Of a DNA stretch of 64,000 nt, positions 1 through 64,000 are shown in pieces (position 1 is the first letter of the stretch; each line of letters starts with the position of its first letter). Below the pieces are notes generated by a model that was not told where the DNA came from, did not search any database, and was given only the letters and a program-made list of their open reading frames with translations. The position numbers were made by a program, and so were the translations under genes. The stretch comes from Cliona cf. orientalis (Eukaryota > Porifera > Demospongiae > Clionaida > Clionaidae): NCBI GenBank assembly GCA_963930775.1, contig OZ005696.1, positions 5,704,001 to 5,768,000 on the forward strand, written 5' to 3'.

Positions 1-35
1 GATATCAGCCAAAACAACCATGACAACACGATCAA

Positions 36-76
36 TTACTTCACCCCTTGTGCATGTGCGGGGGGTAATTAGTTAC
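36..76. repeat. Fragment of the palindromic CCCCTTGYGCATG repeat family
   Basis: An imperfect palindrome of the form ACCCCTTG-GCATG-CGGGGGT. The same arms recur at 4770-4797, 7905-7932, 37461-37487 and near 54727-54757, so this is a copy of a dispersed repeat cut by the window start. Confidence 0.5.
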
Positions 77-117
77 TAACATTAATTATTTTCATCATGC
101 ATCATGGCTAATCTGAC

Positions 118-471
118 TTACTGACCTGATATTGGTTCAGTGTATGCTTTGATTCTTTCAGTCAGATGACCCTCATATGCCTGATGTAAGGCATGAATAA
201 CTCTTCTCCATGATGGTGGATATTCACCCTTTCCACCTAGAAATGCCTCCACCACAGCCTTAATACGAGCCTCGTCTGAACTATATCGACATCGGATGGC
301 ATGCAGCTTCTTTTGATTTTCATTGTCCCAACTGTACCAACCCATCAGTTTCTCTCCCAATTTACTCCATCTCCTTGCTTTCTTTACAGCCTCAAACACG
401 TTGTCCAGTGTGAGAGGTGGGACTGCATGAATTTTTTTAGGAATTCGAAGTTTATTATTGATAATAAGCAT
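118..471 (-). CDS. Death-domain-like C-terminal exon
   Basis: Open frame of about 117 codons ending in a stop at 118-120. The last 95 residues look like a helical death-domain module of the sponge type: a WSKLGEKL helix early, a WDNENQKK segment in the middle, then PPSWRRVIHALHQA and a short basic tail. The PSWR(R/S)L(L/I)xAL helix also occurs in the death domain at 8480-8758. The first ~17 residues may be intron, because an acceptor-like ATGCAG lies at about 422-430 read on the minus strand. The 5' exons should lie at higher coordinates, but I could not identify them before 2550. The death-domain assignment rests on pattern recognition only. The full protein and its partners are unknown. Confidence 0.55.
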   Translation of the reverse strand: MLIINNKLRIPKKIHAVPPLTLDNVFEAVKKARRWSKLGEKLMGWYSWDNENQKKLHAIRCRYSSDEARIKAVVEAFLGGKGEYPPSWRRVIHALHQAYEGHLTERIKAYTEPISGQ

Positions 472-479
472 TATATTAG

Positions 480-1170
480 AGCTTCTCCGATCCTGATTCC
501 ACCATGCAGCTTACTTTTTATAAGGGAATGATTGTGCATATTATAGCTAGTCAGAACAATCATAGCTAGCTAAAGGTTACTATTTTTGATTAGCTAATAT
601 TTTGATATTTCTGCAGTTTGGCCCACAAATTTTGTACCATAATTTTTCCATGTGCACTATTATAGAACATTTAATTATATAGCTATAACCGAAGCAACTA
701 GTATTGGTGTAGCTATATTTAATTTATAAGATATACATATAATTCATACAGTAGCTATAATGTTATTATACTATCAAAGTATGTCTCATGATAATATTAT
801 AATAATATTATTGTACAGTAACTATGCAACAGACACGTTAATACCTGATAGATGTGTAGTAGAAGCCATTGTGAACTTTTTTATAGTATAGCTACCATAA
901 TAGCAAACTTCTCAAGCAATAGTCTATAGCTAGCTTGAATTGCATCGATATATCATGAGTTGGGTTGTTGCAATGATATTAATATAGACTCTTTGAATTT
1001 GATTTACTGCACCGAATATACGTAGGGTATACACATAGTCCTGTTATCTCAACAAGAAGCTTAACGTGGGCACTATAGGCTGTGTACACGTAATAATTAT
1101 GCATGGTAAAGGTTATTATACCATGCATCATTACAACATAGTGATTGTACCTATTGCATGCACATTGATC
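480..1170. other. AT-rich stretch without recognised gene
   Basis: Very AT-rich sequence rich in TAGCTA and TATAAT tracts. I see no coding pattern, RNA gene or clear terminal repeat. It probably includes an intron or upstream region of the minus-strand death-domain gene. Confidence 0.5.
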
Positions 1171-1479
1171 TACATGTGCATGCATGCATGCATTGCTGTG
1201 TGTCTCGAGCATCACATCACTGAAAGTATACATGCATGCATGCAATAATGATGTTTACACTGACACCATGCGTGCAAACACGACGAATGTTTGATTAAAT
1301 TTATGGTCTATCACCAAAATTATGTTTGATTTTATCACCAAATTTTGGTGATAGACCATAAAATCAAACATTCGTCGTGTTTGCACGCATGGTGTCAGTA
1401 TAAACATCATTATTGCATGCATGTATACTTTCAGTGATGTGATGAGACACACAGCAATGCATGCATGCATGCACATGTA
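1171..1479. repeat. Long near-perfect inverted repeat (foldback element)
   Basis: The left arm (about 1171-1320) and right arm (about 1338-1479) are reverse complements with very few mismatches. Both begin with TACATGTGCATGCATGCATG and run through TTGCTGTGTGTCTC and ACACCATGCGTGC to ATGGTCTATCACCAAAAT at the centre. Apparent open frames on both strands are by-products of the palindrome. It is probably a non-autonomous foldback DNA transposon or MITE; no target-site duplication is obvious. Confidence 0.85.
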
Positions 1480-2549
1480 TAGATACTGTTTTCTCATCGA
1501 CAGTTGCTTTTATACAGTTATTATAATGAAAGTAAATTGTTGCATGTATTATATAAACCAAGAAGATTGTGACTATCCAAGGTATTATAATAGTACACTG
1601 TATTGCTGCTAATATTATTATTAAGTGATATGCACGCAGCTATAATAATAAAATTAAATGGTCAACCAATGCAATAATGTTACAACGTAACATTGTGTAA
1701 TATAGCTAGCTGCATATTGTATGACTCTTATAATATATTATAATGTCATAATATATGATTTTTTTAGTTAATTTTTATGGTAGCTAGCTAACAATATCTT
1801 TAAGGAATAATAGTACCATAAGCCTGGGACTATAAGGCAAGTATCATGTAAACAGGCGATTGGGATGTGACAGGAAGACGAAAAATTTCAGGACCACGCC
1901 GGGATGCAATTGACATCAAGCTGCTTGCAGCATATCACAGTAGAGTCAAACCACCTCAGGCTACATACATGTACTCCACTGCCATCATGCAGGGCCTATA
2001 TGTTGCATGCAGTTGGTATAAGAGTGTCTGACTACATGACACTGTTACAGTATAGAATTCAGACAGTCCTGGATACAATCCCGGCTTGGTCTTAAGATTT
2101 TATACCCTGCCCTTCATTAGCTACTCAGTCACCTGTTTACAACATGCACCTGGCCAAGTTAAAAACCACAAACAGTAACTGTTACTATTAGCTTAACTTG
2201 TTGTTTACACTGACACACTAAATGGACTGCATGTGTACACAAGTGCTCTACCCTTGCTATTTTTCGATAATCGGAGTACTCCTGGCGATAATGAACAAAC
2301 TTTAAGATTTTAGACTAAGTCTGAGACTCTTGTACATCATAACACTAGCTGTTTATTACAATAATTGTATAATAGACGTAGTTACTGTGCAGTACTATAC
2401 TACTAGTCAACACACCATTAGCTAAGTACAGTAATGTATAACGTTGTTATTATTGTATAGTGCTGGGTATTTAAGTTGGCTGTTGGAACTACATAGCTAG
2501 CATAATTATTTTCTGGTAAGTGCACTGACAAAGGATAAAAGTTTAAGAG
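1480..2549. other. Non-coding AT-rich stretch
   Basis: No coding pattern was recognised on either strand. Short open frames (for example around 1904-2095) lack domain character and have no splice context. It may hold the promoter of the small gene at 2550. Confidence 0.4.
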
Positions 2550-2924
2550 ATGGTGAACTTAGCACTTGCTGTAACTCTACCAATAGTGTTCACCGCCATA
2601 TTTATTTCAATTTTGTATCTGGCAATCACATATTATGTGAAGTACAAACGATATGGATTTTTCTGTTCACCTCCATTTAGTGAACTATATGAATTTTCGA
2701 GTGTCGATGCATCAACACAAATTGCTACATTCGTGCCAACTAAAGAAGCTGAGGAGTGGGCACGCAAGCATGGAAAACGTTTCAATCATTATCGAGTGAG
2801 AGTTCAAGCCAGGAGAATATTCTTTCAAGAAGATAATACACCTTATATTCAGGGAGTTTGGCTTTCAATTAGCTGGCTAGTGTGGTCTGGATGGGGCGTT
2901 TCGATAGCAGCACATTCCGTATGA
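2550..2924 (+). CDS. Small predicted membrane protein, unknown function
   Basis: Single open frame of 124 codons with an ATG at 2550. Residues about 4-30 form a long hydrophobic segment (leucine, isoleucine, valine, then ITYYV) suited to a signal anchor. It is followed by a basic KYKRYG stretch, a charged middle with WARKHGKRFNHYRVRV, and a second hydrophobic part near the C terminus rich in tryptophan (WLSISWLVWSGWG). This suggests a small integral membrane protein with one or two membrane segments. It could also be the first exon of a longer gene, since no downstream exon was found before the element at 3188. I recognise no family. Codon composition and the clear amphipathic pattern make it better than a chance frame, but it is unproven. 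Confidence 0.45.
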   Translation: MVNLALAVTLPIVFTAIFISILYLAITYYVKYKRYGFFCSPPFSELYEFSSVDASTQIATFVPTKEAEEWARKHGKRFNHYRVRVQARRIFFQEDNTPYIQGVWLSISWLVWSGWGVSIAAHSV

Positions 2925-3187
2925 GTCAACAAAGGAAGAACAGGAAACTCATTCAATTATACAATAACAATATTACTGGTATAGTGTGTGCAGTATAATA
3001 CAGTCTCATAAAATTTAATAATAATAATATAGTTCTTTTGCATGATCAAAAGTAACTGTTACACTATATATAAATGGTGTATATAATAATGATAATAATA
3101 TTATTGATTATAATCTGTGCAGGCCATTTAATTCAATAATAAAATGGAATTACAGTGGTACAGTCTGCATGTGACACTGCATGAATA

Positions 3188-3764
3188 CAGTGGAACTTCT
3201 CATAACGGACCCTCCCAGGAACGACCACCCACTATATAACGGACAACCGCTATGGAACGGATTGAATCTGCCATAGACTTAGTACATTACGAACCTCCGA
3301 GGAGCGGACAACCTCTCAATTTTCTATAACGGACGGATTGTTCGGACCCGATTGAACATCTCAGTATAATTTTACTTCTAAATAGCGGACGGCCAGGAAG
3401 CCACACCCCTTTTTTGTGGCCAGTGACGTAATCATGATAGCCTAGCCAGGCCCTTCCCCCTTTGTAGGAGGGGTGCTATCTTGAAGGTGGGTCTGGGGCA
3501 AGACTAATGCATCAATGCATGATACAATTCAAGTGTATACACAGTACTTAAATTGAAGTAGACTCAAATCCAGCTCATATCCTGCTTTCCTGTTGATTCT
3601 TTCTCCAGTCACCTCTGCAAACGCTAACTAGCTATGTAGCTATCATAATGTGTAGACTATATTATATTAGTATGTATATTGTCTCCGCTTCTATAAAGGG
3701 ACAACCTCCATATAAAGGACAAAAGGCCTGCTCCCAAGGTGTCCATTATTCGGAAGTTCTACTG
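3188..3764. mobile_element. Pogo/Tigger-like MITE flanked by TA
   Basis: The ends are inverted: the left starts CAGTGGAACTTCTCATAACG, and the right end, read on the opposite strand, starts CAGTAGAACTTCCGAATAAT. Both sides carry a TA dinucleotide (3186-3187 and 3765-3766), as expected for Tc1/mariner-superfamily insertion. The interior repeats GGAC-type motifs (ATAACGGAC, AGCGGAC, AAAGGAC) near both ends and has no transposase. Known family feature: pogo/Tigger termini begin CAG and target TA. The call as a non-autonomous pogo-like element is inference from the termini. Confidence 0.75.
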
Positions 3765-4027
3765 TAGCGACATTACACATCGTACTATAATAATAATATC
3801 ATGCGTAGCTACTAGCATGCATACTAGCTGCAAAGCACAATAATTATTGAAATCAGGAGTACATTTATAAGGAGTATGCGGAGTTAGTGTAGTAGCTACA
3901 ACCGTCTCTTTCCATATTAATTTTGATATCACAGAATATCATTAACATGCACCCATATGCATGCACTAAAACCATGAGCTTTGAATGTTTTGTCTGCAGT
4001 GTCCTAGGTATCAGTGTTTTGATAGTA

Positions 4028-4848
4028 AGGCCCCAATTCCTTGATTATTAGTTTCTCATCAGGTAGTTTCCCAACATACCATGCGGGCGGGCGGGTATTA
4101 CCATTATTTAATTAATGTTGACCACAACTTATGCAACACTTGAAAGGCACATAAAATGCATGGTGCTGCCTGAGCAAACATTGCTATTGGCACACACAAA
4201 CAGTATACTAGACTCACAAAAGTGGCATCAAGAGTGTCAGTCTTGAAAGTAGCATGGTTAGGCAGTACACAGATGCTTACCAGAGCCATAGCACCCCCCT
4301 AGCTCTTCAACAACATTGTTGCATGCACACGGTCGGTCACGTGATTGTCCACACCTTTTATTACGTCATTGGAATGCACTAATGAAATAATGGTGATAAA
4401 TTCTAACTTGAACTGGAGCTCTATAGAGCACATACCCCGCCCGCGCTGCAGCGTCGGATGTCAGAGCATATCAATGGTCAGAGAGCTCGATGAGCGAGCA
4501 GCCTGTTGACGACCTTTACCTACATATGGTGCCAGGTTGTGCGCATGAGCAGAGAGCACATAGTGGGCAGTGTCCATAGGCGTGGCCAACAAAATGCAGC
4601 ATTTGCAACGCTCGTGGGCCTTACCAAACAATTCGAAGCATACTGAAGCCAGTTTTTGGGCGATATTGACGGATACGTTGTATTTACGAGTCGCTCAGAT
4701 GTCTAGATCTCCAGATCTGGCGATTTTTGTGCTAACAGACGACAACGACGACAGACAAAACCGATTACATTACCCCTTGCGCATGCGCGCGGGGTAAAAA
4801 TTGATGCGGGCGGTTGATGAGAAACTAATAATCAACGAATTGGGGCCT
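4028..4848. mobile_element. Inverted-repeat element with a nested repeat
   Basis: The left end AGGCCCCAATTCCTTGATTA is matched, with one mismatch, by the reverse complement of the right end, over about 34 bp continuing through TTAGTTTCTCATCA. Inside the right half (about 4421-4797) lies a copy of the palindromic CCCCTTGCGCATGCG repeat family, also found inverted at 7905-8297, which suggests nesting. No transposase frame is visible. A direct duplication at the borders is not clear. Confidence 0.7.
4421..4797 (-). repeat. Dispersed palindrome-ended repeat, copy 1 (minus orientation)
   Basis: Shares, in opposite orientation, several blocks with 7905-8297: TTACCCCTTGCGCATGCGCG, then GACAGACAAACCGATT, CCAGATCTGGCGATTTTGTG, and at the far end GAGCTCTATAGAGCACATAC. 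The shared order of blocks over almost 400 bp shows a common element. A G+C-rich terminal palindrome could form a hairpin. Confidence 0.7.
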
Positions 4849-4871
4849 AAATAGCAGCGCTAGCAGCTGCA

Positions 4872-6149
4872 GCTATACAGAATGTGACTCTGTGGTTGGC
4901 CCAATCGTCTTCAAAATCAGCCGGGTAATGTTAAACATTCTCTTGTAGAATTCCAAGTGCGTCTCGTTTGGTTTGAGGTCTTGAAGGGCGACCTGCAACA
5001 CGTATAAACTGGTGTCCACGATTAGGTCACATTTGCTGAGCTCAGCAGGCTAGGTGTCATGAATGTGGGAAAACCCTCTCGACATCACGCAAAGCCACTC
5101 AAAGAGCCCGCTCTCGACCCTCAACTTGATGCTGGGGTCCTGGAGACCTTCAGGTACCATTAAATTGCGTGGGCGTGAGGTGGGGGATATGACACCTAAA
5201 CCACATCAAAGTCATTAGTGAGGTGCATGTTGTGTAACCACGCCCTTTTAATTGCACAGGTCTCAGGGGTGTGGCTGCTAGAGCCGGAAGTGTTCATTTA
5301 ATATCCTCCATGGACCGGAAGCCGCGCCAGAAGGGAGGGGCCAGGCCACGCCCAAAACAGCCCCACCCTGTTCCCCAAGGACCACCATTCTCAATCAAGT
5401 GCCTACTAACCACCGGATGTCCACCGGAAGCCCACAATCAATCCCAATTAAAACACACAGCTTCCTCAAGGCCAAAACACACACAAACACTTGGAGGCCG
5501 TTCTGCCACACCGCCCACACAAGAGCTCACCTCGACTCATTTCCTGTGTGGGCGGAGTAACAACACGTCATCGCAACCACATCCGCTTCAAACATCGTCA
5601 GCTTCCGTCCAGCCGTACGGTCCCCTCCATCGCACCGGCGTACAGTGCCTCATTAACAGACATGGCCTCACCTTTGACCTCCTGCCACGCCCCCAAAGCC
5701 TCCTCGCGGGATTCAAAGGTCACCACCGCTTCCGGGACACGCCCACCTATCGCCGAGGCCAAGTCCCAGGCGCCGATATCCAAGCACTGGCCCGTGAAGC
5801 CACGCCTAATCGGAAGCAATAAAACCTGCATTAACGCACACGCACACACTCCACACAGTGCCAGGAACACGCCCACATGCTTAATTAGGCCTAATAAGGC
5901 TTTTTTTTTTTTTTTTTTGTCGTTGCGGTTAATAGTTAAGAAAGAATGCTTTGATCTTGCTTTGAAGTGGGCAATTACCGGTGTTTTCTTCAGGGGCCAC
6001 TTCCGGTCGCTAATTACACGCGCATAATCATCCTGGCCGATTCTAGACACGCCCACCTTCGACCAAAAGCACTCGTATGGCCTCTTCGGCCACGCCCCTT
6101 CACGATTCGCTAATTGAATTAGCCAATCCTGACGCTCACGCCCACGCAC
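4872..6149 (-). pseudogene. Possible multi-exon gene or decayed gene, unknown family
   Basis: Two minus-strand stretches look coding. The 3' part runs about 5160 down to 4872 and reads through to a stop at 4872-4874, but has one in-frame TAG at 5050-5052; its residues (for example KLRVESGLFEWLCVMSRGF before the stop, LYVLQVALQDLKPNETHLEF after it) look like a real helical protein. The 5' part, 6149-5598, contains a membrane-like segment (GVFLALCGVCACALMQVLLL) and an acidic helical region (ESREEALGAWQEVKGE); it ends in a stop although another frame stays open to a donor-like GTGAGC near 5530. A T18 run at 5901-5918 creates a lysine tract. Together this suggests a broken copy, or a gene whose exons I could not phase. 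I recognise no family, and the region is visibly more G+C-rich than its surroundings. Confidence 0.35.
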
Positions 6150-6604
6150 TTTAATGCTACCTTAAGATGGACGGGATATAGATGTGCTGAATCAGCATTA
6201 CGAGCCCCTCCCACTTCAGGAGACAAGACGAGCCACTCCCACTTTAGGATTACAGAGCTCGGTAATCTCATCGTATACTAGAATTTCAAGATTTTTTCTT
6301 GCCAGCGAAGCAAGCGAATTTTCGTGACTCTGTAATCGACGCATTCCACGTCTCAGTGAAGTTCTTTCGCGTTGACCTCTTAGATTGTCTATATCCTTTT
6401 TAATACCATTTCACGCCAAGTGTATTATTAAAGTCAGGAAGGTAAATGAGTCACTTGAGCAAGTGATATGCCACTTATGTAATCGGGGGGTTATTTTTTG
6501 TGCAGTGTTTAAATTTTTTATGGACTTCCTAATGTGTCTATTGCTTGGGGATCTCTCCTATTAAAAGATGTAATTTTTAAAATTTACCTTGTTAGCACTA
6601 TTAC
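6150..6604. other. Intergenic stretch, nothing recognised
   Basis: Contains short direct copies of GAGCCACTCCCACTT near 6200-6245 and an AT-rich tail. No coding or structural signal was found. Confidence 0.4.
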
Positions 6605-7204
6605 TAGCCTCGAACCCAGGTTCACTTTCGGGGGGAGGGGAAAGAGAGCCTGGTAGACACTGTCTCGCAAAGTTTATGGAGCAATTTGTAGTATAATACG
6701 CTGGACACTATCGCTACCACACGGTTGGACATGTACCGGGACAAGGTATACTAAGCAGCCGAAGTCAATGAAGTTTCAAGACTCGATATTTCTAAAGACT
6801 GTTGTATGAAAGACTTCATTCGCTCTATCTCACTTTAAGCAAACCTTCACGAGCCTCAAAGACCTGACAAAGTCCCTTCGTTGCCGTTGGACAACCGCCT
6901 TTATCGACAGTCCCGGTTGTTCACCAAAAAACTTTCACTAAAAGTGAGTAGCTAGAACTCCTTGTAGCTTCTTTATTCTTCCTCTATCAATGTTGCTCAC
7001 TTGTGACAGCTAGACTTGTTACGAACTGCGGCCAACAAAGACGATTTTTAGGCATACTTGTGGGGTCAAGGTTCACGTTTATGGACTGATAAATGGACAA
7101 AATTACGAATTTCCAGGATTTCTGGGAATTTTGGCGCGTGCGCAGACAGTGTGTACCAGGCTCTCTTTTCCCTCCCCACAAAAGTGAGCCTGGGTTCGAG
7201 GCTA
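6605..7204. mobile_element. Inverted-repeat MITE with TAGCCTCGAACCCAGG ends
   Basis: The left 60 bp (TAGCCTCGAACCCAGGTTCA, the G-run, GGAAAGAGAGCCTGGTA, CACTGTCT) recur as reverse complement at about 7145-7204 with a few changes. The 600-bp unit has no coding capacity. The TAGCCTCG and CGAGGCTA ends resemble those of the tiny hairpins at 13915-13981 and 25861-25918, so these may share a mobilising enzyme. Confidence 0.75.
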
Positions 7205-7525
7205 GGTACAATACGCTGGCCCTATAATTGGATATACTTGCAAATTAATTAGTCTTGATGATCCATAATACAGGCTGACTCATATTAAAAGGGACATCTA
7301 CCTTATTGATGATCTGTACGCTAGCCGCGGTGGAGTGGAGTGATAGCGAGAGATAAACATCTGCGGTTTTGTTCTTTCTAGACTTATGAATATCGTTGGT
7401 CTGCTGGTGGGTCTATCTGTCGTCCAGGCTCCGCCCAACCTTCTCCCTGACCAATCAGATTGTTATCTGATCAGCCACGCCCTCCTATTTTTACTTTTCA
7501 TCAACGATAATATTAATATCAGCTG
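7205..7525 (+). promoter_or_regulatory. Likely 5' region of the 2A/death-domain gene
   Basis: Sequence between a MITE and the start codon at 7526. An in-frame TAA (7514-7516) just upstream of the ATG fixes the start of the coding region. No TATA box or other motif can be named with confidence. Confidence 0.3.
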
Positions 7526-10500
7526 ATGTGTGATTCGTGTGTTGTGTGGTGGGCGTGGTTTGGATCACTCCTGCTCGGAACATCCTGGTTGGTCATTGCC
7601 CTGTGTCTCATCATGTCTGGAGATGTTGAGCTCAACCCCGGACCTATCGACCAAGGTTGGTCTCTTAATAATGCCTGCCATCAGTGCCGTTCAATAATGA
7701 TATTGATATTAATTTTATAGAAGATCAAGAGATTCTCTCTAAAGTGGATGGCACAACTTTGGGTATGTAATTATGTGATGATATTTTTTATGAAGAATCG
7801 AGTGATTTTAAGTAGCTGCTGCATAGGTAGCTGAACGTTTCGGGAGGTATAATTTTTGTTATTTTCGTGAATGAGCACAGTATGAAAATCAGACCCCTAA
7901 ATTATTACCCCGCACACATGCACAAGGGGTAAAGCAATCGGTTTGTCTGTCTGTCATCGTTGTCGGCACTAAAATTGCCAGATCTCGAGTTCTAGGCGTC
8001 TGTGCGTGCTATAAGTACAGTCGATCGGTAGACATAGGTGAAAAACTGGTTTGTACGTGCTTCAAATTTCTCAAAAAGGCTTACTAGTGGTACAAATCGT
8101 CCATTTTCTGTTCAGCATGCCTGTGGTTTATCGACCACACCCACTCTTTTAGCATAACAGTATGCGGATGCGACTGCGCATGCTCAAGCACAGTGTTGAA
8201 AAGGGTCGTCACGTCATGAAACAGCTACATGTATGCCTCAGAGTGCTACGCTACAGTGGCTACAGAGCGTGCGGGGTATGTGCTCTACAGAGCTCTAGTT
8301 GCTATTGTACTACGTATAGTGAGTACGTCAGTGAAAATTAAACCAGCAAGTCATATAAAGATCAAATACATCCGCGAAAATTAAATCCCTCGTGCTATAT
8401 ATATATGGCATAAATATTGTGTGAGCTGATGAACACACTTGTTGACAATATTATCATATTTATTGTTTTTTCTTACCAGAGGAGGATGACTGGAACATAG
8501 TGATTGATGAGTGTAGCTCAGTGTCTGCTAAGTGGGAGCAGGTCAGTGGGTTCCTTGGACTCCGTCTCTCCATCATCGACACCATCAAACAGAACCATCC
8601 TGGAGACAACGTTGGCTGTTGGAATGATGCCCTCAAGCACTGGATCAAACACAACTACAACACAAGCAAGTTCCATGAGCCATCGTGGAGGTCTCTGCTC
8701 AAAGCCATCACTAGGGTCGACAGGGCACTCTTCAAGAAATTAGCTGCCGAGCACCAAAGTAAGCATAAAACTGAGTTCAATTTATAGTACATTTTTGAAG
8801 AGAAAATTTTCATTTATAGCTCTTGCAGTGAGTGTAAGTATTGAAGTGGATCATGTGGAGAGAGACATGGTGAGGTCGAAGGTGTCAACAAGTGATATCC
8901 AAGAGTCTAAAGGTTAGCTATGCAATAACTCAGCAGTTACTTTCATCAATGTGTACTGTCATTTATAGATAGCAGTAATGCTGTAAAGTCACCTGATGCT
9001 GGTACACAGCCTGCCAACAGTGGAGGGGCTACAGTGGAACACCAAGGTGTGTATTGTGCTTATGAATTTCTTACAAACTAACTGTATTACATGTGCATGA
9101 ATCTACATGTAAAGGCTTGTATGATCTGCCCAATCTACTATTATTTGTATCATCTTGAAGTTCGTGTTTTATCATCTCAGAACCAGTAACTGAGTCAGAC
9201 CCAGCAGTACCTTCTATATCTGTTCAACAGAAGGAGCAGCTTTGTGAAAGACGATGCTTTGAGTCCGAGCAAATCATGTACAAATTTCAGAAGCTTTTCA
9301 CGGACACAAAACGGTCACTACGAGGGAAAAAAGTTGCAGTTGATGAGCTAGTTGGTCATTTGGAGTGCTTAGGATCAATCAAACCAACATATGTAGATAT
9401 TGGTCGATCTCCACTGCGAAGCCAGCTACCAGGACTAGCTGACGCTAAGACTGTCGATGCTGTCATGTCCGTTGTCAAGGACTACTGTTCATTCTTCAAC
9501 TACCACATGGTAGAGCGCATCATTGATGAATTCGGGACGAAGCAAGACAAGGAGAACATGGCCAGCTACAAAGAGGACTTCACCAAGTATGCCGAGTGCT
9601 GCATTACATAGTGTCCTCCAGAGGTTGGGAAAATGAGTGAGGAGGGGTGTGCTAACGTATTCGTAACACTGGATGATTCGTTCGACAATTGCGCCATCAG
9701 TCACCTCAATGTATTCATTGGCAACTTGCGGAAGATTCTGAAGATTCCTTCTACTGTTGCACTCAGGCTATGCCGCGTTAATCTCGGAAGCATCAAGCTG
9801 ATCTTTCAAATCCCTCTTTCTGTCCAACAAGCCATCTTTCCTCTCTCTAGTGAACAGGAAGCAGAGTTATCCAGCCTAGGTGTCGTACAGCTCTACTGTG
9901 GGGACTACCAGTTCACTCCACAACAGACTGAGGTAAAGTTAACAGACCCTAGTGGATGAATTTGTTGAGTAGCTCCATTTTTCTGTGTTTCCAGGAAGTG
10001 GCAGAGGAGCCAGCGACTGATGGAGACTCAGACCACACTGATAGTGGGGCAACTGTCAACAGCAAAAGCGCATGTGAGTTACCAGTGATTACATGTTGTA
10101 CTCTGCATGGATTGTCCATAGTTTTCAATGTATTGAAGATCTGGGAATGGGCCTGGGAATGAACCTTCATTCCGATTCCACAATCATGTACAATAATAAT
10201 ATAGTATGGTATGTAGCATTATAACCACTGGATGTACAAACCATTGCCCGGAGCATAGCTACCTTTAATATCCCTCCCCCCTGCATCTTTCAAATTAGAA
10301 AATGATAAACATCTATTTATCCTTTAATTGGGTGAGCCTAAATGATACATCCATACATCTAGCTGGCAATATAATATATGACCGTCCACGACCATATTGT
10401 GCTGGATATCAATCTGAGATACAGGCCTATTTAGTTGCCCAAGGTGATAATTATCATTTTTCACTTTTTGGCATAGATCGATAGTGGAATCATTCCTCTA

Positions 10501-13019
10501 CACAAAAATCTGCTTCGTAGCTTCTAGTCGGCCGTGTAGCTAACATTGACCGTCCATGATACGGAGCCGTTGCCATAGTTGCAGGTAGGCAAGTATGGCA
10601 GCTGCACAGAAAAAGCTCTCCAGACACTTCTTTCTTCGATTTTGTGTACTAACAATAATTTATAGACACGCTTATCTTTTGGTTCTTTTCCATCGAAACG
10701 TTGGCTGCTGCTTTCTTTCCAACGTTTTGGCCGCCATCTGGCTCTTTGACTTAGTGGGCGTGGCCACGTACTTTGCATTAACAGCGAGTATACGGACTTC
10801 TGCGTGCAACGTACGTAGCATTGTGCTTGCTGCATATTTTTAATACGGGCGATCCGGGTACATTTTGGTTCATATCTCCATGACTACACGGGCTAGAGAC
10901 TTCCAATTTGCAGGAGCAAAAGTTCAAAGGTTGTACTTGGTAATGGTGGCCTTAACTAAAAATCGGTTATCAGCGCAATATGGTTGGTTTTGTCATGGAA
11001 GGTCACATAATATATACGAATTGATCATCACATGAAATAGCTTAGTATGGCTCTACAGACATGTGATATTGCAAAATACCCTAAACTCTGGTTATTAAGT
11101 GCACCCTGCTATTAAGCACATTATTTATTAAGCGCATGCTCTCTTCTCGTCACAAGCTATTGTTTAAGCGCATATGCTTAATAGGCGTGGCATTCTATGA
11201 ACCTGATCGTGACCTCAACAACATGTTGGAGTCTGGAGATATGATGGCCACGAATAATGCTGTCATGCAAGAAGATCGAGTCTTCAGACAAAATTTATTC
11301 GCCAGCACACGTTATCTTGAGCAGCAGCTGTAAACGCTAAAGAACTCAATCAATCGAGCCAGCTAGCACTAGTGCTAGCGGGCCTCGTATCCATTACATG
11401 GCCAAACGTTTGTGGGCGTGGTTATGTGCCATGTAAGCGCATGCTGCTGTTCCGTTTACCACTATAAGCGCATGCGTTTATTAACCAGACTCAGAGTATA
11501 TGGTAGTTTGTATATTGCATATTCAATACCCCATAATAATTATTTTAGTGAGTGGTATGCTGTTTTTGGGTGGGTGTTTCAGAGAAACTAAACTTTACTT
11601 GGCCTATCAAACTATAAACAGACTAGTGTCATTCAGGGCCTGTATATGAGCCTAAGTAGCTATATAGCGGATGTGAAAAAATATTATTAGCTGAGTGCAG
11701 ACTTGAGCTCCAAGATTAGTTTCTCTGACACGCCCACCCATAAAGCACCAAATTATGGGGCATTAGAATATGCAACTACAGGTAATGCTGAGTTGTCATC
11801 GATGGCTGCTGGACTGGCTGTGGGAAAACCTGGGGATACTGCCTCCATCAGTGCTGACTCAGCACTAGGGAGGAGCAGTGTTATCACTGGCACTACAGCC
11901 GGAATGACAAGATTCAGTGAGGTGAGTCAGATCACTGACTGCTACTGGTCTGGGCTGTTCTGATGTTCCATATTCCATTCCCAGGATAATATTATGGTGG
12001 GCAGAGAATTAGGTGATCTTGGAATGGGAATGGGACATGGTGCATCGATTGAAAATGAACTATTTCAAGCATCAGGCAAGGGAGACCTGAAGAAAGTAAA
12101 AGAACTTGTTGAGGAGAAGCAATTTGATCCACTGCAGAAAGAAGGAAAGTTTGGAGCGAATGCTCTTCACTACTCAGCTCATTTTGGACAACTTGGAGTG
12201 CTGAGATATTTCATCGAAGAAAGGGGATGTAGTCCAGCAAGTCAAGACAATCGAGCAATGACACCTCTTCATTATGCAGCAGTTGGCAAACATCTTGATA
12301 TAGTCCACTATTTGGTTGCTGAGCAGCAGATGGATCCACTATGTTGTGCTGACAATGGCTCTACTCCACTTCATGCTGCTTCTCAGGCTGGGGACATTAA
12401 TGTCGTGAGATATCTAGTGAATGAACTAAACAAGTTTCTTTCACTCACGGACATAGTCACTAGTAGAGGCTTTAATGGAAAAGCTTCTGTCCACAGCGCT
12501 GCTTTGAATGGACACTTGGAAATAGTTAGGTTCTTCATCGCTGAACTAAAGTGCGATCCTACTATTGCTCTACCTGTCGAGTATCAGGGTAGGACTACTG
12601 GAGTTGGAGGTAGAATTGCTCTTCATCATGCTGCTCAAGGAGGACATCTGCACATCATCAAATACTTAGTAGAACAGTGTAATTGTAATCCATCGCACTT
12701 GGACAGTGAGGGAGTAACACCGCTGCACATAGCAGCTCAGTGTGGTCATCTTGAGGTAGTGCAGTACCTCACCCTGGAGCAGCACTGTGACCCACTGTGT
12801 ACTAACAAGAATAGTAATACTCCTCTTCATGTAGCCGCCTTTGATGGCCACCTTCAACTGGTTAGGTTCTTCATTGAAGTGCTCCACTGTCCTCCCGACG
12901 TTAGAGGATGGTTCAATGTGACACCACTGGACGCTGCATGTAGCCAAGCCATGTTGTACAATATTTGGAGTCCATTCGTCCTAAACTTCAGTGAATTAAT
13001 TTGTTGTGTTCATTTATAA
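7526..13019 (+). CDS. 2A-leader, death-domain and ankyrin-repeat protein (in-frame stop in this copy)
   Basis: Hand-built exons: 7526-7655, 7721-7762, 8480-8758, 8829-8912, 8969-9046, 9181-9932, 9995-10073, 11701-11921, 11985-13019. All junctions keep phase (2700 coding bases). Residues 1-39 are a tryptophan- and leucine-rich hydrophobic leader ending in GDVELNPG, followed by P40: a canonical 2A motif. Exon 3 encodes a death-domain fold (KWEQVSGFLGLRLSIIDTIK, later PSWRSLLKAI). Exon 6 carries a conserved middle region of unknown type, but an in-frame TAG lies at 9609-9611 (codon 348), after which the frame stays open for 107 codons to the donor. The last exons encode about eight ankyrin repeats (TPLHYAAVGKHLDIVHYLV type). 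Joining the ankyrin exons across the 1.6-kb intron is inferred from phase only. By family it is a cell-death or innate-immune adaptor/receptor-like protein. It may be a pseudogene, a readthrough gene or a truncated one. Confidence 0.7.
7613..7645 (+). other. 2A-like ribosome-skipping motif (GDVELNPG/P)
   Basis: Encodes MSGDVELNPGP, matching the D(V/I)ExNPG/P consensus at every fixed position, in frame with the start at 7526 and immediately after a hydrophobic stretch. Established knowledge: at such motifs the ribosome releases the upstream peptide after the glycine and continues with the proline. Comparable cellular 2A sequences are known at the N termini of NLR-type proteins and in non-LTR retrotransposons of sea urchins and other invertebrates. 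Confidence 0.9.
7905..8297 (+). repeat. Dispersed palindrome-ended repeat, copy 2, in an intron
   Basis: Starts with the palindrome TTACCCC-GCACACATGC-AAGGGGTAA, followed by GCAATCGGTTTGTCTGTCTG, and ends with a block (GCTACAGTGGCTACAGAGC, then GTGCTCTACAGAGCTCT) shared with 4421-4797 (inverted) and 19590-19660. It lies inside intron 2 of the 2A/death-domain gene. Confidence 0.7.
11076..11500 (+). mobile_element. Inverted-repeat element inside the 1.6-kb intron, copy 1
   Basis: Ends read ATACCCTAAACTCTGGTTAT and, on the other strand, TATACTCTGAGTCTGGTTAA. The interior repeats TTAAGCGCATGC motifs near both ends. The whole unit recurs inverted at 60111-60535, including the internal AAACGTTTGTGGGCGTGGTT and GCATTCTATGAACCTGA blocks. 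A 65-codon open frame inside (11136-11333) is part of the repeat and is only partly kept in the other copy, so it is not called a gene. Confidence 0.75.
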
Positions 13020-13169
13020 TAATAGTGTGTATATAATTATACAGAAATCTTCGCGTGTCTGTCTATAGAATATAATTATAATAATATTATTGATTAATTT
13101 TTTTGATGATTAATTATTTTGAGACTAAACACAAAATTAAAATAATATCACTAAACACTCATGCAACTA
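13020..13169. other. 3' flank of the ankyrin gene
   Basis: AT-rich 3' flank of the plus-strand gene. The next gene is convergent (OPA1 stop at 14190), so both 3' ends fall between 13020 and 14189. No unambiguous polyadenylation signal is assigned. Confidence 0.3.
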
Positions 13170-13759
13170 TGGCAATCCAAACATGATAAAATTATCAAAA
13201 TTCAAACTCAAAAGTACAAATTTGCATTATTATGGAAGGTGCAAAAGGTCAAAGCTGCAAACTCAAGGGTGTATATAAAAGTACAGAGCTGGATATGGAA
13301 GGGTACAAAAGGTCAAACCTGAAGACTCAAGGGTGTACATAATTAAGACTAGAGTCAAGGGCAGTCTATAAGCGGCCCTTGCTAGAGTCCAATACATGTG
13401 CTAGCTAGTTTATGGGCATGGTGCTTTAGTCAGTGCATCCACTCCTTTCAATCCAGTTGGTTGTTCCACATCACTCTAGCGAATTCACATTCCCAGGCAA
13501 GGTATCTCTGAAATTAATTCTGGAATGGACTGGTGTAACTAGAATGTTTGTGAGATCTGTACATTTGCATCCTTGAATTTACAGGTTTGACCTTTTGCAC
13601 CCTGCCATATGCAGCTCTGTAGTTTTGCACCCTTGAGTTTGCAGGTGCACTTTCCATATGCAAATTTTGTACTTTTGTACTCTTGAGTGTATTTATCGTA
13701 CATTTGCACATTTGAGTTTGAAAATTTGATATATAATTTTGTCGCATTTGGATTGCCAT
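13170..13759. repeat. Foldback element with internally repeated arms
   Basis: Arms of about 190 bp (13170-13350 and 13570-13759) are imperfect reverse complements, starting TGGCAATCCAAA. Each arm itself contains two tandem copies of a unit with AAAGGTCAAACCTG and ACTCAAGGGTG. This nested order (tandem units inside inverted arms) is typical of foldback transposons. No transposase is seen. Confidence 0.75.
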
Positions 13760-13914
13760 AATAATAGTATTATTATTATGTATGTGCAACTATGCCCATG
13801 ACTTGGCAAGCAAATTGGGGATGTGATCCCTCTAAAGACGCAACATTGTATATATATATTATAGTCTCACTGACCAACCACCTACACCTGGATGCACCCC
13901 TTGCCTTAGTGTAG

Positions 13915-13981
13915 CTTAGCCTCGTCCCCAGGCCACTCCTATGTTTTGAAAACGTGGGAGTGGCCTGGGGATGAGGCTAAG
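13915..13981. repeat. 67-bp perfect-stem hairpin (TAGCCTCGTCCCCAGGCC)
   Basis: Stem CTTAGCCTCGTCCCCAGGCC plus ACTCC pairs with GGAGTGGCCTGGGGATGAGG plus CTAAG with one mismatch, around an 18-base loop. It lies between the convergent 3' ends of the ankyrin gene and OPA1. It is probably a tiny MITE; it would also fold strongly in RNA. Confidence 0.75.
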
Positions 13982-14189
13982 TGTAACTATCAAAGACTAG
14001 TAGAGTCACTACCAAAATCATTATTACAGTGATATTATTATAGTCAGTGGAATAACAATTACAGTATGGTGTTTTTGGAAGTCAATATTATTAGCTTATA
14101 TACACCAATCAAATAAGCTTCTATAAACAAGGACATTATAATTATGTGGCACTAAACAAAACGTGAAGGACACCTACCTACCTAGCTAG

Positions 14190-17100
14190 CTATACCCTCT
14201 TCTGCGTATTGGAGAGAGCTTCTTTGAAAGCATCCAGTTTCTCTTGAATCATGCGAACTTGCTCTGCAGTCAAAGAAGACAACGTTAACTGTAAATTATT
14301 GGATTTATGCAATTCAATGTAATGATCTTCGTTGTATTATCCCAAAAGTGACCTCCACTATGAAAATAAACCTCCTTAGATCATCACCATCTTGCACAGA
14401 CACTTTGCCTCACTCTGCTACAGTTTAAACTCACTGAGTTGTTCAGCCTTGTCCACTGCGTCTCCTCTAATGAGCTCCCTCTTCCTGTCATCACTAGTGG
14501 CTATCGAGTCAAGGATGACCTTAACACGCTGCTCCAACTGGCGAACTGTACCGGTAGTTAAAATTAATATTATTACAATATCATAAAAAGTTCAGCTTAG
14601 GCCTATTCTTCACAACCAGTTCCAAGCCTATAGCCTAGGGAAACGATGTCTGCTTTGGCTAGCCAAAAGCACATAAAAGGCACGGCCACTTGGAGGAAGG
14701 GTTGCATGTACATTTATAATGAAAAATACTGTTACCTATTGTCCACATACATGTACATACATACCTTCTCTGTCAAGTATTTGTACCCTGAGTGTGTGGG
14801 AGGAACTCTTCATCACCTGCTCCACTCGCCAGAAAAATTCCACCTCTGGACATGAGTACTAGGAAAACAAAGCGTGACATGAGAGTATTAAATTTTGTGA
14901 ACACTGATTGTCAACCACTGTTCTTTTTGACTTGTGAGTAGCTGATGGCTCACCTCTGGGCTATGTTGTCTCAGGACATATCCTCTCTGACACTTCTGGG
15001 CGGCCTGCTCAGCCTGTCTCAGAAAGTGAAGGTTATAGACATACTTCCAAGTATACACAACCTACAAGTGTAAAACAGTACAAAGTATTAGATTGTGGCA
15101 TGTTGTACATTCCTTCTACTGATATTAAGAAGTATTACCTCATTTTCCGATACTTCAAAGCCTCTATTCTTGAGGACCCTTTGGACTGTCAAAATTTCAT
15201 CAGTGAACAGCTTGTTGGGGTGTGACTAGAGCAGAAATAGAGTGTTTCATGAATAATATCAATGTCACGGGAACGACCCCGTACCAAATGGTTACATGAC
15301 CAGTATGCGGTAATGGTCGTCACCCACTCAAACACATATGAACTGACATGTCAGCCTTACTGGTTCAGCATTGAGAAACTTGGTGAGCTCCTCTGCAATT
15401 GCTTGTCTCTTTCCCTCTATTTCTGACTGGGACCTCCATCTCAGCCAGCGGTCATAGAATGACTTTGGACCAACCAGCTTGTTCAGGTTATCTTCTGCCG
15501 ACCTGATCTCTTTCTTCACTGCAGAGGTCATGAACTTCACCGCAGACTGCCACTGCTCTGCTGATGGGACATCCTTGTCATCCAGGGCAGACATCTGAAC
15601 ATATTTCTATACACACACACATACACATGTGGCACATTAGAAATGAAATTATGTGCATGGGTAAGTTGAGAAATATACATGCATGTACATGCAAACTTTA
15701 ACTTATACAGGAACATACATGTATACAAAGAACTGTAACCGACAGTGGGGTCACTGGGGTGGTGGGTTAATGAGCCAATAGGATTGCATTTCAACAGTAA
15801 ATTGCAGAGAGTCTATCCCACTAATCATTCAGTGAAACGCAATTAAAATTTGCACATAAGCTAAAGTGCTTAACTGCTAATTAGAAGTGGCCTGGAGATG
15901 ATACCAACACTAATAACATTACACATGTTGACTGACCAGCTGGTCGACATTGTAGCTCTCCCATCGGTGCTCCTTCCTGCTGATTCTCTCAATCTCCTCC
16001 CTGAGTCCCTGGCTCAGGCTATGGAACCGGTTCCCTCCCTCAGCGCTAGCCTCAAGCTTATTGTGCAGCTCATCAAACATCGTGTCCGTGCCAACCTGAT
16101 GGGAAGGGAAATTGAGTTATTACAGTAATGGGAGATCTGGGGGAGGATATAAACAGACAATGGGGACGTCACTGGGGACTCACTTCTGCACAGAGCTTGC
16201 CAAGGGAAAGACTGTCAGCCCACTTATGGAGACGTATGTCAACTGCTGTATTGAATTCACTGTATAATGGCAGAAAAGAATAATCAATGCGGAGTATGGA
16301 GTCCTCCTCCTCTCTCCCTTTCTCTCCCTCTCTCACTCTCTCTCCCTCCTCTTCTCTCCTTCCCCTCTAGCTCTCCTATCCATTTGTCTCTTGCCCTTTC
16401 CTCATAATATTATGGCTTGATCCCACAACACATTGCAGTCACCAACCAGTCACAAGACTGCAGGTGAAGTATTACATAATATTATGTTCACTCACCCTGG
16501 AGATCTTCCCTGAGCTGCCTCCATGAAGATATCCAGAACCTTGGGTGCCATTTTGTCCCAGAGAGTGTCCATGAGTAGCACCTCCCACTTTATCGGCTGC
16601 AGAGTCTGTAGACTGGCCACCATGTTCAGAATGTCTGCCTTGCAGAGTTCAAAGAGGTCGTCTCTGTCCAATGTTCTTCCTCCTGGGAACCTGTTTCTCC
16701 ACTCTGCCTCCAAGTTGTAGCGAAGAGCTGCAGTGTCCAGACAAGATCAAAATTAATAATAAACAGTTTGATATTCCATAATACAGCTAATACTAATTTT
16801 TTTCTCAACTTATTCTCAGATAGCGATCAAGAGAGTGGCTATACTCAACAACACTGTAACATTGAGGTTTTATTCTTTTCAAAGCAAACCTCGCCAAACA
16901 AAGATAATATTTTCCACAGTTTTTGTTTTATAATCAACATTCCCCCTTCCCAAATCAAATTTGCAAACACTGAATATACTAATCTTTTAAGGCTAACCCT
17001 GTAATTGTGTGTGTAGCACTACAGCAATTAAGGCTACACTACCAGCCACCAACCACTAGCCACCCTGCACCTGGCCATGGGTAGCCTTCAGCTGGGCCAT

Positions 17101-20100
17101 GGGAAGGTACATTACGTAGTACTGGAACCTGCCTAGTGACCAGACCAGGCCTGTGATAAACTAATCAGCTGAGATGTTGGTCAAACTTACTCGACGGTAG
17201 GATGCTTCACATATGGGTACCTCCTGCACTTGAGTCAGCTTTCCAGGTCAGTTAGTTTATCGTGGTGTTTGATACATACCCTGCCCAGTATATCCAACCC
17301 TCTACTACACTAAACAATTGCACATGTACAGTGTCATGTACCATACATAATTTGTGAATTTTTCAATTATTCAGTAAGCGTAAAGTGACAAAAACATTTT
17401 ATGCGAAAATACTGTACTTGTACATGTACTTGTACTAACTTACATGACTGTTACATTGTATACAGCTAATAATTGGCGTACAATTAATATGAACGGTAAC
17501 ATTGTTACATGAAAATTTCTAGCACATAATACTTTACGAATGAAATTAGCATAATATATATCTTACTCTTGAAGTTGAGTGCCTGTTCGTTGATGGAGTC
17601 CCTGACCATCTTCCAGAACTCATCAGTCACTCCATTCACCATGTTCCTCGTTGACAGCTGGGACTCTCGAAGCATGCCATTCCTGCCGTGGGGTTAGTGA
17701 ATGTCATTGATATAATACACAATGTACGTACAGTATTATTATATATAATTGGGTTCTGAATCAATGTTACTCTAACCAGTCAAAACAACCAGCCGGAGCT
17801 CTCATGGTTCAATAGTACAACCAATATAGACTGATATCAAAGTGAGTGCAATTTGTGTTCATCACTCCTACAATGTATATACTAGAGGTGCACACACACT
17901 TGGCACAGACAGCCAAAGATCTACTCTCACAATTAGACATGAAAGAGCCTCTACTAGTTACCGCCACGTGCATAATGTCTGCATACACATACACTATAAT
18001 ACGTAGACAATATAATTATAATTATATGCTATTACCAGAACTATACGGTAATATTATGTACATTATGTATAGACAACCTACTGGAATAGTTTAGACTTGG
18101 CAAAGTATTCTCTTTCATAGATCTGAATCTCACCAATGTCACTCCCTGTGTTGCCTGCAGACCACAAATTGGATTACGCATGCAGTGAAGGTTGGCACAC
18201 ACCCAGTCAGCTGATCAATGTACAAGTGTGCATGTATGGCACGTACCTTTCCCAGTGACCACGGCATAGTAGCCCAGAGCCTTCATGGGAAACAGTCGAC
18301 CATCAAGGATGGACAACATCTGAATTCAAAGTACACAAATAATAATATTTATGCTATCACCACATGTGTAATATTATACATGTAGATGTATTATGTAAAC
18401 ATACAATATTATAATAGTAAATTATTATTGTTAACACATGTACATGTTATGTGTACTTCAGATACATACACGTAACAATAATAATATTAAAATTTGTGCA
18501 CACCATTGTATAGCAACAAGAATTATTGCGGTTGATTATGCTAATGAGCTTGCAAGCAGTTCAGCCGTATATACACCTGTATACACACGGAAGGTAAGTT
18601 TAAATTAAAGTTACCCTGTCTTGCTTAATGCCACTCTTCTCTGCCAGGTCCACCTTGGTCAGAACAAAAATCGTACGATGCCCTGTATGAGGCAGCAAGA
18701 CACACATAATAGTTATCTGCCAGTAATTGGGGTGCATGAGATGCATGGTCAAATGCACCCCAATTACTGGCAGATAACTATTTTGTTGGTAGTTGACCTC
18801 TGTTCATCATTGGCCTACTTTATGATGACCCAACCCCTTCCCATAGCCAGCAAATTGCCTATAAAAACTTTGGTTGCTAAGCAACTACCAACAAACCACA
18901 ATGTACATGTACGTACAGCTGGAGCATACAATATAATGCAACACAGGACTGGTTTACTAGCAAAATTAGTATTGAATAATCATTTAAGCCGTGTTCATTG
19001 ACCCCCATATCAAATTATGGAATGCTCTCATGACTAAACCAACCACTCTAGGTAGTTACCACATACTATATACACTAGCTATAGCTGACCTTCAGGGTCC
19101 ATCTGGCTGACAAGGTCAGTGACAATGCTTCTCTCAGCATCCACCGCCCCATCTGCAGCAAACAGGGAGGGAGGGAGAGAGGGAGGGAGAGAGGGAGGGA
19201 GGGAGGAAGGAGAGATATAATATGGTACAATGAAACAATTAGACCTCTCTCATGATACAGTATGACTTTGCCATTGTTGTGCACAAACATCTAATAAAAA
19301 CCAAATCATGCACATTGCCCCACACGGCACATTCCATTTCCCGTTTATCATAACATTAGTGAAGTAATGTATAGATGGATGCATAATTTTATTATAGTAT
19401 GACATTGTGTGTTCTGTAGGCCCATTTCGAGTTCTTGTATCAAGAACAATTATCTAGGATTTCGTCCAACCTAACTCAACAACATTCACACCAAGCCACT
19501 CCTAGAGCATAATGCACCAAGCAGCTGGCTTAATACAGTGGTAGCAGAGCGGCTCCAGTGGGCTCCAGATGGACCAGAGAGAGAGAGAGGGCTCTGCAGT
19601 AGTGCTGCTACTATGCTACAGTGGCTACAGAGCACGTGGGGTACACTGTATGTGCTCTCGAGCCTTTTAGTTTAAGAGATGTTCTAAAAAAGGCTCGACT
19701 ATCATATGCCACTCACTAATAATGCCTTGACCTCCAATTTGGCAATTTGTATGGTCAACGAACAATATTATGACCTTTACCCTTTGCACATAATAATCAT
19801 TATGCAACGGTAAAAGATTATTATCTGATTACTCCCCCCCCCCCCCCCCCCCACTAAATACTTATTATCAAGAAGCTAACCTTGTATACACATGATGATG
19901 GCGTTGGGGTTCTGCATGTAGTGCCTGCAGGGCAGAGAGAGAACAGATAGGGAGCCTCTAAAACGCTCCTATTTAGTCTGAAAACTCACAACAAGGTCAG
20001 TGCTAGCACTATACAGTAATCACATAAGCGCATGCACAAGCACATGTAAATGACATGTATAATTAAGTACATGTAAATGTATGTAGCATGTACATGCACA

Positions 20101-21451
20101 TGCATGTGAGGATGTGGTGGTGGATGTGTGTGTAGTCTGCACATGTGTTTGCCTATAGCTTCCCATACGTCACTCGTTAAGAGAGCTTAGTCACAACAGG
20201 AAGGAGGGGTCACCAACCGACACACACACACACACACCGGAGATTATCAGCTCTATTCTTTAATATTAAGATTAATACCAGTACATGGTACCATTTAACA
20301 TTCGGACTATGGTGGTAACAGAATCTAGACTCCATAGACTAATTATGGCATGACATTTTGTACATCATTAATGTACATGCATAAAGTACCTGCACATTTT
20401 GATAATCTCTTCCCTTGTGGTAACTGCCATCCCCGTGGTTACAGTCTGGAAATGTAAAGCAATCTACTCAACATGTCTACAATGCTTGCATGTATACTAC
20501 AGAATAAGACTTAATTATGCCAACAAAGCATACCTCAATGTAATATGCAAATTATAGTACTACTTCTACAATATCACTCCTGACCCATAATAAGAAACAT
20601 CATTATTACATACAGATTACACACTCTCATACTTTTATATACGTAATGTATTAATTTATTGTATAGACAATGAGGACTTTGTGTGCATACACTGATAATT
20701 CCAGGGAGGTCGACAAGAACCATTCTCTTGAGCTGAGGGCCGTAGACGGTGAGAGAGATTGGCTGAGTGCTAACCGTCTTCCCTCCCTCAACGCTCTTCC
20801 TCATCTGAGACTCTATCTCCTTCCTCAAGCTCTCTAGGTCTTGCTCCTTACTGAGGTCATACACCTGGGGAGAGAGAGAGAGAGAGGGGGAGAGAGAGAG
20901 AGACAGACAGACAGAGAGAGGGAGAGACAATAAGTGAGTGAGAGAGAGGGAGAGAGAGGGAGAGGGAGAAGCAATAAGTGAGTGACTGAATCCTGGAAAT
21001 CAACATGGTCTTGAGCGAAATTTATTTCTCCCGAGTTAATAATTACAAACAGGATATGGTGATCTTCACCACATTGGCAAACATTTCTGTAATTATAAGG
21101 CATAGCAAAAGTTATTCCTGCAGAGCTACATGTATATACTTCAAATTCCGTTACTTGCTCAACCATAGTGCAACTGCTGTTTATGCTCACGTACCCTATT
21201 GCTGTCCCTGAACATGGCAATGTGCTCTGGCCCCTCACTGAGAGTGACCATGACTGGACTGCGGGTCATCATCTCTCCACCTCCTCTGGGGAAGATCCTG
21301 GCATTAGCAACCATCTCCAGCACACTCGTCTTGCCAGCACTCTGATCACCAACTACTACAACCTGCAACAGTTGTAGGGGGGAGGGGGACATCAGATGGG
21401 GAGGAGAAGGGGAGAGGAGGGAAGGGGGAAGAAGACAAAGAGAGGTAGAGG

Positions 21452-21505
<54 letters not shown>

Positions 21506-24500
21506 CATGAGTGTGTCAATCACACCCTATCATAAGCACCTACTTGAGGAAGAGTATTAACAAAGCCATCTTTTCGACTCGACTTAGCTTCAAAATCAGT
21601 CAGAAGGTTCAACACATCGGTGTACATCTCAATCAGAGATTGCTATGCATGTACATGAAGACAATCAACAGTTGATCATAACAACAATTAAGCACATGTA
21701 GAGCTAACATTACCATGCACCACTACGACAAAGCAAAGGGAACCTTGTAGTAACACACATGGAATATAAACCATGAGCAACAGTTGTTCTAGGTAGCTAC
21801 TGTTACCAAACACATATACCAAGAAGGAAGAACTCCTCAACACATGCAATCCTGTCACTCTATCTACATGTATGAACTGAAATCAGCATTACACACGTAC
21901 ACACACACATCAATCTCCATATATAACAATTAGCCAAAATACTGGTAGTTATTGGTCATCGCCTAGCAACCGAAGATTTTATAGGAAAATTGCAGGCTAC
22001 CAGAGGGGCATAGGCAGGCCAATGATGAGAGAGGATCATGCATGGGCCAACAAACTAGTTACAAGATCATAAAATCGACTTATTTATAAAACATTGGGAA
22101 ATTAGCAACCACCAATGTCGCCATAAATATATTATACAATGTACATACATGTGCAATATCAGGAGCTCCTGGTAATATGCATGGTAATCATGTTAACCTA
22201 AAATAATATAATGCACATGCATGCATGTACTGCAGTGTCATCATTACATACCATCTTTATTCGAATAGAAGCCGCACCCTGATTAGCAGCCGCCCTCGTA
22301 TAGTAGCCGCACGCATGCGTGAACACAATTAAGTGGGCATGAACACGATCGCAAAGCCATGAACAATCGTTAGTTCAAGGTAAAACACATGGCAGAAAAC
22401 GTCCTTGGCTTGGTTCTGCCGCTTATTTATCGATCATCTATCTCTTACATTCGAAAATCAGTCCTGAAAATCGAGTGTGTTGTGTCAATGTCCACCAAGA
22501 GGCGCTCCAAATTAATAAAAGCTGCCCTTGAATAAGAGCCGCCCTCGATTAGTAGCCGCACTCCAGCAAGGCTGAAATTAATAGTAGCTGCTGCTAGTAT
22601 TTGAACAAATACGGTAATACCCAATACTATTACTACATGTACATGTACATGTACGTGAATTCATGTTCATGTATAAAAATCTAAAGGAGAAATTAATGTA
22701 GTACGTATACATGCATGTATATACAGTGGATTAATAGAGTTAACATTCATTCCCTGTCATATTTTACATAATATGGATGTACATATTATGGTACTCTAGA
22801 TCCAGTGAGAAGACAAAGCTATAATACCTTTCTCCGTGTCCTTATCTTGCTGGGGTCTACGCCGGCTGTCTTGGCTAGCTCCTGCTTCAGCTCATGGTTC
22901 TCCTTCTCCAGCGCCTGGACCTTGGCCTGGAGCTCCCTGATCTCACTGGTCAGCAGTCGGTCCTTGGCCGTGCTGAAAGATGGAGGTGCTGGACCAGTTC
23001 TGGAATGGATTGGGATGGTAAGATATAGTGCATGTGTGAGTGTGTGTTTGTGTGAGGGCTGGTACACATGATATCGCGTGTTGTACATGTACAATGTGTC
23101 AATGTGTCATGCATTGTATGCGATCGCCTAGCAACGAAAGTTTATACAATAGAGAATGTCAGTTACAAGATGAATGTAGGTGATCATATAATTAACAAAT
23201 TAACGATACTACGACATTAATTAGGATGCATTCGACCAAGCACCCCATGAACTCTGATGTACATGTACATGTACATGTAACTATTATAATAATAATATTA
23301 TACCTTTATGGCCGTTGCCCAGCAACCACAGTTTTATAGATTACTGGAGGGCCTAGGGGTGCTGGTGATCACAGATAAAGTGACAAAGGGGATAATGGGT
23401 CAACAAATAGTTGCAAGACCTAATTAGGGTGTAATCGATCATCATGCCCTCGATCTGATTAAGGACTTGGTTGTAACTATTATGCATGTACTACATGTAT
23501 GCATGTGTGTGCACATGCGTACAATATGTATATGTAAGTGCATATGTATGTGTACGTATGTGTGTGTGTGTGTTATATTCGACCCCAATTACTATCAGGT
23601 AACTACATGTATTTTGTTGGTAGTTCACTTCAGTTCATCATTGGCCTACTTTATGATGACCCAACCCCTTCCCATAGCCAGCAAATTGCCTATAAAACTT
23701 TGGTTGCGTAGGCAACTACCAACAAATGTACATGTAAGCACATGAGTGTGTTTGTGTATGTGAAAGTGTTTGTACACACAATAATCAATATTCAAACAGT
23801 AACAATGATTCTATAGTTACCAAGATAATTAAAGTATACATGAGATTTTGATCTTCTATAGTGGCTTAGCTATAGAAGATTAATTAGCTACACGTGTGTA
23901 CCTTACGCTTCTCTGCTGTTGCTGCTGCGGCTGTTTCCCCTCCGGTGTGGATGGCTGAGAGCTCCTGGAGGTCTTTAGCCAGTCGGAGAGTGAGTCCAGT
24001 CCCCCAGCCATCCTCTCCCCCAGACGAGACGGGTACAGTCTCTCCACCCACGACAACTGTTCAACCGTCGACTTCATCTGACTGTAAATCTACAAACATA
24101 CACAATGCAAAGTTGTCTTCTACGAAAATTATGTACAGCAGGCTAGGATTAGTCAATTAAGAATTACATGTATATCTTTGGGGGGGGGGGGAGGGAAGTA
24201 GAATGGAGGAAAGGATAACTAAACAAGTACTAAATAACACCCAAATTTGTGATTTGGGACTTAAATCCATCACTTTGGCATGTATGGGATGTAAAAACAC
24301 AATGTATGATGTATGGTACCGGTGTATGCTATGACTTCAGGCACGAGTGTGAATACAGTGCAGCCATACACCTGGACCAGGAGTGAGTCATCTCTCGTGA
24401 CATTGTACATGTGGACCAAAAACATTCCAGCTCTTTGAGATGTAAAGTATGTTGCACTTTACAATCAAAGCAGCTTTCTCATGCACAGTGCCTACACAAA

Positions 24501-26364
24501 TTAGAAAGGGATGTCGATGTGTATTAATCTACCATGACTTCATCATGACATCATCGCTACATTGACAACCTGACTATTTTCCCTCTTCCATTCATACTCA
24601 CCACCTACTTGAAACTAATTAGCCAGGAAGCCAGAGCCATTAGGGACATATGCCTACAACCATGAGCACATCTGTGTAGGGACACTGACTGTCCAAGTCC
24701 GCTCCACTATAACTCACCAATATGTACATAATGTCCACCATAATGTAATTAGGGTAAATATGAAAGGTGAGGGGGTGGCAGGCCAACTTCAAACGTGGGA
24801 ACAACAATTGCATCTGTTTGTTTTGGCCCAAACTGTCATCACTGGAAAGGGTAAGTGGTTATGGTAAGGACTGTGGGTTGGTTATCTACATGTAGCAATA
24901 GATTTTGAAATGCGGAAGTACAGATAGCTCATTGACCAATCACAATGCTGCTCTTACTGTCTTTAGAACCAAGACAGTTGTTCCTTCATAAAGTATAGAA
25001 ATTAGCTTCTTACACAAAATCTGCACAGTGTCTCAGCAGTTTGTTGCAGGTACGTAGCTGTAGGGTCGATGCATGATTGAGCTAACTATCAATTGTACTT
25101 TGGGCTTAATTTGTGCAGCTCAGTTCGGTGCAACAAGTCTCTTCAGCCCACATGGCATGCAGAAAGTGTGGCACTTGCCATACTTGGCTGTAAGAATCTG
25201 GCCTGGGCGCTTACGTATACCCCAGGAGTGCCGATTTATGCTGTTAAAACAAGCATCCATGTTCATGATATAGCATAATGTTATTAACTTTTGTACTGAG
25301 CTCTATGTGCGTGGGTATATACTATTGCAGAGGAATCCACATGTATTACTGTTTGGCTAGGTAGGTGCATGCTGACAAAAATTCAAATGAAGATGTTTTT
25401 ATAATCTAGATCAATCGGGAGTTGGTTTACCACTCAGGTTACATCATCAGTGATTATATCTCTGCATGTTATTGATATCAGTGCAGTGATACAGGAGATA
25501 ATGCATGATCACCTTTAATAATAATTAATCAGATAGGGTCTGGGGTAGCTCACTAAAACTGACCGGATAAATAAAAATTGCAGTGTGGCAGCTACTAAAT
25601 GCTCGCTACTAGTCTGGGGGGGGGGGGGGGGGGGGGGGCAGTCCCTTCACAAGAGGGAGGGGGAAGGTTCTGGCTGGTGTCATGCCTATATGCGAGTTGT
25701 TGTAGCGCTTAGCTGTTACGCTGTGTGTGCAAAACTGAACTTATGAAGATCTAGCACCTGGTTGGTTAGAGCGAATGGTAGGGACAGTCCCAACAAATTA
25801 TTAACCAAGAAGATCTGGCACCTGATTGGTCAGCTTGTGCATTTGGGACACTCACAGCCCCTAGCCTCATACCAGGCCCTGTACCCAGGCCCATCCCGCG
25901 GCCTGGATACAAGGCTAGTACAGCCCCATAATGTTGGTGATGATGTGGAGCAATCTGATTGGGCTGCACTCCTGGCTGCAGCAGGCACAACTCACGTATA
26001 GGCATATTAAACACCAGACCCTTCCCCCTCCCTTGAGCTCATGTGAAGGGGCTAGACTAGCTCGCTACCTCCAATGACTTACGTAAATGAGTGCACCTCC
26101 AGATACTCCTGCAATGACCAGCAGCGTGTAGAGCTTTCTCCTGAACCAGCCAGCCCCGGCCTTTTTCACTGCACCACCCACACTGGCATAGTGCCTCTGG
26201 TGCTGGAGGCTGGGAGGAGGGTAGCGGAAATAACCGTCTTCTGGGTTGAAATGACTCTTGAAAGTGATGCCAGATGAAGAGCAGAGAAAGGCAGGCACTC
26301 TGGTTCGACATGCAGCTGCAATATGGTGTCCCTGGCTGCCTGCTATACGCAAGTAGGCAGCCAT
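14190..26364 (-). CDS. OPA1: OPA1-like mitochondrial dynamin GTPase
   Basis: Minus-strand gene of about 22 exons and roughly 920 residues, close to the family's usual 960. Exon 1 (26364-26083) encodes a basic N terminus and a membrane segment ([16 protein letters not shown]) fitting a mitochondrial presequence plus inner-membrane anchor. Exons at 24077-23902 and 22999-22828 give a linker and a coiled coil ([15 protein letters not shown]). GTPase motifs: GDQSAGKTS (21362-21195), the MTRSP switch in the same exon, DLPG (20870-20690), TKVD (18690-18615). Later exons carry [17 protein letters not shown] (18320-18245), the stalk (17690-15140) with [11 protein letters not shown], and a C-terminal coiled coil ending [14 protein letters not shown] near 14190. 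Role (known family): fusion of the inner membrane and cristae shaping. All key GTPase residues are present. Start ATG at 26364; an upstream non-coding exon is possible. Exon edges beyond the first five are approximate to a few bases. Confidence 0.95.
16300..16385. repeat. CT-rich low-complexity tract in OPA1 intron
   Basis: Almost pure pyrimidine run (CTCCTCC, CTCTCCC units) of about 85 bases on the plus strand. Simple sequence with no coding value. Confidence 0.7.
18708..18896. repeat. Intronic hairpin plus direct repeat, copy 1
   Basis: An exact stem pairs AATAGTTATCTGCCAGTAAT with its complement at 18762-18782 around a short loop. It is followed by TTGTTGGTAGTTGACC, closing at GCAACTACCAACAA (inverted). 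The segment from ACCCCAATTACT to ACCAACAAA recurs in direct orientation at 23583-23728 with about 90 percent similarity by eye. It lies in the intron before the TKVD exon of OPA1. Confidence 0.7.
19555..19665. repeat. Partial copy of the palindrome-ended dispersed repeat
   Basis: Contains GCTACAGTGGCTACAGAGC, GTGGGGTACA and TGTGCTCTCGAG, matching the 3' part of the 7905-8297 copy. The terminal palindrome is missing here. Confidence 0.5.
19834..19852. repeat. Poly-C run (C19)
   Basis: Uninterrupted cytosines in an OPA1 intron. The complementary strand could form G-quadruplex. The length is likely uncertain in any assembly. Confidence 0.8.
20868..20970. repeat. AG-rich tract; polypyrimidine on the OPA1 sense strand
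   Basis: Purine-rich AGAGAG/GGGAGAGA sequence on the plus strand, immediately upstream (in gene sense) of the exon encoding DLPG. On the transcribed RNA it is a C/U tract about 100 bases long ending at the splice acceptor. Confidence 0.7.
21378..21501. repeat. AG microsatellite and purine tract before the P-loop exon
   Basis: G/A-rich sequence ending in an uninterrupted AG run (about 21456-21501). It sits directly upstream, in sense, of the OPA1 exon holding GDQSAGKTS, giving a very long polypyrimidine tract at that acceptor. Confidence 0.75.
22251..22614 (-). mobile_element. TA-flanked MITE with CCGTATTTATTCGAATA-type ends, copy 1
   Basis: Flanked by TA on both sides. The left end CCATCTTTATTCGAATAGAA and the reverse complement of the right end CCGTATTTGTTCAAATACTA are inverted. 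The interior has repeated AGCCGC units (AGTAGCCGCAC, AAGAGCCGCCC). A related copy in the opposite orientation lies at 57906-58241. No transposase. Probably a Tc1/mariner-type non-autonomous element in an OPA1 intron. Confidence 0.75.
23583..23728. repeat. Direct repeat copy 2 of the GTTGGTAGTT unit
   Basis: Matches 18759-18896 in direct orientation, including the block CATCATTGGCCTACTTTATG followed by ATGACCCAACCCCTTCCC. Related, more diverged GCCTAGCAAC/GCCCAGCAAC segments lie at 21960-22060, 23120-23150 and 23312-23420, so the intron has collected several family members. Confidence 0.65.
25616..25638. repeat. Poly-G run (G23)
   Basis: Uninterrupted guanines in OPA1 intron 1 with G-quadruplex potential. 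It lies just before a region rich in direct CACCTGRTTGGT copies (25756 and 25818). Confidence 0.8.
25861..25918. repeat. Small CTAGCCT...AGGCTAG hairpin element
   Basis: The arms CTAGCCTCATACCAGGCC and GGCCTGGATACAAGGCTAG pair imperfectly around a C-rich centre. Similar in plan and end sequence to 13915-13981. Confidence 0.5.
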
Positions 26365-26908
26365 TGCCTCATGAGCTCGATACAGCAGTACAGCCTTCAC
26401 TTTTTTTTTATTTTTCTTAACTTCGAGTAAATAGATGCACGGAGTGCAATGGCAATGTTTTACGGCCACACGTGGTCACCTGACAGCAAGTGACCGGTAT
26501 GTCCAAAATTGTTGTAGGCATTCGCCGGTTTATACACAAAGTGATTAGTGCTGCAGACAATACTAATGAATTTGCACACTCGAACCTATTCATGTGTTGC
26601 AATAACGCTAATAGGGGGTGCTTTCACGGGCTTCTTACACACAAAAACTCCAGATCGATTTGCAACCGGTGTCCTCTTGAGGAAATGGTTTAGAGCAGAG
26701 TCTGTACGACCAACCCCTGGGTAAAACCTACACGTTCAAGTGTGTGTTTGCGCTCCCAGAAGTTTGACAATCTACAAGTATAGTCTAGTGAGTTTTTACA
26801 GTTTTTAGCTAAGCTAGCGATTTGAAACTTGAAGTGATCAAGGCGAAGACTGATTTCGCCTGCAAGTGTCGTGAATCAAGAAAAGATTTGGGAGTTGACA
26901 CCGGCCTC
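26365..26908. promoter_or_regulatory. Candidate bidirectional promoter between OPA1 and Groucho
   Basis: The start codons of two divergent conserved genes are 544 bp apart (OPA1 at 26364 minus, Groucho first exon at 26909 plus). The segment contains a CACGTG E-box at 26469-26474, next to GGTCACCTGAC. No TATA box is evident. Shared regulation is inferred from position only. Confidence 0.5.
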
Positions 26909-47792
<20,884 letters not shown>

Positions 47793-47846
47793 TTTTCAGT
47801 AAGTTTAAAAGAGAAGCATACATTAATTTACTTCATGATAATAATA

Positions 47847-48438
47847 CCGTATCCTCCCGAAAATAAGCCCCCTCCCTTCTTTGACCCTCAAGTTCTTGCA
47901 CAGGTATGTTTGCCTCGACTATAAGCCCCCCTCCCACCAAGTAGACTGCACACGTACACGCGCGCGCATGAGCGCGTACATACGTACGTAACCCCGCCCT
48001 TCAATTGACTACAAGTACAAAGTGTATACAGTGGTGGCTTTCAGAACAGCCTGTTTTGAAGTCATTCTGTTATGCAGGCATTTCTAGCTTGGCGAAGACA
48101 CTTATGAGCCTATCAAGATGCTTTTTGCTTTCCTCTGAAAACGTATAGACACGGAATAACCCCACCGCTGATCGTTGTCTGTTGCCGCCTACTTGACAGG
48201 TCATCTCGCTGCTGCTCTTTTGGAGAAAAAAAAACAGCAAACTCTGGATATTTTCCGCGGTACATGACCAATGATGGTGTCGTCCTTCCACACGGCAACA
48301 GCAAATGGATCGTGATCGTTGTCCAAGGGGGGCTTATATTCGAGGGGAAGTGCATATTCGAAAATAAGCCCCCTCCCCAGTCTAGGTCATGTCTACTGCT
48401 GAAAAGGGGGGGGGGGGCTTATTTTCGGGAGGATACGG
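47847..48438. mobile_element. TA-flanked MITE with CCGTATCCTCCCGAAAATAA ends
   Basis: The left end CCGTATCCTCCCGAAAATAA (plus GCCCCC) is an exact reverse complement of the right end, and both sides carry TA (47845-47846, 48439-48440). Subterminal repeats of ATAAGCCCCC occur in both halves. No transposase. It lies just downstream of the Groucho stop codon and may supply 3' UTR sequence. Confidence 0.85.
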
Positions 48439-48440
48439 TA

Positions 48441-51190
48441 ATACTATTATCTTAGCAATAGTGATGTTAGATTAATTCTGTGAGACGTCTTTTTTTCAAT
48501 AATGATTATCATGACATTGTTCATAAGCATGCATCCCGGAAGTATTGTAATAACTCCATCTTATGTATGCAGGTCTCATCATTATTGCTATCTGTGAAGT
48601 CACTACCAACCCCACCATATGTCACTATTAATGTTTCTGTTCTATTATAGTGTTTGTATGTATAATAATAATATGTTGTCCTACACAACTCAAGTTTGTG
48701 TCCACAGTGTATGTAGCTAATCTTTTATAGTATACCGGTAATTATTCTAATGGACATCGCAACACCACAAACACACTCATACTATATACACACTATTAAA
48801 ATTTATGAATCCTTCATTCAACCTCTTATATTGTAGGACCTATTAATGCTCTTAATATTATGCTTTCTTTTCGATCTGTACTAACAAATATTAAAATTAA
48901 TTTTGTTGATTTTGCTATATACCAGTATCATTAGTATTAATTCAAGAGAAGTGTATACTACAGATTGGAGGTGTGCATGCATTTATAGGTTGTGCGTGCA
49001 CCATGGTACGTAGCTTAATTACCTATTGTCAATAATAATACATCCCCAGTAGCAATTTATTTTTTTGTGATTACGTTATGATATAATACCGGTATAACCT
49101 ATGTTGTCATAATGCTAAAATTCAGAGCCTTTACAGAACACCTCTACTATAGTTCTGAGACCTGAAAATCCACAGAATGTCATAGATTAACTTACATACA
49201 TATCCAATGAACAAAATAAAGGCTGAGTGCTATACTTTCTCATGCAGACAAAATTTAATAGTGCTGGCTGAACTTAAATTCACTCATTTTATTGGCTGAT
49301 GTAATCCTGTGGATTAATAAAGCTAGCCTTGAGCTGTAATTATATAGCACGCTTCATGCCATGACCGATATTATGAAGTTTTGAAGCTGTACTAGCTGTC
49401 GAATTCATCTCCTGTGATTGAAGTCGAGAGTCAGTCTTGGACTCCATCTCGATTTGCATTTGAGGCACCGGCATCGATGTGTATACAACCTCTTACCACA
49501 TGTACCATTGGAACTATGCAGTTACTGGGGATGTGGTCAAGTTATTAACAAGCAATAATATTGCAATAATAATAATCATTATGATTGCTACTATTGTGCA
49601 ATTTTGTCAATAGCAATGGAGAGCCATTAATTTTACTTAAAGTTTGCTGCTGTACCCTTCACTTCGGCTATGTAACAGTCCTAGACTGATCGACTACCTT
49701 GTGGGTACTAACATTAATACAATATTTCTGCCACAAAATTGAAAAAGAGAAAATTAAATTTTGATTGGTCACACCATTTTGATCAGATTCTGACAACCCT
49801 GCATGCCCACTAAATTTTATAATATTATTATGTACAAGGAGTGAGCTCGCTTCGCTCGCTCACTCCTTTATCCCTGTGCTACTATTGTGCATGACAGTGT
49901 GTGCTCGACGACTTTTACCTACTATTAATTTTGTGCGAGTGACTATTGAGCTAGCGCACGTGCACATCCTGCCTAATCATGTGACTTTGTCAATCAGCTA
50001 GCTAAAGAATTCGTTGCTTGCATGTCTTGTAGCTTCGCTTGCAAGGGGTCCCAAGAGAAGACCCCTATATAGAATAGAATTGCCTCCCTCTGGAAAACAC
50101 CTAGTATGGGCAACATAGACTCCAGAATGTCACCCTTTCGCATTCTCCAGGCCGCCATATGTAAATGTACAGTTCAATCTAATCAGTTTTGCCCTGCCAT
50201 TTTTTTGAAGCAGCTCACTTAATTAGTTGCTGCTGGGCCATAGCCAGCCGTGTCTGTGGGCTGTCTGTTGTACCACCCCAAGTCCAGCAACGCCGAGAAA
50301 GGAGAAAGAAAACTTTTAGCTTGGGGTCGAATCGCTTCCAGTCACCTCCCGCTCGTACGCACGCACAGACAACTGTAATCTTAGTATATTGATATTATTA
50401 TTATTATGGATCGAAACTGCTATAGAATATAGAGTTAATGGTTCCCACACCCATAACATCTGTGCAATCAAGCCTTAAAATTCTGCCAGGGATATTGCTA
50501 TAATACCAAAATCCGACAATCCGGGACACTAGGCCAAGTTCCAGGATAGTTGATAACTACGCTTTATGCATGATATTGAAGGGTGGGGAGTTAATTATAA
50601 CACATTTGAATTCACCTACGCCGTACTCATTCTAATTATTCGAACATTCTAATAGCCGAAATGGCAGGTTTAAGTAATTTTTATTTCATTAAATATCCTG
50701 ATTTCTCACCCATTCTAATCAATCAAATGGCCACATGGTGATCTACGTATACATGGCAGGATCTCGAGATAACTCAGAGTTCAAATACCGCTAGCTTTTA
50801 GAGACTTCCACATTCATTAAAGAGCGTGGCTACCACATTTCGGACAGTGTCTGGCGATCATCATTGCGATCGCTTTTAGAGAGCTCAGTGATACTAAAGC
50901 TAATAATGATATTAGTTGGACATCGACTGCTGCTTCTTCGTTTCTAATGCTTTCTCTATTATTCTGGATCTACACTCGAAGTAGCCATTAGCCGAATTTA
51001 TTTACTTTTCTATTTAACATCGAATGACAACAAAAAAAATATTATTTTTGGCTATTCAGATAATTACAGTGAGTATGGTATAATATATCTCATCATGCTC
51101 TATCCGATGATGAGCATTATCATAATAGTACACAAGTGAATCAGGAAAAAAAAAATAATAGGCTAAGCGTTCTTAAATTCAATTCAGTAC
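48441..51190. other. Intergenic stretch with minor repeats
   Basis: No gene recognised. Contains a strong hairpin at 49837-49870 (AAGGAGTGAGC / GCTCACTCCTT around TCGCTTCGCTC) and a relative of the CCCCAGTAGCAATTTA end at 49050. Short open frames such as 50189-50392 show no domain character. Confidence 0.45.
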
Positions 51191-51511
51191 CTATCGCAAT
51201 GCTTCTTGAATCTCTTTTGCTAGTATTTGTTGACCACAGTCATCCAGTAGTTCAATGAGTGTGTTCCATGAACAAGGTTTCACTCCATTCCCCTTCACCC
51301 AGTCCTGGAACATGGCCTGGCAACATGCTTCAGGATCACCACGGTGCTTGGAGTCAATGATGTCCAGCTGCGATCCAGCCTCATCAAAAGTCCAAGAGAA
51401 TTCCTAAGTCTCGCCAGTTGGGTGCCAATCTCTTGATAATTCGAATCCTCTTCCCTCTAGCTGCTCTCAACATTGTCATGATAGCTTGGCTAGTGTTGGT
51501 GTGCCATCTAA
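51191..51511 (-). pseudogene. Death-domain pseudogene exon
   Basis: On the minus strand an acceptor-like TTCTTTAG precedes codons for DGTPTLAKLS. The frame then shifts to read MLRAARGKRIRIIKRLAPNW, and shifts back before FDEAGSQLDIIDSKH, ending in TAG at 51191-51193. The parts line up with the intact death-domain exon at 53107-52794 (for example GDPEACCQAMFQDW against NDPKACCRDMFQHW, and the shared GNGV(K/R)PCSW). The two shifts compensate, but three stops lie in the original frame between them. The simplest reading is a duplicated and decayed last exon. The second shift lies in a TTTT run and could be a sequencing error; the first does not. Confidence 0.65.
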
Positions 51512-52793
51512 AGAATAAAGAACCAATTCAATTTAAACAGCCGCAATAGAGGTAAACAAAAACATACCTAATATGGAAGAACAGGAGGGAGCAGGTCTGC
51601 TTTGAGTTGTAGTACCTATTAACAGCTTTATAAACTAGTGTTTTTGTGCCCAAAATATCTTCTTTTTTTGAGGCACCAGCCCACACACCAAGCAGAAAGA
51701 TACCCTACACAAGTGTGCACCCTTCATACATGTGCATAGGTGATTTTGATTCTTTGTGCAGATGTTGATGAGCTTTGTCTACTTTTCGTTGATCCTTGGC
51801 CTGGGTCTGCATGACTACCGAAAGGGGCTCGCAGACGAGCAGCAGGAGTAAGTTGACATTGACCTTTGCCCTGGTGTACAGTAGCTACTATTGACTGTGT
51901 TGCTCTTGGCGTAGGTTGTACTAAGAAGATAAGGGAGCTCGTGTTCAGAGAGAAGGCTAGAACAGAAGTGGCAGCATGATGGCCCTCCCTCCCTAGGGCC
52001 TGCTCACTCAACCAGGTATGTACTGACTGACAAGTACACTATGTGCATGCACAGCAAACCTTGCCCCACTAGTATGCTTGCACTATAAGTGCTGTGTTCT
52101 GTGACAATACTATATTGATTGTGTTCAATAATTAAAATTAATTAGCATTATTACCATAGTATCGTGAAAAGGGGCACATGAACAGTATATAAACAATAAA
52201 ATATTATGTATTGAGGCATGAAACGGGGGGATAGGTGGACAATCAATAGCTCCCTTTCGCAAGGCTACAGCATTATGGTCTAATCAAACTCTATAATAAT
52301 ATTAAGTACAAAGTTATAGTAAAACTCAATTTTTGTAGCCACTCATCCTTGATCATTAAATGCAGAGGGATGATGAGAGGTTACAGAGGGTGCCTATATC
52401 AGTGTTCATTTCAGGAGCTTGATAAAGAAGGGGCAGAGGCATCCTATATTCAGTGAGATAACGACAAATTCTGTTAACTTAAAGAGGGGGTCCCACTTTA
52501 CATTTAAATGGAGGAAAAGCCCCAATATTTGTAGGGGGAGAGGGGACAAAAAGATCCCCTAGCCTGTTCCCTGAAATAAACACTTCAGATAGGTACACGT
52601 ATATATTATCTGGTATGATGGTAAATTTTTGAGGGGTCGAACATTAACTTTGATTAACCATACATGAAATTGTGCATGTCTACGAAAATGAAAGCCATGA
52701 AATAGTAAAGATTGCCTATCCACAAAAATTGAACCTCTCAAAAAGTTTAGCTATATGGCAATAAAAATATGACACCAGGACGTGACTGAATAT
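51512..52793. other. Stretch between death-domain copies
   Basis: A minus-strand open frame at 52011-51724 is rich in Ser, Thr, Gln and could be a decayed linker exon of the pseudogene, but has no recognisable domain. The rest looks like non-coding 3' flank. Confidence 0.3.
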
Positions 52794-55700
52794 TCATGAA
52801 CTACATGCCGACCTGACTCCTGCTGCAAGGTCATCAAGGTTACAGTCCTCCAGTAGTTCAATGAGTTTGCACCATGAGCAAGGTCTAACTCCATTCCCAA
52901 TGAGCCAGTGTTGGAACATGTCCCTACAGCATGCCTTAGGGTCATTGGGGTGGGTGGCCTTGATCAGTCTCAGCTTTGAGCCACTGCTGTCGAACTCTAA
53001 CAGGTCCCCGAGACTCTGCCACAGAGGGGCCACTGATTCAATGACCTTGATCTTCTGTCCTTCAACTGTTCTCAGCACCGACAGCTTTCCAAGGGTTGGA
53101 GTAGCATCTGTGTGTATTAGGGAGAATGGAAGGGAGGAATATGAGAGAATAATATTATTTCCAAGCTAACTGAATCATACACAGTAGATCTACATGTAAA
53201 TACCCAGGGTTAATTTCATAATATTTTGATCAAGAGGGGGCAAATACAAATCTTAGGGGGAGCACACCCCCCCACCCCCCCGTAAACCCTGCATACCCAT
53301 GATATTATACTTACCCATTGCAAGGCGTATTGATGGTGAAGGTGCAGTACTCTGAGAGGTGCTTTGAGTGGAATCTGGAGAGAAATGACAATTCAAGTTA
53401 ATCACAATTTAGCAGCTTCACTTAGATAACTGGGCATTAGAGAGAATCATCCAGGACTCACCGCACAGTTTCACAGCCTTATCTCTAACTTCCAGCTTAC
53501 TATTAGCAGTTTTGAGCATTGAACAGTAGTACAGCACTACAAAACTGGGAATATCTCTAAAGTGCTCCAAAACAGGCACCCTTTCTCGGAGAGCTGCACA
53601 GTTTCTTGGTTCTAGTTAGAGGTGACTCTGTGCATTTCTATGCAGCACCTACTTTATGGATATTACCGTATACTGTATTACACAATACTACATGTCCATT
53701 GAATTAGCTACTATAACGCTAGTTGTCAAAGTTTATCCATACACTACTGCATCGATGTCCTTCCATGAACAGTGAAACAAGTAATATTATTCTTCATGCT
53801 GACTAAGGTCACTGTCACCAACTAGTACTGGTGAATGATCACGCTTGTGCTCTTGGAAAACTTTGAGAAACATTCTAGTAATAGCTACTTTGCAGCTCTT
53901 AGGTACTGCCCTAACTTAGGCACCAGCTTACCATTTTTTGGTTATGCTTCTATAGCTTAGTGTCACAAATAATTATTAAAACACATTTCCTTTTTCTGCT
54001 TAGTGTGTAACTTCCCACACAAACAATAAAATTATGCACATAGACTGAGAACAGACCAGTGGAAAGGTAAACGTTCCCGTTCAAGATAGATCAGCATGAA
54101 TCCTGCTCATGGTTAACAATCTGAGGATATAATGAATGCACAGGAGTACAGAACCCTCACCGCTACATGCATGCATATAATATAGCTGGAGATGTATCGC
54201 ATGGCTCACTGTGTATACTATTAAATGGCAGGAGTATTGAACTACATACCCTGCACCTGAACAGGGTTGTGGTACTACTAAACTAGTACATACCCTGCAC
54301 CTAAACAGGGTTCTGGAACTACATGTAGCTATTTTCCTTAGAGTCAGTGATCTAAGAGTTGGCGGAAGGCACCTGGCTCTGCCACTATATATACTGAAAC
54401 CCTCTGTGACATACTTCAACTGAATTATGCACTTGAGAGCCACTGCCTGTTTACACTGTCACTGGATTGACAACTGACCAGCAGAGCACAGAATGACAAT
54501 CAGTCATGTAGTTGAGGTAGGTGCCATGTAAACACAGACTGGCAAGTTGCAACAGCTGCACACTACTAAACCACTGGGCAGGACTTAACATGACCACTCT
54601 TCCTTTATGCTACGTATACCTAAAATGCGTACTTTCTCTATGACGACCCTTACCATTTAGCAAAGGAGGGTTGCAACGGACGGACGGACGGACAGACGGA
54701 CAAAAGTCGCCAAACAACTGCAGTAACCCTCCGCCTACGCTTTGCGGCGAGGGTTAATGAGGGATCTGTATCCACATGCAGAAGCAAGGACACAGGCAAT
54801 GGTGGTCAACGTACGAGCATGGTTTAATCGCATTTATGCATAGAATTGAAGCTTAGTGTTGATAAAAAGGCAATAATAATTAATATAATATTAATATAAA
54901 GATCGATTAAATAAATACCTATACATACTAGCCACAAACGTGGTGAGCCTACAACAGCGACAATCGAGGTGGTTCCAATAGCGGATGGCAAAAGCAAGTT
55001 CAAGATATATTATGCTAACAGCAAGAGTAAGACTACTAACTGATAAAAAAGTCAGCTATGCGTGCACACACTGGTGTTGAATGTACACAGGGGCAATGAC
55101 ATCAGGCCTACATACATGTATAGCGGACCTGAGGGTCTCCCACAGGAGAAATTTACCTTTCCACTTGCCTGTATACACATACAGCATACATACATGCCAT
55201 TAAAATGTATATATATAGCATAGTAATGCTATTACTTTTAGTATCCCTTCCTAGCCAGATCCGGTGCTGCTCAGTGAAATCGCTACATACTGATGCAGGA
55301 TGAAGGGTACACGTCAAAAGCCCACTACTTGAAATAGTAGCAGGGTGTAGGTCACTAGGGAGATGCTTTGAGCAAGGAAAAGCTACTGCTGGGATTGAAT
55401 TGTTGTAGTTCAGTTTGTGTGAAGTCTTCTGTATCATAGAAAGAATCGTCTCACGAATACTTGGACAAAGCTTTTCACGAATCTGTTCAGCTTTAGCGAT
55501 GTCCATATCGTCAGGAAAGTCGATGCTCACATGAAAGAATGTGGTGAATGAATCAGTTATTGTAATAGCTCCAGGATCATCTCCTGGAAGCCTAAACTGG
55601 ACTTGGTTGCGTGAAACTTGGACTGGGCGATTATTTTCTGTCATAAGCTCCCACTTGGCTTCAGTGATGAGAGAAGCAAGGAGGCAACAGTAGACTCCAA

Positions 55701-57314
55701 GCTTAGGACCATTTGGACCAAAGTAGAAGTGAAGTGTTGCAGTGATTGATGAGGTATCGGAGTGAGGTAAGGGACGGGGCACATGTACGCGGAGAAGACA
55801 GGGGACGATGAATTTTCCTTCACTAACTTCAGCAATTACACGCTGGTACTTCAAAACCATGACTAGCTGCTGTTGCATGAATAAACCTGGCACGTAATGG
55901 GAGTTAAACTGCGAAAGAAGGTCAAGTGTAACGAACCCATATGCTTTGAATTCCTGAAACTCCTTGATATCCATAGAAACAGATAGCTCATGCACTGGTT
56001 TGGATTGCATAGAGAGACTGAACTCAACAAGCTCAGTGATCTTGTCAAGGATGGTCTGGGCATCAATGAAAACCACTTCTGGAAGGACCTCTTCATAATG
56101 GAAAATGAGCTTGAGACCATGGAGGTACTTCAGGGCTGCTTCAAACGAGTCCTTTGTGAAATGATAAGCAGCTGCTTCTCTAAAGCATTCATCTTTGCTC
56201 AGAATTGCTTTGTGCTGATACTTTGCCAGTCGTAAAAAGGCATTTTCCAAGGCAAAGTACTGAAGGGGAATCCTTTGTTGTGGTAGCTTATGTAATTCCT
56301 TTATCATCTTCTGCCGCACATACCCTATCATCTTGCGATCGATATCTTCTGGTGTTTTGACATTTACACCAAACAGAAGCTCTTCATTGGAATGCTTATA
56401 GTACAGAACACTTTGCTTCAAATCAGGAGGAATGATTTCTTGAAGTTTTCGATTCTTTTCTTCTCTGCTTTCATCCAGACATTGCTCCTCACAATCTTTG
56501 TGAGTTCCGATGAACACAAGCTTCGGGCATGTGTCTCGACTACAAGTTGACTGAAGGACCCTCATGCAATGACGGAAGGTCTGAAGATGTGTATAAGGAG
56601 ATGGGAATGGCTCTCCTACCGGCTTGCCATTGCTGTAATAGTCTACCATGGGGTAGCTATCCAGCCTTTCATTCAATTTCACTGTGAGTACACCAAATGT
56701 TGTATTCTTCACAAAGAGGGGTAGCACTTCGTGGAACATTGGTTGTCCCCCTGAGTCCTTCATGTCAATTAGATCTTTGTCAATGAGATCTTCCGATCGC
56801 TTTGGCACCAACTGCATTCGACGAAGCAGTTCTCTCTCGAAACCACTGGGATGGGACTGAGGTGACTCCTGCTTCTTTTCTGGGATGAAATCTGGATCTT
56901 CCTGATTGGTAATGTGTGATTCAACCTCCTCCTTAGACGATACTTGAGTACTAGCTGGAGCACTTTTTGGTATTTCTTCATGTTGCCTGGGATGAATTGT
57001 AGGGAGAGAAGTCGTTGGTTGCTGTGATTGTATCAACTTCACTGTTGTGCTGAGCATATCAGAATACTGGTCATCTTGGATTCGAATGAAATAAATTCCC
57101 TCCACCCCTATCTTGCATTGAGCTATAGTTCTCACTGTTCGTTTAGCGCATGGCGTGCTCTGTCTTACAGATGGAGGGTCTTCCCGAAGGAAAGCATGAA
57201 GAGTGTGGGTCTTTCCTGACCCACCAGGACCCAGGAAAAAGACACTACCATTTCGAATCATTAGCGTTCCTCCCTTCATGGCAATGTCAAAGTTGTGCTG
57301 TGTTTTTTCAGCCA
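52794..57314 (-). CDS. ROC-COR GTPase with C-terminal death domain (5' end missing)
   Basis: Four exons: 57314-55236, 53611-53462, 53374-53315, 53107-52794, phases consistent, at least 867 residues. The large exon begins just after a TTTTGCAG acceptor with one base owed by an unseen upstream exon, so the N terminus is incomplete or the upstream exon supplies only the start A. P-loop GPGGSGKT near residue 29-36; switch II-type DSGGQPMF near 190; GTHKD near 269. These mark a ROC (Ras-of-complex) domain, with a charged insert at about 95-165. A COR region follows (YFALENAFLRLA; LPEVVFIDAQTILDKI). The last exon encodes a death domain (SVAPLWQSLGDLLEF ... PCSWCKLIELLEDC) and the stop. By family such ROCO-death-domain proteins act in stress or death signalling. 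The paralogous pseudogene lies 1.3 kb downstream. Confidence 0.85.
54655..54760 (-). repeat. Palindrome repeat with GGAC microsatellite
   Basis: GGAC units (54678-54705), then AAACAACTGCAGTAACCCTC and CGAGGGTT at 54749-54757. Read on the minus strand this is AACCCTCG, a palindrome remnant, TACTGCAGTTGTTT and GTCC-type repeats, the same order as 37455-37525. It lies in the intron between the COR exon and the death-domain exons. Confidence 0.6.
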
Positions 57315-57379
57315 CTGCAAAACATAGAGATTCATGAGATAGTGTATGGATATGCAGATATTTAGCTACAACAAATAAG

Positions 57380-57865
57380 TATGATTATTGTCACAATTAT
57401 GGGATGCATGAGCTATAATAACAGTACATGCTCAGAGAAAATCTAAACAGCATCATCTCCCTAGCTGCCTATCAAGACTTCCCGTTAATCCAGTGCACAC
57501 GCGCAGATGAAAGCAACACAAACTTTGAACCAGGTCCTATTATTACGTAGGCCATGCCCCTCACCGCAGGCCAATAAGAAGTTTGCAATGGCGACATTCT
57601 CACTCTGCTCGAACGTTGAATCTACCACCAAACTATTAACAGGCATGACGCAGAATACACCTTGCCTCTGGCTTTGTTCGAGGCTCATTGGCCTGCTGAG
57701 CAGGCCTCTTAAACTGTGCAGCGATTCGTGCCGTTCATTCAAAACTACATCCCAATGGCTACCCTCATTTGACATGTGCACATAGCACTACATTTATGAG
57801 CCTTCTGAAGTTGTGGTAGAGTGCAACTATTGTGCCCTTAAGGACGACAGGGACTGCTATAAGAA
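57380..57865. repeat. Segmental duplication, copy 1 (5' flank of the ROC-COR gene)
   Basis: Aligns by eye with 58775-59265 over almost 480 bp in direct orientation: AGATGAAAGCA, AACTTTGAACC, GAATCTACCACCA, the palindrome GGCCTGCTGAGCAGGCC, and GAGCCTTCTGAA/GAGTCTTCTGAA occur in the same order. It may contain the promoter or first exon of the ROC-COR gene; no first exon could be fixed. Confidence 0.65.
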
Positions 57866-57905
57866 AGATGATAAAAATTCTTCATCCACAGTATAATTAT
57901 AGTAT

Positions 57906-58241
57906 ACCGTATTTATTTGAATACTAGCCGTGGCTACTATTAATTTCAGCCCTGCTGGAATGCAGCTGCTAATCAAGGGAGGTTATTATTAATTTTGGAG
58001 CGATACCTCTTGGTGACATTGACATAATAGGCCCGTTTTATTAACTGATTTTCGAGAAATAAGCAGTAGAATCTGGTCAGGCAGCAGCAGGGACGTTTCT
58101 GCTACATTTTTGCATCAGACTAATGATCGTGAGTGGCTTGCAATCATGGCCTCACCCATTTAATTGTGTTCGCACATGCATGCGGCTACTATTCGAGGAC
58201 AACTACTAATCTGGGTGCAGCTTCTATTCGAATAAATACAG
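57906..58241 (+). mobile_element. TA-flanked MITE with CCGTATTTATT ends, copy 2
   Basis: The left end CCGTATTTATTTGAATACTA and the reverse complement of the right end CTGTATTTATTCGAATAGAA are inverted, with TA on both sides (57904-57905, 58242-58243). It matches 22251-22614 in opposite orientation, including blocks around GCCCGTTTTATTAACTG/GATTTTCGA and CCCATTTAATTGTGTTCGCA. It is inserted between the two copies of the flanking duplication. Confidence 0.75.
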
Positions 58242-58309
58242 TAACAATTTTTATAAACTTCAATGATGATAATTATCATAGATATTCTAAAATTAATTTT
58301 GGTTGCTTA

Positions 58310-58725
58310 TTATCGTATTCGCTCAATCAGATGCCGCGGCTACTATTTATTTCATCACCCAAGTTTGTGCGGTGTTTACTTGAGAGCAGCAACTATTCTA
58401 GAGCGATGTCTATTAATACCAGTAGCTGCCAGAGAGGCAATCCTTAGAGAAACGGTTGATTGATACCACTCATCTAGGAGATTCTGGGCCCTTTGCTGGT
58501 GGAACTTGTTCTAGAAGACTGCTAAGTACTTATCGTGTACCTGCCATCGAGAACAAGTCGTGAGGCATGTCCACGTCCTGTGTGCTTCTCGAATAGTAGG
58601 TGTGGCGCGGCTACTATTCGAGAGCGGCGACTCTTTCGTTCAGCACTTCCCGAGGTGTGGCGACTATTTGAGAGTGGTGACTAATCAAGAGCGGCGTCTG
58701 ATCGAGTGAATTCGGTACTTGGTAT
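58310..58725. repeat. Diverged relatives of the CGGCTACTATT MITE
   Basis: Repeated CGGCTACTATT, GCGACTATTTGAGAG and GAGAGCGGCGACT motifs resemble the subterminal units of 57906-58241, without intact ends. Probably a decayed or rearranged copy. Confidence 0.45.
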
Positions 58726-58774
58726 AATAACGCTTCAGCTAGATACATCAAATTCCTTTTCTTGTACCAATTAT

Positions 58775-59265
58775 TATTCAGCATAAACAAGTATGTTTGA
58801 TGTCACAATCATGGAATAATGTGACTGAACACTACTAACAGCATGCTCATCTATAATCGAGTGCCAGTGTGCATGTGCAGATGAAAGCAGCACCGAACTT
58901 TGAACCTATGGTGTAGACCACCCCCCTCACTGCAGCCCAAGAGCAGCTGCTCAAACTCATCGTGTAATGGCGATGTTGTCATTCCACTTGAACGTCGAAT
59001 CTACCACCAGACCATGACAAAGAGCAGATATCGTCTCTCGCTTTGCTTGAGGCTCAGTGGCCTGCTGAGCAGGCCAATCGAAACGCGTGGCGCTTGCGCC
59101 GCTCACTCTAGCTCGAGATCGAGAATGCATCTCTACGGCCCCTAGGCCCTGGCAACCTCGTTTGTGTACACGGCACAACAATTCTGACCCATCGCGAGTC
59201 TTCTGAACTTGTAGGAGAGCGCATCTTTTATGCCCTCCAGGTTGTATAGGACATTGACTATAATA
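58775..59265. repeat. Segmental duplication, copy 2
   Basis: Second member of the direct duplication described for 57380-57865, about 1.4 kb away. Small indels break every open frame in a different place from copy 1, which argues against a conserved protein. Confidence 0.65.
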
Positions 59266-60110
59266 TAAGAAAATTGTCACTCTGAACAATATTTTTCGTT
59301 TAATAATTAGCATGAAAATTATTGCCGGATCAAAATTTTACCAAGCCCACCTAGCTACCAAAAAAAATTGGTGGAATAAATTTTCACCAATGAGGTAAAG
59401 GTCGTCATAATATCATCTATGCAATCTTTAACACAGGATAAAAGACTTAGCGTGATAAAGTTTTCGCCAATGAGAGCAGGTGCCGAAATTGACAAAAATT
59501 TCTACGTATAAAGTATATTATAGCTATTTGAGCCTGCTAATTTTTTGTAGGCAATAAGGGGCATTGATCTGCTTATCACCCAAGATTTGCTGTCGTAGTT
59601 GGGGACCATTCACGTTAACTTACCATAGAGTCTGACTGCAAGAAACTATGGACTTAAAATTTAATTTCAGAGGCGATTAAACGTCAATACTAAGTTGGCC
59701 ACATCCCACATCTACGATCATCGATGTGCAGAGTTTGCGCACACATGGAGAAAAACCTGTCTACTAGGAAACAGCAACCAGGAAAAAGGAATTGAGCTGC
59801 TTGATACAGATAAGCCGCTCATTGCGCCTTTTTGTTAGTAGTAAAACGAGAGAGAAAGATTTTAATATTATGTGCTTAATTCCTAGAAACCTGTGCCTAT
59901 GGTATTTCTTCTATAAATTTGGCACCTCTAATTATTCAACACCCATTTGCGAATTATGGAAAATAGTCTCCAATTTTAAGCATACATGTGCATGGTAGAT
60001 TCTCAACAGGGAGATCGAAAATCCCGCTGTAAAGGCTTTGTATTGGTCTCCCTCCCCAGACGTTTGGGTTGCCATGCTCGCAATCCCATGATTAACTTTA
60101 GGTTCTGCTG
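59266..60110. other. Intergenic stretch, nothing recognised
   Basis: AT-rich, with short repeats of TTTTCACCAATGAG/TTTTCGCCAATGAG near 59380 and 59460. No gene or element ends were identified. Confidence 0.4.
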
Positions 60111-60535
60111 TATACTCTGGTTAATAAGCGCATGCATTTATAGTGGTAAACGGAACGACAGTATGCACTTAATAAAGGTTATGCGTGTATATGGCACATA
60201 ACCACGCCCACAAACGTTTGGGCACATGACGGATGCGAGGCCCACTAGCGCTAGTATAGTACTAGCGCTCGATCGATCATGGAGCGCTTTAGTGTTTACA
60301 GCTGCCCCTCACAAGATGATGAGTGCTGGCGATTTGTCTGAAACTTGATCTTATTGCATGATAGTGTTATTCGTGGCCATCATTTCTCCAAAGATAGCTA
60401 TCTGGACTCCACATACTTTCCAGCCGGTCAAGGTCAGGTTCATAGAATGCCACGCCTATTAAGCGCATGCACTTAATAAACAATAGCTTATGATGAGAAG
60501 AGAGCATGCGCTTAATAATCTGAGTTTACGGTATA
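60111..60535 (-). mobile_element. Inverted-repeat element, copy 2 of the 11076-11500 family
   Basis: Ends TATACTCTGGTTAATAAGCG and, on the other strand, TATACCGTAAACTCAGATTA. The interior matches 11076-11500 in reverse, including the GCGCATGC-rich subterminal repeats, AACCACGCCCACAAACGTTT, and CAGGTTCATAGAATGCCACG. It carries no intact open frame. Confidence 0.75.
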
Positions 60536-61740
60536 ATAATTATGAAACACTGGCCATTCATTGAGAAGATTTATCTTAACATTTATGATGGATAATAATC
60601 CCAAGTGTACTTGCTTGATGGGATAAAACACTTAATATTTAAATTATCCTTTTAAACTAGTCACGAACTTTAACTATGCTTATATCCTATTACTATTACT
60701 ATGTTGTTGCTAAGTAGTATATACACCATAATGCACTTCCTAGAGACAAGCAGTGCAATATGAACATCCTCAGGTAAGCCACAAAGTGCAATATTAAATA
60801 CTGCAGGCCTTGAATAATAAACCGTTGGTAGTAACAAAAGTAAAAAAAAATATCAACAGAGTGTTATTCATTGTCTCGTGAGACCAATGGAGCATATGGC
60901 AAGAAGGGTAGAGGAAGATCCCGATTCGAAGCAATAGGAGGAGTCATCAATCGATCATAAGTCAACACAGTAGCCACCATACATGCATACCTAGGTAAGC
61001 TTACTGCATAAGCTTGTTTATAGGATAGTCAAAAGCTCAAACTTCATTCCTTGGGTTCTGAGCTTAACAATGGCATAGTTCATCGTGAGTTGGATGGCCG
61101 TAGCCAGCTAGCTGGGTTTGACCACACTCCTCAGTCACGAGACCCTCAAAAGTTTGATTGACATTCTATAGCAGCTGTGTGTGTCCATTTCAAGTAAGAC
61201 GAACTTGTCCTTTCCTTCTTATTCTATGCGTATCTATGATAGCTATGCCCACGGGATATAAACTAGTTATATCATGCACTCGCAGGATGCATGGCTCTCA
61301 ACACTTGGACATAAGTGCCCTCGGGCTTCTGAATCAGTGAATAAATGCCATAGCGTAAGCCGCCATTTATCGGCATGCAAATTTTCCCGATTTGTAACTC
61401 CCGCCAGGAATGACGTATGAACTTGGTTCTTGCACTGAAAGGAAGCTCTTGACATAGGCTTTCATTAACTAGAATCCAGTGAGGTAGGCCCTATTAATCA
61501 ATGAGCTATAAGCGCTAATGTGCAGACATGAAAATACCATTTATCAGCAACCGGTACGTATTATCGGCACACCTATTCTTTTCCATAATGGCGAATGCGC
61601 CATTTATTGGGACCTTGGCCTTCTCGAGCCTTTTACTGCTGCCTTACTTGCCAGAAAATTATAGAAAAAATACCCCCAGATACTTCAGAATGTCCTCTCA
61701 CTATATCCATGGACACTTTATTATCTGGTAGATGGACTGG
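60536..61740. other. Intergenic stretch upstream of the transposase
   Basis: No coding pattern recognised. If the transposase is part of a complete element, its left terminal repeat should lie here or within 61741-62332, but I could not find it because the right end is outside the window. Confidence 0.35.
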
Positions 61741-62332
61741 AAATGCGCGCGCCGCGTTAACGTTAACGTATGGGCGTGACGTCATTTCCGCGGATACCAT
61801 CCTCGTTACGGTTTTGACGCTAGTAACTGTGGCGGTGTGAAGCTAGTAACCACATCACTAGCGTCTGCAGCATCAGACTCTTCGACCTCATTAGCGGCTC
61901 TTCAAGTGCGGTTTGGAATCCTTTGTGGGCTGAGATAGTGCGTAGGTAAGAGTATGTTAATATGAGGCCACAGTATTAATACTAATATCAAGTTAGTGAG
62001 GTAACAGTAGGACTTGGACACTTTGTGTAACGTCTCTGCAAAGGCAGAACCATTCCATAGACTCTAGCTAATAATTTAGTGTAGTGCACATTGGTCTGCA
62101 CTGGGAGATTATATTTTTTTGTAATGCTTGCCCCTCTTTCAAGTATGCCGTGAAAAAGTTCCCTAAGGCAAATGGTCTTACTTTGTGTAACCAAATCATG
62201 GAAGCTATAGATTCTAAAGTTTAGTTGTCAATTATTATAAAAGAAGTAACTAACATCCTATACTGGGAGATATGATTTGCATGATTCTGACACATTCAGT
62301 GACTTCAATATTTGCTGTTTAAATAGGGCATA
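61741..62332 (+). promoter_or_regulatory. G+C-rich candidate promoter of the transposase gene
   Basis: A local CpG-rich island (GCGCGCGCCGCG, 61745-61756) is followed by GTTAACGTTAACG and a perfect CRE-type TGACGTCA at 61777-61784, then CCGCGG. Composition contrasts with the AT-rich flanks. An intron may lie between here and the ATG at 62333. Function is inferred from composition only. Confidence 0.4.
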
Positions 62333-64000
62333 ATGCCAAAGGTTAAAAAGAACAGAAGACATCTGTTTGACAGGAGGAAAAATGACACCAGGAAAAAACC
62401 AGCAAAGAAAGCATACCTCCACCTCCTATCCCATTGAACAATCCCACTACTGATCTACAACAGCCTAATGAGGGAGTACTGCAAAGGAATCACCCCAATT
62501 CGATGCTTTCGTTGCTTTATGACCAAGTTAAGGGGCAGAATATTGACGAGTGGACCACCATCATCTCTGAAAGCTCACTGCAACTTTTCACTGTACTGAA
62601 GGAAGCTAAGTGTCAGCCTAGGATAGAACGTTCTGTGACAATTTGTTCAGATCTCTCATGGCATGTTCATGTGTGTGGTCAGCGACTGAATCCTGCTGAC
62701 TCAGAAGTATTTTCTGACCTATCGCAATGTGTCACTGATATACGCTCCCTGTTGTCTATACTGCAACAAGTTTCATCTGCTCTGATATGTGCCGGAAACC
62801 CTGATCCTAGTTTTATAGATCTTATTGAACGTGAAGGGGGAAGCTTTAGAGGGGAGAATAAGGAGATTGTAGCAACACTTGATGACACATGCAATGTAAC
62901 AGTGAGTGGATGCAGATATGAACGGACGATCAGAACGCGGGAGTGTGACCTCTTATATCGGCCTTGCAGTACTGGTGAAAAGCGAGTGAGATGCCAAGGA
63001 TGCAGTCGTTTCAGGGCACATTTACGAGTAAAAAGAAGCAGGCGTAACAACTCTGATCCCTCATCATCAACAGCAGACAACAACCATACAAGTTACAATT
63101 ATTTGAACAAGGACGAATTGGTGGAGCGATTGAAGAATGTACAGAAGTCTAGGAAGGTGATCAGAAGAAAGTATAAGAGATTGGCAAAGAAAGTGATTAA
63201 AAAGGAAGGAGTAAAGATCAGTGAAGAAGATGAAAGTGATATACAGATGTTGATAGACGAGGTTACACCAGAGATCAGAACGAACTACGGCCAAGATTCT
63301 CCACAGTATGTCCTTTGGCAGGAGCAGAAGAAGTACAACTCACTTCAGAACAAGCGTCAGATGCGTTGGCACCCACTTGTTATTCGGTTTGCACTAAATC
63401 TCTTCTATTCCTCCAGAGTAGCTTATCGAAATGATACAAGCTCTGGCTTTCTGGCTCTACCTTCAGAACGAACACTGAGGGACTACACTCATTGGTGTTC
63501 TGCTCACAGTGGTGTGCAGTTCGAGTATATTGAGCAAGCGAAGAAGGTCATGTCTCAGGAAGGTGTGAGTGAGAATGAGAGACAGTTTACACTACTGTTT
63601 GACGAGATGAAAGTGAAGGGTGGACTAGTGTTCCGAAAAAGCACAGGGCGACTTGTTGGATTCTGTGACCTTGGTCAAGCCAATCACGAGATTGATTGTC
63701 TCTTTTCATCTCCTTGTGAAGGCAGTGGTGGTGATCCAACTCCTCAGTTAGCTAAAAACATGCTAGCATTTATGATCAGGCCAATCTTCCGTCCATCGCT
63801 TGCTTTCATGATAGGTGCATTTCCCACTATTCAGTTGACAGGCTACAAGCTTTTTCCGATGGTCTGGAATGTCATTGAATGCCTTGAGCTCAGTGATCTA
63901 CCAGTTGTTGCAGTGACAGCAGATGGTGCTTCTCATAATCGGCATTTTTTTCACCTCTGCTGCTTGAGCGAAGATGGAAAAAATCACCCATTCCGTTCGT
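62333..64000 (+). CDS. P-element/THAP9-like transposase, frameshifted near the start, cut by window end
   Basis: The ATG at 62333 opens a lysine/arginine-rich start (MPKVKKNRRHLF). Near the A6 run at 62393-62398 the good frame changes, and the second frame then stays open from 62386 to the window end (over 530 codons). One missing A would join them, so this is a single-base deletion or a read error; otherwise translation could begin at ATG 62503. A cysteine-rich patch (CDLLYRPC, VRCQGCSRFRAH) and a basic coiled region precede the core. The core has LLFDEMKVKGGLVFRKSTG, RLVGFCDLG and VAVTADGASHNRHFF, which match the RNase H-like catalytic part of the P-element/THAP9 group. The first catalytic Asp is likely the D in LLFDEM. 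No C2CH THAP finger is seen. Role: DNA cut-and-paste transposition, or a domesticated derivative. Confidence 0.75.

Follow-up and report, generated by a model that had tools for sequence, protein, structure and literature searches.

The window, i.e., the whole stretch of 64,000 nucleotides that was analyzed (C8:5704001-5768000), carries a gene that was modeled with nine exons spanning 7526-13019, with AG/GT at every border. The features of this gene and of its 5′ flank are as follows, with the basis of each in brackets:

6422..7303, no strand assigned: 882-bp insertion in an otherwise conserved 5′ flank (comparison with four paralogues)
7526..7655, + strand: exon 1, a 39-residue hydrophobic leader ending in NPG, then Pro40, I-D-Q, and a phase-1 donor (sequence)
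7622..7645, + strand: 2A/StopGo core octapeptide DVELNPG/P (sequence, genome-wide motif counts)
7721..7762, + strand: exon 2, a 14-residue linker, EDQEILSKVDGTTL, phase 1 to phase 1 (AG/GT conserved in the paralogues L068, L069, and L070)
8480..8758, + strand: exon 3, death domain (Pfam Death, PF00531 matches of relatives, PDB profile match to FADD)
8829..8912, + strand: exon 4, linker (splice model, AG/GT)
8969..9046, + strand: exon 5, linker (splice model, AG/GT)
9181..9932, + strand: exon 6, a domain of ~130 residues without a Pfam match (X), then TRADD-like_N (Pfam)
9609..9611, + strand: in-frame TAG within exon 6 (codon 348 of 873, 5′ of TRADD-N and ankyrin)
9995..10073, + strand: exon 7, linker (splice model, AG/GT)
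11782..11921, + strand: exon 8, linker (splice model, AG/GT)
11985..13019, + strand: exon 9, ankyrin repeats (Pfam Ank_2, 4.3e-53)

Elsewhere in the window are a WD40-repeat exon (45791-46336, + strand), a 743-residue open reading frame (ORF) with a P-loop-like GPGGSGKT that gave no Pfam match at E ≤ 0.001 (55156-57384, − strand), and a transposase-like ORF (62386-63999, + strand; TNP-like RNase H, 58.5 bits).

The frame of exon 1 begins with the ATG at 7526-7528 and reads MCDSCVVWWAWFGSLLLGTSWLVIALCLIMSG/DVELNPG/P, with Gly39 ending at 7642 and Pro40 at 7643-7645. In-frame TAA codons lie four and six codons 5′ of this ATG, and an initial annotation of this DNA was right to describe an ATG with an in-frame stop upstream and a hydrophobic 39-residue leader that ends in GDVELNPG and is followed by Pro. 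The phase-correct join from the leader exon to the death-domain exon that was proposed there also holds in the sequence model, in which exons 1, 2, and 3 (7526-7655, 7721-7762, and 8480-8758) connect in frame with AG/GT borders. The term "signal-like" for the leader is only partly apt: Arg and Lys are absent ahead of the hydrophobic stretch, and the hydropathy peak (2.16 in a 19-residue span) is as much in keeping with a membrane helix as with a cleavable signal. The hexapeptide preceding the core is CLIMSG in the window and RLIMSG in 11 paralogues on contig C18; the changes L4S, A19T, and R27C are private to the window leader.

The Pfam Death model scored 18.8 bits on the window exon alone, below its cut-off of 22.6. 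PF00531 was matched at E ≤ 0.1 by 20 of 21 aligned relatives of the death exon (best 1.1e-6), and the best PDB matches of the profile of this exon family were FADD death domains, with E = 0.002. A single-sequence AlphaFold model of the death exon reached a pLDDT of 59, and Foldseek with that model returned no match at E ≤ 0.001. The TRADD-like_N domain in exon 6 (PF20694, 24.4 bits against a cut-off of 23.7), which had gone unmentioned in the initial annotation, is encoded 3′ of the TAG at 9609-9611. This TAG, at which L068 and L070 read glutamine, is the sole internal stop of the window model, and it interrupts the frame across the window exons; the nearest relatives of exon 6 are mostly open for ~260-340 residues, with exceptions. 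Since the TAG precedes both TRADD-N and ankyrin, the window locus as assembled cannot yield the one death-domain/ankyrin protein that had been envisaged for two compartments. The death-domain/ankyrin gene described there stands insofar as the ankyrin exon is part of the gene model, but this exon lies after the stop.

The last ~20 residues of the ankyrin exon differ, when compared by eye, between the window and L068. The 882-bp insertion ends 222 bp 5′ of the ATG, its flanks adjoining within ~10 bp in all four paralogues compared, and it contains a terminal-inverted-repeat element (6604-7205) with 62-nt arms that are 92% complementary. Stretches similar to this element were also observed in L015 and L026. 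Moreover, the window copy is isolated on C8, all 11 of its close relatives being on C18. On account of the TAG, the altered C-terminus, and the insertion, the window copy is read as a decaying outlier, a dispersed duplicate of the C18 array that is probably non-functional. These same features, together with its isolation on C8, make it somewhat likely that the window gene is a plain pseudogene whose own 2A element is functionless even though the family is functional. However, every other splice site and the rest of the frame are intact, the leader and the death exon have open frames from which a truncated leader-Death-X product could conceivably be made, and the TAG may be an assembly error or a polymorphism.

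Among the paralogues, L069 on C18, which has one exon more than the window gene, has an open frame of 887 codons that extends from leader to ankyrin over the DNA examined. With the window exons as the model, exon 4 of L068 shows a 4-nt insertion and its ankyrin exon contains a stop, and in L070 both exon 8 and the ankyrin exon have changes of frame; the death exon paired with L030 carries a TGA. Disabling changes were thus present, as modeled, in three of the four translated window-type genes (the window, L068, and L070, with L069 open), suggesting that part of the window-type subfamily is decaying; as modeled, some of its copies are open and others broken. A search with residues 1-480 of the L069 product in a collection of 5.8 billion proteins returned two relatives, P0001 and P0002, among 7995 scored candidates, and NPG is absent from both. 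P0001 has the same exon-6 domains and the N-terminus MGNICSK, which we take to resemble an N-myristoylation site and which would be a possible alternative membrane tether.

The octapeptide DVELNPGP has 62 coding sites in the 216.8-Mb genome, 32 on the forward and 30 on the reverse strand, versus 0 for a reversed-pattern control, and a wider pattern, G-D-(V/I/M)-E-x-NPGP, has 152, again versus 0. For the wider motif, 100 of the 152 positions were used, which reach as far as contig C11; on later contigs the 2A sites considered are DVELNPGP sites only. A phase-1 GT follows the Pro codon by 1-13 nt in 58 of 60 DVELNPGP loci (all but L066 and L067; the 60 include the window, and two places on C13 were left out), although the loci are related, and hence the 58 donors are not independent events, and several of them fit the consensus poorly.

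The motif is tied to the death exon in position and strand. Using 150 scored relatives of the window death exon, a relative was found within 3 kb downstream on the same strand at 44 of the 62 DVELNPGP sites, versus one upstream and none on the other strand. Within 10 kb the counts were 46 downstream, 23 upstream, and 0 on the opposite strand, the upstream ones being due to tandem arrays, and an exon-6 relative within 10 kb at eight more sites brings the total to 54 of 62 (65 of 144 exon-6 matches used). For the 74 other 2A sites listed, the 3 kb downstream contain a death relative in 17 cases and the 3 kb upstream in none. At the highest similarity the pairing is exact: the 12 window-type leaders and the 12 top death-exon matches (≥90% identity) are the same 12 loci, and each of the 11 near-identical leaders on C18 has its own partner among the 11 nearest death exons. 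The arrangement of 2A and death exon is far from chance, and the claim that a genuine-looking 2A/StopGo element stands at the N-terminus of death-domain genes is supported.

Viewed from the death exons, 47 of the 98 closest have a 2A motif within 3 kb upstream and 51 have none, among the 136 2A matches listed, which means that the 2A module is not needed by every death-exon relative; on C10, among the same matches, the fraction is 0 of 28. A shorter set of 2A sites led to identical counts. The 98 closest death exons thus include 28 on C10, of which 26 form an array of death-exon relatives at 7.5-8.8 Mb. Two close pairs of 2A motifs were also observed: GDVERNPGP (501) and GDVEMNPGP (871) in L073, which are 370 bp apart and in different frames, and a pair on the other strand at C10:773803 and C10:774007.

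The origin of the leader was approached by homology. Using the 43-residue product of the window exon as a protein query of the genome, 73 matches at E ≤ 10 were obtained, of which the 35 with E below 1e-4 are all at DVELNPGP sites. Beyond the 11 window-type loci, the leader matches on C13, C18, C6, and C1 align only from window residues 5-8, and their frame runs far upstream. The 227-residue product of one such locus, L028, finds 35 loci, comprising 24 with a long ORF and the 11 window-type loci on C18; the latter match it only from residue 194 or 195 to 227, and the window leader at 196-227. The upstream ORFs of L020 and L010 find 13 and 4 loci, respectively. In most of the 41 long-ORF loci the upstream ORF spans ~220-270 codons, and hydropathy peaks of membrane-helix size, one to three each, were present in all seven upstream ORFs measured, for which Pfam returned no family over a cut-off. 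A frameshift or stop appears to damage three long-ORF loci in the L028 search and one in the L020 search. By these alignments, the window-type leader is a homologue of the C-terminal part of a longer upstream ORF with predicted membrane helices.

D(V/I)ExNPGP stands in frame at the end of the long ORF in 41 of 41 loci (37 DVEL, 1 DIEL, 3 DVES), with the reservation that the queries themselves end in a 2A motif and so favor motif-bearing matches. In the three DVES loci, however, at most residues 1-78 were matched, so that the 2A motif, in frame 402 bases further on, lies outside the match. We take the retention of 2A in all 41 loci as the strongest evidence for selection on the motif. The pooled Nei-Gojobori dN/dS of the upstream ORFs, calculated without the last 30 codons, is below 1 in four groups, with point estimates of 0.30 (13 sequences), 0.44 (7), 0.41 (8), and 0.62 (4); of 34 loci with >150 upstream residues, 32 were grouped and 2 left out.

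How the short leader arose is hinted at by the DNA upstream of 6 of the 11 C18 paralogues, which shows a 34-41% match, with in-frame stops, to residues 24-72 of the membrane-type ORF (E 3e-4 to 0.013 in a 15-kb database); this match was not seen upstream of the window copy. An internal deletion in a membrane-type ORF is offered as a suggestion only.

The start codons of the window type allow another reading. In all 12 window-type loci the first ATG (7526 in the window) has C at −3 and the in-frame Met30 (7613) has A at −3, and given the weak context of the former and the presence of the latter, the leader might be bypassed. Ribosomes that scan past the first ATG and start at Met30 would then make a protein that is cytosolic and extended by 11 residues, and the 2A-like string would be incidental. 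However, a start at Met30 would strip the upstream context that 2A needs and leave the conservation of 2A unexplained, and the membrane-type loci retain 2A throughout. Leaky scanning is considered very unlikely.

A mobile source for the leader is slightly less improbable, yet still unlikely. The dispersed repeat family of L071, in the same genome, begins with a 39-residue hydrophobic leader ending in GDIEVNPGP, and 2A is known in non-LTR retrotransposons (PMC4981915), so the leader-2A exon could have been captured from such an element and persist by hitchhiking. The family has 40 matches, 35 on C1 (mostly 18-36 Mb) and 5 on C2, and in L071 (911-1450) the leader is followed by a helix-turn-helix-like stretch below the Pfam cut-offs. 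However, searches with three membrane-type ORFs and with the L071 ORF gave no cross-matches, dN/dS is below 1 in the upstream ORFs, and both the exon phase and the position before Death exons are fixed. A search of viral contigs with one narrow degenerate version of I-M-S-G-D-V-E-L-N-P-G-P gave 0 matches, which says nothing on origin.

Some 2A leaders precede NACHT genes in the same genome. A NACHT domain lies within 6 kb downstream on the same strand at 9 of the 136 listed 2A sites, versus 0 upstream and 0 on the opposite strand (103 of 104 NACHT places used, the one dropped being a second piece of the same domain). The leader search added 11 sites of its own, 7 of which also have NACHT within 6 kb downstream; six of the seven are on C5, where the leader match is weak and the sites are absent from the C5 wider-motif matches, suggesting an altered or degenerate motif. 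L074 reads, in order, short leader, GDIESNPGP, death-like exon, and NACHT, and L072 leader, GDVEENPGP, death-like exon, and NACHT; tblastn recognized the death-like exons of both, with 26-28% identity and E values from 1e-7 to 3e-9, and the whole L074 ORF gave no Pfam match.

These genes bear on a reading in which selection maintains the short leader as a signal with two functions, so that the extent of skipping sets the compartment of the Death protein, as in sea urchin NLRs. The precedent invoked by the initial annotation is sound: the leaders of SpNLR2A proteins act in this manner in reporter assays (PMC4981915). Short hydrophobic leaders before 2A also recur here in several subfamilies (the window type; L024-L026 and L056; L074), in addition to the NACHT genes. 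However, 41 related loci have a long upstream ORF rather than a leader of signal length, and the window leader has no Arg or Lys before its hydrophobic stretch. A pure signal switch is considered rather doubtful. For the family as a whole, a separation of membrane and Death proteins is a better fit than a switch of signal sequence by itself, because the leader is homologous to the end of a long ORF that is found at 41 loci.

The reading that we favor, and consider likely, is that a StopGo leader splits an upstream membrane protein from a Death/X/TRADD-N/ankyrin protein in a defense-type gene family, with the 2A/StopGo element of exon 1 closing the initial coding exon throughout this large family. 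In the usual layout, once the gene is transcribed and spliced as modeled, the ribosome would first make an upstream protein of ~220-270 residues with predicted membrane helices; at NPG/P the Gly-Pro bond would not be formed, the upstream protein would be released, and the ribosome would continue with a separate, Pro-started protein containing the Death, X, TRADD-N, and ankyrin domains. One mRNA would thus yield, in near-equal amounts, a membrane protein together with an adaptor or sensor in the cytosol, with a presumed immune role. Short-leader genes would give a small hydrophobic peptide and the same kind of Death protein, and by analogy with the sea urchin any unskipped product may be directed to the ER or to membranes, with the skipped one left in the cytosol. 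At the moment of skipping, a 39-residue leader should still sit mostly in the ribosome tunnel, so the skip would precede any signal-recognition step in short-leader genes, whereas in long-ORF genes the helices would have emerged already.

Several observations are counted against the favored reading. The window-subfamily donors are weak (GTTGGT, three of five consensus positions; two of five in L041), and the dN/dS of the leader is 0.47, a point estimate over 12 close copies. The private change R27C falls in the six residues preceding the core, where substitutions can lower StopGo activity. Also weighing on this side are the L at the free core position, the weak context of the first ATG, the decay of part of the window-type subfamily, and the 51 death exons with no listed 2A within 3 kb upstream. 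A more ambitious extension, for which the balance tips slightly to the negative, is that StopGo serves as an animal gene-splitting device at dozens of loci, the short leaders being reduced descendants in which an operon-like gene for two proteins became a targeting switch.

If a StopGo element is indeed fixed at one exon phase in many defense-type genes, it would be a routine gene architecture adopted by an animal lineage. The series from long membrane ORF to short leader to no 2A found (the C10 relatives) would amount to a natural experiment, its question being why a Death-domain adaptor is made together with, and then cut from, a membrane protein. With the NACHT genes, 2A before NLR-type genes would be documented in a second lineage of animals, one that is presumably distant from sea urchins.

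The mechanism is known in kind, as are N-terminal 2A signals, and the architecture is a new variation on it: StopGo here apparently splits a membrane protein from a Death/TRADD-N/ankyrin protein. No description of 2A with the Death/TRADD-N/ankyrin combination was found in the open-licence literature, in agreement with the initial annotation, which knew of no described case for a death-domain/ankyrin protein. StopGo has mostly been described from viruses, with few cellular cases (PMC12846837), and the same source cites Rao et al. 2025 as a survey across viral and cellular proteomes. It also reports that an L-rich upstream class of StopGo sequences is active in vitro, in reticulocyte lysate (PMC12846837). 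The likeness to this viral class lies in the core octapeptide and an L-rich hexapeptide ending in SG before the D (PMC12846837): compared by eye, the hexapeptides RLIMSG, RLILSG, and LLLLSG resemble it, the window CLIMSG being a private variant. However, the viral class prefers S at the free core position, where the family has L, which counts against the likeness (PMC12846837). Unlike viral 2A, the predicted element here is cellular, belongs to the intron-containing genes of a multigene family, and closes their initial coding exon.

In Amphimedon, a lineage-specific expansion of TRADD-N proteins combines one or more Death-like domains with TRADD-N and often ankyrin (Kaur et al. 2021, PMC8195603), which is the same domain order as in the window family; the terms "NPGP", "signal peptide", and "recoding" are absent from the main text of that paper. 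The expansion of Death, TRADD-N, and NLR genes here suggests that the source animal is probably a sponge. The closest parallel is SpNLR2A of Strongylocentrotus purpuratus, in which NLRs carry N-terminal 2A-like signal sequences (Roulston et al. 2016, PMC4981915). Both systems share the N-terminal position, a hydrophobic leader, a D(V/I)ExNPGP core, and a Death domain downstream (PMC4981915), and NACHT genes with 2A leaders occur here too (L074 and L072). In contrast, the leader has 39 residues here and 26 in the sea urchin, and SpNLR2A is Death-NACHT-LRR whereas the window family is Death-X-TRADD-N-ankyrin (PMC4981915). A further difference is the long ORF of membrane type that precedes the 2A in 41 of the relatives here.
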